From NCBI GenBank assembly GCA_018263115.1, contig JADFDC010000001.1, positions 62,001 through 126,000 on the forward strand: 64,000 nt of DNA. The letters are read 5' to 3'. Below, one piece after another: positions 1-64,000 of the stretch. The stretch is from Thiobacillus sp. Lineage in GTDB: Bacteria; Pseudomonadota; Gammaproteobacteria; Burkholderiales; Thiobacillaceae. A model generated the notes under the pieces. The model saw only the letters and a program-made list of their open reading frames with translations, ran no database searches and was not told where the DNA came from. How positions within the stretch are numbered: the stretch's first letter is position 1; every line of letters starts with the position of its first letter. A program made the position numbers and the translations under genes.

Positions 1-954
1 GTAAAGGGCGTAAGCGGCACCACCCGTAAGCAGGGCGAATCCGAGCATGAAGTAAGGCCACCCTGCGCCATCGGATGATTTCCTGGGCGGGGATGTTTGC
101 GAGAGTCCGGGCTGGGCGGTTTTGGCCCGAGCCTGTTCGAGCTCGGCATTGCGCTTTTGCAGGGAGGCAAGAAGCTGTTCCAGGTGTACCACTTTCCGCG
201 AAAGGGCCGTGTTCTCATCAGTCAGTTCGACGGGTGTCAAAGGCACTTCAGCCTTGCGGTTCATGTCCAGCACACTCACATCCATGTCGAGTGCCAACTG
301 GGCGGATTCCGGAGAATAGGTGCGGCGGCTTCCGGAAAGAATCAGTCGGGGGCCATCGCTTGCGGATTTATTGATGCGGCTAGAGCTGTTTCGGGGTGCG
401 GTCCGGGTGACGCGGCTGCCAGCGGCGGCATGGCGGCTGTTGGCTTTTCTGGTGGTTTTGGCGAGGGCAGGCGGCTGAATGCTTTTTGCAGCGGGCGTGT
501 CTGAATTGCTCGCCACGACAGGAACGGCGTCTGGCAAGGCGGGCGGATCAAGCAGCACGGCATAATCACGTTGTATCCGCTCGGGACAGACAGTCGATAC
601 CGTAAACATCATGGCGGGCTCATTGACCGCCTGCCGGGTTTGAATCCGCAGGCTGGCATGGTCGCGCGATTGTTCCAGCTTCACACGCATATCGCTGGGT
701 AAAACCATGGAATCGCCATTTGGCGAAACGATCTTGAAGCAATCGGGATTTAGATCCTTCCCGTCCCCCAACAGGGAAATGCGCGCATTCAGGGGTTGAC
801 CCAGGCTCGAGGAGACCGTCAGGTCTCCAAGTCCCAATGCAAATGCCGGAACAGTGGCTGCCATTGCCAGCCCGTAGATCATCCAGCGAAAAGTAAGGTA
901 AATCTGCGCCAAGTTTCTGATTATTCTATGAAGTGTTGTTCTTATTCCGGCCAT
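1..954 (-). CDS. fimV: FimV-family pilus assembly/polar hub protein, N-terminal part (runs off window)
   Basis: Translating the minus strand from an ATG at 954 gives 318 codons without a stop up to the window edge, so the ORF track missed it. The first ~30 residues look like a signal or membrane anchor, followed by the FimV N-terminal signature LGLGDLTVSSSLGQPLNARI, a beta-rich domain to about residue 120, a Ser/Pro/Ala-rich linker, a short coiled-coil-like stretch (about 255-280) and a hydrophobic segment WPYFMLGFALLTGGAAYALY near the edge. FimV/HubP proteins organise peptidoglycan-associated polar structures and type IV pili. I see no clear LysM domain in this portion, which many FimV proteins carry. 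It follows dgkA on the same strand after 43 bp. Family assignment is good; the exact role and the C-terminus are unknown. Confidence 0.82.
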   Translation of the reverse strand, partial: MAGIRTTLHRIIRNLAQIYLTFRWMIYGLAMAATVPAFALGLGDLTVSSSLGQPLNARISLLGDGKDLNPDCFKIVSPNGDSMVLPSDMRVKLEQSRDHASLRIQTRQAVNEPAMMFTVSTVCPERIQRDYAVLLDPPALPDAVPVVASNSDTPAAKSIQPPALAKTTRKANSRHAAAGSRVTRTAPRNSSSRINKSASDGPRLILSGSRRTYSPESAQLALDMDVSVLDMNRKAEVPLTPVELTDENTALSRKVVHLEQLLASLQKRNAELEQARAKTAQPGLSQTSPPRKSSDGAGWPYFMLGFALLTGGAAYALY

Positions 955-997
955 CGGAACCTTAAACTTTAACTAAAACAGCAAGTAATCTGCCTGG

Positions 998-1366
998 CTA
1001 ATCCAGAAGCACAAAAAACCATACGGAAGCGGCCAGTGCTAAAGAGATAAAAACGGCCGCGCTGCCCATGTCCTTTGCCTGTTTGGCCAACTCGTGAGTT
1101 TCCGGCGATGCCTTGTCCACGATTGCCTCAATCCCTGAATTCAATAGTTCCACAACCAGCACCAACAGCACAACACTGCAAAGCAAGGCTTTCTCCACGC
1201 CTGATTTCCCCAGCCAGGTACCCAGAGGCAACAGAAATGCTGCCAGCACTAGCTCTTGTCGGAAAGCGTCTTCTTGTCGGAATGCAGCTTTAAGACCATC
1301 AAAGGAATAAAACAGGGCGTTCCAGACCCTAACCAACCCCGTTTTGCCTTTAAAGGGAGATGTCAT
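998..1366 (-). CDS. dgkA: Diacylglycerol kinase (DgkA, prokaryotic type)
   Basis: Small integral-membrane kinase that phosphorylates diacylglycerol to phosphatidic acid, recycling lipid by-products of envelope synthesis. The DgkA signature ELLNSGIEAIVDKAS is present together with three hydrophobic helices (about LVLAAFLLPLGTWLG, LLCSVVLLVLVVELL and AAVFISLALAASVWFFVL). The track starts at a GTG (1411), but the N-terminus MTSPFKGKTGLVRVWNALFYS from the ATG at 1366 matches the family and gives 122 aa, the E. coli length. No strong ribosome-binding site separates the two choices. It lies between gcvPB and the fimV-like gene on the same strand. Confidence 0.9.
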   Translation of the reverse strand: MTSPFKGKTGLVRVWNALFYSFDGLKAAFRQEDAFRQELVLAAFLLPLGTWLGKSGVEKALLCSVVLLVLVVELLNSGIEAIVDKASPETHELAKQAKDMGSAAVFISLALAASVWFFVLLD

Positions 1367-1427
1367 GACGCGATTATGCCGTATCTTGTGGGCTAATTCG
1401 GGTTTTTGCACTTAACTTCGGCGAATT

Positions 1428-2873
1428 TTACGCTTTGAATGTCAAGTCAAGTTCACGTGCTGCCTTGACGTCATCCAGGCGGCGCACGGGCTGGGTATAA
1501 GGTGCACCTTTGACATTTTCAGGGTCGGTATGCGCTTCCTGCTTGATGTTGATGCAGGCCTGGACAAATGCATCAAGTGTTTCCTTGCTCTCTGTTTCAG
1601 AGGGTTCGATCAGCAGGCATTCAGGCACCAGCAAAGGAAAGTAGGTGGTAGGTGCATGGAAGCCGTAATCCAATAGTCTTTTGGCGAAGTCCATGGCAGT
1701 AACGCCGGTCTCGTCCTTGAGTTTTTTCAGCGTGACAATGAATTCATGGCTGGCCCGGCGGCCCGGATAAGCCAGTTCAAATCCGGCCTCGCGCAGCCGG
1801 GCCATCAGGTAATTGGCATTGAGCGTGGCGAATTCGGCTACGCGGTGCATGCCTTCCGCGCCAAGCAGGCGTGCATAGATGTACGCACGCAGCAACACAC
1901 CCGCGTTGCCGCCATTGGCGCTCATGCGGCCGATGGTTTGCGGCAGGTCGTCTTCCACAGCATTGCGGAAACTGCCCCTGTCATTGATGACGACAGGTAC
2001 CGGCATGAAAGGCATCAAACGTTCGGCCACGCCGACCGGGCCTGCGCCCGGGCCACCACCGCCGTGCGGGGTGGAGAATGTTTTATGCAGGTTCATGTGA
2101 ATGACGTCAAAGCCCATGGCGCCGGGTTTGACACGGCCGAGGATGGCGTTGAGGTTTGCGCCATCGTAATACAGCAGGCCGCCCGCGCTATGGACAATGT
2201 CGCGGATTTTAAGGATGGATTTTTCGAACACGCCCAGCGTGGACGGGTTGGTCAACATCAGGCCGGCGGTTTGGGGGCCGACGGCAGCAGCAAGCGCATC
2301 CAGTTCCACATTACCTTCACGGTCAGTGGGGATTTCCTTGACGGTGTAGCCGCACATCACGGCCGTGGCGGGGTTGGTGCCATGCGCCGCGTTCGGGACT
2401 AGGATTTCGGTACGCATCGAGTCGCCGCGTGATTCGTGATAGGCGCGGATCATGGCTATACCGGCAAACTCGCCTTGCGCGCCGGCCATTGGCGCGAGTG
2501 ATACGCCCGCCATGCCGGTCACGTCCTTCAGTATTTCCTGTAACTCGAACATGCTTTGCAGGAATCCCTGCCCGGTTTCCGCTGGAGCATGCGGATGCCG
2601 TGCCAGGAACTGCGGCAGCATGGCCAGCGAATTGCACGCGCGCGGATTATATTTCATGGTGCACGAGCCCAGCGGATAGAACTGCGTATCAATGGAAAAG
2701 TTTTTTTGCGACAGTCGCGTGTAATGGCGAACCACGTCGAGTTCGGAACATTCCGGCAAGGCTGGCGGGACATCCCGGAGAAGATTCGCGGGCAGGTCGC
2801 CTAATGCGCCATCTTGTGTCGGAAACTGGGAATGGGCCTTGCGGCCGGGATGGGCGTGTTCGAATATAAGCAT
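1428..2873 (-). CDS. gcvPB: Glycine dehydrogenase (aminomethyl-transferring) subunit 2, GcvPB
   Basis: Second subunit of the two-subunit P-protein of the glycine cleavage system, which decarboxylates glycine with PLP and passes the aminomethyl group to lipoyl-GcvH. The PLP lysine lies in [18 protein letters not shown] (about residue 264) and the [14 protein letters not shown] motif near the N-terminus is typical. Length of about 481 aa is normal. The track start at 2879 is a TTG; an ATG two codons later (2873) gives the usual [13 protein letters not shown] start. It is separated from gcvPA by tpx and a repeat-containing gap, so translation is probably not coupled to the rest of the operon. 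Confidence 0.95.
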
Positions 2874-2887
2874 TGCCAATACCTTTA

Positions 2888-2957
2888 ACCACTAAGTACA
2901 CAAAGGGCACCAAGGAAATTAGAAATTTTGTGTCCTTGGCGTCCTTCGGGGTTCCTC
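2888..2957. repeat. Imperfect inverted intergenic repeat between gcvPB and tpx
   Basis: The 79-bp gap holds a left arm (ACCACTAAGTACACAAAGG) and a right arm (TTTGTGTCCTTGGCGTCCTT) that are approximately inverted copies. This is the style of dispersed intergenic palindrome often seen in betaproteobacterial genomes. No coding potential is seen. It sits inside the gcv operon and could affect readthrough or mRNA stability, but that is inference. Confidence 0.6.
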
Positions 2958-2958
2958 T

Positions 2959-3459
2959 TTATTTCAATACCGCCAGCGCGGCGTCGTAATTCGGTTCCTG
3001 CTTGATTTCCGGAACCAGTTCCGCATGCAGGACTTTATTGTTTGTGTCCAGCACAACCACCGCGCGGGCACACACGCCGGTAAGCGGGCCGCTGTGGATG
3101 TCCACGCCATAATTCTTCTTGAATTCCCAGCCGCGCATGGTGGAAAGCGTAGTGAGGTTGTCGAGTTTCTCCGCGCTGCAAAAGCGACCCGAGGCAAAAG
3201 GCAGATCAGCTGAGATTACCAGCACGGCGGTATTAGGCAGGCTGGCGGCTGCAGCATTGAATTTGCGCGCGGACTCGGCGCAAATTCCGGTGTCCAGCGA
3301 TGGCACGATGTTGAGAATCTTGCGCTTGCCGGCGAAATCGGCCAGCGAAACATCGGCCAGGTCCTTGTTGACCAACTTGAAATCTGGCGCAGAATCGCCC
3401 GCCTTGGGAAAGGTGCCAGCGACTTCGATCGGGCTGCCGCCCAGAGTTACGTTTGCCAT
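2959..3459 (-). CDS. tpx: Thiol peroxidase Tpx (2-Cys peroxiredoxin)
   Basis: Thioredoxin-dependent peroxidase that reduces H2O2 and alkyl hydroperoxides. The peroxidatic cysteine lies in [19 protein letters not shown] and the resolving cysteine in [12 protein letters not shown], both typical of Tpx. Length 166 aa is standard. The ATG at 3459 is preceded by AGGAGAGC. It lies inside the glycine-cleavage gene run, 33 bp after gcvPA and before gcvPB, an unusual place for an antioxidant gene. If no internal terminator acts, it would share the riboswitch-led transcript. Confidence 0.95.
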
Positions 3460-3492
3460 GATGCTCTCCTTTTAATGGCTATTGTCATTCAA

Positions 3493-4866
3493 TCACTTCC
3501 GCGCACAGGGCGGCGGTTCGTTCAGCCTGGCTACGATGCGTTGCATTTGCGTGGCATAGCGATCCAGATCGGCTTCGGTCTTGGTTTCGGTGGCGCATAC
3601 CAGAATGGCGTTGCCCAGTTCCGGATAGTCGCGCGACAGGTCGTAGCCGCCGTTGATGCCTTGGCCGGTCAATGATCGCAGCAGCTTGCCGTTCTCCACG
3701 TTGGTGCGGATCACCGCTTCATGAAATAACGGCCCGCTGAAAACCTTCTCTGCCCCGGCGGCAATCAGCTTTTTTGTCAGCCTGACCGTATTGTCATGGC
3801 TGGAGCGCGCCACGCGGGCCAGTCCTTCCGGTCCCAGCAGGCTCATGTATATGGTGGAGGCGGTAACGACCAGCCCCTGATTGGTACAGATGTTGGACGT
3901 GGCCTTGGAGCGTCGGATGTGCTGTTCTCGCGCCTGCAATGTCAGTGCGAAGCCGGGCTTGCCGTCCAGATCGACGGTGCGGCCGACGATGCGCCCCGGC
4001 ATCTGACGCACGAATTCCTGCTTGCAGCACATGAAGCCGTAATACGGCCCGCCGGAGGACAGGGGCGCGCCCAGCGGCTGGCCGTCGCCTACCGCGATAT
4101 CGGCACCAGCCTGCCCCCATTTGCCGGGCGCTTTCAAAACCGCCAGCGTCATGGGGTTTACCAGCGCGATAGCCAGAAGTTTATTGGCATGCGCCCAGTC
4201 CGTCAGCGCATCCACTTCTTCCAGAACGCCGAAGAAATTCGGCTGAGGGATGACCAGCGCGGCGCAACCGTCCGCGTTTGCCGGCAGCACGGTCTGACCG
4301 GTAGCGGCATCGTAATCGACTTCAATCAAGTCGATTTTCTGGTTCTTCACGATGTCGCGGCAGGCGGCGCGATAAAGTGGGTGCACTGTCTTTGGCATCA
4401 GCACCTTGCGTGCGCCCGAGCGGTTGGCTCGAACCGCCATCAGTAACGCCTCGGCCAGGCCGGAACCACCGTCATAGAGCGAGGCGTTCGAAACATCCAG
4501 CCCGGTCAGCCGGGTCATCATGGTCTGATATTCGTAAATCAACTGCAGGGTGCCCTGGCTGGCTTCTGCCTGATAGGGCGTATAGGCGGAATAGAATTCG
4601 CCGCGGGTGGTGATTTGCCATACGGCAGCGGGAATATGGTGTTCATAGGCGCCCGCGCCAATGAAGTTGAGATAACGGCCGTCAGTTTCGGCGCGTTCCG
4701 TCATCAGTCGGGTGACTTCCATTTCGGAAGCGCCTTCAGGCACTTTGGTCAGCTTGCCTGCTTTCAGCTCGGCGGGAATTTCATCGAACAAGGCATCGAT
4801 GTCCGGCGCACCGATGGTGGCGAGCATTTCAGCGATGTCCTGTTCGGAGTGGGGAATGAATGGCAT
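3493..4866 (-). CDS. gcvPA: Glycine dehydrogenase (aminomethyl-transferring) subunit 1, GcvPA
   Basis: First subunit of the split P-protein; it forms a heterotetramer with GcvPB. The start [15 protein letters not shown] and the motifs [36 protein letters not shown] and [15 protein letters not shown] are hallmark GcvPA sequences. Length 457 aa is normal for this subunit, which lacks the PLP-lysine segment carried by GcvPB. It lies downstream of gcvH across an 89-bp gap holding a purine-rich inverted repeat. Confidence 0.95.
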
Positions 4867-4879
4867 TTTGTTTCTGAGG

Positions 4880-4950
4880 AGAAAGGAGTGGGGAGTTTGG
4901 AGTTGGAGGTTTTGACTTTACGCCTCACTCCGCACTCCTAACACCTCACT
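4880..4950. repeat. Purine/pyrimidine-rich imperfect inverted repeat between gcvH and gcvPA
   Basis: The gap has a purine-rich arm (GGAGTGGGGAGTTTGGAG) and a pyrimidine-rich arm (CGCCTCACTCCGCACTCC) that are imperfect inverted copies. A shorter, similar purine run (GAGAGTATAGAGTCGAGAG) occurs at about 63715-63740. It looks like a dispersed intergenic repeat rather than a gene. Confidence 0.5.
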
Positions 4951-4955
4951 GAAGT

Positions 4956-5345
4956 TTAATGTGCTTCGCTCGCGACATGCGCCTCGTACCCGCCAGCGTC
5001 CATGAGCGTGTTCACATCGGCGGCATTGGCGGGTTTGATCCTGAACATCCATGCGCCGTAGGCATCCTGATTGATTTTTTCCGGGCTGGATTCGACTTCG
5101 CTGTTGGAGGAGACAACTTCACCGGCAACGGGCGCATACACGTCGGAAGCTGCTTTCACCGACTCCACCACGGCGCATTCCTCACCGGCATTCAGGCTGC
5201 GGCCTACAGCCGGGTTCTCAACAAACACCATGTCGCCCAGCAAGTCCTGCGCGTGGTGGGTAATACCGACAGTCAGGGTGCCGTCGGCTTCAATGCGTAC
5301 CCATTCGTGGGATTTTGTGTACTTCAGGTCAGCGGGAATGCTCAT
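4956..5345 (-). CDS. gcvH: Glycine cleavage system H protein
   Basis: Lipoyl carrier that shuttles the aminomethyl intermediate between P, T and L proteins. The lipoylation site is the lysine in [15 protein letters not shown]. The family start [19 protein letters not shown] begins at the ATG at 5345, which has GGAG upstream; the track start at 5375 adds ten residues that overlap the end of gcvT and are unlikely. The resulting 129 aa is the usual length. It lies directly after gcvT. Confidence 0.96.
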
Positions 5346-5375
5346 TATCAACTCCAAAAATAAACGTGGCTGCAA

Positions 5376-6458
5376 TTAGCCAATCAGGCTTTTACCGTTT
5401 CGCACAAAAGGATATTTCACCACTTTTGCCTTAAGTTTTTTGTCGCGGATTTCGACTTCGACTTCTTCCCCCGGTGCGATGCCCAATGGAATGCGTGCAA
5501 GCGCGATGGATTTTTCCAGTGTGGGTGAGAAGGTTCCAGAGGTGATTTCACCTTCGCCATGCCGGGTGAAGACTTTCTGATGCGCCCGCAGAACCCCCTT
5601 GTCCTGCAAGACCAGCCCGGCAAGCTGGTGGGTAATTTCGCTTTGCTGCAGGGCGGATTTGCCAATAAAGCCCCGTTCGCTTTGCAAGTCGACCGTCCAT
5701 GCCAGTCCGGATTCGAGCGGTGAGGTTGTTTCATCCATGTCCTGACCGTAAAGGTTCATGCCGGCTTCCAGCCGCAAGGTATCGCGCGCGCCCAGGCCAC
5801 AAGGTTTGACGCCAGCCTCGATCAGCGCCTGCCAAAAGAACGGTGCTGCCTTCACGGGCAGCATGATTTCAAATCCATCTTCGCCTGTGTAGCCGGTACG
5901 GGCGACAAACATTTCGCCGATTTCCACCGCATTGAAAGGTTTTTTGTCCGCTGTAACATCCTCCAGCCCGGGCATGGCATTCCAGACTTTCTGGCGGGCA
6001 TTGGGGCCTTGTACGGCAATCATGGCCAAATCCCGGCGCGGCACAAGATTGATTCCGAAGGGTTCTGCCTGTTTGAACATCCAGACAAGGTCCTTGTCGG
6101 CGGTGCCGGCATTGACCACGATGCGGTAGCGATTATCCCCGCGCCAGTAAATGATTAGGTCGTCAATGACGCCGCCGGCTTCGTTGAGCATGCAGGAATA
6201 CAGGGCTTTGCCCGGCTCTTTGAGCTTGTCGATATTGTTGGCCACGAGCTGGTTCAGAAATGCCCGTGCGTTTTCGCCCTCGACATCAACGGGCAGCATG
6301 TGTGAAACATCAAACATGCCCGCATCGCGCCGAACCGCATGATGTTCCTCAATCTGCGAACCATAATTGACCGGCATGTCCCAGCCACCGAAGTCGACCA
6401 TTTTGGCGTTAAGCGCCCGATGGGTGTCGTTGAGAGGGGTTTTTTTCAGTTCAGACAC
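5376..6458 (-). CDS. gcvT: Glycine cleavage system T protein (aminomethyltransferase)
   Basis: Tetrahydrofolate-dependent enzyme that releases ammonia from aminomethyl-lipoyl GcvH and forms 5,10-methylene-THF. Family motifs include [20 protein letters not shown] near the N-terminus, FDVSHM, and [20 protein letters not shown]. Length 360 aa is typical. The start is a GTG (GTG TCT GAA CTG) overlapping the end of lipA by 8 bp, which suggests translational coupling within the lipA-gcv operon. Confidence 0.96.
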
Positions 6459-7377
6459 GTTGCAGTTCCTGTTGAATCTCTTCTGCGTAATAGCTGCTGC
6501 GCACCAGCGGGCCGGCTTTCACCCAGGTAAAGCCCAGCGCGCGCGCTTCGTTCTCGTATTCGGCGAAAACATCCGGACGGATGTACTCGGCTACCGGCAG
6601 ATTGTCGAGCGAGGGGCGCAAGTACTGGCCGAGCGAAACCCGGGAAACGCCAGCATGGCGGAGATCACGAAGTACCGCAATGACTTCCTCGCGCGTTTCG
6701 CCCAATCCCAGCATCAGCGCGGATTTTGTTTCCATGCCTGCCTGTATCGAGGCTTTTTCCAGCAAATTCAATGAGCGCTCGTATTGCGAACCCTTGCGAG
6801 CGGTTTGATAGAGGCGCGGGACGGTTTCCACGTTGTGGCCCCAGACCAGGTGCGGCTTGAGGCTTGATGCATGTGAGGTGATGGGGTGGTTTTGCACGGC
6901 ATCCATGATGATGCGCACGGCTTCGTCCTGCACATTGCGGAAGTCGGGGGTGAGGAATTCCACGCCGATATCCGGCTGGCGCATTCTCAATTGGCGCAGG
7001 CTTTCGGCGAATACCCAAGCACCGCCATCTTCAAGGTCGTCGCGGTTGACCGAGGTCAGCACCAGGTAATTCAAATTCAGACGCATGGCCGCTTCGGCAA
7101 TGCGGATGGGCTCATTGGTATCGAACCATGAGGGTTTACCGGTCTTGACGGAACAGAATCCGCAGGCGCGGGTGCAGGTGTCGCCCATCAGCATGAAGGT
7201 GGCTGTGCCGCGGCTCCAGCATTCGCCACGATTGGGGCATCTGGCCTCTTCGCACACGGTATGCAACTGGTTGTGATGTACAGCGCGGCCTGTCAAACCA
7301 AAATGCTTTTCCGTGCCCAGATTCTGTCTGATCCAGGGTGGCATGCGGCTGATGTTGCGTAGGGGCTGGGTTTGCAA
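6451..7377 (-). CDS. lipA: Lipoyl synthase LipA (radical SAM)
   Basis: Inserts two sulfurs into the octanoyl group on GcvH and other lipoyl domains. Both iron-sulfur sites are visible: the auxiliary cluster motif [12 protein letters not shown] and the radical-SAM CTRACGFC. The C-terminal RSSYYAEE supplies the serine ligand known for the family. The track start is a TTG at 7377 with GGAGA upstream at good spacing; the first ATG (7344, [10 protein letters not shown]) has no visible ribosome-binding site, so I keep the TTG. As first gene after the glycine riboswitch it ties lipoate synthesis to the system that consumes it. Confidence 0.95.
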
Positions 7378-7389
7378 ACAGGTCTCCGG

Positions 7390-7429
7390 AAATAAAAAAG
7401 GCGATGCAAAACCCTGTCCTGCATCACCC
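7390..7429 (-). terminator. Terminator-like expression platform of the glycine riboswitch
   Basis: On the minus strand, GGTGATGCA and TGCATCGCC can form a 9-bp stem (one G-U pair) around an 11-nt loop, followed directly by a TTTTTTATTT run. This is an intrinsic-terminator shape located between the second glycine aptamer and the lipA start. It overlaps the 3' edge of aptamer 2, as expected if glycine binding changes whether the hairpin forms. Confidence 0.72.
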
Positions 7430-7582
7430 CTCTGTCCTTGGTGCCTGAGAGATTGATCCCCTTCGGCGGCAGAACGAACTGCACTCTCCAGAGTATTTGT
7501 ATCCTTGCGCGGTCCTTTTGCCTGAGCGTTCCCGGGTGATTACGCCTTCGGCGACAGAATGTTTGGCTGTTCTCTCCCGCTG
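7429..7582 (-). promoter_or_regulatory. Tandem glycine riboswitch (two gcvT-type aptamers)
   Basis: Reading the minus strand shows two consecutive glycine aptamers. Aptamer 1 (about 7582-7508) has GCGGGAGAGA, GCCGAAGGCGTAA and CGCTCAGGCAAAAGGACCG. Aptamer 2 (about 7496-7429) has ACTCTGGAGAGTGCAGTT, GCCGCCGAAGGGG and CTCTCAGGCACCAAGGACAG. These conserved CCGAAG and TCAGGCAMAAGGAC blocks define the class. The element lies just upstream of lipA and the gcv genes, and glycine riboswitches usually turn such operons on. The downstream hairpin suggests transcriptional control. Confidence 0.95.
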
Positions 7583-7605
7583 CGGGTCAAGTTTAACACA
7601 GGCGG

Positions 7606-8670
7606 TCAGTAAAACATTTGAAGCCGGTATCCCACGGCCTTGATACCCCGGGTTTGAAGCTTGAGTGTCAGGGGAACTTCGGCCAGGGGTTGCATGCCCG
7701 CCGATTCCAGTTCCGGGGAGGGCAGGTATTCGCTGGGCGCAAAAACCCGGCGCCCTACAGCCTGGTCCTTGATGTCGGTCAAGGTCAGCTCGAGAACGGG
7801 CCAAGCCATGGCATGTGTTGCACGATTGGCGAGGGTGACCGCCAGCGCCAGATTGCCTGGGCTCTCCGTTTGCAGGTCGGATCCCAGAATCAGCACCTGT
7901 TTGGTATCGCGTGGCAGGGTCAGACTGCAATCCAGCACTTCGCACAGTTTTGCCATCTGAGGACGAAGTTGCGGGAATTGCACGGCCAGATCATTGCGCA
8001 GGAAATAGATCAGCTGAGCGGCAATTGCCACTGCCAGCAAGAATGCACCCACTCCCCAGATCCATGAGGTCTTTTTATTAACCCGCGGGCCGGTCTCGGT
8101 AGCCTTACGGGGAATCCATCCTGACTCGGTCGCGCTGGAATACCCGCCTGATGCAGCTTGAGTGGTGGGTACCGTGACCGATTCATCGATGTCTTCAAAG
8201 GTAGGCAGGGGACCAAAATCATCTACCGGGATGTCCGGGTCGACCAGGATGATGGATTCCAGTTTTGGCCCGAAGGGGTCGGAGGGTTCCTGATCGGCCA
8301 TGCGTTGGGCCAACCCGGCCAGAGTGGGCGGCCCCGAGGCGTCGGGTTCGGTTGTGGTGGTTTGTGAAAGCGCTTCAGCGCTTTCCGCCATTTCCTGATC
8401 AGCCGCTTCCGCATGGATAGGTTCCGCAGAAACAGGCTCGGCAGGCATGGACGTCTCGCTGACCGGAGACATGTCAGTGGCTTCGGCAGCATCGGATTTC
8501 TCCGATTCGGGTTCAGGCAATTTGGCGGCGGTCGCCAGCGGCGTATGAAAAACATTGCCGCACACGCCACATTGCATCCAGCCTTTGGCAGCTTCCAGAT
8601 GCTGCGGTTGCACCCGGAAAATGCTTTCGCATTGGGGGCATTGAGCGGTCAAGGTATTGTCGGCGCTCAT
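7606..8670 (-). CDS. Zinc-ribbon (MJ0042-type) and DUF3426 membrane protein
   Basis: The N-terminus carries a zinc-ribbon, CPQCESIF...CGVCGNVF, typical of the MJ0042/FinQ domain. A long acidic low-complexity region (about 50-190) follows, then one transmembrane helix (SWIWGVGAFLLAVAIAAQLIYFL, about 198-222). The C-terminal periplasmic half is DUF3426 (NRATHAMAWPVLELTLTD, RRVFAPSEYL). Function is unknown. Genes of this family commonly sit next to prmA in betaproteobacteria, as here, with a 4-bp overlap. Confidence 0.85.
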   Translation of the reverse strand: MSADNTLTAQCPQCESIFRVQPQHLEAAKGWMQCGVCGNVFHTPLATAAKLPEPESEKSDAAEATDMSPVSETSMPAEPVSAEPIHAEAADQEMAESAEALSQTTTTEPDASGPPTLAGLAQRMADQEPSDPFGPKLESIILVDPDIPVDDFGPLPTFEDIDESVTVPTTQAASGGYSSATESGWIPRKATETGPRVNKKTSWIWGVGAFLLAVAIAAQLIYFLRNDLAVQFPQLRPQMAKLCEVLDCSLTLPRDTKQVLILGSDLQTESPGNLALAVTLANRATHAMAWPVLELTLTDIKDQAVGRRVFAPSEYLPSPELESAGMQPLAEVPLTLKLQTRGIKAVGYRLQMFY

Positions 8671-9557
8671 CGCTTAATCCCTGCCAGCCTTGTCCAGCCT
8701 TCCATGAATGCCGGCGTTTCAAAATCGAACCATTTTTCGTAGACCTGCATGACGTCCTTGGCTTGCTGTTCAAGAATTCCCGACAGGACGATGCGTCCCT
8801 TGGGCAGGACAAGGCCGGCCAGTAAAGGGGCCAGGGTCTTTAACGGATTGGTCAGAATATTGGCGACAACAATGCCCGCTTGAGTTGCTGGCGCGTTTTC
8901 CGAAGTAAAAAAGAAAATATTCACGCCGTTCATAACGGCATTGTCATGCGCGGTCTGAACAGCCTGCGGATCAATATCCACTCCCCAGACGCCATCCGCC
9001 CCCAGCTTTTTTGCGGCAATGGCGAGGATGCCGGAGCCGCAACCATAATCGAGTACGGATTCGCCACCCCGGATATTGTCATCCAGCCATTGAAGACACA
9101 GTTTTGTCGTTGGGTGAGAGCCAGTGCCGAAAGCAAGCCCGGGGTCGAGCCGGATGTTCAATGCAGAAGCATCCGGCGCCTCGTGCCAGGTTGGCACGAT
9201 CCATAAGCGCCGGGAAATGGGGATGGGGTCGAATTGCGACTGGGTCAGCCGCACCCAGTCCTGTTCGGCGACGGCTTCAACGGTGTGTTCGGGCAGTGCG
9301 TGCAGGCCGGCCAGGTCTGACGCGGACTGCAAAATTTCGGTCGCTTGCGCGTGTTCGTCCAGCAAAGCCACCACAATGCATTGATCCCACAACCCGGCAT
9401 CGGGCATGTTGGGCTCGCCAAAAATCGGGGTTTCATCCACGCTGTCGGCGTTGGCGTCTTCCAGCGAAACCGACAGGGCGCCTGCTTCGATCAATGCGTC
9501 GGACAAGGCCTCGGCGCGGGCCGCTTCCACGGTGATCCGCACCGACTGCCAGGCCAC
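8667..9557 (-). CDS. prmA: Ribosomal protein L11 methyltransferase PrmA
   Basis: SAM-dependent methyltransferase that trimethylates ribosomal protein L11. The start MAWQSVRITVEAARAEALSDALIE is the family N-terminal domain. The SAM motif I is VLDYGCGSGILAIAAKKLGA (about 168-187), and the substrate/adenine-site motif reads VANILTNPL. Length 296 aa is normal. The start codon is GTG, one base from the accC stop, so the two genes are probably co-translated. Confidence 0.95.
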   Translation of the reverse strand: MAWQSVRITVEAARAEALSDALIEAGALSVSLEDANADSVDETPIFGEPNMPDAGLWDQCIVVALLDEHAQATEILQSASDLAGLHALPEHTVEAVAEQDWVRLTQSQFDPIPISRRLWIVPTWHEAPDASALNIRLDPGLAFGTGSHPTTKLCLQWLDDNIRGGESVLDYGCGSGILAIAAKKLGADGVWGVDIDPQAVQTAHDNAVMNGVNIFFFTSENAPATQAGIVVANILTNPLKTLAPLLAGLVLPKGRIVLSGILEQQAKDVMQVYEKWFDFETPAFMEGWTRLAGIKR

Positions 9558-9558
9558 A

Positions 9559-10911
9559 TCAGCCCTCTTTGTCCTTGGAGAGTTTTTGCTCCAGATAATG
9601 AATGCTGGTGCCGCCTTTCTGGAAAGCGGCGTCGTCCATCAATTCCTTGTGCAGGGGAATGTTGGTCTGGATGCCCTCGACAATCATTTCCATCAGTGCG
9701 CCGCGCATGCGGGCAATAGCCTGATCACGGGTTTTGCCGTAAGCCAGTAGTTTGCCAATCATCGAGTCATAGTGCGGCGGCACAAAATAGCCTTGGTAGA
9801 CGTGTGAATCGACGCGAATGCCCGGCCCGCCGGGGGGGTGCCAGGCAGTGAGACGACCGGGTGAGGGCACGAAGGTATAGGGGTGTTCGGCGTTGACGCG
9901 GCATTCGATGGCATGGCCATCGAGCCGGATATCGCTTTGCTTGTAGCGCAGCGGCTCGCCGGCGGCAATGTGCAGTTGTTCCTGCACGATATCGACGCCG
10001 GTCACCAGTTCGGTGACCGGGTGTTCCACCTGAACACGCGTGTTCATTTCGATGAAGAAAAACTCGCCATCTTCATACAGGAATTCGAACGTGCCGGCGC
10101 CGCGATAGCCAATGCTGCGGCAGGCTTCGGCGCAACGTTCGCCGATTTTGTCGCGCAGCTTGGGATCAAGCCCGGGGGCGGGCGCTTCCTCGATGACTTT
10201 CTGGTGGCGGCGCTGCATCGAGCAGTCGCGTTCACCCAGATGGATGGCATGGCCGTGTTCGTCGGCCAGGACCTGGAATTCGACGTGTCGCGGTTTTTGC
10301 AGGTAGCGCTCCATGTAAACCATGGGGTTGCCAAACGCTGATTGCGCTTCGGCCTGTGTCATCTGCACGGAAGACAGTAGCGTAGCCTCGGTGTGCACCA
10401 CGCGCATGCCACGTCCGCCACCGCCGCCAGCCGCCTTGATGAGCACCGGGTAACCGACTTCCCGTGCGATGCGGATGATTTCGTCCGGGTCGTCGGGCAG
10501 GGCGCCGTCAGACCCTGGCACGCAGGGGACGTTGGCCTTCTTCATGGCGTCCTTGGCGGCGACCTTGTCGCCCATCAGGCGTATGGAGTCCGGGCGCGGG
10601 CCAATAAAGACGAAACCGGAAGATTCGACGCGCTCGGCGAAGTCGGCGTTTTCCGAAAGAAAGCCGTAGCCAGGATGGATGGCTTCGGCATCCGTGACTT
10701 CCGCCGCCGCGATAATTGCGGGGACACTCAGGTAGGAATGACTGGAAGGAGCCGGGCCGATGCAGACAGATTCCTCGGCGAGCTTGACATATTTCGCGTC
10801 ACGATCCGCCTCGGAATGCACGGCCACTGTCTTGATGCCCATTTCCCGACAAGCGCGCTGAATCCGCAAGGCGATTTCGCCACGGTTGGCGATGAGGATT
10901 TTTTCAAACAT
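9559..10911 (-). CDS. accC: Acetyl-CoA carboxylase, biotin carboxylase subunit
   Basis: ATP-dependent carboxylation of biotin on AccB, the first half-reaction of malonyl-CoA formation. The start [21 protein letters not shown], the ATP-grasp glycine-rich loop [13 protein letters not shown] (about 159-171), the catalytic [14 protein letters not shown] and the C-terminal [17 protein letters not shown] are all canonical. Length 450 aa is standard. It directly follows accB (9-bp gap). Confidence 0.97.
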
Positions 10912-10920
10912 GGGTCAGGT

Positions 10921-11373
10921 TCACCCGATGATGAACAGCGGCTCGCCGTATTCCACCGGCTGGCCGTTTTCAACCAGAATGGCCTTGATCACGCCACCCT
11001 GATCCGCCTCGATTTCATTCAGCAGTTTCATGGCCTCGATGATGCAAAGCGTGTCGCCCGAAGATACCGATTGCCCGACTTCAACAAATGACTTTGCGCC
11101 GGGAGAAGGCGAGCGGTAGAACGTGCCAACCATGGGAGAACGCACGACATGGCCTTCCGGTTCGGCCGGAGCTGCATCGGCCGCCGGTGCCGGTACTGCT
11201 GGAGCTGCGGCCTGAGCAGGCGCCTGCATCATGTGTGGCGCAGCCATCATCATGGGCGCACCCGCCATGCCTTTGGAAATGCGCACTTTTTCCTCGCCTT
11301 CGGTGATCTCGAGCTCGGTAATGCCGGACTCCTCCACCAGATCAATGAGTTTTTTCAGTTTTCTGAGATCCAT
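10921..11373 (-). CDS. accB: Acetyl-CoA carboxylase biotin carboxyl carrier protein
   Basis: Carries the biotin carboxylated by AccC. The biotinylation motif [15 protein letters not shown] is near the C-terminus, following an Ala/Pro-rich flexible linker and the [22 protein letters not shown] half of the biotinyl domain. The track begins at a TTG (11382); the ATG at 11373 gives the usual [18 protein letters not shown] start with AAAGG upstream. The start lies inside the 3' end of aroQ, overlapping by 32 bp. Confidence 0.96.
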
Positions 11374-11875
11374 GGGACGCAACCTTTACATGTAAGTGGC
11401 GCAAGGCAAACTCAAGGGCGAGTTCGTAGCCTTGCTCACCCAGCCCGGCGATGACGCCCAGGGCCAGATCGGAAAAATAGGAATGATGGCGAAAGGATTC
11501 GCGGCTATGCACGTTGGACAAATGCACTTCCACAAAGGGAATGCCGGTCGCGGCCAGCGCATCCCGCAGGGCCACGCTGGTATGCGTAAAACCGGCCGGG
11601 TTGATCAGAATGAAGTCGACCCCGTCGCGCTTTGCCTGTTGAATGCGGTCGATCAACTGGCCTTCGTGGTTGCTCTGAAAATTGTCCACACCGACGCCGC
11701 AGGCCTCGCCCCGGGTTTTCAGCGACTGGTTGATGTCCTCCAGAGTCGCCAGACCGTAGTGCTGAGGTTCGCGGCTGCCAAGCAAATTGAGATTGGGGCC
11801 ATGTAAAACCAGTATGGTTTTACGAAGTTCCTCTAATCCCTTGCCGCTTTTGCGGGTGCTGGTCATTTTGGGCAT
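11342..11875 (-). CDS. aroQ: 3-dehydroquinate dehydratase, type II
   Basis: Shikimate-pathway enzyme converting 3-dehydroquinate to 3-dehydroshikimate. Motifs [21 protein letters not shown] (active-site loop with Tyr), [16 protein letters not shown], and [20 protein letters not shown] are all type II hallmarks. The first ~15 residues ([17 protein letters not shown]) are unusual and the true start may be further in. The last 10 codons overlap accB in another frame, giving a C-terminal tail longer than usual. Confidence 0.95.
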
Positions 11876-11932
11876 GGGCGCGAGTTTGCAACAAAATCCA
11901 TGAAAATGTCCAGATTTTGAAGAAAATTGTGG

Positions 11933-12457
11933 CTAAATCAGTGGAGCAAGTAGTAGCTCTAGCCGTGACTTGTCGAGTCCGCCTATGATTTTTTCCTTTA
12001 ATTGGCCTCGCCGATCGTAAATCAGCGTATAGGGAAGACCACCAGTCGAGTTACCAAGCGCGCGCATTTTTTCGGATTCATTGATGCCGCCGATCAGAAC
12101 GGGATAGTTAACGGCAAATTCCCGCACAAAGCCAGCAACATCCTTGGGATTATCCAGTGCAATCCCGACAAATTGTACATTTTCACCGGTTAATCGTTCC
12201 TGGGTTTCAACGAAATGGGGGATTTCCTCCCGGCAAGGGGGGCACCAGGTCGCCCAGAAATTCACTATCAACACCTTGCCTCGGTACTGGCCGAGGGTCT
12301 GGGACTGGTTATGCAAATCAGGCATGGAGATTTGAAGCAAGGCATCTGCCACGCCTGATTCTGGGGTGCCCGGCAACCGATGCCAGATTGAAGCGCCAAT
12401 GCCCGCTGCAAGCGCCAGTAAGGCAACAGTTGCCAATAGCGCGGTCTGGCGGCTCAT
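11933..12457 (-). CDS. TlpA-family periplasmic thioredoxin-like protein
   Basis: An N-terminal membrane anchor (LLATVALLALAAGIGASIW) is followed by a thioredoxin fold with the active site NFWATWCPPCREE (about 90-102) and the cis-proline region GGLPYTLIYDRRG. Such proteins act as periplasmic disulfide reductases, often for cytochrome c maturation or copper handling. It starts 7 bp after dsbD stops, so DsbD is a plausible electron donor; this partnership is inferred from adjacency. Confidence 0.9.
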   Translation of the reverse strand: MSRQTALLATVALLALAAGIGASIWHRLPGTPESGVADALLQISMPDLHNQSQTLGQYRGKVLIVNFWATWCPPCREEIPHFVETQERLTGENVQFVGIALDNPKDVAGFVREFAVNYPVLIGGINESEKMRALGNSTGGLPYTLIYDRRGQLKEKIIGGLDKSRLELLLAPLI

Positions 12458-12463
12458 GCGTGT

Positions 12464-14842
12464 TCAGGGAGCGCCAAAGGCTTTATTCAGGCTGGCCAGA
12501 AATTTGTCCGTAGCTTCGTAGCCGATTACTTTATGTGAAGCCTGCTGGCCATCCTGACCCCAGAAAATAATGCCTGGGGGGCCGAATAGACCAAAACGCT
12601 TGAGCAGAGCCTTGTCGTCAGCTGTATTGCCCGTTACGTCTGCCTGTAACAGAACCGAAGTGGCGAGGCGGCTCTGTACCTTTGCGTCTGAAAATGTGAA
12701 TTTTTCCATTTCCTTGCAGGACACGCACCAGTCTGCATAAAAATCCAGCATGACAGGTTTGCCGGCGGCTTTGGCGGCGGCGAGACGATTGTCCAGGTCC
12801 GCTACATTCTTCACTTTTTCAAAAGCCAGGCCGTGAGATGCCGCGGGCTGGCCCGTGACAGGTCCTGACAGGGCACCCTGATAAACCGCCAGTGGCTGCA
12901 GGATATCGCGGCTGCCGCCAAGCGCACCCAGCAGCAAACCCAGACCGGCAATCAACGAAACCACGCCGACGCCTTTCCAGAAGCGCGACCAGCCATGTGC
13001 ATGCTGCGGAAGTGGATCCAGTGCGTGTAAATACACGGCGGAAATAATCAGCAGGGCGGCCCACAATCCCATGTGGACCCAGGAAGGCAAGAAAGGCGAA
13101 ATCAGCCAGATGGCCACGCCCAGCATGGCCACGCCAAAAAAGTATTTAACGCCATTCATCCAGGCACCGGCCTTAGGTAGCAGTGTTCCAGCTGACAAGC
13201 CTACCGCCAGCAATGGAACGCCCATGCCCAGGGCCAGGAAAAATAGTGAGAGGCCGCCTTTCAGGCTGTCGCCGGTCTGGGCAATGTAGGCCAGCGCGGC
13301 GGCCAGCGGCGGGGCCACGCAGGGTCCGACGATCAGCGCGGACAGTGCGCCCATGCCGAATACGCCGGTGAAATGCCCGCCATGCAGCTTGTTGCTGGTT
13401 TCTGTGAGCTTGCTTTGCAAAGCGCTGGGCAGTTGCAGGTCGTAAAAACCGAACATCGACAGTGCCAGCGCCACAAATATCGCCGCGCCAATACCGAGCG
13501 CGATGGGGTTCTGCAAGGCGTTGGACAGGAGCGTTCCGGATTGGGCCGCGATGATGCCGACAATGGCATAGGTGATGGCCATGCCCAGCACATAAGCCAG
13601 TGACAGGAGAAAACCGCTGCTGCGAGTCACATGTTTCTGTCCGGCGATGATGCCCGACAGGATGGGAATCATCGGGAATACACAGGGCGTCAACGACAGC
13701 GCCAGACCAAAACCGAAGAAAGCGGCTATCGCCATCCACAGTCCGCCACCCTTCAGCGTGCGTTCGATGCTTGCAGCATCACCTGTATCGGCGGTTTCAT
13801 CTGCGGGAGTATTTAAAAGGCTGGCTGAAGACTGGCCAGATGCTGTCGTACCAGTTGAAGTCAAGGTAAACGACTTGTCGATAGGCGGATAGCAAATCCC
13901 CTTCTCGCTGCAACCCTGATAACTGATTTCAACCGTGAATTTCTCTCCCACGCCCAGGGCGCGGGAGAGTGGAACATCAGCCGTGAAGTCGTGATGATAG
14001 ACCTCGGTACGGCCAAAGTTGGGGTCTTCCTTGACATCGGGCTGTGGCGTGGAGGCCTTCGCGAGAGTTACGCCTTCGGGAGACTTCACTGAAAATTTGA
14101 GCTTGTCCCTGTAAAGGTAATAATCCGGTGCGATCGTATAGGTGATTGACAGGGTACCGGCATCTTTCATGCGGGCAGCGGATTTGAATGCCTCTTCTGG
14201 CGGCAGAAATTCCTCTTCCACGCCTTCGTCGCTGGCCAGTGTGCGCAAGCCCGCCAGAGCAGCGCTCGATTGAACACCCGGGGTGGATATTTCGGGCTGA
14301 GTGTTTGCCGATTTTGCAGCAGGCGGTTCAGGTTGCGCATCAGGCTTCGACGGCTCAGGCTTTTTGGGGGTGGAGGATGCCGAAGCTTCCTTCTTGGGCG
14401 CTTCCAAAGCCACCAACTGGAATTTGGCGGTTTCCGTGATGGGCATGTAACACACACCATCCTCGGCGCAGCCCTGGAAAGTAGCGCTCAGCGTGACAGG
14501 CAAAGCCTTGCCGGGCTTGCGCTCAACCGGAAGTTTGATGATGGCCCATTTCTTGTAGATTTCGACGGTGCCGAAAGTGGGGTCGTTCTTGGTTTTGCTT
14601 TCCGGAAACTGTGCCTTGCCCAGTTTTGCGCCGCTCAATGAGAACTTGAATTTGTCCCGGTAGAGATAATAGCCGTCAGCAATTTTCCAGGCGGCTTCGA
14701 TGGTGTTGGCGTCGAGCGGACGCGCCTTGAATTTGAATGCTTCCGCCGGGTCGAGAAAATCTTCTTCGGCCGATGCGGGTGACACCACAACCGACAACAA
14801 CAGGGCTGGCAAGGCGATCAGGTATTTCAGCATGCGGTTCAT
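12464..14842 (-). CDS. dsbD: Thiol:disulfide interchange protein DsbD with duplicated N-terminal domain
   Basis: Moves electrons from cytoplasmic thioredoxin across the inner membrane to periplasmic partners. After a signal peptide there are two nDsbD-like domains, about residues 25-150 (cysteines in GCAEDGVCY) and about 208-330 (GCSEKGICY), joined by a Pro/Lys/Ala linker. Then come the membrane domain, with LTPCVFPMIPILSG and VGPCVAPPLAAALAY, and the C-terminal thioredoxin domain with DWCVSCKEME. At 792 aa it is more than 200 aa longer than E. coli DsbD, accounted for by the extra alpha domain. It is followed by the TlpA gene. Confidence 0.94.
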   Translation of the reverse strand: MNRMLKYLIALPALLLSVVVSPASAEEDFLDPAEAFKFKARPLDANTIEAAWKIADGYYLYRDKFKFSLSGAKLGKAQFPESKTKNDPTFGTVEIYKKWAIIKLPVERKPGKALPVTLSATFQGCAEDGVCYMPITETAKFQLVALEAPKKEASASSTPKKPEPSKPDAQPEPPAAKSANTQPEISTPGVQSSAALAGLRTLASDEGVEEEFLPPEEAFKSAARMKDAGTLSITYTIAPDYYLYRDKLKFSVKSPEGVTLAKASTPQPDVKEDPNFGRTEVYHHDFTADVPLSRALGVGEKFTVEISYQGCSEKGICYPPIDKSFTLTSTGTTASGQSSASLLNTPADETADTGDAASIERTLKGGGLWMAIAAFFGFGLALSLTPCVFPMIPILSGIIAGQKHVTRSSGFLLSLAYVLGMAITYAIVGIIAAQSGTLLSNALQNPIALGIGAAIFVALALSMFGFYDLQLPSALQSKLTETSNKLHGGHFTGVFGMGALSALIVGPCVAPPLAAALAYIAQTGDSLKGGLSLFFLALGMGVPLLAVGLSAGTLLPKAGAWMNGVKYFFGVAMLGVAIWLISPFLPSWVHMGLWAALLIISAVYLHALDPLPQHAHGWSRFWKGVGVVSLIAGLGLLLGALGGSRDILQPLAVYQGALSGPVTGQPAASHGLAFEKVKNVADLDNRLAAAKAAGKPVMLDFYADWCVSCKEMEKFTFSDAKVQSRLATSVLLQADVTGNTADDKALLKRFGLFGPPGIIFWGQDGQQASHKVIGYEATDKFLASLNKAFGAP

Positions 14843-14854
14843 GGCAGTCTCTCG

Positions 14855-15187
14855 TTACGGGTTGTCTTTGTTGTTGACGATTTCTTCAGCTACCCACAGC
14901 AGATACTCAGGCAGGCCGGCATCAGTTGCGACCGCGAGGATCTCGGGGAGTTCGTAAGGATGGCAGGCTTTGAGAGCAGACTCAAGCTGGGGATAACGAT
15001 CACGGGTGGTTTTGATAATCAGCAGCACTTCCGGCGAAGCTTCAATCTTCCCTTTCCACCGGTAAAGCGAAGTTAGACCGGGCAGGATATTGATGCACGC
15101 GGCAAGCCGTTCTTCAATCAGTTTGCCAGCCGCTTCGCGGGCAAGTAATTCATTCGGGAAGGTGGAAAAGACAATCAGCGCAGCCAT
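14855..15187 (-). CDS. cutA: Divalent-cation tolerance protein CutA
   Basis: Small trimeric PII-like protein of 110 aa. Family motifs LVVFSTFPN-like at the N-terminus (LIVFSTFPNELLAREAAGKL), AACINILPGLTSLYRWKGKI and HPYELPEILAV are present. Linked to copper tolerance in E. coli, but the molecular role is unsettled. Adjacent to dsbD in the same orientation, an association also known in enterobacteria. Confidence 0.94.
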   Translation of the reverse strand: MAALIVFSTFPNELLAREAAGKLIEERLAACINILPGLTSLYRWKGKIEASPEVLLIIKTTRDRYPQLESALKACHPYELPEILAVATDAGLPEYLLWVAEEIVNNKDNP

Positions 15188-15271
15188 GGCCTAACATTGT
15201 ACAAAGAGTCTCCGGGCATTGAACTGGAATGAAACGCCCATATTTGTCTTGCTTTGTATGAAAGGCCTTAC

Positions 15272-15700
15272 ATGCCCGCATGGATTTTTCTGATCGCGAT
15301 GCTTGCTTTTCCGGTGGCTGAGGTTGCGTCCATTATCTGGATGTCCGGTTTGGCCGGCTGGTGGACGCTGGTCTGGCTGGCGGCGGCTTTTTTTGGCGGG
15401 CTGGCATTAATTCGCTTCGAGCGACTTGCCTTTGCTCCGCGCATGCTGTTTAACCTTCAACAAGGCCACAGCCCGTTCAAGGCGCTGTTTACGTCCACGC
15501 GGTTGTTTATCGCGGGCGGGCTGCTGATGTTTCCTGGCCTGATCACCGATGTCATGGCACTGGTGTTGATGGTGTTACCCGGAACATGGCGCAAACCACC
15601 AATGCGGCGGTATGAAGCCGCCAACGACGAAGTAATCGAGGGTGAATTCACCCGCGAGAGGGAAGTGATTTCAGAAAGGTTTCCACGTCGGGATATTTGA
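15272..15700 (+). CDS. fxsA: FxsA family membrane protein
   Basis: Inner-membrane protein of about 142 aa with hydrophobic segments (MPAWIFLIAMLAFPVAEVASI; WWTLVWLAAAFFGGLALI; LFIAGGLLMFPGLITDVMALVLMVL) and a charged C-terminal tail, matching FxsA, whose E. coli member alleviates F-plasmid exclusion of phage T7. The track starts at a TTG (15254); the ATG at 15272 has AAAGG upstream and is preferred. Its 3' end overlaps the convergent epimerase-like gene by 53 bp. Confidence 0.88.
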   Translation: MPAWIFLIAMLAFPVAEVASIIWMSGLAGWWTLVWLAAAFFGGLALIRFERLAFAPRMLFNLQQGHSPFKALFTSTRLFIAGGLLMFPGLITDVMALVLMVLPGTWRKPPMRRYEAANDEVIEGEFTREREVISERFPRRDI

Positions 15701-16538
15701 GCTTTGCCCGCAGTTCTGCTTTAAGCCGCGTGTTGTCGAGTATGCGCGACTCGTTCAGGAAAGACAGCAGCGCGGGAGATAAAACCACTTGCGCTTCCGC
15801 GCGGGTAATGCGCGGGCTGCGCGGCAGGTCGAAACGGTCAGCCACCCTGTCAAAATAATCCCCCATTTTTTCCACGCTGTCGTCCACGGCGTGGTAAACC
15901 CGGTTGGGCTTGCCGCGGAACAATACCAGTCTGACCAGATTGGCCAGGTCATCCGCATGAATGTGGTTGGTGTAACTGTCTTCTTCGCTTCGCACGGCGG
16001 GGGTTTGCTTGCGGATACGCTCGAGGGGCAGTCTGTCGACAGCATAAATTCCGGGTGCGCGGAGTATGACAAGCCGGATGCCGTTGCGTGCTGCGAACCG
16101 CCGCAACTGCTGTTCGGCATCGACCCTTCTTTTGGCTCGGCTGTTTGATGGGGCGGTCGGCCGGTGTTCAAAAACCCTTTCACCATTGCAGTTTCCATAC
16201 ACACCGCTGGTGCTGATATAGACCATTCGGCGTGGTAGACTGCCTCGCTTTGCGGCGGCTTTGCCCAATGCGGCGATGAGGTGACGGGTGCGTGAGTCGT
16301 CTTCAGTATCCCCTGGCGGCGGCGCGAGGTGCGCGACCCAGGGCGCAAGACCCGCGATTCGATTAAGACTGCCTGGCTTGTCCAGATCAGCCATTACGGG
16401 AAGCGCGCTTGCCTTTCGGACGCGAACGGCTGATTCACTCGAGCGGGCCAGGCCCAGAATACGCTGGTTGGGTTGGCTGGACGCAAGGCGTGTCCCGATG
16501 TCGCCCATGCCCACAATTAACAATGACAGTTTTTTCAT
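15648..16538 (-). CDS. NAD-dependent epimerase/dehydratase family protein
   Basis: Extended SDR-like protein with a nucleotide-binding N-terminus (SLLIVGMGDIGTRLA), the active-site-like segment MVYISTSGVYGN and a later HIHADDLANLVRLVL motif typical of NAD(P)-binding epimerase-type proteins. It resembles the YeeZ group. Substrate is unknown. Divergent from the 2Fe-2S reductase gene with only 16 bp between starts; convergent and overlapping with fxsA. Confidence 0.82.
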   Translation of the reverse strand: MKKLSLLIVGMGDIGTRLASSQPNQRILGLARSSESAVRVRKASALPVMADLDKPGSLNRIAGLAPWVAHLAPPPGDTEDDSRTRHLIAALGKAAAKRGSLPRRMVYISTSGVYGNCNGERVFEHRPTAPSNSRAKRRVDAEQQLRRFAARNGIRLVILRAPGIYAVDRLPLERIRKQTPAVRSEEDSYTNHIHADDLANLVRLVLFRGKPNRVYHAVDDSVEKMGDYFDRVADRFDLPRSPRITRAEAQVVLSPALLSFLNESRILDNTRLKAELRAKLKYPDVETFLKSLPSRG

Positions 16539-16554
16539 GAACGAATTTTAAGTC

Positions 16555-17571
16555 ATGTCACATCAGGTAACGATCCAGCCCAGCGGACACCAGTTTTATG
16601 TCAATGAGGATGAAACCATCCTGACCGCCGCCTTGCGGGAAGGGTTTACCTTGCCGTACGGCTGCCGCAACGGGGCGTGCGGATCATGCAAAGGCAAGAT
16701 ATTGCAGGGCAAGGTGGATTACGGGAAATTTCAGTCCAATACGCTCAAGCCTGAGGAAATCGCGGAAGGCAAAGTCCTGTTCTGCGTAGCCAAACCGCTG
16801 ACCGACCTGGTTGTCGAGGCGAAGGAAATTCGCGCGGCGGGCGAGGTGCCCATCAAGACCCTGCCTTGTCGGGTGCAGAAATTGCAGAAACTGGCGGATG
16901 ACGTGATGCTGATGCAGTTGAAACTGCCGGCCAACGAGCGTCTGCAATTCCTGGCGGGACAATACATCGATTTTCTGCTCAAGGACGGAAGACGTCGCAG
17001 TTATTCCATCGCCAACCCGCCGCACTCGGATGAGTTCATCGACTTGCATCTCAGGCATGTTCCGGGCGGGAGGTTTACCGACCATGTATTCAGCGCAATG
17101 AAGGAAAAGGACATTCTTCGTTTTGAAGGGCCGCATGGCAGCTTTTTCATCCGCGAGGACTCAGACAAGCCCATCATTTTCGTGGCTGGGGGCACTGGCT
17201 TCGCGCCGATCAAGGGCATGCTGGAACATTTCTTTGCCGAGGAGAGCAGCAGGCAGATGGTTCTTTACTGGGGCGCGCGGGCAAGGAAGGATGTTTACAT
17301 GCCGGAGTTACCCATCCAGTGGCAGCAGGAACATTCCAATTTCAGTTTCATTCCCGTGCTGTCCGATCCCTTGACGGAAGACCAGTGGCAGGGCCGCCGC
17401 GGCTATGTACATCAGGCGGTACTGGAAGATTTCGATGATCTGTCTGGCTTTGAGGTCTATGCCTGTGGCGCTCCGGTAATGGTTGATGCGGCCCGCCAGT
17501 CATTTACCCAGACGCGCAGTTTGCCGGAAGACGCGTTTTATGCAGATTCTTTTGTTTATCAGGCGGACTAA
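16555..17571 (+). CDS. 2Fe-2S ferredoxin-type flavin reductase (CDP-6-deoxy-delta-3,4-glucoseen reductase-like)
   Basis: An N-terminal plant-type ferredoxin domain with CRNGACGSCKGK and a fourth cysteine (VLFCVAKPL), an FAD-binding barrel with RRRSYSIANPP (about 143-153), and an NAD-binding domain with FVAGGTGFAPIKGML (about 208-222). This architecture is annotated as CDP-glucoseen reductase or phenol hydroxylase reductase. No sugar-deoxygenation genes are nearby, so it is probably a general NAD(P)H-dependent electron-transfer reductase; physiological partner unknown. Confidence 0.87.
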   Translation: MSHQVTIQPSGHQFYVNEDETILTAALREGFTLPYGCRNGACGSCKGKILQGKVDYGKFQSNTLKPEEIAEGKVLFCVAKPLTDLVVEAKEIRAAGEVPIKTLPCRVQKLQKLADDVMLMQLKLPANERLQFLAGQYIDFLLKDGRRRSYSIANPPHSDEFIDLHLRHVPGGRFTDHVFSAMKEKDILRFEGPHGSFFIREDSDKPIIFVAGGTGFAPIKGMLEHFFAEESSRQMVLYWGARARKDVYMPELPIQWQQEHSNFSFIPVLSDPLTEDQWQGRRGYVHQAVLEDFDDLSGFEVYACGAPVMVDAARQSFTQTRSLPEDAFYADSFVYQAD

Positions 17572-17589
17572 TATCCAGCGGAAGCCAGG

Positions 17590-18765
17590 TTAATTTTTCT
17601 GTTGGCAGAGTTGTAAAGCCTGCTTGAGGTGGCCGCAAGCCTCGGTCATTTGACCAGATTGTTCCTTGAATGCCGCCAGCGCCAGGTGCGCGTCGATGTT
17701 GGGTGAGACGGCGAGACTGGCTTCGGCATAACTTTGCGCCTTGCCCCAGAGCTTCTCATGCGCGCATAAATCCGCCAGCGACATGAGCAGCGCGCCATCA
17801 CGAGGGCGCTCGGCCAGCCATTTTTCCGCCCGCTCGATTTGTCTGAGGGGGCTTTTGCCAATGATCTGGCCAAATCGAGCGGCGAGCGTTTGATCCCAGT
17901 GGGCATTAAGCGAAGTTTCCAGAATTTCCACGGCTGTATCGTGACCGCCCAGGCTGGCAAATGCATTCGCTGCCTCAAGCGCATTGGCTGGGTCGGATTT
18001 GAAGGTTTCCGGCAATTTCTTCCAGTACTCGAGCAGTCCTTTGTCGTCGTCAGCCCGGCGCTTGATATTGCCCAGATGCGCCGCGCGCTGGATGTGCTGG
18101 ATGACGGCAGGTTCCAGTGCGTTGGCCTTGGATAGCTGCTCGGACAGCTTCAGCACTTCATCCCACTGGCCCAGCATTTGGCGCGCCTTCAATTCCAGAC
18201 GAAGCAGCGCGGTGTGTGCGGGTGCGATGACTTTGCCTGCTTCGATGGCGCTTAGCGCGCCAGTGGCGTCCCGTTCGGCGAGTCGGCCTTCCGCGTCTGC
18301 AAACAGGGCGGCAAGCGGCGAATCGCTCTCCCGGGCTTCCGCCAGATAAGCGTCACGCCGCGAATAAGCCCGGATTTCTCCGGCCGCTCGCCCAGCCAAT
18401 ACACGGCCAAGCTGCACACGGGCGGAATCGGCCTGGATGCGGCTGGCCAGTTTTTCCGCTTCCTGGTAACGGCCTTCCAGATAAGCTGCCAAGGCCTCCG
18501 TAAACAGCGCATTCTGTTTTTCGGCTTCACGCTTTTGATTGCGTGCCTTGACTGCCTCGGGCAGGTTAAGGGTAAGGATGGCAAGCCGGGTCAACAGGTA
18601 GGCGCCGGTTACCAGCAGCCCCAGCAATAACAGAAAGCTGACAAACGAGAGCTCGGCGCGCCAGGGCGGATAGACCAGCACGACATAGCCGGGGTCATAG
18701 CGGCCGGCCAGGGCAAGACCCACGGCAACCATGGCTAGAACGATGAGGGAAACCAGCCATCGCAT
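17590..18765 (-). CDS. hemY: HemY-like protein, haem-biosynthesis-associated TPR protein
   Basis: Two N-terminal membrane helices (LVSLIVLAMVAVGLALAG; LSFVSFLLLLGLLVTGAYLLTRLA) with the intervening DPGYVVLVYPPWRAELSF typical of HemY, followed by a cytosolic or periplasmic TPR-rich region. Not the eukaryote-like protoporphyrinogen oxidase of the same name. In E. coli it is the last gene of the hemCDXY operon; here it overlaps hemX by one base, the same order. Confidence 0.93.
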   Translation of the reverse strand: MRWLVSLIVLAMVAVGLALAGRYDPGYVVLVYPPWRAELSFVSFLLLLGLLVTGAYLLTRLAILTLNLPEAVKARNQKREAEKQNALFTEALAAYLEGRYQEAEKLASRIQADSARVQLGRVLAGRAAGEIRAYSRRDAYLAEARESDSPLAALFADAEGRLAERDATGALSAIEAGKVIAPAHTALLRLELKARQMLGQWDEVLKLSEQLSKANALEPAVIQHIQRAAHLGNIKRRADDDKGLLEYWKKLPETFKSDPANALEAANAFASLGGHDTAVEILETSLNAHWDQTLAARFGQIIGKSPLRQIERAEKWLAERPRDGALLMSLADLCAHEKLWGKAQSYAEASLAVSPNIDAHLALAAFKEQSGQMTEACGHLKQALQLCQQKN

Positions 18766-19769
18766 TATTGCCGGGCTTCCCTGAATCGTTGTACGGTTGA
18801 CAGGCTTTCCTTCAAGTCCGGCATGTTTGGGGCAACGCGAAGTCCGGCCAGTTTGCGCAATTCTGTCTGGGCGGCCAATACGCCCGTGTCGCGTGTGTTG
18901 AAGTATCGCGCGAGCAGCACCCCGGCGGCCTTAAGGTCGGACTGATAGCCCGGTTCGTTATGTGAAAGAACCGAGAGGCGAGCGCTAAGCAGCCGCAGTT
19001 TCAAGTTCTGGCGTAGAAAGTATTCCTGATCAGGCGTCAGCAGGGCGGGTTCGCCCTGATCCAGCCGGCGGATTTGTACCAGATTCTTCAGTTCGGACAA
19101 CAGGCCCTGAGCCAGTGGCGGCCGGTTTTTCTGGTTGCCGACAACTGCTTGAGTGTGGGCGCTTGAGAGCGGCCATTTTTCAATGTGCTCGGCCAAGGCA
19201 ATCAAGCGCACGCTGATGCCGGTTTGATCGATTTCCGGGACCGCGCGCAATCTGGCCAAATCATTGCTGATGGCCTGTCGGATTGCGGTAAATTGTGGCT
19301 TGTCCAGCTTGATCAAGCTTTGATCCGCGGTCTCCAGCGCGACAATGGCGGCTCTGATGTTGCCAGCCAGTTGCAGTTGCTGGTTGGCGGTCAGCAAAAT
19401 TTGCTCGACATCGGCGAGCACCCATTGATCACGGTCGCGAGAAAGTTCCTTGTAAAGCGATTCAAGCGCAAGCTGTTGCTCTTTCGAGTTGGCCAACTGG
19501 GCTTCCACCTGGGCAAGCCTCGAAGCTACCTCGCGGGTGGTGTCGTCGGCATTGCGTGCCAGCAACTTGCTCTCTTTTACGGCCGCATCAAATTCGGACA
19601 GCTTTCGCGCAAGCTCGGTTTTGGCCCCCCGGGACTGATCCCGGCTATCCAGCCAGACACCTGCCGCCATGACCATGGCGATCATGGCCAGTACGACTCC
19701 CCAATTGAATTGAAAAGGGCGGCGAGGCAAATCTGGCAAAGAATTGGGGGCGGCGGGTTGATCGTTCAT
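18765..19769 (-). CDS. hemX: HemX-like uroporphyrinogen-III C-methyltransferase-family protein
   Basis: Single N-terminal transmembrane helix (NWGVVLAMIAMVMAAGVWL, about 24-42), a coiled-coil region (about 60-110), then the HemX domain with LADVEQILLTANQQLQLAGN. Despite the historical label, HemX lacks a methyltransferase fold; its role is poorly defined, probably a membrane scaffold for haem enzymes. It overlaps hemD by 4 bp and hemY by 1 bp, indicating one operon. Confidence 0.92.
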   Translation of the reverse strand: MNDQPAAPNSLPDLPRRPFQFNWGVVLAMIAMVMAAGVWLDSRDQSRGAKTELARKLSEFDAAVKESKLLARNADDTTREVASRLAQVEAQLANSKEQQLALESLYKELSRDRDQWVLADVEQILLTANQQLQLAGNIRAAIVALETADQSLIKLDKPQFTAIRQAISNDLARLRAVPEIDQTGISVRLIALAEHIEKWPLSSAHTQAVVGNQKNRPPLAQGLLSELKNLVQIRRLDQGEPALLTPDQEYFLRQNLKLRLLSARLSVLSHNEPGYQSDLKAAGVLLARYFNTRDTGVLAAQTELRKLAGLRVAPNMPDLKESLSTVQRFREARQ

Positions 19770-20539
19770 GATGGGAAGAATTTAACCATACCTTCCACCA
19801 GACCCGCATCCCCACCTTCCGCTGTGATGACTGTCTGGATACCGCGCTGGCGGGCAGACTCCGCAATCCGCTGATGCGGAACAAAAAACGGGATGTCGGC
19901 CAGTACCGGCTGATTCGTCGTGCCAGCGATATCGAGCAGGTTGTTCAGGGCTTCCGTACTTGTAATCGTGATGGCGGAAAGCGGTGTCCGCAGGTGTGAT
20001 TCGAGGATGGGCGCCAGCGAGCTCACGGGCTTTGCTCGTCGGTAACATTCTGCATAGACGACTTCAGCGCCGCGCTGGCGCAAGGTTGTGGCCAGCACCT
20101 CACGGCCGCCTTCTCCGCGAAAAATAATAATGCGTTTGCCCGAAACGCGGTTCAGCTCGGGTAATGCCAGCAAGGCTTCGCTGTCCGAATGGCCGGTTGG
20201 CAAAATGATGCGCTGAAACCCGCAGGCTTCAAGTGCGCGAGCGCTGCCCGGCCCAACGGCTGCAATAGGCAGCCCGGAAGGCCACGCACGTCTTGCCGTT
20301 AGATGTTTTACCCCGTGCTTGACTGCGGTAGGGCTGATAAAAATGGCCAAATCATAGGTGTGAAGCAGGTCGATTTGTTTGTTGAGGATGGCATGATCGG
20401 ACGGGCCAAGGATTTCTATCGCCGGGAACATGACGGCTTCCCCGCCGGATGAACGAATCAGGTCGATCAACCGATCCGCCTGCTCAAGCGGGCGGGTGAC
20501 CAAAATGCGTTTTCCCGCAAGCGGCTGGGGGGTATCCAC
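19766..20539 (-). CDS. hemD: Uroporphyrinogen-III synthase
   Basis: Cyclises hydroxymethylbilane with D-ring inversion. Recognisable segments are LAGKRILVTRPLEQADRL at the N-terminus, IFISPTAVKHGV, AVGPGSARALEACG and ITITSTEALNNLL. The track ORF begins at 20863, but its first ~108 residues are an out-of-frame overlap with hemC. I place the start at the GTG at 20539 (VDTPQPLAGKR), giving about 257 aa, a normal HemD length. A TTG at 20563 is an alternative. Weak sequence conservation is normal for HemD. Confidence 0.9.
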   Translation of the reverse strand: MDTPQPLAGKRILVTRPLEQADRLIDLIRSSGGEAVMFPAIEILGPSDHAILNKQIDLLHTYDLAIFISPTAVKHGVKHLTARRAWPSGLPIAAVGPGSARALEACGFQRIILPTGHSDSEALLALPELNRVSGKRIIIFRGEGGREVLATTLRQRGAEVVYAECYRRAKPVSSLAPILESHLRTPLSAITITSTEALNNLLDIAGTTNQPVLADIPFFVPHQRIAESARQRGIQTVITAEGGDAGLVEGMVKFFPS

Positions 20540-20555
20540 GCGACTGCCGGATGGA

Positions 20556-21482
20556 TTATCCAAGCGAAGCGATGATTTGTTCGGCACCCTGCTCGCGCAG
20601 GGCTTGGGCCAATTGCTTGCCCAGATTTTCCGGATCATCCGGGGAACCGGATACTTCCGCCTGAATGTAGGGTGCGCCGCTGGGTCGGGCGACGAATCCT
20701 CGTATATAGAGGTGCTTGTTGCGGATAATGGCGTAAGCGCCCAAGGGCACCTGGCAGCTGCCGCCAAGCTGGCGCGAGACTTCACGTTCCGCTCGTACGC
20801 AGGCTGCTGTTTCGGAATGGTGCAAGGGTGCAAGCAGGGGCAACAAGTCTTCCCGGTCCGCACGGATTTCTATTCCCAGCGCGCCTTGCCCTGCCGCCGG
20901 CAGGCTTTGTTCCGGTTCCAACAAGGCAGCAATGCGATCCGCGAAGCCCAGTCGTTTCAGGCCTGCCGCAGCCAGGATGATGGCGTCGTACAGACCTTCA
21001 TCCAGTTTGCGCAGGCGGGTGTTGACGTTGCCACGCAGCGGCTGGATGTCGAGGTGGGGATAACGGGCGCGCAACTGGGATTCGCGCCGAAGGCTGGAGG
21101 TGCCGACGATGGCGCCGGGGGGCAATTCTGAAAGCTGATGGTATTTACCTGATACAAAAGCATCGCGCGGGTCTTCGCGTTCACCGATTGCGGCCAGGGC
21201 GAATCCGTCCGGCAGGGTCATGGGTACATCTTTCAGGGAATGCACGGCGATGTCTGCTCGCCCTTCCAGCAAAGCAAGCTCCAGCTCTTTGACAAAAAGG
21301 CCCTTGCCGCCGATTTTGTTCAGCGTGACATCCAGAATCTGGTCGCCCTGTGTGGTCATCCCCAGCAATTCAACCTGAAGGCCGGGATGCAGGTTCATCA
21401 AACGGTCGCGCACATGGTGCGCTTGCCATAGCGCGAGGGCGCTTTCACGGGTGGCAATGATCAGGGGGCGGAGTTGAGCCAT
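20556..21482 (-). CDS. hemC: Hydroxymethylbilane synthase (porphobilinogen deaminase)
   Basis: Assembles four porphobilinogen units into hydroxymethylbilane. Motifs [45 protein letters not shown], and the dipyrromethane-cofactor cysteine region [25 protein letters not shown] are all present. Length 308 aa is typical. First gene of the hemC-D-X-Y run; the conserved algZ-algR-hemC order is interrupted here by a thioredoxin-like gene on the other strand. Confidence 0.97.
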
Positions 21483-21543
21483 GAATTTGGTAGTAAATTA
21501 CGCTGTTGCCTAGCGGCGATTTGCCGCATATTTATAGGAGCCA

Positions 21544-21562
21544 TGCGGCAGTTTCTGCCGCA
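21544..21562 (+). other. Perfect stem-loop in the leader of the thioredoxin-like gene
   Basis: GCGGCAG and CTGCCGC form a perfect 7-bp stem with a short TTT loop, located between the divergent hemC start and the ATG at 21587. A weak T-rich stretch (ATTCTTTATC) follows it on the plus strand. It could be a leader attenuator or only a stable 5' UTR hairpin. Confidence 0.5.
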
Positions 21563-21586
21563 TTCTTTATCTTAAGGAGTTATCTA

Positions 21587-22072
21587 ATGAGAACCCGGTT
21601 ACTGGCCGCTGGCATTCTAGCATGCGCATTCGGGTTGCCAGTGATGGCCGCAGGCCAGGCTGATGTTCCGCTGACGGATAGCCTGAAGACCGAAAGCCGG
21701 GAGGCGACGAATCGTAAAGTGCCGATCATGCTTTTGTTTACCAGCCCGGAATGTCATTATTGCGAGCGGGTGAAAAACGAATTTCTTGGCCCCATGGTGA
21801 CTGACCCGGCTTACCGCGACAAAGTCATCATCCGCCAGGTTGAGGTGGGATCGGACTGGAAGCTGGTTGGTTTTGACGGCAAAAAGACTACCCATGGCGC
21901 TTATGCAGCAGGGCAAAAAGTCTTTATGGTACCGACAATTAAAGTGGTGGACGCGCAGGGCAAGGAGTTGTCCAAACCCATTGTTGGATTGCTGACGCCT
22001 GATTACTACTTTGGTTATATTGAATCGGCGATAGATGAGGGACTCGAGAAGATCCGAGGCAAAAAGAACTAG
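21587..22072 (+). CDS. Periplasmic thioredoxin-fold protein (SoxW-like)
   Basis: Signal peptide (MRTRLLAAGILACAFGLPVMA) followed by a thioredoxin-like domain with redox motif TSPECHYCERVKNEF (CxxC at about 56-59) and a cis-proline-like segment MVPTIKVVDAQG. The start at 21587 has AAGGAG at ideal spacing, unlike the track start 21506. Such proteins reduce periplasmic disulfides in cytochrome c, Sox or related pathways. It sits between algR and hemC in the opposite orientation, breaking an otherwise conserved gene order. Exact partner unknown. Confidence 0.85.
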   Translation: MRTRLLAAGILACAFGLPVMAAGQADVPLTDSLKTESREATNRKVPIMLLFTSPECHYCERVKNEFLGPMVTDPAYRDKVIIRQVEVGSDWKLVGFDGKKTTHGAYAAGQKVFMVPTIKVVDAQGKELSKPIVGLLTPDYYFGYIESAIDEGLEKIRGKKN

Positions 22073-22098
22073 TGACCACTGAATAAATCAGCGCTTAT

Positions 22099-22860
22099 CT
22101 AGCGGAAAAATTCCCGAAGCTGGGAATACTGGCGCCGGCTGACCGGCAGGGCTTCATCCAGTCCGCGCAGCCGGACAAAATGGCCATCTTCGCTACCAGA
22201 CAGTTTGCCAACCTGCTCCACCAGATCTTTCCCGACCAGACAATTGCGATGGATGCGCAGAAAGCGGTCACCAAATTCCGCCTCCAGTTTGACCAGCGAT
22301 TCTTCCAGCAGATATTCCCGCTCAACGGTTTTGACCGTGATGTACTTCAATTCCGCTTTCAGATAAAGGATGTCCTCGACCGGTACCAGCCGCAGTTTGC
22401 CTTTTTCAGACAGAGACAGGTGTGTTCGGGCCTTGGGGTGGGCCTGCCTGAGTGCATCCAGGGTTGATTGGGTGAGGTTCCTGGCCTTGCCGAGAGCGGC
22501 AACCAAACGTTCGGCGCGCACAGGTTTCATCAGGTAATCGACCGCATTGACCTCAAATGCCTGGCAGGCGTAATTGTCATACGCGGTGGTAAAAATCACG
22601 GCAGGTGGGCGATGCAGTTTTTGCAGGTGCTGGGCGACTTCGATGCCGTCCATGCCGGGCATGCGTATATCCAACAACAGCGCATCCAGCCGCTCGCGCT
22701 GCGCGGTTTCCAGCGCGTCCACGCCGTTGTCGCTTTCGCCAACCACTTGCAGGGGCAATTGATGGCTGCAATCTTCCAGAACTTCGCAGAGGCGGCGGCG
22801 CGCTGGCGCCTCGTCATCCACGACGAGCAGGCGCAACGGGGTTTCGGTGTTTGGGTGCAC
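22099..22860 (-). CDS. algR: LytTR-family response regulator (AlgR-like)
   Basis: Receiver domain at the N-terminus with the acidic VVDDEAPARRRL and the phosphoacceptor aspartate in LDALLLDIRMPGMDGIEV, followed by a C-terminal LytTR DNA-binding domain (about 145-253, with ILYLKAELKYITVKT and RFLRIHRNCLVG). AlgR in Pseudomonas controls alginate, pili and virulence genes. It overlaps the kinase gene by 47 bp. Target genes here are unknown; hemC lies downstream, with the thioredoxin gene between. Confidence 0.92.
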   Translation of the reverse strand: MHPNTETPLRLLVVDDEAPARRRLCEVLEDCSHQLPLQVVGESDNGVDALETAQRERLDALLLDIRMPGMDGIEVAQHLQKLHRPPAVIFTTAYDNYACQAFEVNAVDYLMKPVRAERLVAALGKARNLTQSTLDALRQAHPKARTHLSLSEKGKLRLVPVEDILYLKAELKYITVKTVEREYLLEESLVKLEAEFGDRFLRIHRNCLVGKDLVEQVGKLSGSEDGHFVRLRGLDEALPVSRRQYSQLREFFR

Positions 22861-23866
22861 GGGTATAGGGAAGGCTGATATGCACCTGATATACGGCCCC
22901 CATCAACTCGGACTTGAGGGTAGCGTCCAGGTCGAAATGTAAAGCCAGACGTTCTCGGATGTTGCCCAAAGCAAGTTTGTTGCCCGCGTGATGCGATCCG
23001 GATTCGGCATAAGGATTGCGTATGACGATATGTACAGTGTCGCCGCTGCGGTAGATATTCAGGCTGATTTGCCCGGGTTCGCGATGGGGTTCGATGCCGT
23101 GATAAACCGCATTTTCGACCAGCGGCTGGATGACAAGCGGCGGGATCAAGGCATCGGACGGCATCTTGTCGATATGCCAGTCAACCGACAAACGGTCGCC
23201 CAAACGCAGTTGTTCCAGGCCCAGATAGGCTTTTGTTAGATAAAGTTCGTCCTGTAACGGAACCAGGTCACGGTTTTCTCGCATGAGCGCGCGAAAAAGC
23301 TCGGACAAATCCTCGAGTGCATGTTCCGCCCGGCGGGGATCGGAACGCACCAGAGACAGTACGGCATTCAGGCTGTTGAACAGGAAATGCGGACGGATTC
23401 TGGCCTGTAACGCCTGGAGCCGGGCCTCGGTGACTGCGGGCGAGAGTGCCTTGCCGCGCAGATAGAAGTATCCAGTCAGGGTAATACTCGCCAGAGCGCT
23501 GAATGCGAGTGTTCGAGTGGGTGAAAGCAATTCCGCATCCGGTAGCAGCCAGGTGAATAATGCGGCCGCAATCGCAGGCATGGCTGTGCCCACGGAAAAA
23601 AACACCGTCATTCCTCCCATGTAGTTCAGTCTGCGCGCCAAAGGCGAGGCCAGACAGAGTGCGAGCAGGGTTATCAAAAGAGCGGGCTGGATCAATGCCG
23701 ACCATTCTGAAAAAACAAGAAAGCCATCCTGCAAGCCGGTTGCGCCAGCAAGCGCGGCGAAAATTGCGCCTGCCTCAACGGCAATAATGACGCGCAGGCT
23801 GGTGCCCAAATGGCAGAAATTCGGCAAAACCCCTGGCTGGTTGTTATGATTTTTACTTTGCATCAT
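22814..23866 (-). CDS. algZ: LytS/AlgZ-type sensor histidine kinase
   Basis: Membrane histidine kinase of the unusual HisKA_7TM/LytS-like group: several transmembrane helices (about 25-150), then the phosphoacceptor motif LQARIRPHFLFNSLNAVLSLV and an ATPase domain with PPLVIQPLVENAVYHGIEP and LALGNIRERLALHF. Partner of the adjacent AlgR. Its start codon lies only 2 bp from the divergent argH start in the track (11 bp from the second argH ATG), so each promoter must lie in the neighbour's coding region or one start is further in. Confidence 0.9.
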   Translation of the reverse strand: MMQSKNHNNQPGVLPNFCHLGTSLRVIIAVEAGAIFAALAGATGLQDGFLVFSEWSALIQPALLITLLALCLASPLARRLNYMGGMTVFFSVGTAMPAIAAALFTWLLPDAELLSPTRTLAFSALASITLTGYFYLRGKALSPAVTEARLQALQARIRPHFLFNSLNAVLSLVRSDPRRAEHALEDLSELFRALMRENRDLVPLQDELYLTKAYLGLEQLRLGDRLSVDWHIDKMPSDALIPPLVIQPLVENAVYHGIEPHREPGQISLNIYRSGDTVHIVIRNPYAESGSHHAGNKLALGNIRERLALHFDLDATLKSELMGAVYQVHISLPYTRAPKHRNPVAPARRG

Positions 23867-23868
23867 GA

Positions 23869-25272
23869 ATGGTCATCATGGATAAACCCACAGGGGCCTG
23901 GTCGGGACGGTTTTCCGAGCCCGTCGACGAACTGGTCAAGCGTTTTACGGCCTCCATACCTTTTGATTATCGGCTAGCCGAGTTCGATATAAAGGGTTCG
24001 CTCGCCCACGCCCGCATGCTGGCCCAAGTCGGGGTGATTTCTCCCAAGGATTTCGCAGCTATTGAACAGGGCATGGCGGAAATTCTGGCAGAAATCCGGG
24101 CCGGCCAATTCGAATGGTCGCTGGACCTGGAAGATGTGCATTTGAATATTGAAAGAGCCCTGACCGCGAAAATCGGCGATGCGGGCAAGCGGCTGCATAC
24201 CGGGCGCTCGCGCAACGACCAGGTGGCCACGGATATCCGGCTTTATCTGCGTGATGCCGTTGATCGCACTCTGGATGGCATTCGGGCATGCCAGAACAGC
24301 CTGCTGGATCTGGCTGAGCAGCATGCGAATACCGTCATGCCGGGGTTTACCCATTTGCAGGTTGCTCAGCCGGTGACCTTTGGGCACCACATGCTGGCGT
24401 ATTTCGAGATGCTGGACAGGGATCATGCACGTCTGGCGGATGCCAGGAAACGCATCAATCGGCTTCCGTTGGGTGCCGCGGCGCTGGCGGGTACCAGCTA
24501 TCCCATTGATCGGGAGTTTGTCGCACGCGAACTGGGCTTTGATGGGGTTTGCGAGAATTCCCTGGATGCGGTGTCGGATCGGGATTTCGCCATCGAATTC
24601 GCTGCTGCAGCATCGCTGATCATGATGCATTTCTCGCGTTTGTCCGAAGAACTGATTCTGTGGATGAGCCCCCGCTTCGGCTTTATTGATCTGGCGGATC
24701 GCTTTTGCACAGGCTCATCCATCATGCCGCAAAAGAAAAACCCGGACGTGCCTGAGCTGGTCCGGGGCAAGACCGGCCGGGTGTTTGGGCATCTGATGGG
24801 GTTGCTGACCCTGATGAAGGGGCAGCCGCTGGCCTATAACAAGGACAACCAGGAGGACAAGGAGCCGATATTCGACACGGTGGACACCCTGTTGGACACC
24901 CTGAAAATCTACGCGGATATGTTGAAGGGGGTACGTGTCAAGCCCCAAGCGATGCGTCAGGCAGCCCATGAGGGGTTTTCGACTGCGACTGATCTGGCTG
25001 ATTATCTGGTTAAAAAGGGTCTGCCCTTCCGCGATGCCCACGAGGCGGTGGCACGAGCGGTGCGGGCGGCCGAGATTAATAAATGCGATTTGGCGGATCT
25101 GCCCTTGGATGAACTGCAGGCATTCAGCCCGTTGTTGGGGCAAGATGTCCGTGCTGTGCTGACATTGGAGGGGTCATTGTCATCCAGGAATCATGTCGGG
25201 GGGACGGCTCCGGATCAGGTCAAGGCTGCTGTCGCTCGTGCTCGGGGAAAAATGGCGTCGGCAGGACGCTAA
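23869..25272 (+). CDS. argH: Argininosuccinate lyase
   Basis: Last step of arginine synthesis, cleaving argininosuccinate to arginine and fumarate. Motifs [37 protein letters not shown], the catalytic [12 protein letters not shown] region and the signature [16 protein letters not shown] are complete. Length 467 aa is typical. Start may be the ATG at 23869 or 23878; neither has a clear ribosome-binding site. The adjacency to algZ-algR matches the arrangement known in Pseudomonas. Its end overlaps the convergent MarR gene by 4 bp. Confidence 0.97.
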
Positions 25273-25853
25273 ACCGTCTTTTCTTCAATGGGCAGGTGTT
25301 CCCGGCAAATCTTGCTGACTTCCCGGCTGGACAGCTTTTCCTTGGTCAGTCCGCAGACATAGCTGCGGGGGCCGATGTGCAGATTGTGCTGGCAGGTCGA
25401 GCACACGCCAAAGGTTTTCAGTCCATTTTTTACCTGCATTCTGGCCAGCGCTTCCTTCAAAACCTTGGTGGCTGAACTCAGTCTGGCTGGGCTGGCTTCC
25501 GCCAATGCCTCACGCCAGGTATTGGTCAGCCCCAGCTCCTTCAATACGTCTTTCCCCTTGTCGGTCAGGGTCAGCCGGACAATGCGGCCGTCCTTTTCGT
25601 CGGCGTGCCGGGCAATCAGTTTTCGCCGGGCCAGAAGTAACAAGCTTTGGGAAACGGTACCCTTGGTCAGTCCGAGATATTCGGCCAGCGCCTGCGGGGT
25701 GTTACTGTAACGATTGGCTTCATTCAAATACAGCAAAGCCTGGAGGTGAATGGGTTGCAGGCCCTGAATCACACCGGCCTGGCGCAACCCTGTTCGCAAT
25801 AGATTCCCCAGCCGTTCGACGGTATCCAGAAGGATCAGTGTCTGGTTTTTCAT
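25269..25853 (-). CDS. MarR-family regulator with C-terminal four-cysteine domain
   Basis: Winged-helix MarR domain (about 1-140) with the recognition region [30 protein letters not shown] and wing [17 protein letters not shown] ~50-residue extension contains Cys151, Cys154, Cys167 and Cys183 (CSTC...YVCGLT...KICREH; pattern C-x2-C-x12-C-x15-C), suggesting bound metal or an Fe-S cluster, so sensing may be redox, NO or metal based. It is divergent from the cytochrome P460-family gene; tandem palindromes in the shared intergenic region are the probable operators. I recall this architecture in other MarR proteins but no established function. Confidence 0.88.
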
Positions 25854-25881
25854 GTCTTCATATTAGGCATGGCCGGATTCC

Positions 25882-25909
25882 TTGACAAGACCGCATGTCT
25901 GTATAGAAT
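25882..25909 (+). promoter_or_regulatory. Strong sigma70-like promoter of the cytochrome P460-family gene
   Basis: A perfect -35 box TTGACA (25882-25887) is followed after 16 bp by TAGAAT (25904-25909), one mismatch from TATAAT. It directs transcription towards the cytochrome gene at 25959. The palindromic operators begin immediately at the 3' edge of the -10 box, so a bound repressor would block open-complex formation. Confidence 0.8.
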
Positions 25910-25942
25910 AGTATCGACACGAAACGTATCGTGTCGATACTA
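25909..25942. promoter_or_regulatory. Tandem palindromic operator, probable MarR binding site
   Basis: A 34-bp inverted repeat with perfect 14-bp arms (TAGTATCGACACGA / TCGTGTCGATACTA) and a 6-bp centre. It can equally be read as two directly abutting 15-bp palindromes, GTATCGACACGAAAC (one mismatch) at 25911-25925 and GTATCGTGTCGATAC (perfect) at 25926-25940. The size fits two MarR dimers side by side. Position between divergent marR and P460 genes, overlapping the start region of the strong promoter, supports repression. Confidence 0.85.
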
Positions 25943-25958
25943 AATAGAGGAGACCAAA

Positions 25959-26435
25959 ATGAAGACACTGTTATTTCTGGCGATGAGCCTGTCGGCAGCC
26001 AATGCACTGGCAGCCGATGCCATGAAAGTTGCCTACCCGGACGGCTATCGAGACTGGCGTCATGTGAAATCCATGGAATTGAAGCCTGGACACCCGCTAT
26101 ACGAGTCCTTTGGCGGCCTGCATCATATCTATGCGAATCCCAAGGCGGTAAAAGGCTATCGGACCGGGAAATTCCAGGACGGCTCTGTAATCGTGTTTGA
26201 TTTGCTGGAGGCGAGGAATGAGGGCAATGCCTTGACCGAGGGCAAGCGGAAGGTGTTGGGTGTGATGGTCCGGGACAAGAAGCGGTTCACCGATACGGGT
26301 GGCTGGGGATTTGAGGGCTTTGCCGCAGGCGATCCCGGGAAACCGGTCGTAGGTGGAAATGCGGCCCAAGCCTGCTTTGGGTGCCATGCTCCCCAGAAGG
26401 AAAGCAACTACCTGTTTTCCAACCTGCGTGACTAA
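25959..26435 (+). CDS. Cytochrome P460-family c-type haem protein
   Basis: Signal peptide (MKTLLFLAMSLSAANALA) then a cytochrome P460 domain: YPDGYRDWRHVKSMEL, GGLHHIYANPKAVKGYRTGKF, DGSVIVFDLLEA, GGWGFEGF and a C-terminal haem c motif ACFGCHAPQKE (about 138-148). Length 158 aa fits. The family includes hydroxylamine/NO-oxidising cytochrome P460 and the NO-binding cytochrome c'-beta; sequence alone does not tell me which, because the crosslinking lysine and distal residues need alignment. GAGGAG precedes the ATG. Likely repressed by the adjacent MarR. Confidence 0.9.
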   Translation: MKTLLFLAMSLSAANALAADAMKVAYPDGYRDWRHVKSMELKPGHPLYESFGGLHHIYANPKAVKGYRTGKFQDGSVIVFDLLEARNEGNALTEGKRKVLGVMVRDKKRFTDTGGWGFEGFAAGDPGKPVVGGNAAQACFGCHAPQKESNYLFSNLRD

Positions 26436-26464
26436 GCCATTTTGAATGGTGCCCGGGGCGGCGA

Positions 26465-26773
26465 CTAGCTGAAGACAAGCATGCCGCCGTGGGCCGCGGC
26501 CAGCTCGGTCAGTCTGACGAACAGGTCTGAGTTGTCCCGTGTATCGCGCCAGGTTTGCCCGTCATGGCGGAAGTGAAATCCGCCAGCACGGGCAGCTACC
26601 CATATTTCCTGGGTTGCGGCATGGCGGTTGATCACGATTTTGCCGCCGTCATCAAACTCTACTTCCAGTATGCCGTCAGCCGGCTGTTCAAAATCCAGGT
26701 CGGCCTGTTCCAGAGCCTGTTCAATCCGGGAAAAGGCCGCGCCTGTCAGTTTGAGAAAATCAGTTTCGTTCAT
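26465..26773 (-). CDS. cyaY: Frataxin-like iron donor protein CyaY
   Basis: Small acidic iron-binding protein of 102 aa that modulates Fe-S assembly by IscS. Visible features are the acidic first helix (MNETDFLKLTGAAFSRIEQALEQADLDFE), the DGILEVEFDDGGKIVINRHAATQEIWVAARAGGFHF sheet and a C-terminal helix. It is divergent from lptM-lysA, the arrangement known in many gammaproteobacteria and betaproteobacteria, and convergent with the cytochrome P460 gene. Confidence 0.94.
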   Translation of the reverse strand: MNETDFLKLTGAAFSRIEQALEQADLDFEQPADGILEVEFDDGGKIVINRHAATQEIWVAARAGGFHFRHDGQTWRDTRDNSDLFVRLTELAAAHGGMLVFS

Positions 26774-26859
26774 GATGTGGATCCAGATACGGGCTGCCGG
26801 ACGGGGAATTCACCGCTGGGTGAACACGCTCTTGCTTTGCACATGCTAACATCGCAAGC

Positions 26860-26985
26860 ATGAATTCTCGTTCAATTACCGCCGCTCTGTTATTGCTATT
26901 GTCGCAGCTGACCGCCTGCGGTTCCAAGGGCGCGCTTACCTTGCCGGACCAGAAGCCGGTCAACTTTCAGCAATCCAGCAAATGA
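26860..26985 (+). CDS. lptM: Small lipoprotein LptM (YifL-like)
   Basis: A 41-codon ORF too short for the track: MNSRSITAALLLLLSQL followed by the lipobox LTAC-GSKG and a short tail ending NFQQSSK. This is the size and form of LptM/YifL, a lipoprotein that helps LptDE maturation in the outer membrane. Its stop TGA overlaps the lysA ATG (ATGA), so the two are translationally coupled. The cyaY-lptM-lysA arrangement supports the call. Confidence 0.9.
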   Translation: MNSRSITAALLLLLSQLTACGSKGALTLPDQKPVNFQQSSK

Positions 26986-28226
26986 ACCACCTGCACCGAA
27001 TTGATGGACGCCTTTTCCTGGAGGAGGTGTCCCTCGAAGACTTGGCACGCGAGTATGGCACCCCCTTATATGTCTATTCGCAAGCCGCACTGACCGAATC
27101 CTTCCAGTCTTACGAGCGGGCGCTTGCCGGATTGCCTCATTTGATCTGTTACGCCGTCAAGGCAAACGGCAACCTGGCCATCCTCCAGCATTTTGCCAGA
27201 CTGGGGGCCGGGTTCGACATCGTGTCCGGCGGTGAGCTGGCGCGGGTGATCAAGGCCGGCGGGCAAGCGTCAAAGATCGTGTTTTCGGGTGTGGGGAAGA
27301 CAGAGCCAGAGATGCGGGCAGCCTTGGACGTCGGAATTCGATGCTTCAATGTTGAATCCGAAAGCGAGCTGGCTCGGTTGAGCCGATTGGCGAAAGAGAT
27401 GGGGAAAATCGCTCCAGTCTCCTTCCGGGTCAATCCGGATGTCGATCCTAAAACCCATCCCTACATCTCCACCGGGTTGAAGCAGAACAAGTTTGGCATC
27501 CCGATTGATCAGGCCCCAAAGCTATACCTGCAGGCGGCGGACTTGCCCGGCATTGAGGTTGTTGGAGTCGATTGCCACATTGGTTCTCAACTGATCGACC
27601 TGGCCCCCATCGCGGACGCGCTCGACCGCGTGCTCAATCTGGTAGACGCACTGAAATCTTTGGGGATCGAGCTTAGGCACATCGATATTGGTGGCGGGAT
27701 CGGTATTCGCTATCGGGATGAAACGCCGCCGGATATGGCGGCCTACCGGGACATTCTGATTTCACGCTTCAAGGGGCGTTCCCAGGAAATCATTGTCGAG
27801 CCTGGCCGCTCGCTGGTGGGGAACGCGGGTTTGCTGCTTACCCGTGTTGAATATGTAAAGTCTGGCGACAGCAAGAATTTCGTTGTAGTTGATGCCGCCA
27901 TGAACGATCTCATGCGGCCGGCGCTCTACGACGCCTTTCATGACATCGTCCCGGTTCTGGATTCCGGAGACTTGGGAATGACCTGCGATGTTGTCGGCCC
28001 AGTGTGCGAAACCGGCGATTTTATTGGCCTTGAGCGGAGCCTGGCTGTAAAGGAAGGGTCGCTGTTAGCGGTACTTTCGGCGGGCGCATACGGCATGAGC
28101 ATGAGCTCCAACTACAATAGCCGCCCTCGCGCGGCAGAAGTACTGTTGAACAAAAACGAAATCAGGCTCATCCGAGAACGGGAATCCATCGAGGGGCTGA
28201 TGGCTGGAGAATGGCTTGTTTACTAG
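26982..28226 (+). CDS. lysA: Diaminopimelate decarboxylase
   Basis: PLP enzyme making L-lysine from meso-diaminopimelate. The PLP lysine is in HLICYAVKANGNLAIL, the glycine-rich phosphate-binding segment in HIDIGGGIGIRY, and the substrate-binding EPGRSLVGNAG and cysteine region DVVGPVCETGDFIG are present. Length 414 aa is normal. Overlaps lptM by 4 bp. dapF is not next to it in this window. Confidence 0.97.
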   Translation: MNHLHRIDGRLFLEEVSLEDLAREYGTPLYVYSQAALTESFQSYERALAGLPHLICYAVKANGNLAILQHFARLGAGFDIVSGGELARVIKAGGQASKIVFSGVGKTEPEMRAALDVGIRCFNVESESELARLSRLAKEMGKIAPVSFRVNPDVDPKTHPYISTGLKQNKFGIPIDQAPKLYLQAADLPGIEVVGVDCHIGSQLIDLAPIADALDRVLNLVDALKSLGIELRHIDIGGGIGIRYRDETPPDMAAYRDILISRFKGRSQEIIVEPGRSLVGNAGLLLTRVEYVKSGDSKNFVVVDAAMNDLMRPALYDAFHDIVPVLDSGDLGMTCDVVGPVCETGDFIGLERSLAVKEGSLLAVLSAGAYGMSMSSNYNSRPRAAEVLLNKNEIRLIRERESIEGLMAGEWLVY

Positions 28227-28549
28227 CTTTCAGAGGGGACCTGACTTTTAGGAACGGCTTTAAAATAGTATCGCCTCAATATCATTTGTGGATGCGCCAC
28301 ATTTTTGATCAGAAATATTTCAAATATCCTCAACTAATTGTTGAAGTGTCCGAAAAAGTATCTAGAATGAGGCTCACCAAGCGGAGCTTTGGTATCGCCC
28401 GCCCCAAGCGGGTTTCGGAAGTTTCTCGAATTGAAGCCTTCGAAAATTGATGCCGGATGTGGATGCCACGCTTTGGAAGTGCATTTACAAACCTCTGCAC
28501 GCTTTATTCGTAGTAGTAGTGAATTTGTTCAACTTCTAAGGAGTGATGT
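28227..28549 (+). promoter_or_regulatory. 323-bp intergenic region with promoter-like sequence before the histone-like gene
   Basis: No convincing gene is present (the 79-aa track ORF has no family features or good start). The segment is AT-richer than its surroundings. TTGAAG (28341-28346) and TAGAAT (28363-28368) with a 16-bp spacer form a plausible sigma70 promoter, implying a leader of roughly 175 nt before the AAGGAG ribosome-binding site of the histone-like gene. Confidence 0.5.
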
Positions 28550-29167
28550 ATGGCAACTGCAAAGAAACCCGCAGCCAAAAAACCGGCTGCCAAGAAGCCC
28601 GCAGCCAAAAAAGCTGCACCCGCAAAGAAACCCGCTGCAAAAAAGCCTGTAGCCAAGAAAGCAGCCCCCAAAAAGCCCGCTGCCAAGAAGCCTGCAGCTA
28701 AAAAGCCGGCTGCAAAGAAAGCAGCGCCCAAGAAACCCGCTGCCAAAAAGCCTGTAGCCAAGAAAGCGGCGCCCAAGAAGCCCGCTGCCAAAAAGCCTGC
28801 AGCCAAGAAAGCGGCTCCCAAGAAGCCCGCTGCCAAAAAGCCTGTAGCCAAGAAAGCGGCTCCCAAGAAGCCCGCTGCCAAGAAGCCGGCCGCGAAAAAA
28901 GCAGCACCCAAGAGACCCGCAGCCAAGAAGCCGGCTGCAAAGAAAGCAGCGCCCAAGAAGCCTGCTGCTAAAAAGCCTGCTGCTAAAAAGCCGGCTGCAA
29001 AGAAAGCAGTTGCAAAGAAACCTGCTGCTAAAAAACCGGCTGCAAAGAAGGCCGCTCCCAAGAAGCCTGCTGCAAAGAAGGCCGCTCCCGCCAAGCCTGC
29101 CCCTGCGGCAGCGCCTGCGCCGGCACCTGCTCCTTCTATGCCAGTCATCAAGCCATTTGGGCTTTAA
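28550..29167 (+). CDS. AlgP/histone H1-like Lys-Ala-Pro repeat protein
   Basis: 205 aa consisting almost entirely of AAKKPAAKKPAAKKAAPKKP-type repeats with a short non-repetitive end (PSMPVIKPFGL). It resembles AlgP/AlgR3 and other histone H1-like bacterial proteins that bind DNA through the lysine-rich tail. The start is preceded by AAGGAG at good spacing and the gene is followed by a strong terminator, so it is a monocistronic, probably abundant protein. The DNA itself is a tandem degenerate repeat and so prone to copy-number change. DNA-binding is inferred from composition. Confidence 0.85.
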   Translation: MATAKKPAAKKPAAKKPAAKKAAPAKKPAAKKPVAKKAAPKKPAAKKPAAKKPAAKKAAPKKPAAKKPVAKKAAPKKPAAKKPAAKKAAPKKPAAKKPVAKKAAPKKPAAKKPAAKKAAPKRPAAKKPAAKKAAPKKPAAKKPAAKKPAAKKAVAKKPAAKKPAAKKAAPKKPAAKKAAPAKPAPAAAPAPAPAPSMPVIKPFGL

Positions 29168-29191
29168 GAGTCAAGCCGGATTCGGCAAGAC

Positions 29192-29219
29192 AAAGGGGGC
29201 CCATGTGGCCCCCTTTTTT
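29192..29219 (+). terminator. Rho-independent terminator after the histone-like gene
   Basis: GGGGGCC and GGCCCCC form a 7-bp GC-rich stem with a CATGT loop, followed by TTTTTT; the preceding AAA makes it possibly bidirectional. It is 25 bp after the stop codon. Confidence 0.93.
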
Positions 29220-29412
29220 CAATTCAGGCACCCCCCGCGCATAGAGCGCATGACATCCATTAAGTCAGTTCTCACTCATCTGGCTAACCCGTTTCGCAAC
29301 AGGCTTCCTCAAAACTGTCTATTTAAGTTGTGATTCAAGGGAAGATGGTGTGCCCCTGTTATTCTGATGATCGTGTGCCATGCAATGAACTTACGGGTAG
29401 GATAAGGTTTTC

Positions 29413-30492
29413 GTGCAAATGATGTTCGCCATGCAAACGACTCTGCTCATGCTTATGCTCTCATCCGGGATTGCCTGGGCGCAACCGCCTGGTGGTAATC
29501 AGCCTGTACCAGTCAGGATGATGCAGGTACAGTCCGCTCCGGTATCAGATATTGTCACCGCGGCCGCAACGCTTGTTCCACATGAGCAAGTCATTCTCAG
29601 GCCCGAGATTGATGGCCGGATTGTGAGTCTTACTTTTCGCGAAGGGCAAGCCATCAAGAAGGGCAACGTCATCGTCAAACTGGATGACGCCGAGCAACGT
29701 GCCGCGCTGGCGGCAGCAGTAGCCGATCTGAAACTTGCAGAGAGCCGGTTCAAGCGCAATGCGGAACTGGCCGGAAAGGGTTTCATCAGTCAGCAGGCGC
29801 TGGATGAAGCGCAAGCCAATCTGGATATTGTGAAAGCAAAGGTCCAGGAAGTTAGGGTTGCGTTGGCGAGAACGGTCATTCGTGCGCCTTTCACGGCATT
29901 GGCGGGTTTGCGCAAAGTCAGCCCGGGTGCCTATGTCAAGAAAGGCGATGACATAGTTGAACTGGCGGCCATCGACCAGCTCAATCTTGATGTCAGGGTA
30001 CCCGAAGTGTATTTGCCCCTGGTGAAAATCGGACAGCTTGTCAGCGTAACGGTTGACGCAATGCCAGGCCGGACATTCAGCGGGAAAGTCTATGCCATTG
30101 AGCCAGTGGTGGATCTGGCGACACGCGGTGCCCTGGTCAGGGCGAGAATTCCCAATACAGCCGGCAACCTGAAACCAGGCATGTTTGCCCGTGTGTCGGC
30201 TGACCTGGGCAGAAGGCCCAATGCAGTCGTGGTCCCGGAACAGGCTATCCTGCCCAAGGGCAAACAGACATATATATATAAGGTAATCGAGGGCAAGGCC
30301 GATCTGACCCCGGTGCAGATCGGCCGCCGTTCGCCTGGACAGGTGGAAGTGGTTTCAGGTGTCAAGGCAGGAGACACGATCGTGGTGGATGGCCTGCTTA
30401 AACTGAAGCCGGGCGCCCCGGTGGCGCCGGTTGAAGCCGTCATGCAGATGATGCAGAAGATGCAGCAGCAAAAACCCGGCGCCAAGCCCTGA
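29413..30492 (+). CDS. RND efflux periplasmic adaptor (membrane fusion protein)
   Basis: HlyD/AcrA-type adaptor: N-terminal signal (MFAMQTTLLMLMLSSGIAWA), lipoyl half-motifs (ILRPEIDGRIVSLTFREGQAIKKGNVIVKLD), alpha-hairpin (about 95-150), second lipoyl half (TVIRAPFTALAGLRKVSPGAYVKKGD) and beta-barrel. The start may be the GTG at 29413 or the ATGs at 29419/29422/29431; a GGATAAGG lies just upstream. It precedes the RND pump by 29 bp. No outer-membrane channel gene is nearby, so a channel encoded elsewhere is likely used. Substrate unknown. Confidence 0.92.
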   Translation: MQMMFAMQTTLLMLMLSSGIAWAQPPGGNQPVPVRMMQVQSAPVSDIVTAAATLVPHEQVILRPEIDGRIVSLTFREGQAIKKGNVIVKLDDAEQRAALAAAVADLKLAESRFKRNAELAGKGFISQQALDEAQANLDIVKAKVQEVRVALARTVIRAPFTALAGLRKVSPGAYVKKGDDIVELAAIDQLNLDVRVPEVYLPLVKIGQLVSVTVDAMPGRTFSGKVYAIEPVVDLATRGALVRARIPNTAGNLKPGMFARVSADLGRRPNAVVVPEQAILPKGKQTYIYKVIEGKADLTPVQIGRRSPGQVEVVSGVKAGDTIVVDGLLKLKPGAPVAPVEAVMQMMQKMQQQKPGAKP

Positions 30493-30521
30493 ACAGTCGA
30501 AACTGAAGGCGCCTTAACTAC

Positions 30522-33500
30522 ATGGTCCTCTCATCCCTGTCCATCAGTCGGCCGGTGCTGGCCACGGTCATGAGCCTCATGATCGTACTGCTTGGCGTGA
30601 TTTCCTTCGACCGCCTGCCTGTCCGTGAATATCCCAATATCGATGCGCCCATCATGTCGGTACGCACCGTGTTCAAGGGCGCATCCGCTTCAGTCATTGA
30701 AAGCCAGGTCACCCAGCCACTTGAAGATTCCTTGTCTGGCATCGAAGGCGTGCGGACAGTCAAGTCCGTAAGCCGGGAAGAAGTCAGCCAGATTACAGTT
30801 GAATTCCTGCGCGAGCGTGACCCCGAGGCCGCGGCCAATGATGTCCGCGACCGTGTGGCAAGGGTTCGCGGCCTGTTGCCAGAAGCAGCAGATGATTCAA
30901 TAGTGGCCAAAATCGAAGCGGACGCGCAGGCGATCATCTGGCTGGCCTTTTCCAGTGACCGGCAAAGTCCGCTGGAGATCACTGATTACGCCGATCGCAT
31001 CGTCGCGGATCAATTGAAAACCCTGCCGGGTGTGGCCTCGGTCATCGTTGGCGGAGAGCGCCGATATGCCATGCGCGTGTGGCTGGATGCCCAACGGCTG
31101 GTGGCGTATGGATTGACCGTCCAGGATGTGGAAGCGGCCCTGCATTCACAGAACGTGGAATTGCCTGCCGGGCGCATCGAAAGTGACATGCGCGAATTCA
31201 CGGTCCAGGCTTCCACGGATCTGAAAACGCCGGAAGAATTCGGCAATGTGATTATTCGCCAGGTGGGCGGCACGCCGGTGCGTATTCAAGATGTGGGACG
31301 GGTTGAACTGGGGGCGGCAGACGATCGCAATATCGTCCGCGTCAATACCCAGCCTGCTGTCGGTTTGGGCATCGTCAAACAGGCCACGGCAAATACGCTG
31401 GAAGTCGCGCGGGCGATCAAAGCCGAGATCCCCAGGCTACAAAAAAACCTGCCGCCGGGCATGAAGCTGCAAATCGGCTTTGACAGCTCGATTTTCATCG
31501 AGAAAAGCATTGACGCGGTATACAAGACCATGGGAGAAGCCCTGGTGCTGGTGGTGGCAGTGATTTTCCTGTTCCTGCGTTCCTGGCGCGCCACGCTGAT
31601 TCCCTTCGTCACCATCCCGGTTTCACTTATCGGCGCGTTCGCTTTTCTTTACATGTTTGGTTTCACGATCAACGTGCTGACCTTGCTTGGACTGGTGCTC
31701 GCCATTGGCCTGGTGGTGGACGACGCGATTGTCATGCTGGAAAACATCTACCGCCATATCGAGGAAGGCATGCCGCCGATGGAAGCCGCCCGCAAAGGCG
31801 CCAGGGAAATCGGCTTCGCGGTGTTGGCCATGACGCTCACGCTGGCCTCGGTATTCGCGCCGCTGGCGTTTGCCACCGGCAATACCGGGCGGCTGTTTAC
31901 GGAATTTGCCTTGACGGTAGCAGCCGCTGTGCTGGTATCTGGCTTTGTGGCCCTGACGCTCACGCCCATGATGTGCAGCCGCCTGCTTAAACATGAAACC
32001 CGTCACGGGACGCTGTTCATGCTGGGAGAACGGATACTGAATGGCATGAACCGGGGTTACCGGAATTTGCTGGCCCATATCCTGAATGCCCGCTGGATAA
32101 CCATAGCCCTGTTTGTTCTGGCGGCCGTCGCAGCCTGGGGGCTGATGAAATCCCTGAAATCGGAGCTGGCGCCAACCGAAGATCGAGGTTTCTTCATCGG
32201 TTTCATGCTGGCGCCGGAAGGCTCGACCATGGCGTATACCGACCAGTATGCGCGGCAACTGGAAGGAATTTATCAATCAGTGCCGGAAATCCGGACGGCA
32301 TTTGTCGTCGTGGCGCCAGGGCTGGAGCGACCCAACCCGGTTAACACCGCACTTTCTTTTGTGATGCTGAAGCCTTGGGAAGAACGCGCGCGCAGCCAGA
32401 TGGAGATAACCCAGTCGCTGGGGCCGCGCATGTTTGTTTCCATGCCGGGCGTGCTCGCGTTTCCCATCAACCCGCCGTCGCTGGGACAAAGCTTTCGCAA
32501 CCCGCCTCTGCAATTTGTCGTGCAGGCGCCGACTTATCAGGCACTGGATGAGGCGCTGGAAAAACTCATGGCCAAGGTCAGGATCTATCCTGGGCTGGTC
32601 AATGCGGATACCGACCTCAAGCTCAACAAACCGCAACTTTCCGTTTCGGTCAATCGGGACAAGGCGGCAGACATGGGTGTAGGCGTGGACAGCATCGGCC
32701 GGACGCTGGAATCGCTGATGGGCGGGCGCGAAGTCACCCGATTCAAGCGGGAGGGAGAACAATATGACGTCATCGTTCAGCTTGATCCCAAAGATCGGGC
32801 GACGCCACAGGATCTGGGCGTGGTGTATGTGCGGGGCGCGGATGGCGATCTGACGCCGCTGTCCAATCTGATTGCGATCGAAGAAACCGTGGCGCCCAAG
32901 GAACTTAATCACTTCAACCGGCAGCGGGCGGCCATCATCTCGGCAAATATCGCACCCGGCTATACCCTGGGTGATGCGCTGACATTCATGGATCAGGCGG
33001 CAAAGGAAACCCTGCCGGCCAGTTTCCAGACCACGCTTGATGGACAATCGCGAGAGTTCAGGGAATCCGGAAAAACCCTGCTGGTCACTTTTGGACTGGC
33101 GCTGGTATTCATTTATCTCGTGCTGGCCGCGCAGTTTGAAAGTTTCAGGGGACCGCTTGTCATCATGCTGACCGTGCCGCTGGCCATGACTGGCGCGTTG
33201 CTGGCGCTGAAACTGACAGGCGGCACGCTTAATGTATATAGCCAGATCGGGCTCATCATGCTGGTGGGGCTGATCACCAAGCACGGAATTCTGATCGTGG
33301 AATTTGCCAACCAGCTCAGGGAACAGGGCAGAACCGTGCACGATGCGGTGGTGGAGGCGGCCGCGCTACGGCTGCGCCCAATCCTGATGACCACTGCCGC
33401 CATGGTGTTGGGTGCGGTGCCGCTGGCCATTGCAACCGGAGCGGGAGCCGAATCACGTTCGCCAATCGGCTGGGTAATTGTTGGTGGATTGTTGTTGGGT

Positions 33501-33575
33501 ACGCTATTGACGCTGTTCGTCATTCCAGTCGCGTATACCTTGTTGTCGGGCAAAGTCAGGCCCGTTTCTCAGTAA
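30522..33575 (+). CDS. RND efflux pump permease (AcrB/MdtB-like)
   Basis: 1017-aa inner-membrane drug/proton antiporter: SLSISRPVLATVMSLMIVLLGVISF opening helix, large periplasmic loops, and the proton-relay helix with GLVLAIGLVVDDAIVMLENIYRHIEEG (paired acidic residues). The second half repeats the topology, with SQIGLIMLVGLITKHGILIVEFANQLREQG. It forms a pump with the upstream adaptor. Family groups it with multidrug HAE1-type transporters; the true substrate is not visible. Confidence 0.94.
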   Translation: MVLSSLSISRPVLATVMSLMIVLLGVISFDRLPVREYPNIDAPIMSVRTVFKGASASVIESQVTQPLEDSLSGIEGVRTVKSVSREEVSQITVEFLRERDPEAAANDVRDRVARVRGLLPEAADDSIVAKIEADAQAIIWLAFSSDRQSPLEITDYADRIVADQLKTLPGVASVIVGGERRYAMRVWLDAQRLVAYGLTVQDVEAALHSQNVELPAGRIESDMREFTVQASTDLKTPEEFGNVIIRQVGGTPVRIQDVGRVELGAADDRNIVRVNTQPAVGLGIVKQATANTLEVARAIKAEIPRLQKNLPPGMKLQIGFDSSIFIEKSIDAVYKTMGEALVLVVAVIFLFLRSWRATLIPFVTIPVSLIGAFAFLYMFGFTINVLTLLGLVLAIGLVVDDAIVMLENIYRHIEEGMPPMEAARKGAREIGFAVLAMTLTLASVFAPLAFATGNTGRLFTEFALTVAAAVLVSGFVALTLTPMMCSRLLKHETRHGTLFMLGERILNGMNRGYRNLLAHILNARWITIALFVLAAVAAWGLMKSLKSELAPTEDRGFFIGFMLAPEGSTMAYTDQYARQLEGIYQSVPEIRTAFVVVAPGLERPNPVNTALSFVMLKPWEERARSQMEITQSLGPRMFVSMPGVLAFPINPPSLGQSFRNPPLQFVVQAPTYQALDEALEKLMAKVRIYPGLVNADTDLKLNKPQLSVSVNRDKAADMGVGVDSIGRTLESLMGGREVTRFKREGEQYDVIVQLDPKDRATPQDLGVVYVRGADGDLTPLSNLIAIEETVAPKELNHFNRQRAAIISANIAPGYTLGDALTFMDQAAKETLPASFQTTLDGQSREFRESGKTLLVTFGLALVFIYLVLAAQFESFRGPLVIMLTVPLAMTGALLALKLTGGTLNVYSQIGLIMLVGLITKHGILIVEFANQLREQGRTVHDAVVEAAALRLRPILMTTAAMVLGAVPLAIATGAGAESRSPIGWVIVGGLLLGTLLTLFVIPVAYTLLSGKVRPVSQ

Positions 33576-33741
33576 TCGTCAACTTTCCGGACTAGCCTGT
33601 CGGGGCTTCGTCAGAATCCCTGGCCCAAATTCGCTGAGTACGATTTGCTGCCGTAGAAAATCCTTGATTTCACAGGTTTTTCATTTTTCGTCGCTATCAT
33701 TCCGGCCTGGCACACAGTCTGCAAGAAAGGAAGCACCCAGG

Positions 33742-34017
33742 ATGAATGAAGGAGCAAAGGAAATGGAACTCGACAACGGCACAGCAGTAAGCATCAGTCT
33801 GGTTGAAGATAATGGCGGCAAGGACAGGGTTGCTTTTACGCTCAGCAATGGCGAATGCGACCTCAAGCTGTCTCCGCACCAGGCACGTGTTCTGGCGACA
33901 GAACTGATCATGGCGGTTAACCGGGCAGAAGTTCGTGGCAATCTTCGCCGCAGCCAGAATTTGACTCGGCCGGCGGAACCCAGCCGCAGCATGTTTCAGC
34001 AGGCGTTTGCCAAGTAA
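33742..34017 (+). CDS. Small conserved-looking hypothetical protein
   Basis: A 91-aa soluble protein (MNEGAKEMELDNGTAVSISL... ending RSMFQQAFAK) with a beta-rich N-terminal half and a helix LSPHQARVLATELIMAVNRAEVRG. No family recognised. The track ORF starts at 33664; the ATGs at 33742 and 33763 are better candidates (GAAGGAG precedes the second). It lies between the RND pump and the thioredoxin gene and is followed by hairpins. Function unknown. Confidence 0.65.
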   Translation: MNEGAKEMELDNGTAVSISLVEDNGGKDRVAFTLSNGECDLKLSPHQARVLATELIMAVNRAEVRGNLRRSQNLTRPAEPSRSMFQQAFAK

Positions 34018-34027
34018 GGATTTTCAG

Positions 34028-34047
34028 ACGAGCCGGCTTCGGCTCGT
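34028..34047. other. Perfect stem-loop after the small hypothetical gene
   Basis: ACGAGCCG and CGGCTCGT form an 8-bp stem with a GCTT loop, 11 bp after the stop codon. No T-tract follows, so it may stabilise the 3' end of mRNA rather than terminate. Confidence 0.6.
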
Positions 34048-34091
34048 ACATGGGGACCCCAGCCGGATTTCTGGCTGCCCACACCAAGAAG

Positions 34092-34163
34092 ACCGCGCAT
34101 TGCGCGGACCCGTCGCCCGTGATAGGGTGGCAATTGCGGCGCGGCTTTAACCGCGCCGTTTTT
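34092..34163 (+). terminator. Hairpin plus intrinsic terminator just upstream of the thioredoxin gene
   Basis: CCGCGC-ATT-GCGCGG (34092-34106) is followed by CGGCGCGG-CTTTAA-CCGCGCCG-TTTTT (34137-34163), a textbook intrinsic terminator ending 45 bp before the thioredoxin ATG. The GCGCGG of the first hairpin could alternatively pair with the CCGCGC of the terminator, so an attenuator is conceivable; simple termination of upstream transcription is the default reading. Confidence 0.75.
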
Positions 34164-34208
34164 ATTGGCTTACTTTCCCATTATCTCTCTGAACATATCT
34201 GGATCAAC

Positions 34209-34577
34209 ATGGCAGCCCTCGAACTCAACAAGGACAACTTTCAGCAAACCATTACGGGCAATGACGTCGTTATTGTCGATTTCTGGGCGCCCTGGTGCGG
34301 GCCCTGCCGCGCGTTTGCCCCCATTTATGAAGCCGCTTCGGACAAACACGAAGGTATCGTGTTTGCCAAGGTCAACACCGAGGCCGAGCAGGAACTGGCC
34401 GCTGCCTTCAATATTCGTTCCATCCCGACCCTGATGGTTTTCCGTGAACAAATTATCATTTTTTCCCAACCCGGTTCGCTGCCTGCTTCGGGCCTGGATC
34501 AGTTGCTGGGTCAGGTGATGGCGCTGGACATGGACCAGGTGCGCAAGGAAATCGCCGAGGAAAACCAGAAAGCGTAA
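34209..34577 (+). CDS. Thioredoxin family protein
   Basis: 122-aa cytoplasmic thioredoxin with active site VDFWAPWCGPCRAFAPIYE (about 23-41), the RSIPTLMVF cis-proline segment and an acidic helical C-terminal extension (QVRKEIAEENQKA) longer than canonical TrxA. The track ORF starts at 34050, but the ATG at 34209 gives the family N-terminus MAALELNKDNFQQTI. It resembles the thioredoxins annotated as TrxA/Trx-2-like in betaproteobacteria. Convergent with hda (7-bp gap). Confidence 0.92.
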   Translation: MAALELNKDNFQQTITGNDVVIVDFWAPWCGPCRAFAPIYEAASDKHEGIVFAKVNTEAEQELAAAFNIRSIPTLMVFREQIIIFSQPGSLPASGLDQLLGQVMALDMDQVRKEIAEENQKA

Positions 34578-34584
34578 CGCCGAA

Positions 34585-35223
34585 TCAGGTCAGCAGGGTT
34601 TTCAATAGCGGCAAGGTGACGCGACGCCGCGTTTGCAAGCTGTACCGGTCGAGCGCTTCAACCACTTGCAATAAATAGCCCAGATCACGGCCATGGCGGG
34701 TTAACAGCCAGGCCGCGATGGCGGAATCCAGCTTGAACCCCAGACTCTTTGCATGCAAGATCAAGGCAGCCCGTTTGTCCTCGTCACTCAAAGGCTGCAG
34801 CCGGTAAACAAGGCCCCAGCCCAGGCGGGTGCGCAGATCATCGCGAATACTCAAACCCGCGGGTGCGTTTTCGCCGGCGGCAATCCACAGCTTTCCCGCG
34901 GACCTTGCATGGTTGAATGCGGAAAAAGCATTGATCTGGACTGACTCCGCAAGCTGCGCGACATCATCCAGGGCGATCAGCCTGATATCGGCCGGAATGT
35001 CATCCGCGCCATTCCACAGCAAAGTGCCGGGTTGCCCCGCCAGCGCGCGAAGCAAATGGGTTTTTCCGCTGCCCGGCGGGCCCCATAGATAGAGGGATTT
35101 CTCGGTAGTTTCCCCGGCTTGCCATTTTCGAAGCAGGCAGACGAGTTCAAGGTTGGGACCGGCGATGAAGTTGTCCAGGCTCGGGCTGGCGGCGGGCCGG
35201 ATATCGAGAAGAAGTTGCTGCAT
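34585..35223 (-). CDS. hda: DnaA-related regulatory inactivator Hda
   Basis: Short AAA+ protein that, with the beta clamp, stimulates DnaA-ATP hydrolysis after initiation. The N-terminal clamp-binding motif reads MQQLLLDI, Walker A GPPGSGKTH (about 49-57), Walker B LIALDDV, and there is no DNA-binding domain IV, as expected. The ATG at 35223 gives 212 aa; the track's 61-residue upstream extension has no family match. Divergent from nadA by 76 bp. Confidence 0.93.
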   Translation of the reverse strand: MQQLLLDIRPAASPSLDNFIAGPNLELVCLLRKWQAGETTEKSLYLWGPPGSGKTHLLRALAGQPGTLLWNGADDIPADIRLIALDDVAQLAESVQINAFSAFNHARSAGKLWIAAGENAPAGLSIRDDLRTRLGWGLVYRLQPLSDEDKRAALILHAKSLGFKLDSAIAAWLLTRHGRDLGYLLQVVEALDRYSLQTRRRVTLPLLKTLLT

Positions 35224-35299
35224 GGGACGTGAGCATAAGGCATAAAACGCGCATCCGGCTATACTCCGGTTTTGTTGTTGCTGCGCTGGAATCAAACGA

Positions 35300-36379
35300 A
35301 TGAGAGTCGATTTTCCCCTGCCCGTAAAGCCGGTGATCCAGCCTCCGCCCATGGTGGAAGAGGTGCTGGATGATCGCGAACGGCTGTCGCTCAAAAACAG
35401 AATCAAGAAGCTGATGGCGGAGCAGGATGCGGTACTGGTCGCGCATTACTATACTTCCGCCGATCTTCAGGACCTGGCGGAGGAAACCGGCGGCTGCGTG
35501 TCGGATTCACTGGAAATGGCGCGATTTGGTCATGCGCACAAGGCCAAAACCCTGATCGTGGCCGGGGTCAAGTTTATGGGCGAGACTTCGAAAATCCTCA
35601 ATCCAGAAAAGCGCGTGATCATGCCGGATATGGGCGCGGATTGCTCGCTCGACCTCGCTTGCCCAGTGGACGAGTTTGCCGCCTTATGCGATGAGCATCC
35701 TGACAGGACATCGGTGGTCTATGCCAATACCAGCGCCGCTGTAAAGGCACGCGCGGACTGGGTGGTGACATCGGGCATCGCAGCCAAAATCGTCAAGTAT
35801 CTGCATGGCCAGGGCAAGAAACTTCTGTGGGCGCCGGATCGCCATCTTGGGGACTATGTGCAGCGCGTGACCGGGGCGGACATGTTGCTGTGGCAGGGCT
35901 CATGCGTCGTTCACGAGGCTTTCAAGGCAGACGGACTGAAAGTCCTGCGCGAGGCGCATCCGGATGCGGCGGTGCTGGTGCATCCCGAATCGCCCGAGGC
36001 GGTGATTGCCATGGCCGATGTGGTCGGCTCGACGACCCAGCTGATCGACGCGGTGCGTCGCCTGCCCAACCACGAATTCATCGTTGCGACCGACAACGGC
36101 ATATTCCATAAAATGCGCGCGGCAGCCCCTGGGAAAATTCTGTTAGAAGCGCCCACCGCCGGTGAGGGGGCGACATGTGTTTCGTGCGCACACTGCCCGT
36201 GGATGGCCATGAATGGCCTGCGCAAACTGGCTGCCGTGCTGGAGGCGCCCATTGGAAGTCCGGGAGGAAACGAAATATTGATCGAAGAGGATATTCGCGC
36301 CAGAGCGGCGGTTTCCATCCAGCGCATGCTGGATTTCGCCGCGGCGGAAAAGGCGGGACGCATCCAGCTTGGGGATTAA
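35300..36379 (+). CDS. nadA: Quinolinate synthase A
   Basis: Fe-S enzyme condensing iminoaspartate with dihydroxyacetone phosphate in NAD synthesis. The three cluster cysteines are seen in the regions [23 protein letters not shown] and [17 protein letters not shown]; the [24 protein letters not shown] motif is diagnostic. Length 359 aa is normal for this subfamily. Twelve bases after the stop begins a structured repeat element. Confidence 0.96.
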
Positions 36380-36390
36380 CGATGGCTATC

Positions 36391-36665
36391 TTAGAGCCTA
36401 TTTCAGTAGGAATTGGAAGATGCATTGCGCCATGGCCCGGATGATCGCGCGAAGCGCGACGCAGGTCGTATCCGGGATACGAAGCCAAGGAGCGCGACAA
36501 AGCGAGCGCCGGGCCATGGCGCAACCCGGAGGGACGGGGATCTGGCGGGCGGCTGGCGTTGTTGCGCGGCTTGTGAAGGGATCGACCATTCACTGCGCCG
36601 CACGCCTAGCCATCCATCCCGCCAGACCCCGTCGCACATCCAATTCCTACTGAAATAGGCTCTAA
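36391..36665. repeat. 275-bp structured repeat with 27-bp perfect terminal inverted repeats (MITE-like)
   Basis: The ends TTAGAGCCTATTTCAGTAGG... and its exact complement (36391-36417, 36639-36665) match over 27 bp without mismatch. Nested inside are: TTGCGCCATGGCCCGG (36425-36440) paired with its perfect complement at 36509-36524; hairpins TCGCGC-GAA-GCGCGA (36445-36459) and TCGTATCC-G-GGATACGA (36466-36482); and GACGGGGATCTGGCGGG (36533-36549) paired with 36618-36633 (one bulge). It thus folds as an outer stem with two branched arms. No transposase. TA dinucleotides lie at both tips. The right end encodes the last ~20 residues of the yjdF ORF. Confidence 0.88.
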
Positions 36666-37253
36666 CCGCATGAGCTGCCGGTCGTGCATGCTGCTCAGCA
36701 GAATTTGTGATGCAAGGCAGCCAATCAATGCCAGGAACATGTCCCACTGGGTGTCCCAGACGTCTCCCTGGGTGGCGAGAAAGCTGTCGGCATCCGAGCC
36801 ATAGAGCAGCGCGGCCCACCACTCGATGAATTCGTAAGACGCGGATATTGCCAGTGTGACGCAGCACACCAGAAAGAACAGCCAGCCACCGGGTTTCAAA
36901 GGGGAGAGCCGGATGAGAATTTCCCGCGCGAGGATGGCGGGAATGAAGCCCTGGGCAAGGTGTCCGATCCGGTCATAATGATTGCGCGAGAAATCGAACC
37001 AGTCCTGAATCCAGAAACCGAATGGCACGCGGGCATAGGTGTAATGTCCGCCCAGCATGAGAACCATGCCGTGAACAAACAACAGGCAATACAACAGGGT
37101 GGTCAGCGGGAAATGTCTTCGTGTAAAAATCAGGATGGGCAGCGCAATGATGACGGGCATGACTTCCATCCACCAGGTCAGCCGGTCGTGGGGCTGGATG
37201 CCCGATACAATCAGGGCTGACAACGTCAGTAAAAAGAAAGCAGGCAGCAGCAT
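36606..37253 (-). CDS. yjdF: DUF2238/YjdF-family inner-membrane protein, C-terminus rewritten by the repeat
   Basis: Polytopic membrane protein with helices such as LLPAFFLLTLSALIVSG, MPVIIALPILIF, LTTLLYCLLFVHGMVLMLGGHY and LFFLVCCVTLAISASYEF, plus the family motifs HYTYARVPFGFW, NHYDRIGHLAQGF and DTQWDMFLALIG. Function unknown. The native protein seems to end near LSSMHDRQLMR; the remaining LEPISVGIGCATGSGGMDG and the stop codon come from the inserted repeat. I prefer the ATG at 37253 over the track start 37325, which would overlap the divergent lnt start. Confidence 0.83.
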   Translation of the reverse strand: MLLPAFFLLTLSALIVSGIQPHDRLTWWMEVMPVIIALPILIFTRRHFPLTTLLYCLLFVHGMVLMLGGHYTYARVPFGFWIQDWFDFSRNHYDRIGHLAQGFIPAILAREILIRLSPLKPGGWLFFLVCCVTLAISASYEFIEWWAALLYGSDADSFLATQGDVWDTQWDMFLALIGCLASQILLSSMHDRQLMRLEPISVGIGCATGSGGMDG

Positions 37254-37288
37254 CCGCACACTATAAACCGGTATTCCATTAGTTACCC

Positions 37289-38800
37289 ATGCCACCCATC
37301 TCCTATCTTGTACAAAAAGCCGCATTCAGCGGCCGTTTGCGTTATGTAACGGCCCTTATTTCAGGTGCGCTATCGGTACTGGCATTTGCGCCGGTCGGGT
37401 GGTGGGGACTCGCATTTGTATCCTTGTTTTTGTTGATCCGGCTTTGGGAAAACGATAGCCCTCGTCAGATGTTTATCGATGGCTGGTGGTTTGGCCTAGG
37501 TTTGTTTGGCGCGGGCGTAAGCTGGGTGTATGTCAGCATGGCGGTGTATGGCGCCATGCCTGCCATTCTGGCGGCGCTTGCTACCTTTCTATTTTGTGCA
37601 TTTCTTGCGCTGTTCCCGGCTGTCGCGGGCTGGCTGGCTGCCCGGCTTTCCGCACCGGGTGCCATGCGATTGCTGCTGGTGATTCCTGCCTGCTGGGTTC
37701 TGCTGGAGTGGCTTCGCGGCTGGATTTTGTCCGGCTTTCCCTGGCTGACGATGGGCTATGCGCAGGCGCCAGCAGGCTGGCTTGCGGGATATGCGCCACT
37801 TGTTGGCGTCTACGGACTGAGCGGGCTGAGCTTTTTTGTCGCAGGCGCATTGGTCTGGCTCATGCAGCGCGCGTGGTTTCCGGGATTATGGGTTGCTCCC
37901 TTTTTTCTCTTGGTAGTCGTGCTGGGCACCGGTGAAGGTCTCAAACACATTGAGTGGACCAAGCCCTTGGGCCAGCCGCTTTCAGTGGCCTTGCTGCAGG
38001 GAAATATTCCGCAGGAAATGAAGTGGCGCCCTGAAAGAGCCGCGCAAACACTGGCTGAATATGCCGACCGGATTGAAGCCACCCAGGCCAGGCTGATCGT
38101 GTTGCCGGAGACGTCTTTACCCGTTTTCTATTCGCAGCTGCCAGCCGCTTATGTCGATGACATGCGTCAACTGGCGCGAAGCCGCAATGCGGACATTCTT
38201 GCTGGCGTGCCGACTGGCGATATCGGGGGTGCGTATTACAACAGCGTCGCCAGTTTTGGCGCTTCGCCCACGCAGTTTTATCACAAGCAGCACCTGGTGG
38301 CCTTTGGTGAATTTGTCCCGATGGGCTTTCGGTGGATCGTCAATGTTCTGCACATTCCGCTGTCGGATTTCGCTCGCGGCGACAAACATCAGGCACCTTT
38401 GAAGGTTGCGGGCCAGCACGTCGCGGTAAATATCTGCTACGAGGATGTGTTCGGCCAGGAAATCATCCGCGCCTTGCCCGAAGCGAATCTGCTGGCCAAC
38501 GTGACCAATGACGCGTGGTTCGGGGAAACATTTGCGGCCTGGCAGCATGCGCAAATGTCGCAAATGCGGTCGCTGGAGACGGGGCGGTACATGCTGCGGG
38601 CGACGAACACAGGCGTGACGGCGATTATTGATCAGAAAGGCCGGGTCTTGAGTTCGCTGCCTGAATTTGAAGCTGGCACCCTCGAAGGTGTTGCGCAAGG
38701 GTATGCCGGCCTGACACCTTATGCCCGCTGGGGAAACCTGCCGGTATTGATCTGGATAGCCGTGGCGCTATCCATGGCGTGGTTCAGGCGGCGGCCTTGA
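37289..38800 (+). CDS. lnt: Apolipoprotein N-acyltransferase
   Basis: Final lipoprotein acylation step in the inner membrane. About six N-terminal hydrophobic helices (residues ~10-215) precede a nitrilase-like domain: catalytic Glu in IVLPETSLPVF, Lys in FYHKQHLVAFGEFVP, and Cys in VAVNICYEDVFGQEI, with LANVTNDAWFGET downstream. Length 503 aa is typical. Its 3' end overlaps the convergent GGDEF gene by 17 bp. Confidence 0.96.
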   Translation: MPPISYLVQKAAFSGRLRYVTALISGALSVLAFAPVGWWGLAFVSLFLLIRLWENDSPRQMFIDGWWFGLGLFGAGVSWVYVSMAVYGAMPAILAALATFLFCAFLALFPAVAGWLAARLSAPGAMRLLLVIPACWVLLEWLRGWILSGFPWLTMGYAQAPAGWLAGYAPLVGVYGLSGLSFFVAGALVWLMQRAWFPGLWVAPFFLLVVVLGTGEGLKHIEWTKPLGQPLSVALLQGNIPQEMKWRPERAAQTLAEYADRIEATQARLIVLPETSLPVFYSQLPAAYVDDMRQLARSRNADILAGVPTGDIGGAYYNSVASFGASPTQFYHKQHLVAFGEFVPMGFRWIVNVLHIPLSDFARGDKHQAPLKVAGQHVAVNICYEDVFGQEIIRALPEANLLANVTNDAWFGETFAAWQHAQMSQMRSLETGRYMLRATNTGVTAIIDQKGRVLSSLPEFEAGTLEGVAQGYAGLTPYARWGNLPVLIWIAVALSMAWFRRRP

Positions 38801-40241
38801 TGCGGGTGTTGTTCCGTCCGGAACGTTTGGCTTCCAGCAGCGCGGCATCCGCTCGGGAAAGCGCGGCATTTTCCTGACTGTCGCTCTTGCTGTATTCGGA
38901 AAGGCCGCCGCTCCAGGCAAGTTTGTGCGAAACGCCAGGTATCAGTTCGACCATTTCCGGCATGTTGCCTCTCAGGCGATCGCATAATTCCTGGGCGCGA
39001 TCCAGAGGCGTGTAGGGAAACAGCACGCAGAACTCATCGCCGCCCAGCCTCGCGATGAAATCACTGGAGCGCAAGTTTTCTCTTAATGCCCTGCCAAATG
39101 CAACGATCATTTGATCGCCCGCTTCATGGCCAAAGGTATCGTTGATCTGCTTGAAGTTGTCGATATCCAGGATGAGCAAGCTGTGTGTCCAGCCATCCTT
39201 TAGCGTCTTGAACAGTTCGGCCTGCTTTTCCTCAAAGCTGCGGCGGTTGTTGACCTTGGACAAATGGTCCAGTTTCGCCTGGGACGTGGCTTCCTTCTGG
39301 CGGCCTACCTGCACATGCGCGATTTTCAGCATGGTTTTCATCGGGCTTTCAAATTCGACCAGATTGATCGGGTAGTCCGGACGCAGTTTGTTCTGGCGCA
39401 TATCGTTGATCAGGGTCGCCATGATTTTAAGATTGTCGATGACCTTGTTTCGCAAGGTCATGAAGATGGCCATGACAAAAATGGCAATGACAAGCGACAA
39501 CAAAATCCAGGCAAGCAGATAGGGCAGGGCTGCCTGAAGATTGGCCGTTCCGTTGCGCCAGACAGCGATTTTCCAGGGCGTGCCTGCCAGTGTGATCATC
39601 GAGGCTGGCGCGCTGTTCTTGATTGCCTGGTTTCCGCGCCGCATGAGGACAGAGGTTTCTGTTCCCTGGCTTTGCAGGAGTTCGGCATACGCGCCAGCCG
39701 CCGGAAGCGGCAAGGTATCGAACAGGGTTTGCAATTGTGGTACGCCCTGCTCCAGCACGACAAACCCCAGACGATTCTTTTCAGGGTTGAGCACAGGTTG
39801 CGAAACCGCCAGGCTGAAGGTGGCGGCGGAGGCGGCGCTGTTCTGGCGGGCCGCGCGTTCAACCAGTCTGCGGGTGCCGCCAGACAGGAAACCAGGCAAC
39901 AGGTCCGCGCTTTGACCTTCCTGGACAAAATAAAGTGTGGCTTCGCGATTGAGCGCATACAGATTGACCGCCTGCGTGCGGCAAGCTTCGCTGTTGCCGG
40001 CTTCAAAGCAGGCCAGCGTTTGTGGATGAGAGGCAATGGCCTCTACTGACTGACGCATGGTTTCGGCGAGGTATTCAATTTGCGTCGCCATCGCAGGTTT
40101 TTGCAAGACACCCGTGTCCATCTCGTCCTTTTCCCGGGTAAGAAAAACAGACAAGACCGCCAAAGCGGCAAGTGCTGACAGAAAGGCAGTCAGCATTACA
40201 CCGTAACGGGTCAAGGATGGACGCTTCATTGTTTTTTTCAT
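38784..40241 (-). CDS. Membrane-bound diguanylate cyclase (GGDEF) with periplasmic sensor
   Basis: An N-terminal helix (YGVMLTAFLSALAALAVLSVFL), a ~220-residue periplasmic region, a second helix (LPYLLAWILLSLVIAIFVMAIFM), then a cytoplasmic GGDEF domain with ARLGGDEFCVLFPY. An RxxD I-site (RSSD) lies five residues before GGDEF, so product inhibition by c-di-GMP is expected. The periplasmic sensor has no family I recognise. I start at MKKTMKRPSLTR (40241); 40274 is also possible. A hairpin (40251-40268) lies directly upstream. Confidence 0.9.
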   Translation of the reverse strand: MKKTMKRPSLTRYGVMLTAFLSALAALAVLSVFLTREKDEMDTGVLQKPAMATQIEYLAETMRQSVEAIASHPQTLACFEAGNSEACRTQAVNLYALNREATLYFVQEGQSADLLPGFLSGGTRRLVERAARQNSAASAATFSLAVSQPVLNPEKNRLGFVVLEQGVPQLQTLFDTLPLPAAGAYAELLQSQGTETSVLMRRGNQAIKNSAPASMITLAGTPWKIAVWRNGTANLQAALPYLLAWILLSLVIAIFVMAIFMTLRNKVIDNLKIMATLINDMRQNKLRPDYPINLVEFESPMKTMLKIAHVQVGRQKEATSQAKLDHLSKVNNRRSFEEKQAELFKTLKDGWTHSLLILDIDNFKQINDTFGHEAGDQMIVAFGRALRENLRSSDFIARLGGDEFCVLFPYTPLDRAQELCDRLRGNMPEMVELIPGVSHKLAWSGGLSEYSKSDSQENAALSRADAALLEAKRSGRNNTRIKAAA

Positions 40242-40250
40242 GGGGGCGCG

Positions 40251-40268
40251 GGGAGGTCGACACCTCCC
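40251..40268 (-). other. Stem-loop directly upstream of the GGDEF gene
   Basis: GGGAGGT and ACCTCCC form a perfect 7-bp stem with a 4-nt loop, ending about 10 nt before the proposed ATG at 40241. The 5' arm contains a GGAGG that could act as ribosome-binding site for a downstream start, so pairing might mask it. Regulatory meaning is inference. Confidence 0.45.
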
Positions 40269-40405
40269 GGGCATGCTCCGCGACCCGGTTAATTTGTTTT
40301 GTAGTCAGGGTGAGGCAATAAGTAGCAATCTCCGTGCCTCAATTCTGCCACCTGTCTGGATCAGGCGGGCGATAGGGTAATCCGATGAGTTGTAAATTTT
40401 TCCGA

Positions 40406-40852
40406 CTACTTGGTGCCAGTGCTGCCAAAACCGCCTTCACCACGGTGGCTCTCTTCGAAGGTGTCTACGACGGTCAGGTCGACTTGAATCACGGGCACAA
40501 CGACCAGTTGCGCCAGTCTTTCCAGGGGTTGCAGAACGAAGCTTGTCTGGCCGCGATTCCAGCACGAAACCATGAGTTCACCCTGGTAATCCGAATCAAT
40601 CAGGCCGACGAGATTGCCAAGCACGATGCCGTGCTTGTGGCCCAGGCCAGAACGTGGAAGGATCAGCGCGGCATAGCCCGGATCGCCCAGGTGGATAGCC
40701 ATTCCGGTGGGAATCAGTTGAGTGTCGCCCGGGTTGAGGGTGACAGGCATTTCGATGCAGGCACGCAAATCAAGGCCGGCGGCGCCTTTGGTTGCGTAAT
40801 GGGGTAACTGGCCGCGGATTTTTTCGTTCAGGATTTTGACTTCAAGCTTCAT
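40406..40852 (-). CDS. dut: dUTP diphosphatase (dUTPase)
   Basis: Trimeric dUTPase hydrolysing dUTP to dUMP and PPi. Conserved motifs [36 protein letters not shown], and the C-terminal GEGGFGSTG (P-loop-like motif V) are all visible. 148 aa is typical. It overlaps coaBC by 4 bp, an arrangement common in proteobacteria. Confidence 0.97.
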
Positions 40853-42051
40853 ATTTGACGGGATTTCGACAGATTGAACAATTCAATGGCATGACTGACG
40901 ATTTGCCGGGCCAAGGTGAGTTTGTCTGCTTTGGCTAGCGGATGATTGCCAGAGTCATCCAGCAATACAAGCTCGGCCTGATCCCTGCCCAAGACGTTCT
41001 GGGCAAGATTTGCAACCAGCAGTGGCAGTTTTTTGGTTTTACGCTTGACTTCGGCGTGATCCAGCAGATTCTCGGTTTCAGCGGCGAAACCAATGCAGAA
41101 AGGCGGTTTTGGCAGGCTGGCGACGCTTGCCAGAATGTCCTCGTTGGGTAAAAGCTCAAGCGACAGAGGCTTCCCGGTCTTCTTGATTTTTTGAGTAGCG
41201 GTTTGTGCGGGCCGGTAATCCGCCACGGCCGCCACCGAAATGAAAAGCTGTGCATCGTTTACGCAGTGCATGACGGTTGCAAACATTTCCTGTGCAGTCG
41301 TCACGCTGATTTTTTCGATACCCGCAGGCGCATCAAGGCAAACCGGACCGGATACCAGTAACACACGCGCACCGGCTTCCTTCGCGGCCTGGGCGATGGC
41401 GTAACCCATTTTGCCCGAACTGAGATTGGTTAGCCCGCGCACCGGGTCGACAGGTTCAAAAGTCGGCCCTGCCGTTACCAGTACCGTTTTGCCTGATAAC
41501 GGTTTGGGGCCGAGCAGGGTTTCCACGGCATCGAAAATCGCGGCGGGTTCACTCATGCGTCCCGGGCCCGTTTCACCGCAAGCCTGTTCGCCTGCGTCCG
41601 GCCCGATGATCATGATTCCATCCTGACGCAGTCTGGCGAGATTCCGTTGGGTTGCCGGATTGGCCCACATCTCCCTGTTCATTGCCGGCGCGATGGCAAG
41701 CGGACAGGCACGCGCCAGGCAAAGCGTCGAAAGCAGATCGTCAGCGCGGCCTTGGGCCAGCTTTGACATGAAATCGGCGGAAGCGGGCGCGACTACGATG
41801 ACTTCGGCATGGCGGCTGGCATGTATGTGATCCATGCCGTCACCCGTTGCACCCCACAAATCAGTCAGCACCGGGCGGCCCGTCAGCGCTTGAAATGTGG
41901 CAGGACCAATAAAATGCATGGCCGCATCTGTCATCACTGCCTGTACACCATGGCCAGCCTTGATCCACAGACGTGCGAGTTCCGCTGCCTTGTAGGCAGC
42001 CACTCCGCCGGTAACGCCGAGAATGATGGTTTTGCCTTGTGTGTCAGGCAT
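40849..42051 (-). CDS. coaBC: Bifunctional phosphopantothenoylcysteine decarboxylase/synthetase
   Basis: Coenzyme A synthesis. The N-terminal flavin-dependent decarboxylase half shows [34 protein letters not shown] and PAMNREMW with the [14 protein letters not shown] segment; the C-terminal synthetase half shows [27 protein letters not shown] and [11 protein letters not shown]. The ATG at 42051 ([12 protein letters not shown]) fits the family better than the track start at 42072. Divergent from radC. Confidence 0.96.
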
Positions 42052-42107
42052 GGCGCAAAATGGCATCCGCATAAATAAAAGGGCAATTCTACGGGAGGGT
42101 AGGAGAA

Positions 42108-42782
42108 ATGGCGATTCGCGACTGGCCGGCGGACGAAAGACCCAGGGAGAAGCTACTTGAGCGCGGCGCAGAAAGTCTGACGGATGCCGAGCTGCTGGCC
42201 ATTTTTCTGCGTACAGGCGTTACCGGCAAGAGCGCGGTTGATTTGTCCCGCGAACTGCTGGATAGATTTGGCGGCCTGTCGAAATTATGTCTGGCCGACC
42301 AACAGCAGATTTGTGATGCACCCGGCCTGGGGCCAGCCAAGTACGCGCAATTAAAGGCAGTCATGGAAATGGCGCGGCGCGCGCTGAAGGAAGACATGCA
42401 AAGTGGCGATGCGCTGACTTCGCCAGGTGCGGTCCGGCGATACCTTAGTCTTTTATTGAAGGACAAACCCCATGAGGAGTTCTGGGCGGTATTTCTGGAT
42501 GCGCAAAACCGCGTGACCCAGGCTGAAATGCTGTTTCGAGGTACGCTCACCCAGACCAGCGTTTACCCACGCGAAGTGGTCAAGCGGGCAATGGCACACA
42601 ATGCAGCAGGCATCATTCTCGCGCACAATCACCCTTCGGGCGTAGCTGAGCCCAGCCAGGCTGACAAATTGCTTACCCAGACCCTTAAGCAGTCCTTGGC
42701 CTTGGTCGATGTGCAGGTACTGGATCATTTTGTTGTGGCGGGGGCTGGCGGATTGTCATTCGCGGAATCGGGATTGTTGTAA
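42108..42782 (+). CDS. radC: RadC family JAB-domain protein
   Basis: N-terminal helix-hairpin-helix region ([34 protein letters not shown]) and a JAMM/MPN+ metalloprotease-like domain with the metal motif [17 protein letters not shown]. Length 224 aa is normal. Its role is uncertain; the historical DNA-repair assignment was questioned. The position next to rpmB-rpmG is widely conserved in proteobacteria. Confidence 0.95.
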
Positions 42783-42849
42783 GGTTTGCTTCCGGCGAGG
42801 ATTTCATGGTATAAATCGCGTTTTTCCAAATCCGAGTTGGAGCGCAATT

Positions 42850-43086
42850 ATGGCTCGCGTATGCCAGGTAACGGGCAAGAAGCCCATGGTCGGGAACAAT
42901 GTCTCCCATGCCAACAACAAAACCAAGCGCCGGTTTCTGCCCAATCTGCAAAACCGCCGTCTGTGGGTCGAAAGCGAAAACCGCTTTGTCACCCTGCGTC
43001 TCACCAATGCTGCGCTTCGCACCATCGACAAGAAAGGCATTGATGCCGTTCTCGCCGACATGCGCGCCCGTGGCGAAAAGATCTAA
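42850..43086 (+). CDS. rpmB: 50S ribosomal protein L28
   Basis: 78 aa: [33 protein letters not shown] is the diagnostic L28 N-terminus, with Lys/Arg-rich composition. The track ORF extends upstream to 42709, but the ATG at 42850 is the true start. Co-transcribed with rpmG 9 bp downstream. Confidence 0.97.
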
Positions 43087-43095
43087 GGAGTAATC

Positions 43096-43263
43096 ATGGC
43101 TAAAGGCGGACGTGAAAAAATAAAGCTGGAGTCCACAGAGGGCACCGGTCATTTTTACACCACGACAAAAAACAAGAAAACCATGCCCGGCAAAATGGAG
43201 ATCATGAAATTCGATCCCAAGGCCCGCAAGCATGTGATGTACAAGGAAACCAAGCTGAAATAA
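43096..43263 (+). CDS. rpmG: 50S ribosomal protein L33
   Basis: 55-codon ORF missing from the track because of length. [20 protein letters not shown] begins the protein and [21 protein letters not shown] is characteristic of L33; ends [16 protein letters not shown] precedes the ATG. It lacks the zinc-binding cysteines of the C+ form, so it is the zinc-independent type. Confidence 0.97.
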
Positions 43264-43280
43264 TGCTGTTCCCAGCACAG

Positions 43281-43310
43281 AAAAAACCCGCCTGATGGCG
43301 GGTTTTTTAT
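43281..43310 (+). terminator. Rho-independent terminator after rpmG
   Basis: CCCGCC-TGAT-GGCGGG stem-loop followed by TTTTTT, with AAAAAA upstream, 23 bp after the rpmG stop. The A-tract makes it potentially bidirectional, serving the convergent desaturase gene as well. Confidence 0.95.
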
Positions 43311-43343
43311 TGAATCATCCTGGTTGAATCAAGTGAGCATCAT

Positions 43344-44504
43344 TCAGGCATAGCTTTTCAGCCGCAGTGAAAATTCTCTCAGCGCTTCGATGCCGCTGGC
43401 TTCTGCCCGCTGGCACCAGTCCTGCAGTTTGCCCACCAGTTGTTCCTTGGGCAGCGTGGAGCGGCCCCAGACTTCAACCAGCTCCAGACGCATCTGATAG
43501 AGCTTGGCAAGAACATCGTTTTTGGACAGAATCTTTTCCACTTCGACCTTTTCTTCCTGCTTGAGCGCGGCGGGTTCGAGGTGCAGCCATTCGCGCAGCT
43601 TTACAACATTCATGCCTTTCGGCAATTGCAGCTTGGCCTGCTTGTTCATCAGCTTGGCATAACGCGTCATCACGTCATAGCGATGGGTAATGACAGACTG
43701 AAGCACGCTCAGATCAACCATGGGCTTGGCGGGCTGCCAGCGCACCACCGGTGCGACTTTGCGGACTTTGGATAAACCTATGGTTTCCATCATGCGGATA
43801 TATAGCCAGCCGATGTCGAATTCGTACCATTTTGAAGACAGTTTGGCGCTGGTTCCGTAGGCGTGGTGGTTGTTATGCAATTCTTCGCCACCGATGATGA
43901 TGCCCCATGGAACGATATTGGTCGAAGCGTCCTCGCATTTGAAGTTGCGATATCCCCAGTAGTGGCCTACGCCGTTGATGATGCCGGCGGCGGTAATGGG
44001 AATCCATGCCATTTGAACAGCCCAGATCGTCAGGCCAATTGGCCCGAACAAGGCGACATCGATAATGAGCATGAGCTTGATACCCAGCCCTGAGCGGGGC
44101 GTGTAAAGGTTGCGTTCAAGCCAGTCATCCGGCGTGCCGTGACCATACTTTTCCAGCGTTTCCAGATTTTTGGCCTCGGCACGATACAGTTCCGAACCCT
44201 CGAAAAATACTTTTTTCAGTCCGAGAACCTGAGGGCTATGCGGGTCCTCCGGGGTTTCGCACTTGGCGTGGTGTTTGCGGTGGATGGCGGCCCATGCCTT
44301 GGTCACCATGCCTGTGGTCATCCACAACCAGAAACGGAAAAAGTGACTGACGATGGGGTGAAGATCCAGTGCGCGGTGGGCCTGGCTACGGTGCAGGAAA
44401 ATCGTGACCGCGGCGATGGTGACATGGGTCATGCCCAGCGTGATGAGTACGTACTGCCACCAGGCTAGATTCCATAGTGGTAGATCGAAAAAAGATAAGA
44501 GCAT
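43344..44504 (-). CDS. Acyl-CoA/fatty-acid delta-9-type desaturase
   Basis: Membrane di-iron desaturase with three histidine boxes: FLHRSQAHRAL (HxxxxH), IHRKHHAKC (HxxHH) and ELHNNHHAYG (HxxHH). Hydrophobic segments near residues 15-30, 145-180 frame the boxes. It introduces a double bond into fatty acyl chains, probably adjusting membrane fluidity. The C-terminal ~120 residues after the last box are helical and charged, longer than the catalytic core requires. 386 aa. Confidence 0.92.
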   Translation of the reverse strand: MLLSFFDLPLWNLAWWQYVLITLGMTHVTIAAVTIFLHRSQAHRALDLHPIVSHFFRFWLWMTTGMVTKAWAAIHRKHHAKCETPEDPHSPQVLGLKKVFFEGSELYRAEAKNLETLEKYGHGTPDDWLERNLYTPRSGLGIKLMLIIDVALFGPIGLTIWAVQMAWIPITAAGIINGVGHYWGYRNFKCEDASTNIVPWGIIIGGEELHNNHHAYGTSAKLSSKWYEFDIGWLYIRMMETIGLSKVRKVAPVVRWQPAKPMVDLSVLQSVITHRYDVMTRYAKLMNKQAKLQLPKGMNVVKLREWLHLEPAALKQEEKVEVEKILSKNDVLAKLYQMRLELVEVWGRSTLPKEQLVGKLQDWCQRAEASGIEALREFSLRLKSYA

Positions 44505-44565
44505 GCAGTTTGTCCTGTAAAGCAGACATTAAAGTCTGGATATTATGAAGCAATTCCCTTTGAGA

Positions 44566-45849
44566 TCAAGATGTTTTTTCTGCTGTATGAATAACGCGCT
44601 GGGGGTAAGGAATTTCAATTTCCGCTTTGCGGAAGGCGGTCCAGATTCCCCAATAAATATCTGATCGCAGGCTGAGCTGGCCATCTTCGGCATCCTTGAT
44701 CCAGATTGCCAGGTCCAGGTTTATGCCGTTATCGCCAAAATCTCGCAAAAACACTTTAGGCGCTTCCGCGCCTTCCGGGATAACACGCGGGTGATTTCGT
44801 GCCACTTCGATCATGAGATCCCGCGCAATTTCCAGATTTGTTGAATAGGCAACCTGGATCGGCAGTTCGATGCGCACGTCGGGTTTGGACAATGAATGGT
44901 TGACCACCGTCTGGGTAATCAGCATTTCGTTTGGCACGATCGATTCCGTGCCATCCTGCGAACGGATGAGGGTGTAGCGGGTGTTCATCTCCGCGACCTG
45001 GCCGTATTTGTTGTCCACCGTAATCATGTCACCCATGCGCACCGATCGGTCAAGCAGGATGATGAAGCCGGAGACGTAATTGCTGGCCACTTTTTGCAAG
45101 CCAAAACCCAGCCCCACGCCCAGTGCCCCGCCAAATACCGACAATACAGTCAGGTCAATGCCAACCGCGGGGAGAGCGACCAGTACAGCCAATACCAGGA
45201 GGAGCGTGCGCGCAGCCTTGGACAAGGCCATGCGCAGGCTCAGGTCCATGTGCGGCACGCGCATCAAGCGGCTTTCGATGAACTGAGCGGCCCACAAGGC
45301 AAAAATGATCGCGGCGATGATGACGGTGACGGCTTCGAACAACAGTAGCAGCGAGAACTTGTGCGAGCCGGATTCGAATGCGACGGTCGCCATCGCCGCG
45401 CGCACGCGCGGCAGCACGCCGGTAATATGCATGGCCACGCCGATCCAAACCACCCAGGCAATGCCGCGTTCCCACGCCTTGAGTGAAGCGGAAGGCTTCA
45501 GTGCATAGCGCAGGGAATAAATCAGCAGCCGCACCATAACCAGGGCGGTCAGGAGCGGAATGGCAAGGTTCAACAAATGAAGCTCGCTTTGCCACAGGCG
45601 CAATCCTTCCCTGACCAAAAAGACGGCGGCAAGAATAGCGACAGGTAATCCAACGCGTTGCAAACCTTCGGCACCGGCGCTCCAGGTTTCCTCGAGTTTG
45701 CCCAAACGCGGCTTGAGCGCACGCCTAGCCAGCCAGCCAAGCACAATGCTAAATGCCAACGCGGCAAGCTGGACCATCAATGCGGTATCGTGGCTATCCT
45801 GGATCAGCTTGGCGACCAGATTGTCGAGGGGCGGGAGCTTTTCAGCCAT
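44566..45849 (-). CDS. Mechanosensitive ion channel, MscS family
   Basis: Five or so hydrophobic helices, then the MscS pore helix region TVLSVFGGALGVGLGFGLQKVASNYVSGFIILLDRSVRMGD (about 233-273), and the cytoplasmic beta domain (NTRYTLIRSQDGTESIVPNEMLITQTVVNHS). At 427 aa it is larger than E. coli MscS (286 aa) because of extra N-terminal helices, similar to the YbdG/MscM-type group. It protects against osmotic downshock. Follows the acyl-CoA synthetase gene closely. Confidence 0.92.
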   Translation of the reverse strand: MAEKLPPLDNLVAKLIQDSHDTALMVQLAALAFSIVLGWLARRALKPRLGKLEETWSAGAEGLQRVGLPVAILAAVFLVREGLRLWQSELHLLNLAIPLLTALVMVRLLIYSLRYALKPSASLKAWERGIAWVVWIGVAMHITGVLPRVRAAMATVAFESGSHKFSLLLLFEAVTVIIAAIIFALWAAQFIESRLMRVPHMDLSLRMALSKAARTLLLVLAVLVALPAVGIDLTVLSVFGGALGVGLGFGLQKVASNYVSGFIILLDRSVRMGDMITVDNKYGQVAEMNTRYTLIRSQDGTESIVPNEMLITQTVVNHSLSKPDVRIELPIQVAYSTNLEIARDLMIEVARNHPRVIPEGAEAPKVFLRDFGDNGINLDLAIWIKDAEDGQLSLRSDIYWGIWTAFRKAEIEIPYPQRVIHTAEKTS

Positions 45850-45855
45850 GTGACG

Positions 45856-47661
45856 TCAAAGGTCGGAGAAAAGCGCGTCCGCTTCTTTTGCATAGCGGCT
45901 GAGTATCTGCGCCCTTTTCATTTTCAGCGTGGGGGTGAGCAGGCCGTTTTCCACTGACCACGGTTCCAGCGTGGCGTAGAGGCGTCGCACCTGGGCGTAG
46001 CCGGGGAAAGCTTTCAGGCGCGCGGTCAGCCGTGCGAGGAGCATTTTGTTGACTCGGCTATCGGACAATGTGTCTGGACCCGAGGCATCCAGATTCTGAT
46101 CTCCGCACCAACTTTGCCAATGTTCAGTGTTGAGGACAGCCAGGGCGGCCAGGTAGGGTTTGCCCTCACCTATGATCATGATCTGCTCAAAAAGAGGATC
46201 GAGCTTGATGGCGGCTTCCATGTCACCGGGAGGCACCTTCTCGCCATTATTGAGCACGATTATGTCCTTGATGCGGCCAATGATGTAGAGATGGCCGCGT
46301 TCGTCCATGCGGGCCTGATCGCCGGAATGAAACCAGCCGGCGCCATCAATGACCGCGGCCGTGGCTTCCGGATTGTCCCAGTAGCCGCGCATCACACAGC
46401 GGCTTCGGGTCAGCAGTTCATCGTGCTCGCCGATCTTGACTTCCACGCCCTCCGGAGGCTTGCCGATACTGGCTGGAATGTTGGAGTCCGGCCGGTTGAC
46501 GGAAACGACCGGGCTGGTTTCGGTGAGCCCGTAGCCCTGGAAAATGGGCACACCCAAGCCTATGAAGACCTTGGCGATGTCTGGCGAGAGTGCGGCGCCA
46601 CCGGAAATAGCCAGTTTGAGCCGGCCGCCCAGTTTTTCCGCAACGCCATCTGCCACCAGCTTTTTCAGCAGCGGCCAAGAAAGGAGCTTGGGATGCCAGG
46701 ATGCGCGGCCCTGTTCGTACTCAAACTTGTGCCAGCCGACATCCACCGCTGTGTCAAACAAGGTTTGCGCCAGCCCGCCCTTTTTTGCCAGCGCATCCTG
46801 GATGCGGCCGTACACGCGTTCGTAGATGCGCGGCACGGACACCAGCACCGTGGGCCGGATGGTTTGCAGATCCTGCGCCAGCAGTGCGATTGAGCGTGCA
46901 TATACCACCTCGCTGCCCAACAACGCGGGCAGGTAATAGCCCGCCGTGCGTTCCAGCGTATGCGACAAGGGCAGAAAGGACAGAAAAACCTCGTCCGGGC
47001 CAAAGTCCGCACAGCGGCTGGCATACCATGCGTTCCAAAGCATGTTGTCATGGGTGAGCATGACGCCCTTGGGTTTGCCGGTGGTGCCCGAGGTATACAC
47101 GATGGAAGCGAGCATGTCGGCTGCGATGCGGCGGGCCGGAATGGCGGTACCTTCGGCGGCTTTCAGCCAGGCTTCGGCGACAACGAACTGGGGGCTCCAG
47201 TCAGTGAGTTTTTCTGGCGGCAGCAGGCTGATAACACGTTCGAGCGATTTTGAAGTGGCGGTGATTTCGGCCACTTTCCGATGCTGGAACCGGCCCTCCA
47301 CCAGCAACAGCCGGGCGCCCGCATTGTCAATGATCCAAGCTGCGTTGTCCGGCCGGTCATCAAGATAAAGCGGGACGGTCACCAGGCCCAATCCCAATGC
47401 GGCCTGATCGAAAATGATCCATTCCGCGCAATTCTTCAACATGATGGCAACGCGGTCGCCGGGCGACAGGTTTTCCTTTGTCAGTGCGGCTTGCCAGCGT
47501 GCCACTTCGCGGGCGATGTCCCGCCAGGTCAGGCTTTGCCAGGTTTCGGTTGCTGCATCGAATTGCCGATAGGCGATTTTGTCCGGCGTGAGTGCAAGCC
47601 GTTCCTGAAACAGGCCGGGAAGGGTTTGCGCACGGTCCGGATTGATGGGGTGATGGATCAT
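45856..47661 (-). CDS. Long-chain acyl-CoA synthetase (AMP-forming)
   Basis: ANL-superfamily ligase activating fatty acids. Motifs ASIVYTSGTTGKPKGVMLTH (P-loop), GYGLTETSPVVS and WFHSGDQARMDERGHLYIIGRIKD are complete, with the FadD15/FAA1-like C-terminal region containing LNNGEKVPPGDMEAA. The ATG at 47661 (MIHHPINPDRAQ) has GGAGGAG upstream; the track start at 47745 overlaps the neighbouring gene. 602 aa. Adjacent to a desaturase two genes away, so a fatty-acid remodelling role is plausible. Confidence 0.93.
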   Translation of the reverse strand: MIHHPINPDRAQTLPGLFQERLALTPDKIAYRQFDAATETWQSLTWRDIAREVARWQAALTKENLSPGDRVAIMLKNCAEWIIFDQAALGLGLVTVPLYLDDRPDNAAWIIDNAGARLLLVEGRFQHRKVAEITATSKSLERVISLLPPEKLTDWSPQFVVAEAWLKAAEGTAIPARRIAADMLASIVYTSGTTGKPKGVMLTHDNMLWNAWYASRCADFGPDEVFLSFLPLSHTLERTAGYYLPALLGSEVVYARSIALLAQDLQTIRPTVLVSVPRIYERVYGRIQDALAKKGGLAQTLFDTAVDVGWHKFEYEQGRASWHPKLLSWPLLKKLVADGVAEKLGGRLKLAISGGAALSPDIAKVFIGLGVPIFQGYGLTETSPVVSVNRPDSNIPASIGKPPEGVEVKIGEHDELLTRSRCVMRGYWDNPEATAAVIDGAGWFHSGDQARMDERGHLYIIGRIKDIIVLNNGEKVPPGDMEAAIKLDPLFEQIMIIGEGKPYLAALAVLNTEHWQSWCGDQNLDASGPDTLSDSRVNKMLLARLTARLKAFPGYAQVRRLYATLEPWSVENGLLTPTLKMKRAQILSRYAKEADALFSDL

Positions 47662-47698
47662 GATTGAGCGGTCTCCTCCGCTTGGTCCACTCGGATCT

Positions 47699-49003
47699 TC
47701 AATTGCCTTTTTCCAATACTGCCGCAAAAAAGCCGTCCGTGCCATGGCGGGCGGGATTGAGTTCCATATAATTCCCCGTGTCCAGCGGAATGCGCTGCGC
47801 GGCCAACGCTTCTTTGGCCGGAATCAGCTTGAAATCGGCATGCTCCGCCATGAATGCGGCAACGATGGCCTGGTTTTCATCCGGCAACAAACTGCAGGTT
47901 GCGTAAACCAGCCGGCCGCCTGGCTTGAGCAGCTTTGCACCCGCCCGGATCAAGCTGGCCTGGGTTTTGGTCAAGGATGCCACCGTTTGCGGTGATTGGC
48001 GAAATTTCAGATCCGGGTTGCGTCGCAATGTGCCCAGGCCCGAGCAGGGCGCATCGACCAGGACGCGATCAAGTTTGCCTGCGAGCCGTTTGAGCCGCGT
48101 GTCGTTTTCGCTGGCGATCAATTGTGGCGTGACATTCGACAGCCCCGAGCGTTTAAGGCGGGGTGACAGTTTGGCGAGTCTTCTTTCATTGATGTCGAAT
48201 GCATACAGGCGCCCGGACGATGACATTTGCGCACCCAGGGCCAGCGTTTTGCCGCCCGCGCCGGCGCACAGGTCGGCCACCATTTCTCCGCGCCGCGCAC
48301 CGACCAGAATCGCCAGCAACTGGCTGCCCTCATCCTGCACTTCAATTTCGCCTGACTTGAATGAAGGAAGTTTGGCGAGATCAGGATGACTGCTGACGCG
48401 AAGACCGGTGGGTGAGTGGTCTGTTGGCCGGGCCTCAATACCCAGTTCTTTCAAGGACGACTGCACGGACTCTCGACTGGATTTGAAGGTGTTTACCCGG
48501 AGGTCTAGTGGCGCGGGCTGCTGCAAGGCTCGGCCCAGGTTCAGGATGGCATCGTCGGGCATGACGGCGCGCAATTTGTTCACGACCCATTCTGGCAGTT
48601 CCGCCTGTACATCAAGCGGGGCCGATTCCAGCGATCTGGATTTAAGCGCGGCCAGTGTGTCGCGGTCACGCGGAAGGATCAGGGGTTCGAGTTCGCGCTG
48701 GCTGATTCCCTGGAACCTTCCCAGCCACAGAAGGATCCATAGTCGGGGATTTCCGTCAGGCAGTATCCACTTGAGTGCAAGAAACCGTCTTAATACGCCG
48801 TAAACACATTCAGCAATGACGGTTCTTTCCTGACGGCCAAGTTTCGGGCGGTCGCGAAAGAAAGTCGATAACAGATTGTCTGCCGGCGCGGAAAAGTGGA
48901 GCACCTCGCCAAGGAGCGTTGTTGCATCCTGTAGCAGGGCGGGTGTAAGTTTTAATGACGAGGGGAACAAAATGGAATTGACGCTGTACCGGGAAGAGCC
49001 CAT
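47699..49003 (-). CDS. RsmB/NOP-family rRNA m5C methyltransferase
   Basis: SAM-dependent cytosine-5 methyltransferase. SAM site VADLCAGAGGKTLALGAQM (about 239-257), the catalytic VDAPCSGLGTLRRNPDLKF and the second cysteine in YATCSLLPDENQAIV are all visible; an N-terminal NusB-like helical region precedes the fold. Likely 16S rRNA C967-type activity. The track start (49003) overlaps the start of the divergent hypothetical gene; a TTG at 48970 before LKLTPALLQDATTLLGEVL fits the family better, so the true start is uncertain. Confidence 0.92.
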   Translation of the reverse strand: MGSSRYSVNSILFPSSLKLTPALLQDATTLLGEVLHFSAPADNLLSTFFRDRPKLGRQERTVIAECVYGVLRRFLALKWILPDGNPRLWILLWLGRFQGISQRELEPLILPRDRDTLAALKSRSLESAPLDVQAELPEWVVNKLRAVMPDDAILNLGRALQQPAPLDLRVNTFKSSRESVQSSLKELGIEARPTDHSPTGLRVSSHPDLAKLPSFKSGEIEVQDEGSQLLAILVGARRGEMVADLCAGAGGKTLALGAQMSSSGRLYAFDINERRLAKLSPRLKRSGLSNVTPQLIASENDTRLKRLAGKLDRVLVDAPCSGLGTLRRNPDLKFRQSPQTVASLTKTQASLIRAGAKLLKPGGRLVYATCSLLPDENQAIVAAFMAEHADFKLIPAKEALAAQRIPLDTGNYMELNPARHGTDGFFAAVLEKGN

Positions 49004-49391
49004 TTTACGTGAAGCCCGCCATTTGCCCGCGGCTACTTACAACCTTGCTCATTTGTTGTTGGCGCGCTCGATGCAATCGGGTGGACAATCCTGCGTGTTT
49101 GTTCCAATCCGCAGCATGCAATTTCTGGCAATCATCGATCAGGACGAAATCGTATTTGTCGATCGTGAATTGCCGGGCCTGGTGCAGCTTGCGTGGCAAG
49201 CCTTCCATCGTCAGGAGCGCAATGCCCTGGATGAGCGGATACAGTTTGAAACAGCTTATTACACTCAGGAATCCCTGGGGGTTATTTCACGTCTGATTGG
49301 CGAATTCCCCAAGGCCTTGCAGGCGCAGGCAGGCAAGGAGGCCACGCACGAGCCGGCGGTTGTGCTGAATTTTCCTGACCGAAGCAAGTAA
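48972..49391 (+). CDS. Conserved-looking hypothetical protein
   Basis: 139 aa soluble protein beginning MELTLYREEPILREARHLPA, with FVPIRSMQFLAIIDQDEIVFVDRE and a helical C-terminal half. I do not recognise a family. GAGGGG precedes the ATG at 48972; the track start at 48876 would lie well inside the divergent methyltransferase. The two genes share a few tens of bases at their 5' ends. Confidence 0.72.
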   Translation: MELTLYREEPILREARHLPAATYNLAHLLLARSMQSGGQSCVFVPIRSMQFLAIIDQDEIVFVDRELPGLVQLAWQAFHRQERNALDERIQFETAYYTQESLGVISRLIGEFPKALQAQAGKEATHEPAVVLNFPDRSK

Positions 49392-49415
49392 GAGACTGTT
49401 TCAGTAGAAATTTGC
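49389..49415. repeat. Degenerate copy of the 36.4-kb element's terminal repeat
   Basis: AGAGACTGTTTCAGTAGAAA... aligns with the 27-bp terminal inverted repeat at 36391 with 21 of 27 identities by eye, including the block TTTCAGTAG. No second arm is found nearby. A small hairpin TGCTCT-AAGCC-AGAGCA (49413-49429) abuts it. It overlaps the stop codon of the upstream gene. It may be a decayed element or chance. Confidence 0.45.
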
Positions 49416-49432
49416 TCTAAGCCAGAGCAGGC

Positions 49433-49840
49433 TCATTCGTTACCCGTGCCTTCCCGGTAAGGCAGGCGGACATGACCGTAACGAATAGCCAGTACGGCAA
49501 TGGCAAGAATCAGAATGGCGCCAGCCACCACCAGTATGCGAACTTCGCTGATATTTTTCATTTCAAGGATCAGATATCTCGCCAGCGCGATCATGCCGAT
49601 ATAGAGAGGGAAGCGGATGGGCAGCTTGCCTTGATCATAGTAGATGGCAACCATTGCCAGCACTTCCAGATACAGGAACATCAATAGAAGATCAGCCAGG
49701 GTTACGGCTTGTGCATTGATCATCACCATGACTTCGCCATAAGTGGCGACGACCGTCGCAATGGCGATAATGGCAAGCCCGATGTGTTCAAGCAGATGCA
49801 GCGCCGACTGGTTCATACGCTTGATGAAATTGACCGCCAT
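49433..49840 (-). CDS. psiE: PsiE-family phosphate-starvation-inducible membrane protein
   Basis: 135-aa protein with four hydrophobic helices (LLEHIGLAIIAIATVVATYGEVMVMI, LADLLLMFLYLEVLAMVAIYY, FPLYIGMIALARYLIL, ILVVAGAILILAIAVLAIRYGHVRLP). The PsiE fold and the YYDQGKLPIRFPLYIGMIALARY motif are characteristic. In E. coli psiE responds to PhoB and cAMP-CRP; function unknown. No Pho box was identified here. Confidence 0.9.
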   Translation of the reverse strand: MAVNFIKRMNQSALHLLEHIGLAIIAIATVVATYGEVMVMINAQAVTLADLLLMFLYLEVLAMVAIYYDQGKLPIRFPLYIGMIALARYLILEMKNISEVRILVVAGAILILAIAVLAIRYGHVRLPYREGTGNE

Positions 49841-49864
49841 TACTTTTCTCCCGGATCAGGTGCT

Positions 49865-50080
49865 TCAGGCCGGAATATCCGGCACGAGCAGCATTTTCAG
49901 TTGTTCGATATCGTCCTTGAGTTGAAGCTTGCGCTTTTTCAGCCGCCGCAGGGCCAGTTGGTCCGTGAATCCGGTGGCTTCAAGATGCTCTGTTATGGCA
50001 TCCAGATCCCTGTGCTCGGTTTGCAGGCTGGCGATCTGGCTTGCCAGCGCCAAGGATTCGGATTCTGTCAGGTTTGGCAT
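49865..50080 (-). CDS. YdcH-like DUF465 small coiled-coil protein
   Basis: 71-aa helical protein (MPNLTESESLALASQIASLQTEHRDLDAITEHLE) with the ALRRLKKRKLQLKDDIEQLK coiled-coil end that marks DUF465. The track ORF begins at 50200; the ATG at 50080 is the family start. Function unknown. It lies between psiE and the divergent purE. Confidence 0.9.
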   Translation of the reverse strand: MPNLTESESLALASQIASLQTEHRDLDAITEHLEATGFTDQLALRRLKKRKLQLKDDIEQLKMLLVPDIPA

Positions 50081-50187
50081 GGCGCAAGCATAAGCCATGT
50101 AAGAGGCCTGTGCAAAAGTCCTTGTAGAAGGCAGTCTGGGTAAAAACCTTGGGTAAAATAGAGACTTTCCGTCTTGCAGGATTGGCC

Positions 50188-50682
50188 ATGTCTCAAGCAA
50201 TTGTCGGTGTTGTCATGGGTTCATCCAGTGATTGGGAGGTCATGCGGCACGCCGTTGAACAGCTCAAGGCCTTTGGCATTCCCCATGAAACGAATGTCGT
50301 CTCGGCGCATCGCACGCCCGATCTGCTTTATGAATACGCCTCGACAGCAGAATCTCGCGGCCTCAAGGTGATCATTGCGGGCGCTGGCGGTGCGGCACAT
50401 CTGCCGGGCATGCTGGCGGCAAAAACCATCGTGCCCGTGCTGGGGGTGCCAGTGCCATCAAAATATCTCAAGGGACAGGATTCCCTGCTGTCCATCGTGC
50501 AGATGCCCAAAGGCATTCCGGTCGCCACTTTTGCCATTGGCGAAGCTGGTGCGGCGAATGCCGGATTGTTCGCGGTGGCCATGATCGCGCATGAGGACGC
50601 TGGCATCGCGGAAAAACTCAAAGCATTTCGCAATCAGCAGGCCGAAACCGTGCTGGCGATGAAGCTGCCAGATGCCAGCTAG
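50188..50682 (+). CDS. purE: N5-carboxyaminoimidazole ribonucleotide mutase
   Basis: Class I PurE, converting N5-CAIR to CAIR. Motifs [52 protein letters not shown] and [17 protein letters not shown] are complete. The ATG at 50188 gives 164 aa; the track start 50149 adds 13 unlikely residues. Its end overlaps purK by 11 bp, indicating coupled translation. Confidence 0.97.
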
Positions 50683-51820
50683 ATTGCCAATCCTGCCCGG
50701 AGCCCCCCTTGGTATTCTCGGCGGCGGCCAGCTTGGCCGCATGTTTACCATTGCCGCCCGCACCATGGGCTATCGCGTCATGGTACTGGACCCCGATCCG
50801 CAAAGCCCGGCGGGGCAAATGGCGGATATACATTTGCAGGCGGATTACACCGATCACGGCGCGCTGAAAAAAATGGCCGAAGCCTGCGCCGCCGTGACCA
50901 CCGAATTCGAAAATGTGCCCGCGGCAAGCCTGGTCGAGCTTTCCCGTTATACGCGGGTCGCGCCGAACGCCGAAGCCGTGGCCATCGTGCAGGATCGCAG
51001 CCGCGAGAAAACCTGGCTGCGCGAGAACGGGTTTGCAACAGCGCCCTTCGCGCTGGTTTCTCATGAAATTGAACTTGAAGCAGGCGCTACGGCAGCGGGA
51101 TTTCCCGCAATCCTGAAAGTCAGCCGTTTTGGTTATGACGGCAAGGGCCAGATACGCGTTAACAGCCGGCAGGAACTGGCATCGGCATTTACCGAATTGA
51201 AAGGCGTGCCCTGCGTACTGGAAGGGTTTGTCCAGTTGGCCAGCGAAGTATCGGTAGTATTGGCGCGAACGGATTCAGGGGAATGCAGCAGCTGGCCAGT
51301 TGGCGAGAACCATCACATAAACGGCATTCTGGATACAACCCGGGTGCCAGCCAGCGTGAACCAGTCCATACAGGAACGCGCGCAGGAAACTGCTATGCAG
51401 ATCGCCGGAAGGCTGGGGTATGTCGGGGTGATGGCGGTAGAGTTTTTTGTGGACCAGGGGGGCAATCTTCTGGTCAATGAAATCGCGCCACGCCCACACA
51501 ATTCCGGCCACTACACCCTGGATGCCTGCGTCACCGATCAGTTCGAGCAGCAAGTCAGGGCGTTGTGCGGCCTGCCGCTGGGCGATACCCGCCTGCTTTC
51601 ACCGGTAGTCATGGTCAATCTGCTGGGGGATGTCTGGCGGCATGGGCCGGACTGGATGGCGCTGCTCCAGTATCCCGGCATCAAGCTGCATCTGTATGGC
51701 AAGGCCGAAGCCAGGCCGGGACGCAAGATGGGGCACTACAATTGCCTGGCAGAAAATATCGATACAGCGGCGGCGCTCGCGGAACAAACCAGAAAGGCGC
51801 TTGGCATCATTCCACTTTGA
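50672..51820 (+). CDS. purK: N5-carboxyaminoimidazole ribonucleotide synthase
   Basis: ATP-grasp enzyme that carboxylates [24 protein letters not shown] at the N-terminus, ATP-grasp [15 protein letters not shown], and the metal-binding [18 protein letters not shown] are all diagnostic. Length 382 aa is normal. Overlaps the end of purE and, convergently, the DUF3108 gene by 14 bp. Confidence 0.97.
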
Positions 51821-52904
51821 TGCTGACAGTTTCCATCATCCATTCCATGCCGTCATCGTCCGTATAAGTAATCCTGACCGGTAAATTGCGGTGCTCGATG
51901 GCGAGCCAGAGATGTACCGCGCCTTTGTCCGAATCGCCCGCGCGAGTTACATGCAATGTCTGCAACTGGCCCAGTGGTGTCTGGATGGTTTCGGTGCCCA
52001 GCGTTCGGTAGGGATAGCCTTTTACGCGCTTTGCGCCAGCCGCCACGATGACACCTTCACCGTTCTCCCTGGCAAGCATGGCCAGTTGAAATATGGAACT
52101 CAGGGGATCCTGTGCCCCGGTCAGCAAGGGAAGCTCGGCTGTTCGCTTGCCTTTTCTGGAATCGATCCGGCTGGCTTCAATGACATTGTCGCCATACCTG
52201 AAAAGCAATGTTTCTTTTTTTCCTGAAAGGCGCTGCATGTCATAGCGTTCGGGAACCAGTCCCAGCGGCCCGATGTGGCCGCTGCTTTTCTGAACCATCT
52301 TGCCGCTCAGGAAAATGGCTGCCAGGCCGGTGGCTTCCGAAATGGATTCGATGGTGTAACGCTGATCCTCGCGCCGCCAGTTCTGGGTTTGTCTGCCGCT
52401 GACCATGCCTTTGAGCTGGTAGACAAGTTCGATATGTCTTGGCAGTTCCTTCAGATTGTTTGCCGCTTGCGACAGGATCGCATGCGGCCTGATGCCGGGG
52501 GGTGGCGGATCGATGTCGGGCAAGGGAGGCGCTGCAGCAGCCTCGTTATCAGAGGCAGGAGGCGGGGGAGTTTCTGCGATTGTTCCAGCAACCGTTGACA
52601 GGCTTGTCTGTTCTTCTGGCGGAACAGGCTCGATTTCAGGGGCTGTTGCAGGCGGCTGGGATGGCGGCGTCGGAGACTTGGCCGCTTTGGCAACAACCTC
52701 GGGAATGGACGGAGAGTCAGCCTCGAGTTCAACAGTTTCCAGCCGGGCTTCAATTATGCGTGGCTCGGCCACTTTCGGGACAGTGAAAGTGCCGGTTGAC
52801 AGCAGCGCGGCATGCAGCCCGATGGAACCCACCAGGCCAATCCAGAAACCACGCCCCAGCGTTCGCAGGGTCATGACACCGCTGCGCGGGGGCGTCCTGT
52901 TCAT
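51807..52904 (-). CDS. DUF3108 protein with N-terminal anchor and proline-rich linker (TonB-like architecture)
   Basis: An N-terminal membrane helix (RGFWIGLVGSIGLHAALLSTGTF), a Pro/Glu-rich spacer (about 60-150) resembling TonB or TolA linkers, and a C-terminal DUF3108 domain (about 155-365; IELVYQLKGMVSGRQTQNW, LTGAQDPLSSIFQLAMLAREN). The periplasmic domain presumably works in the envelope; function unknown. It overlaps the preceding DUF3108 gene by 4 bp and follows purN, a gene order known in betaproteobacteria. Confidence 0.86.
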   Translation of the reverse strand: MNRTPPRSGVMTLRTLGRGFWIGLVGSIGLHAALLSTGTFTVPKVAEPRIIEARLETVELEADSPSIPEVVAKAAKSPTPPSQPPATAPEIEPVPPEEQTSLSTVAGTIAETPPPPASDNEAAAAPPLPDIDPPPPGIRPHAILSQAANNLKELPRHIELVYQLKGMVSGRQTQNWRREDQRYTIESISEATGLAAIFLSGKMVQKSSGHIGPLGLVPERYDMQRLSGKKETLLFRYGDNVIEASRIDSRKGKRTAELPLLTGAQDPLSSIFQLAMLARENGEGVIVAAGAKRVKGYPYRTLGTETIQTPLGQLQTLHVTRAGDSDKGAVHLWLAIEHRNLPVRITYTDDDGMEWMMETVSIKVE

Positions 52905-53596
52905 GTGGCGCGATAATTCATCCCGATGAGATGCTGTTCGAATACCCCTGAGTCTTCCTTCACGCGGATGCGCAGTGGCAAATGGTACAGTGCTGGCGCA
53001 ACCCAGACAGAGATTGCGTTTTCATCCGGGCCGGCGATGCGGCGGTATTCCACTGTTTCAAACGAGCCAAGCGGCGTGACGATGGATTCAGCAGGATGCT
53101 TTTCATAGCGGTAAGTCAGGAGTTGCCGGCCGTTGGTGACGGGCATTTCAAACTTGCCGGGAAGATTCTCCATGATGGAAAAGACATAGAGCTGGCTCAA
53201 GGCGTCCTGCGTTCCGGACGGCAAGGCTTCCTGCTCCGATTTTCCTTTGTATTGATGGGTCAGCAGTTTCCTTGACCAGTCCAGACTTGCTTGAGCGGCT
53301 TTCTGCGGCGCGTTGCTGCGAACCTGGCGATAGGAAGTGGGGACAAGCTGCTGTGGCTTGAAAGCACCCTTGCTGGTCAATGAAAGCGTGGGCAGCAACA
53401 GGGCCAGATTGCCTTCCGGTTTGGCGACGCTGGTCAACTGGTATTGCTGTCCGCTCAGGCGCTGAAACCGGTCGGTAACTTTGCCCAGGTACTGGCCATT
53501 GAATGTAAACCGGTAGACCAGTTCAAACTGTTGCGGGACCTGTGCAAAAACGCTTAGAGACATCAACGCCAGCAGCAGGCCAAGTAAGTAGTGCAT
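52901..53596 (-). CDS. DUF3108 periplasmic protein
   Basis: 231 aa with a signal peptide (MHYLLGLLLALMSLSVFAQ) followed by a DUF3108 domain (FELVYRFTFNGQYLGKVTDRF, PSGTQDALSQLYVFSIMENLPG). Paralogous to the downstream DUF3108 gene, which adds a membrane anchor and linker, so the pair probably arose by duplication. Lies 12 bp after purN. Function unknown. Confidence 0.88.
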   Translation of the reverse strand: MHYLLGLLLALMSLSVFAQVPQQFELVYRFTFNGQYLGKVTDRFQRLSGQQYQLTSVAKPEGNLALLLPTLSLTSKGAFKPQQLVPTSYRQVRSNAPQKAAQASLDWSRKLLTHQYKGKSEQEALPSGTQDALSQLYVFSIMENLPGKFEMPVTNGRQLLTYRYEKHPAESIVTPLGSFETVEYRRIAGPDENAISVWVAPALYHLPLRIRVKEDSGVFEQHLIGMNYRAT

Positions 53597-53608
53597 TTTT
53601 TTACCCCG

Positions 53609-54232
53609 TCAGTAAGACAACACCGACTGAGACCGTTCGGGGTTCATCACGTTCACTACCCCGTCCGAAATGACCAGCCGGCCTTCGGCAAACCATTTGA
53701 TCGCCAGCGGATAGATTTTGTGCTCTTCAACCAGCACTCGGGAAGCCAATGTTTCGGCGGTATCGTTGGGCAATACGGGAACGGCTGCCTGAATGATGAT
53801 GGGGCCGTGATCAAGTTCCGGCGTGACGAAATGAACGGTGCAGCCATGAATTTTTACACCTTCGGCAAGCGCGGCTTCATGGGTGCGTAGCCCCGGGAAG
53901 GCAGGCAGAAGCGAGGGGTGAATATTGATGAGCCTGCCCTGATACCGCTCGACAAAGGCCTTGGTCAGAATGCGCATGTAGCCGGCGAGAATGATGAGCT
54001 CCGCGCCTGCTTTCTCAATTTCCTGAATCAAGGCTTGATCAAATGCTTCGCGGGAAGGATAAGTCTTGTGATCCAGGCTGATGGCTGGAATATTCCGTGC
54101 ACGCGCGAATTCCAGCCCTGCAGCATCTGGGCGGTTGCTGATGGCGGCTATAAACTGAACAGGCAAGTCCGCTTCAAGCAGCGCCTTGAGATTGCTTCCC
54201 CGGCCAGAGAGCAGCACGACAGCGCGGATCAC
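53609..54232 (-). CDS. purN: Phosphoribosylglycinamide formyltransferase (folate-dependent)
   Basis: Transfers formyl from 10-formyl-THF to GAR. Motifs [82 protein letters not shown] contain the catalytic Asn-His-Asp. 207 aa is typical. The start is GTG, overlapping the purM stop by 4 bp (GTGA). Confidence 0.96.
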
Positions 54233-55257
54233 TGAATGATGACCTGATCGCCCTGAGTTCCCCGGGCGGCTACCCTGCCAAGCCGGTAAACCGTTTCACC
54301 CGTTGTCTGCAAATGCGCGATTGCCACATCCGCGTGTTCCGCCGCGACGATCACTACCATGCCGATGCCGCAATTGAAGGTTTTGTACATTTCCACATTG
54401 TCAATTTGCGCGGTGGTTTGCAGCCAGTCGAACAGTGGTCCCCAGTTCCAGGCGCTGCGCTTGAGTTCAACGGCGCAGCTTTCAGGCAGCACGCGCGGAA
54501 TGTTGCCTGTCAGCCCGCCGCCGGTGATGTGAGCCATCCCCTTGACGGGCAGTTTTTCCATCAGTGACAACAACGGTTTGACATAGATGCGCGTTGGCGC
54601 CATCAAAACGTCGCCGAATTTGCGGCCATGGAAGTCGGCATTGAGGTCTGCGCCGGAAACTTCAACCAGCTTGCGCACCAGCGAATATCCGTTTGAGTGG
54701 CAACCGCTGGAGGCAAGCCCAAGCAACACGTCGCCAGGCTGGATGGAGGCGCCATCGATGAGTTTTGATTTCTCGGCGACGCCGACGGCGAAACCCGCCA
54801 GATCGTACTCGCCATCCGGGTACATGCTGGGCATTTCAGCCGTTTCGCCACCGATCAATGCACAACCTGCCTGCTTGCAACCTTCGGCAATGCCGCGAAT
54901 CACCGCTTCGGCTTTTTCCAGTTCCAACTTGCCGGTAGCAAAGTAGTCGAGAAAAAACAGCGGTTCCGCGCCCTGCACCAGAATGTCGTTGACGCTCATC
55001 GCCACCAGGTCGATACCGACGGTGTCGTGTTTGTCTAGGTGAAATGCAAGTTTGAGTTTGGTACCGACGCCATCGGTACCGGAAATCAGCACGGGTTCCT
55101 TGTACTTTTTGGCAATTTCGACCACCGCGCCAAAACCGCCGATGCCGGTCAGTACTTCAGGGCGCATGGTTGCCTTGGCCAGCGGTTTGATGCGCTCGAC
55201 CAGCGCATCGCCGGCATCGATATCGACACCGGCGTCTTTGTAAGAAATGGAAGCCAA
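54229..55257 (-). CDS. purM: Phosphoribosylformylglycinamidine cyclo-ligase
   Basis: Makes AIR from [27 protein letters not shown] at the N-terminus, [53 protein letters not shown] and [16 protein letters not shown] are diagnostic. 342 aa is standard. The start is a TTG at 55257, as no ATG fits the family N-terminus. Divergent from the PerM-PurC ORF with about 40 bp between likely starts. Confidence 0.96.
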
Positions 55258-55297
55258 TTTAAACTCGACGTTTCAAATAAACCGGTATTTTACCGCC

Positions 55298-57295
55298 ATG
55301 CTCAACCGCACAGAAAATCTCCCTTGGCTGGCCTTGGCCGTGTTGCTGATCTTGGCCGGGCTGCTGTATGTGCTGGCCCCGGTACTGGCGCCTTTTCTGG
55401 CGGGGGTGCTGCTGGCTTACATATTCGATCCGCTGGCGGACAAACTGGAAAAAAAGGGACTTGGCCGTACGGCTGCCGCGCTTTTGGTGCTGACGGGAGT
55501 CGGCCTTGTGTCGGCGGGCCTGGTCTTGATGATCGTGCCTTTGTTCATCAATCAGGCCCAGTTGCTGATGGACCGGTTGCCGGAATATCTGGGCTGGATT
55601 CAACGGGAAGCCTTGCCCACCCTGACCGGGTTGCTGGGTATTTCGGCGGATATCGATATGGACGCCGTGCGCAACTGGCTGGCCGAACATGCGCAAAGCG
55701 CAGGCACCGCCGCCCAGCAGTTTCTGCCCAAACTAGGCAATGGCGCGGCGGCGCTGCTGTCCGCAGTGGTCAATCTGCTGCTGATCCCGGTGGTCACGTT
55801 TTATCTGCTGCGCGACTGGGATGGTCTGGTGGCCAAGCTAGATAGTCTGATCCCGCGACCCTGGCATGACCAGATCAACCGGCTGGTGCGCGAAATCGAT
55901 CGCGTGTTGTCGGAGTTTTTGCGCGGTCAGTTGTCGGTCATGGCGGCGATGAGCGTTTTCTATTCTGTCGGGCTCTCTCTTGCGGGTCTGGATTTCGCCC
56001 TGCCAATTGGCATTTTGACTGGGGTGCTGGGGTTTATTCCGTTTGTGGGCGCAACACTGGGGCTGGTGTTGGGCGTGCTCGAAGCAACCCTGCAATTTCA
56101 ATCCCTGTCAGGCGTTTTGCCGGTTCTGGGGGTATTCATCGCGGGTCAGGCCATCGAGGGCATGGTGGTCACGCCCTGGCTGGTGGGTGACCGTATTGGC
56201 CTGCATCCCGTTGTGGTCATCCTGGCGTTGGCGGCGTTTGGGCAGATATTTGGATTTTTCGGCGTTCTGCTCGCCTTGCCCATGGCGGCGGCGTTGTTGG
56301 TGGCCATCCGGCACTTGCGTGAAGCCTGGCTGGCCAGCCAGGCATATCGCGGCGACGGGTCCGGCAAGGCAGCTGGATATAATGCGGTTTTGTCCTCAAC
56401 CGGTTCCGCCATGTCCGCTCCCCTAATGGAGTCCTCCATCAATAGTCTTCCCCTGGTATCGAAGGGCAAGGTCAGGGATATCTATGCCGTGGGGGACGAC
56501 AAGCTGCTCCTGGTCACGACCGACCGCCTTTCCGCTTTTGACGTGGTGATGCCGACACCCATTCCGGGCAAAGGTGAAGTGCTGACGGCAGTGACGCAGT
56601 TCTGGTTCAAGAAAATGGCGCATGTCATTCCAAACCAGTTGACCGGAATAGACCCGGAATCGGTCGTGGCGCCCAATGAGCATGATCAGGTGCGTGGCCG
56701 GGCGCTCGTGGTCAAGAAATTGAAACCAATGCCGGTCGAGGCCATCGTGCGCGGTTACCTGGTCGGCTCGGGCTGGAAGGAATATCAGCAATCGGGCAGC
56801 GTCTGTGGCATTCCGTTACCGCCCGGGTTGCTGCAGGCAGGAAAATTGCCACAGGCTTTGTTTACACCCTCGACCAAGGCTGAAATCGGCCAGCATGACG
56901 AGAACATCAGTTTTGCCCGTTGCGAGGAATTGCTGGGCAAGGATCTGGCGGCCCGGGTACGGGATGCCAGTCTGGCACTCTATACGCAGGGTGCGGAATA
57001 TGCGCTCACCCGCGGCATAATCATCGCGGACACCAAATTTGAATTTGGTCTGGACGAGAGCGGGCGCTTACATCTGATAGACGAAGTCATGACCCCGGAT
57101 TCCTCGCGCTTCTGGCCCGTGGATCAATACCAGCCCGGGGACAATCCGCCGAGTTTCGACAAGCAGTATATTCGCGACTGGCTAGAAGCCAGTGGCTGGA
57201 ACAAGCAGGCACCCGGCCCCGAGTTGCCAGAGGATGTGGTGATGCGCACTTCCGGGAAATACCGGGAAGCATTGACAAGGCTGACAAAAAATTAG
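55298..57295 (+). CDS. AI-2E/PerM-family transporter fused in frame to SAICAR synthase (PurC)
   Basis: One uninterrupted frame encodes a PerM/AI-2E-type membrane protein (about residues 1-350 from the ATG at 55298; helices at ~10-55, ~65-90, ~150-175 and four or more after 205, with [15 protein letters not shown] and [18 protein letters not shown]), then a ~20-residue Gly/Ser linker ([18 protein letters not shown]), then complete PurC. Both halves are full length. These are normally separate neighbouring genes, and the linker DNA contains TATAAT, as if a former intergenic spacer lost its stop codon. PurC could also start internally at 56411. The fusion is seen directly in the given sequence; sequencing error cannot be excluded. 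Confidence 0.85.
56411..57295 (+). CDS. purC: Phosphoribosylaminoimidazole-succinocarboxamide synthase (PurC part)
   Basis: Forms SAICAR from CAIR and aspartate. Motifs [75 protein letters not shown] and [13 protein letters not shown] are complete, about 294 aa from the ATG at 56411, where [19 protein letters not shown] matches the usual N-terminus. No ribosome-binding site is visible before this ATG, so separate translation is uncertain. It may be made only as part of the PerM fusion. Confidence 0.9.
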
Positions 57296-57467
57296 TTTAA
57301 AAACAGTCTGTTGCGAATGAGGCGGAGTTGGTCGGGTTGTCATGAGTCAGGAAGCTGCCAGGTCTTCTAAAAAATTCCTCCCCATGGCCGTAGAGTATCT
57401 GGAACAAGGCCTAAAATAACGCCACCAAACCTTTTAAAAAGTACGCCATAGGCAGGGGAGATCCCAG

Positions 57468-58604
57468 ATGTCGCAACCACGGCTGCATGCGGTGAATACG
57501 GGCTCGGCTAACGATAGCGAGCCGCCAGCGCATGAGGATTGGGGCACGGGGTTTGTCATGATCGTGGATGATCGTGGAACCGCCCGCAGCTTGCTGGAAG
57601 GTCTTGCGCGTTCCATCGAACCGGGTCTTCGGGTAGAAAGTTTTGCGGAACCCCAGACAGCGCTGGACCGCGCGGCACAATCAACGCCAGATCTCATTAT
57701 TTCCGATTACCGCATGCCGGGCATGGATGGTGTTGAATTTACCCGTCGCCTGCGCGCCATGCCCCGGCTGGAAGAAGTTCCCATCGTCATCGTCACGGTT
57801 GTCGAAGACCGACAGATTCGGTATCAGGCGCTCGAATCCGGCGCTACCGATTTCCTGACCCGGCCCATCGATCCGCAGGAATGCCGCGCCCGTTGCCGGA
57901 ATCTGCTGACACTACGGCGCTCGCAGAAAATCGTGAGCGACAGGGCCAAATGGCTGGAAGACCAGGTCATGCAAGCCACGCGTGATGTCCGCATTCGTGA
58001 ACGGGAAACGTTGCTCAGGCTGGCGAAGGCGGGTGAATACCGCGATGAGGGCACGGGCAACCACATTATCCGCATGGCCAAGTATGCCCGGCTGATTGCT
58101 TCGGAACTCAAGCTTTCCGCCATGGAATGCGACGAGATTGAATCATCCGCGCCCATGCACGACATCGGTAAAATCGGCATTCCCGATCAAATACTGCTGA
58201 AACCCGGTCCGCTCAATGATGAAGAACTTTGCATCATGCGCAGGCATGCGGAAATCGGCTACCAGATCCTGGCCGACAGCCCATCGCGCTATTTGCAGAT
58301 GGGCGCGGTGATTGCCCTGGGGCATCACGAAAAATTCAATGGCACGGGTTATCCCAATGGACTTGCTGGCGAGGCCATTCCATTGCCAGCGCGCATTGTC
58401 GCGGTTGGAGACGTGTTCGATGCGCTGACAACGGTTCGCCCCTACAAACAGGCCTGGCCCATGCAAAAAGCGCTGGATTACCTCAAGACTGAAATGGGCG
58501 GACACTTTGATCCTGATTGCGTCCGGGCTTTCCTGGTCAGGCTGGATGAAGTGGCGCAAATCATGAAGGAGTATGGGGACTATCCCGAACAGATCAAAGC
58601 ATGA
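57468..58604 (+). CDS. rpfG: RpfG-type response regulator with HD-GYP c-di-GMP phosphodiesterase
   Basis: Receiver domain (VMIVDDRGTARSLLEGL; phosphoacceptor Asp80 in LIISDYRMPGMDGVEF) joined to an HD-GYP domain with MHDIGKIGIPDQILLKPGPL (HD at 231-232) and HHEKFNGTGYPNGL (GYP at 294-296). In Xanthomonas RpfG degrades c-di-GMP when activated by RpfC. 378 aa. GGGGAG precedes the ATG; a 172-bp upstream gap has no gene and no promoter I would insist on. The stop overlaps rpfC as ATGA. Confidence 0.93.
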   Translation: MSQPRLHAVNTGSANDSEPPAHEDWGTGFVMIVDDRGTARSLLEGLARSIEPGLRVESFAEPQTALDRAAQSTPDLIISDYRMPGMDGVEFTRRLRAMPRLEEVPIVIVTVVEDRQIRYQALESGATDFLTRPIDPQECRARCRNLLTLRRSQKIVSDRAKWLEDQVMQATRDVRIRERETLLRLAKAGEYRDEGTGNHIIRMAKYARLIASELKLSAMECDEIESSAPMHDIGKIGIPDQILLKPGPLNDEELCIMRRHAEIGYQILADSPSRYLQMGAVIALGHHEKFNGTGYPNGLAGEAIPLPARIVAVGDVFDALTTVRPYKQAWPMQKALDYLKTEMGGHFDPDCVRAFLVRLDEVAQIMKEYGDYPEQIKA

Positions 58605-61111
58605 GCCAGAGTTTGGTATCACTTCTGAAGATGGCTGGACAGGACATTGTCCGGCGGGTGCGCTCGCGCCCGGATACCGAAGCTCAGCAGGCGTTACTCC
58701 GCCTGATTATTGTGTCCGGGTTTTATCTGTATTTTTCGATCAGCGTACTGGACCACTCTCCGCAAATCGCTGATCAGGTGCATTTGCTTGGTGTGACATT
58801 TACTCTGGCATCACTGGCCCTGTTGGTGGGGCCGTTGATCGACACCAAGGCATCTGTCATCCGGCGCTCGCTGGCCATGGCCCTGGATTTCTTTGTGGCC
58901 ACCTACATGTTGTCAATCTCTGGTGAAACCGGTGCGCCAGTTGTCGCAACTTACCTGTGGGTGACGTTAGGTTACGGGTTCCGGTATGGCATGCCATATT
59001 TGTTCGTCTCAACGATGGCATCGGCCACCGGGTTTGCGATTGTTTATGCATACAACCCATTCTGGCAGACCCACACGGCGCTGTGGTGGGGTATCTGGCT
59101 GACGCTTGTGGTGGTGCCTATCTATGCTTCCAGTTTGTTGAAACAACTGCACAAAGCCATCAGGCGCGAACAGGAAGCCAGCAAAGCCAAGTCACAATTC
59201 CTGGCCAACATGAGCCATGAGTTACGCACCCCGCTGAACGGCGTGATCGGAATTGCAGATTTGTTGCGTGAAACACCGCTTAACAAGGAACAGCAGGAAC
59301 TTACCCAGGCCATCCACACTTCGGCCCAAACCCTGCACAAGCTGATCGAGAATGTGCTCGATATTTCGAAAATCGAGGCCGGGAAACTGACTCAGTCCAA
59401 CGAGGATTACGACCTTCATCATTTGCTGAACACCACCGTGCTGATGCTGGAACCGCAGGCCCAGAAAAAAGGCTTGTTGCTCGCCACCCACATCGCGCCG
59501 CAAACCCCGTATTTGTTGCATGGAGACGTCCAGCATATCCGCCAGGTGCTCATCAACCTGATTGGCAACGCCATCAAGTTCACGGAGCATGGGCGCGTGG
59601 ACGTATACGTCCGGCCTTTTGCTCAGCGCAAGCAATCCTGGTTGCGGTTCGAGGTGGTGGATTCCGGTATTGGCATTCCTGCCGAGATGCAGGGCAGGAT
59701 ATTCGACAGCTTTACCCAGGCGGATGCATCCATTACCCGCCGATTTGGCGGCACTGGACTCGGCACAACCATTTCCAAACAGCTCATCGAAATGATGGGC
59801 GGCAGGATAGGGCTGGTCAGCCAGCCCGGTGATGGGACAACGTTCTGGTTTGAAATCCCCGCGCAGGAACAGGAAAAAGAGCAGGAAATCCTGCCAGGCA
59901 AGCTGCGCGTTGGAACCCTGGTCAGTCTGGAGCTTGGGCAGCGTCTGGGCAGCCTGATCCGCTCCTGGGATGGGGAAATCCTGCCAATGAACGCGCCGGC
60001 AGGGGCGGTGATGCATTTGCTGTCGGAAGCAGTTGAAACACCGGATGCCTTGATTGTTGAACGCGGCCTGCTGGGTACCGACCCTGCATTGTTTGTCCGC
60101 TTGCTGCATGACAGCCCCGGCCTTGGGCACTTGCCCGTTATCCTGATTGATTCGGAATCAACCGAGCTTCAGGACATGGCCTGGATGAAGGCCGGTTATT
60201 CCACCGTGCTGCACTCGCCGGTCAACCCGACATTGCTGTTCAATACCTTGCACGAGGCGGCTTATCACAAGGATCTGCCGGACAACGTAGTTTCGCTGGC
60301 CGATCATTTTCAGGCCAAGGCAGGACGTGTCAAATTGCGTGTTCTTGTGGCGGAAGACAATCCCGTTAACCAGCGGGTGATGCGCGGCCTGTTGGAACAC
60401 GCCGGGCATGAAGTCGTCATGGCGTCGAACGGAGAGGAAGCCTTATCCCTGCTAGAGTCGAATGCCAGTCAGTATTCCCTGGCGATCATGGACATGCATA
60501 TGCCGGTCATGTCCGGCCCTGACGCCGTCAAGCGCTGGCGTTTCATGGAGAAGGGGCATTTGCCCATCATCATGCTGACTGCGGACGCGCGCGGCGAAGC
60601 TGAACAGCAATGCAGGGATTCAGGCGCGGATGATTTCCTGACCAAACCTGTTAATAGCCGGGCATTGCTGGACATGCTGGCGCGATACAGTCAAACATTA
60701 CAGCCGGAACCGGTCAGACAAGCCAGCGCGAAACGACAGGACACGCCGGTACTGGATGAGAGCGTGCTGATTGATCTGGCGGAAGTCGGGGGTGGCATCG
60801 ATTTTGTCCGGGACCTGATCGAGGATTTTCGCCAGGACAGCAATCGGGCCATGCAGGCGACCAGACAGGCATTACAGGAACAGAATTACGGCACCTGGAA
60901 AGACCAGTTGCACATGCTGAAAGGCGGCGCCAGCGATGTTGGTGCTTTATCCATGGCTGAATTATGTGCAGAGGCGGAGCGTATCAAACCCTTCGAGATC
61001 GCGCTGCCTCTTGCCGCCGAATCGCTTGCTAAAGTGAGCGATGCGCAACAGGCAGCGCTCGCTGCGCTGGATGATTTCCTAGCTCGCCAGCGGAACGTCT
61101 TGGGTATGTAG
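58601..61111 (+). CDS. rpfC: RpfC-type hybrid sensor histidine kinase
   Basis: Five to six N-terminal membrane helices (about 33-180), HisKA with His206 in FLANMSHELRTPLNGVIG, HATPase (LIGNAIKFTEHGRVDVYV, VDSGIGIP, GGTGLGTTISKQLIEMMGG), a degenerate receiver-like domain (about 436-555, no usable Asp motif), a full receiver with Asp631 (LAIMDMHMPVMSGPD) and a C-terminal Hpt with His771 (QLHMLKGGASDVG). This is the RpfC arrangement with an extra receiver-like domain. It senses DSF-type fatty acids in the known systems. Overlaps rpfG and, convergently, rpfF by 33 bp. Confidence 0.92.
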   Translation: MSQSLVSLLKMAGQDIVRRVRSRPDTEAQQALLRLIIVSGFYLYFSISVLDHSPQIADQVHLLGVTFTLASLALLVGPLIDTKASVIRRSLAMALDFFVATYMLSISGETGAPVVATYLWVTLGYGFRYGMPYLFVSTMASATGFAIVYAYNPFWQTHTALWWGIWLTLVVVPIYASSLLKQLHKAIRREQEASKAKSQFLANMSHELRTPLNGVIGIADLLRETPLNKEQQELTQAIHTSAQTLHKLIENVLDISKIEAGKLTQSNEDYDLHHLLNTTVLMLEPQAQKKGLLLATHIAPQTPYLLHGDVQHIRQVLINLIGNAIKFTEHGRVDVYVRPFAQRKQSWLRFEVVDSGIGIPAEMQGRIFDSFTQADASITRRFGGTGLGTTISKQLIEMMGGRIGLVSQPGDGTTFWFEIPAQEQEKEQEILPGKLRVGTLVSLELGQRLGSLIRSWDGEILPMNAPAGAVMHLLSEAVETPDALIVERGLLGTDPALFVRLLHDSPGLGHLPVILIDSESTELQDMAWMKAGYSTVLHSPVNPTLLFNTLHEAAYHKDLPDNVVSLADHFQAKAGRVKLRVLVAEDNPVNQRVMRGLLEHAGHEVVMASNGEEALSLLESNASQYSLAIMDMHMPVMSGPDAVKRWRFMEKGHLPIIMLTADARGEAEQQCRDSGADDFLTKPVNSRALLDMLARYSQTLQPEPVRQASAKRQDTPVLDESVLIDLAEVGGGIDFVRDLIEDFRQDSNRAMQATRQALQEQNYGTWKDQLHMLKGGASDVGALSMAELCAEAERIKPFEIALPLAAESLAKVSDAQQAALAALDDFLARQRNVLGM

Positions 61112-61984
61112 ACTGGCATCATCGGATTTCCCCGTCTGCCTTGAAACCAGACGTTCCATCATGCGCAGGTCTTTTGCGCTCAGTCTGAGCGCTGCATCCA
61201 CCCAAATTTCCGTTATTCGAATCAGCTCCTCATAGGAAGCAGGCTGGCTGATTTCCCTTGCGGCTCTCAGCGCCAGCGATCCGTTGCGTGCCTTGCTTTC
61301 TTTCCTGATGTATTCATACACGGCTTTTTCGCCTTCTCCGGGTTCCGCCAGTACATCAATCGCACCCATTTCAAATAATTCCTCGGCGAGATAGAGCTTG
61401 CCGCTGAGGATGATTTTCTCGGCTTTCTGGTGACCCACGCGTCTTCCCAAGAAGGTCATCGCGCCCATGCCGGGGAACAGGTTAAAAAGAATTTCCGGTA
61501 ATCCCATCTTGCAACCGCGCTCTGCAATCAGCACGTTGGCGGCAAGCGCGCTTTCGAATCCGCCACCCAGCGCCTGGCCTTGTACCAGTGCGATGCTGGT
61601 TACACTCGGCCGGTTTAGATGGCTATGGGTCGCGTAGGAACAGTCAATGCACGAGATGGCATACCGGTAAAGCGCGTCACGGTCCCTAGCCTCGATGTGT
61701 TGCATGAAAAGATCCAAGTCTCCACCCAGACTGAAAATTCCGGGGACACTCGAAGCAAGCACAAAATAGTTGATGTCGGGTTTGTCGGGATCGTCAATCG
61801 AATTGACCATATCGCTACCCCACGAGAGCAGTTCGCGCAAGATAGTCGGCGTAAAACACGGGCGGGGTTCGGCGTGCATGTAACCCCATGCAATACCGTT
61901 GTGGATGTCCTGATAGGTTGTCAAATGCGAGTAATTGTTGCTGTCGGGTTGCAAGGTGGACTTGATTGACTGCAGATGCGACAT
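61079..61984 (-). CDS. rpfF: RpfF-type DSF synthase (crotonase family)
   Basis: Crotonase-fold enzyme of 301 aa from the ATG at 61984 (GGGGAGAG upstream; the track start 62134 adds an unlikely AT-rich extension). Both catalytic glutamates of RpfF are conserved with the right 20-residue spacing: E144 in ALGGGFESALAANV and E164 in KMGLPEILFNLFPGMGAM. RpfF makes cis-2-unsaturated DSF fatty acids from acyl-ACP. Adjacency to rpfG-rpfC supports the assignment over a generic enoyl-CoA hydratase. Confidence 0.9.
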   Translation of the reverse strand: MSHLQSIKSTLQPDSNNYSHLTTYQDIHNGIAWGYMHAEPRPCFTPTILRELLSWGSDMVNSIDDPDKPDINYFVLASSVPGIFSLGGDLDLFMQHIEARDRDALYRYAISCIDCSYATHSHLNRPSVTSIALVQGQALGGGFESALAANVLIAERGCKMGLPEILFNLFPGMGAMTFLGRRVGHQKAEKIILSGKLYLAEELFEMGAIDVLAEPGEGEKAVYEYIRKESKARNGSLALRAAREISQPASYEELIRITEIWVDAALRLSAKDLRMMERLVSRQTGKSDDASLHTQDVPLAS

Positions 61985-62278
61985 GGTGCTCTCCCCTATT
62001 ATTTGATGCCTAACATAATGTTCGTTTATTTTTGTTATTCCATAGACTAGTTTGCTTGAGTTCAGCTTGCAACTATCTGAATTGAAAATAATTGTGTTAC
62101 TTTCATCCATCATTAGATGCCCTATATATAGCACCCAGCAGTCAATGGTTGAACAAGATATTGTGGGAGCAGTTTGACAATATTTGGTCTTGATTAGGCA
62201 GTCCGCATGATCTCGCAGGCTGTGCCGCGATTGTTGGAATGAAGAAGTCGGCTGGTTTGCAGTTAATCTGTATACGCT
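61985..62278 (-). promoter_or_regulatory. AT-rich intergenic region upstream of rpfF
   Basis: About 290 bp between the rpfF start and the TauE/SafE gene end, clearly AT-richer than the neighbours, with no coding potential I trust. Promoter elements for rpfF are expected here; on the minus strand TTGCAA followed 17 bp later by TAGTCT is only a weak candidate. Confidence 0.5.
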
Positions 62279-63088
62279 TCAGAGTGTTGCCAGCATCCGT
62301 AAGGCAAGGACAAACAGCAATATGGCAAAGATCCGTTTCAACTTGGTGACGGGCAGTGCATGGGCTGTTTTCGCGCCTAGTGGCGCGGTGAGAATGCTGC
62401 CTGCGGCAATACCAGCCAAAGCGGGCAACGATATGAATCCCATGCTGTGCGGGGGGAGTTCCGTGTGATTCCATCCACCAATGATGTAGCCGGTCAAGCC
62501 AGCGAATGCGATTGGAAAACCGATTGCGGCGGATGTGCCAACCGCGCGATGAAAAGGCACATTGCACCAGACCTGGAAAGGCACTGACAGCGTGCCACCG
62601 CCAATGCCCACCCAACTGGAAACTGCGCCGATGAATCCCCCAGCGCACAGCATGCCGAAGGGCCCGGGCAACATGCGGCTTGGCTTGGGTTTGAAATTCA
62701 GCGCCATTTGCAGAGCTGCATAGAAAAGAAAAACAACAAAAAAAATCTTCAGCGGACGGGCGGGGACGTAAGCAGCCAGCCATGCGCCCAGCAGTGTTCC
62801 AATGACTATGCCAGGCGCGATTCGCCTGACCACGCTCCAGTCAACAGCGCCATGACCATGATGGGCGCGCACGCTGGAGAGGGAAGTGAACAGAATCGAT
62901 GCAAGCGAAGTCCCAAGCGCCAGATGGGGCTGGATGCCGACAGCGACACCTTGCGCATCGAACATCCAGATCAGGATGGGAACAATGATGAGTCCGCCGC
63001 CCACGCCCAGCAGACCGGCGATGAAGCCCGCCAGCAAACCAAGTGCAAGATAGGCAAGAAAAAAATCAAGCACGAATGAAAAAATCAA
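62279..63088 (-). CDS. TauE/SafE family sulfite/sulfonate exporter-like permease
   Basis: About eight hydrophobic helices with the family's duplicated glycine-rich motifs LLAGFIAGLLGVGGGLIIVPILIW and GGFIGAVSSWVGIGGGTLSVPFQVW. 269 aa is typical. Substrates for the family include sulfite, sulfoacetate and other organic anions; unknown here. The start is uncertain: TTG at 63088 or GTG at 63073. It precedes rpfF in the same orientation. Confidence 0.9.
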   Translation of the reverse strand: MIFSFVLDFFLAYLALGLLAGFIAGLLGVGGGLIIVPILIWMFDAQGVAVGIQPHLALGTSLASILFTSLSSVRAHHGHGAVDWSVVRRIAPGIVIGTLLGAWLAAYVPARPLKIFFVVFLFYAALQMALNFKPKPSRMLPGPFGMLCAGGFIGAVSSWVGIGGGTLSVPFQVWCNVPFHRAVGTSAAIGFPIAFAGLTGYIIGGWNHTELPPHSMGFISLPALAGIAAGSILTAPLGAKTAHALPVTKLKRIFAILLFVLALRMLATL

Positions 63089-63097
63089 AAGCGATTG

Positions 63098-63239
63098 AAC
63101 GCAGAGGCGCTAAGACGTAGAGAAACCAGAACTGATGTGAAACAGACAAGGGCTTTTTGACTGTTTGCGGTGCGACAATGGAATGTGTGCCGTCAGCCAC
63201 TCGAAAAGGGTTTTCTCCGCGCCTTCGCGCCTCTGCGTT
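63098..63239. repeat. Intergenic inverted repeat between TauE/SafE and EVE genes
   Basis: AACGCAGAGGCGC (63098-63110) and its exact complement GCGCCTCTGCGTT (63227-63239) flank about 116 bp of non-coding sequence. The left arm continues as GCTAAGACGTAGAG, a style of dispersed repeat seen in betaproteobacterial intergenic DNA. No gene is seen between. Confidence 0.62.
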
Positions 63240-63249
63240 CATTTCGCTT

Positions 63250-63705
63250 TTATAACAAGCCAAGGATGAATTGATATTCCTTGGGGTCGACCGGCGTGAT
63301 GGACAACCGGTTCCCTTTTTGCAGAATGCGCAAATTAGCCAGTTCAGGGTGTTCGCGCAGTTCCTTTATCGAGACAAGCCGGGTTTTCTTGACGAATTTA
63401 ACATCTACATTCATCCAGCGCGGATTCTCTCTGGTTGCTTTCGGGTCGAAATATTTATTCTTGCGGTCAAACTGGGTTTCGTCGGGATAGGCTTTCTTGC
63501 TGACCACCGCTAGCCCGGCGATGCCGGGTTCGTCGCAGGAGGAATGATAGAACAGCACCTTGTCGCCCGCGTCCATCTGGTCGCGCATGAAGTTGCGCGC
63601 CTGATAATTTCGCACGCCATACCAAGCGACGGTTTTATTGGGCATGGCGGCCAGATCGTCGATGGAGACATCGGACGGTTCGGATTTCATCAGCCAGTAG
63701 CGCAT
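63250..63705 (-). CDS. EVE domain-containing protein
   Basis: 151-aa EVE/PUA-like protein starting MRYWLMKSEPSDVSIDDL, with VAWYGVRNYQARNFMRDQMDAGDKVLFYHSSCDEPGIAGLAVV and ending LSITPVDPKEYQFILGLL. The EVE fold resembles PUA and YTH domains that read modified nucleotides; the bacterial family's role is unknown (TPA-like). Lies just after argB, separated by a purine-rich 42-bp gap. Confidence 0.92.
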   Translation of the reverse strand: MRYWLMKSEPSDVSIDDLAAMPNKTVAWYGVRNYQARNFMRDQMDAGDKVLFYHSSCDEPGIAGLAVVSKKAYPDETQFDRKNKYFDPKATRENPRWMNVDVKFVKKTRLVSIKELREHPELANLRILQKGNRLSITPVDPKEYQFILGLL

Positions 63706-63747
63706 GTGGTTGAGCAGAGAGTATAGAGTCGAGAGTGGAGAGATATG

Positions 63748-64000
<253 letters not shown>

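Follow-up and report, generated by a model that had tools for sequence, protein, structure and literature searches.

A doubled 15-bp palindrome at a cytochrome c'-beta promoter as candidate operator of a divergent MarR-family protein with a four-cysteine domain

A long inverted repeat lies between a MarR-family gene and a cytochrome gene in a 64-kb stretch of Thiobacillus sp. DNA (the window). Which protein does it serve, and what does it control? A preliminary description read it as two abutting 15-bp palindromes at the promoter of a P460 gene, on which two MarR dimers could bind cooperatively and shut off a strong promoter completely, with a large induction range as the result. We propose that the repeat serves the divergent MarR protein, which carries four cysteines, as a doubled operator, and that this repressor is released when its cysteine site is altered, whereupon an NO-binding cytochrome is made. 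We consider this reading likely as a whole. Comparison of related loci provided the site, its linkage to the four-Cys MarR gene, its promoter position and the invariant cysteines. The features of the locus are listed in Table 1.

Table 1. Features of the MarR-cytochrome intergenic region and of the downstream lysA-HC2 region (window positions).
Feature	Position	Strand	Remarks
MarR-family regulator gene, 194 aa	25269..25853	-	divergent from c'-beta; proposed operator binder
Four-cysteine domain, marR codons 151-183	25305..25403	-	C151, C154, C167, C183
marR promoter TTGTCA-17-TAATAT	25860..25888	-	ends 6 nt before marR ATG; leaderless-looking
c'-beta promoter TTGACA-16-TAGAAT	25882..25909	+	11/12 consensus matches; -35/-10 positions kept in genus-mates
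Putative operator unit 1	25911..25925	.	GTATCG-ACA-CGAAAC; one half-site mismatch; conserved in genus-mates
Putative operator unit 2	25926..25940	.	GTATCG-TGT-CGATAC; perfect half-sites; abuts unit 1; kept in genus-mates, degenerate in G111
Ribosome-binding site AGAGGAG	25946..25952	+	read from sequence
Cytochrome c'-beta gene	25959..26435	+	Pfam Cytochrome_P460 fold, CxxCH heme c
Decayed copy GTATCGCCTCAATAT of second conserved site	28268..28282	.	between lysA and HC2-like gene
HC2 histone-H1-like gene	28550..29167	+	PF07382, E 2e-24; second candidate target in relatives

The sequence and coordinates of the repeat were described correctly. Positions 25909-25942 read TAGTATCGACACGA-AACGTA-TCGTGTCGATACTA, in which the 14-bp arms at 25909-25922 and at 25929-25942 are inverted copies without a mismatch. 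Calling the 34 bp a perfect repeat was an overstatement, as 16 of the 17 pairs match and A25923/A25928 are mismatched. Likewise, of the two abutting palindromes that make up positions 25911-25940 (GTATCGACACGAAAC-GTATCGTGTCGATAC), unit 2 is perfect as claimed, whereas unit 1 (GTATCGACACGAAAC) is imperfect, with one of its six half-site pairs mismatched. No other inverted repeat in the window has arms of 14 nt or more around a loop of 10 nt or less, and none of this kind arose in 40 dinucleotide shuffles. Judged by conservation, the outer TA/TA bases are incidental: among seven aligned sequences of the genus, 26 of the 30 positions in 25911-25940 (87%) are invariant, compared with 10-13% of the flanking positions. 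An Rfam search of positions 25000-30000 yielded no matching RNA family, and no intrinsic terminator was found on the + strand at the repeat.

The near-consensus promoter reported just 5' of the repeat was confirmed (Table 1), and the 30-bp doubled site begins one base past its -10 element. As this element ends at 25909, the usual spacing predicts a transcription start at ~25916-25917, within unit 1. One MarR dimer would sit on each 15-bp palindrome (GTATCG-N3-CGATAC), and both units together would span about -6 to +24 of the c'-beta promoter, so that a repressor sitting there would bar RNA polymerase or prevent the open complex from forming. The four-Cys site, which most likely holds a metal or a [4Fe-4S] cluster, would then be struck by NO or an oxidant; once it is altered, MarR would leave the DNA and the NO-binding cytochrome would be produced. 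Of this scheme, MarR binding, repression, the presence of two dimers at once, the cofactor and the signal are what we infer.

A repeat in this position might instead work at the RNA level, as a hairpin at the 5' end of the c'-beta transcript that controls stability or translation, rather than as a DNA operator. The transcribed strand indeed folds at -25.3 kcal/mol (z -4.6), but with a predicted start inside unit 1 the outer arm would stay untranscribed. Variation within the genus bears on both readings. The doubled site is intact in the window and in six genus-mates, with the promoter just upstream. In G116/L011, where c'-beta looks frameshifted, the operator is intact: four positions have changed, and the 30-bp dyad is preserved throughout (ACA/TGT to ACT/AGT; A to T in the outer half-sites), so that both changed pairs are compensated, as a stem would require. 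In G109 and G112, however, a single outer half-site differs (CGATAC to CGAAAC): the new form is still an allowed half-site, but an outer hairpin pair is broken without compensation. Taken together, the changes in G116/L011, G109 and G112 are more readily explained by a DNA operator than by an RNA stem. The hairpin also fits poorly with other genera, where most c'-beta promoters carry a single 15-bp site whose 3-nt centre makes a poor hairpin, and with the recurrence of the same 15-bp site at marR promoters and before HC2. We regard it as very unlikely indeed.

The site was then traced across the Gammaproteobacteria (in the GTDB sense) by script, with the pattern GYWTCG-N3-CGAWRC and at most one mismatch. 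The class-wide set comprised 31 divergent marR/c'-beta pairs, nonredundant and drawn from the family of the window and from others. The script found the site in 29 of them; L011 is a 30th, hidden by its frameshifted cytochrome, and L195, with a degenerate site only, is the one clear exception. The cytochrome-side site starts 0-8 nt past the -10 element in most of the pairs. Most pairs outside the genus of the window have a second site 3-21 nt upstream of the marR ATG, which suggests autoregulation. Among nonredundant marR upstream regions, 39 of 71 contain the site (at most one mismatch) versus 0.11 expected from shuffles; those lacking it are mostly g11-type loci, in which marR abuts cyaY as in an operon. 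The marR gene of the window looks leaderless (25853-25888, - strand), with a gap of 6 nt between -10 and ATG. Similarly short gaps are seen in the class-wide pairs L187-L203, where the site lies within ~20 nt of the ATG.

These phylogenetic footprints support three ideas of the preliminary description, namely that the 15-bp palindrome GTATCGNNNCGATAC is a MarR operator unit, that the operator overlaps the promoter and start region, and that there are two binding units. Very probably, the divergent four-Cys MarR has this 15-bp unit as its operator, and the doubled form probably serves to repress c'-beta by covering the start region. A different regulator, co-inherited with the four-Cys MarR, could in principle bind the site, and operator-like sequence does persist after c'-beta loss: in G111/L012, where c'-beta was not found, the operator is decaying, in unit 2, and in genus g4 (G003 and G004, no c'-beta found) a doubled variant, GTATCGGCCCGCTACGTAGCGAGCCGATAC, is still present between cyaY and marR. 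Yet the site adjoins the four-Cys MarR gene in many families, including upstream of marR at loci without c'-beta, and c'-beta genes without this MarR are also without the site, as in nine Thiobacillaceae genes of the c'-beta family that have no adjacent four-Cys MarR. A separate co-inherited binder thus appears highly improbable, and the four-Cys MarR stays the preferred partner.

Closely paired sites recur at several spacings: in a 15-bp register in g1 and g4, in a 16-bp register in L071, L073, L120 and L125, and at 22-24 bp in a group of the GCATCG type. From this pattern, the abutting double site is best seen as a local elaboration (15- or 16-bp register) present in several genera. An offset of 15 or 16 bp corresponds to about one and a half helical turns, so two dimers would lie on roughly opposite faces of the DNA. 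Other arrangements exist around c'-beta. L069 and L070, whose c'-beta lacks a four-Cys MarR, have another, CACCGTTCGGTG-like palindrome upstream of c'-beta and adjoin NAD/FAD oxidoreductase genes; a second, different regulator of c'-beta is possible there. In L064 and L074, a small Thioredoxin_3-like gene stands between a MarR gene and c'-beta, an arrangement that suggests a redox operon; L067 and L068 have similar sequence upstream of c'-beta.

The target gene had been taken for a P460 gene, and its product is better assigned to the cytochromes c'-beta, an NO-binding class. The protein matches PF16694 (113.8 bits) and has a CFGCH heme motif in its translation. Its best PDB match is the c'-beta of M. 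capsulatus (6hih, E 4e-57), against E 2e-11 for the best P460. Cytochromes c'-beta are told apart by the absence of the cross-link Lys and by a hydrophobic residue (Phe61) at the position of the P460 cross-link Lys (PMC11928373). In the alignment to 6hih, Phe occupies both the McCP-beta Phe32 and Phe61 positions. Hydroxylamine oxidation of the P460 type was rejected on these grounds, as the heme-lysine cross-link residue is Phe and the best matches are c'-beta proteins. The M. capsulatus protein (6hih; PMC6427953) is thus a close sequence match that shares both distal Phe residues with the cytochrome of the window; for the former, no regulator was reported in the papers searched.

The MarR protein has a winged helix of the PF12802/PF01047 family (PF12802 at 49.3 bits, cutoff 27) and is 86-95% identical to proteins of Thiobacillus, Thiobacillaceae and Hydrogenophilaceae. 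Its predicted fold (pLDDT 92) matches MarR structures, among them the DNA-binding form of MepR (TM 0.84 by target length). In the winged-helix fold, the position of the gene beside its target and, in relatives, palindromic operators on both promoters, it resembles autorepressors of the MepR, MexR and OhrR type. It differs from these by an extra C-terminal four-Cys domain, a different operator and an NO-binding cytochrome as target.

The extra domain consists of the residues beyond ~145, and none of the solved MarR chains listed covers it, as no match extends past profile position 144 of 194; a search by sequence found no solved structure for the Cys domain. Its four cysteines are the only ones in the protein and are invariant in 39 of 39 homologs. 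The domain is likely the sensor of MarR, for metal or Fe-S, and possibly a new type of sensor domain. Modelled alone, the 52-aa tail reached pLDDT 85. Its best Foldseek neighbours, all below significance (best E 0.21), were the small subunit of 4-hydroxyphenylacetate decarboxylase and HiPIPs. All of these are [4Fe-4S] proteins, the decarboxylase subunit being HiPIP-like with two clusters. The AlphaFold model and its Foldseek matches weakly suggest a HiPIP-like fold. Like the four-Cys domain, HiPIP-like [4Fe-4S] domains, which include HiPIP and the small subunits of glycyl radical enzymes (PMC12358834), are small and Cys-coordinated; their match to the MarR tail is below significance, and in the papers searched no MarR was described as carrying one. 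By description, a precedent is ArnR of Corynebacterium, an NO-responsive winged helix with a C-terminal [4Fe-4S] cluster (PMC12343034), which shares the order of winged helix and C-terminal Cys cluster and the link to NO handling. ArnR has three conserved cysteines, whereas the MarR of the window has four, spaced C-x2-C-x12-C-x15-C.

Zinc could be an alternative cofactor, as the fold matches of the C-terminal domain are weak and its Pfam hits are mostly weak zinc-ribbon hints, with one weak hint of HiPIP. Zinc also enters an explanation in which MarR does bind the site and follows another logic: the zinc would be structural and a small organic ligand the signal, or MarR would activate rather than repress. 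The zinc-ribbon hints speak for this explanation, and many MarR proteins sense small ligands. An operator on the start region, however, favours repression, and four invariant cysteines in a protein with no other suit a metal or an Fe-S site, either one. We consider such a different logic rather unlikely, and keep to repression relieved by alteration of the four-Cys site.

The preliminary description had suggested that a genome-wide search might define a regulon. A pattern search of the genome of the window, with a reversed control pattern, gave no broad regulon: within the genus, only the c'-beta/marR locus and one site between lysA and the HC2-like gene recur. One-mismatch sites C13 and C55 were taken as chance, since neither recurs within the genus and hits were obtained with the reversed control pattern as well. 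The single lysA-HC2 site is found in g1, g4, several g11 genomes and other families, with conserved half-sites and a variable spacer. The copy in the window has two mismatches and may be decaying. All 12 MarR-positive genomes in which HC2 follows lysA have the site (at most two mismatches), compared with one of the 12 usable MarR-negative genomes, of which only three have an HC2-like gene there; this co-occurrence is suggestive rather than strong. A one-mismatch site also precedes HC2 in G128, in which MarR was not detected. Because the sites linked to HC2 are located upstream of the likely promoter and not on it, regulation there may have a different sign.

The site and the same four-Cys MarR in many proteobacteria point to a widespread regulatory switch, of which no description was found in open-licence papers. 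None of those searched described a transcription regulator of cytochromes c'-beta or linked c'-beta or HC2 to a MarR, and in a heme review that mentions both 'cytochrome P460' and 'MarR family' the two are not connected. A MarR with a divergent target and operator is of a known kind; what may be new here is the type of sensor domain. Cytochromes c'-beta have no settled biological role, and a defined operator with a conserved partner and a likely metal or Fe-S sensor allows direct tests of the inducing signal. More unexpectedly, the link to HC2 opens the possibility that one sensor also controls nucleoid packing. A broader proposal can be put forward tentatively, namely a MarR subfamily, widespread in proteobacteria, with a HiPIP-like [4Fe-4S] sensor. 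Its one 15-bp operator would link c'-beta and, in a second branch, the histone-like nucleoid protein HC2 to NO (or redox) stress, and paired abutting operators would sharpen the response. Apart from this, a long leader (CTCACCAAGCGGAGC...), with no Rfam match in the window, is conserved before the HC2-like gene in the window (28283-28549) and in L036-L041.
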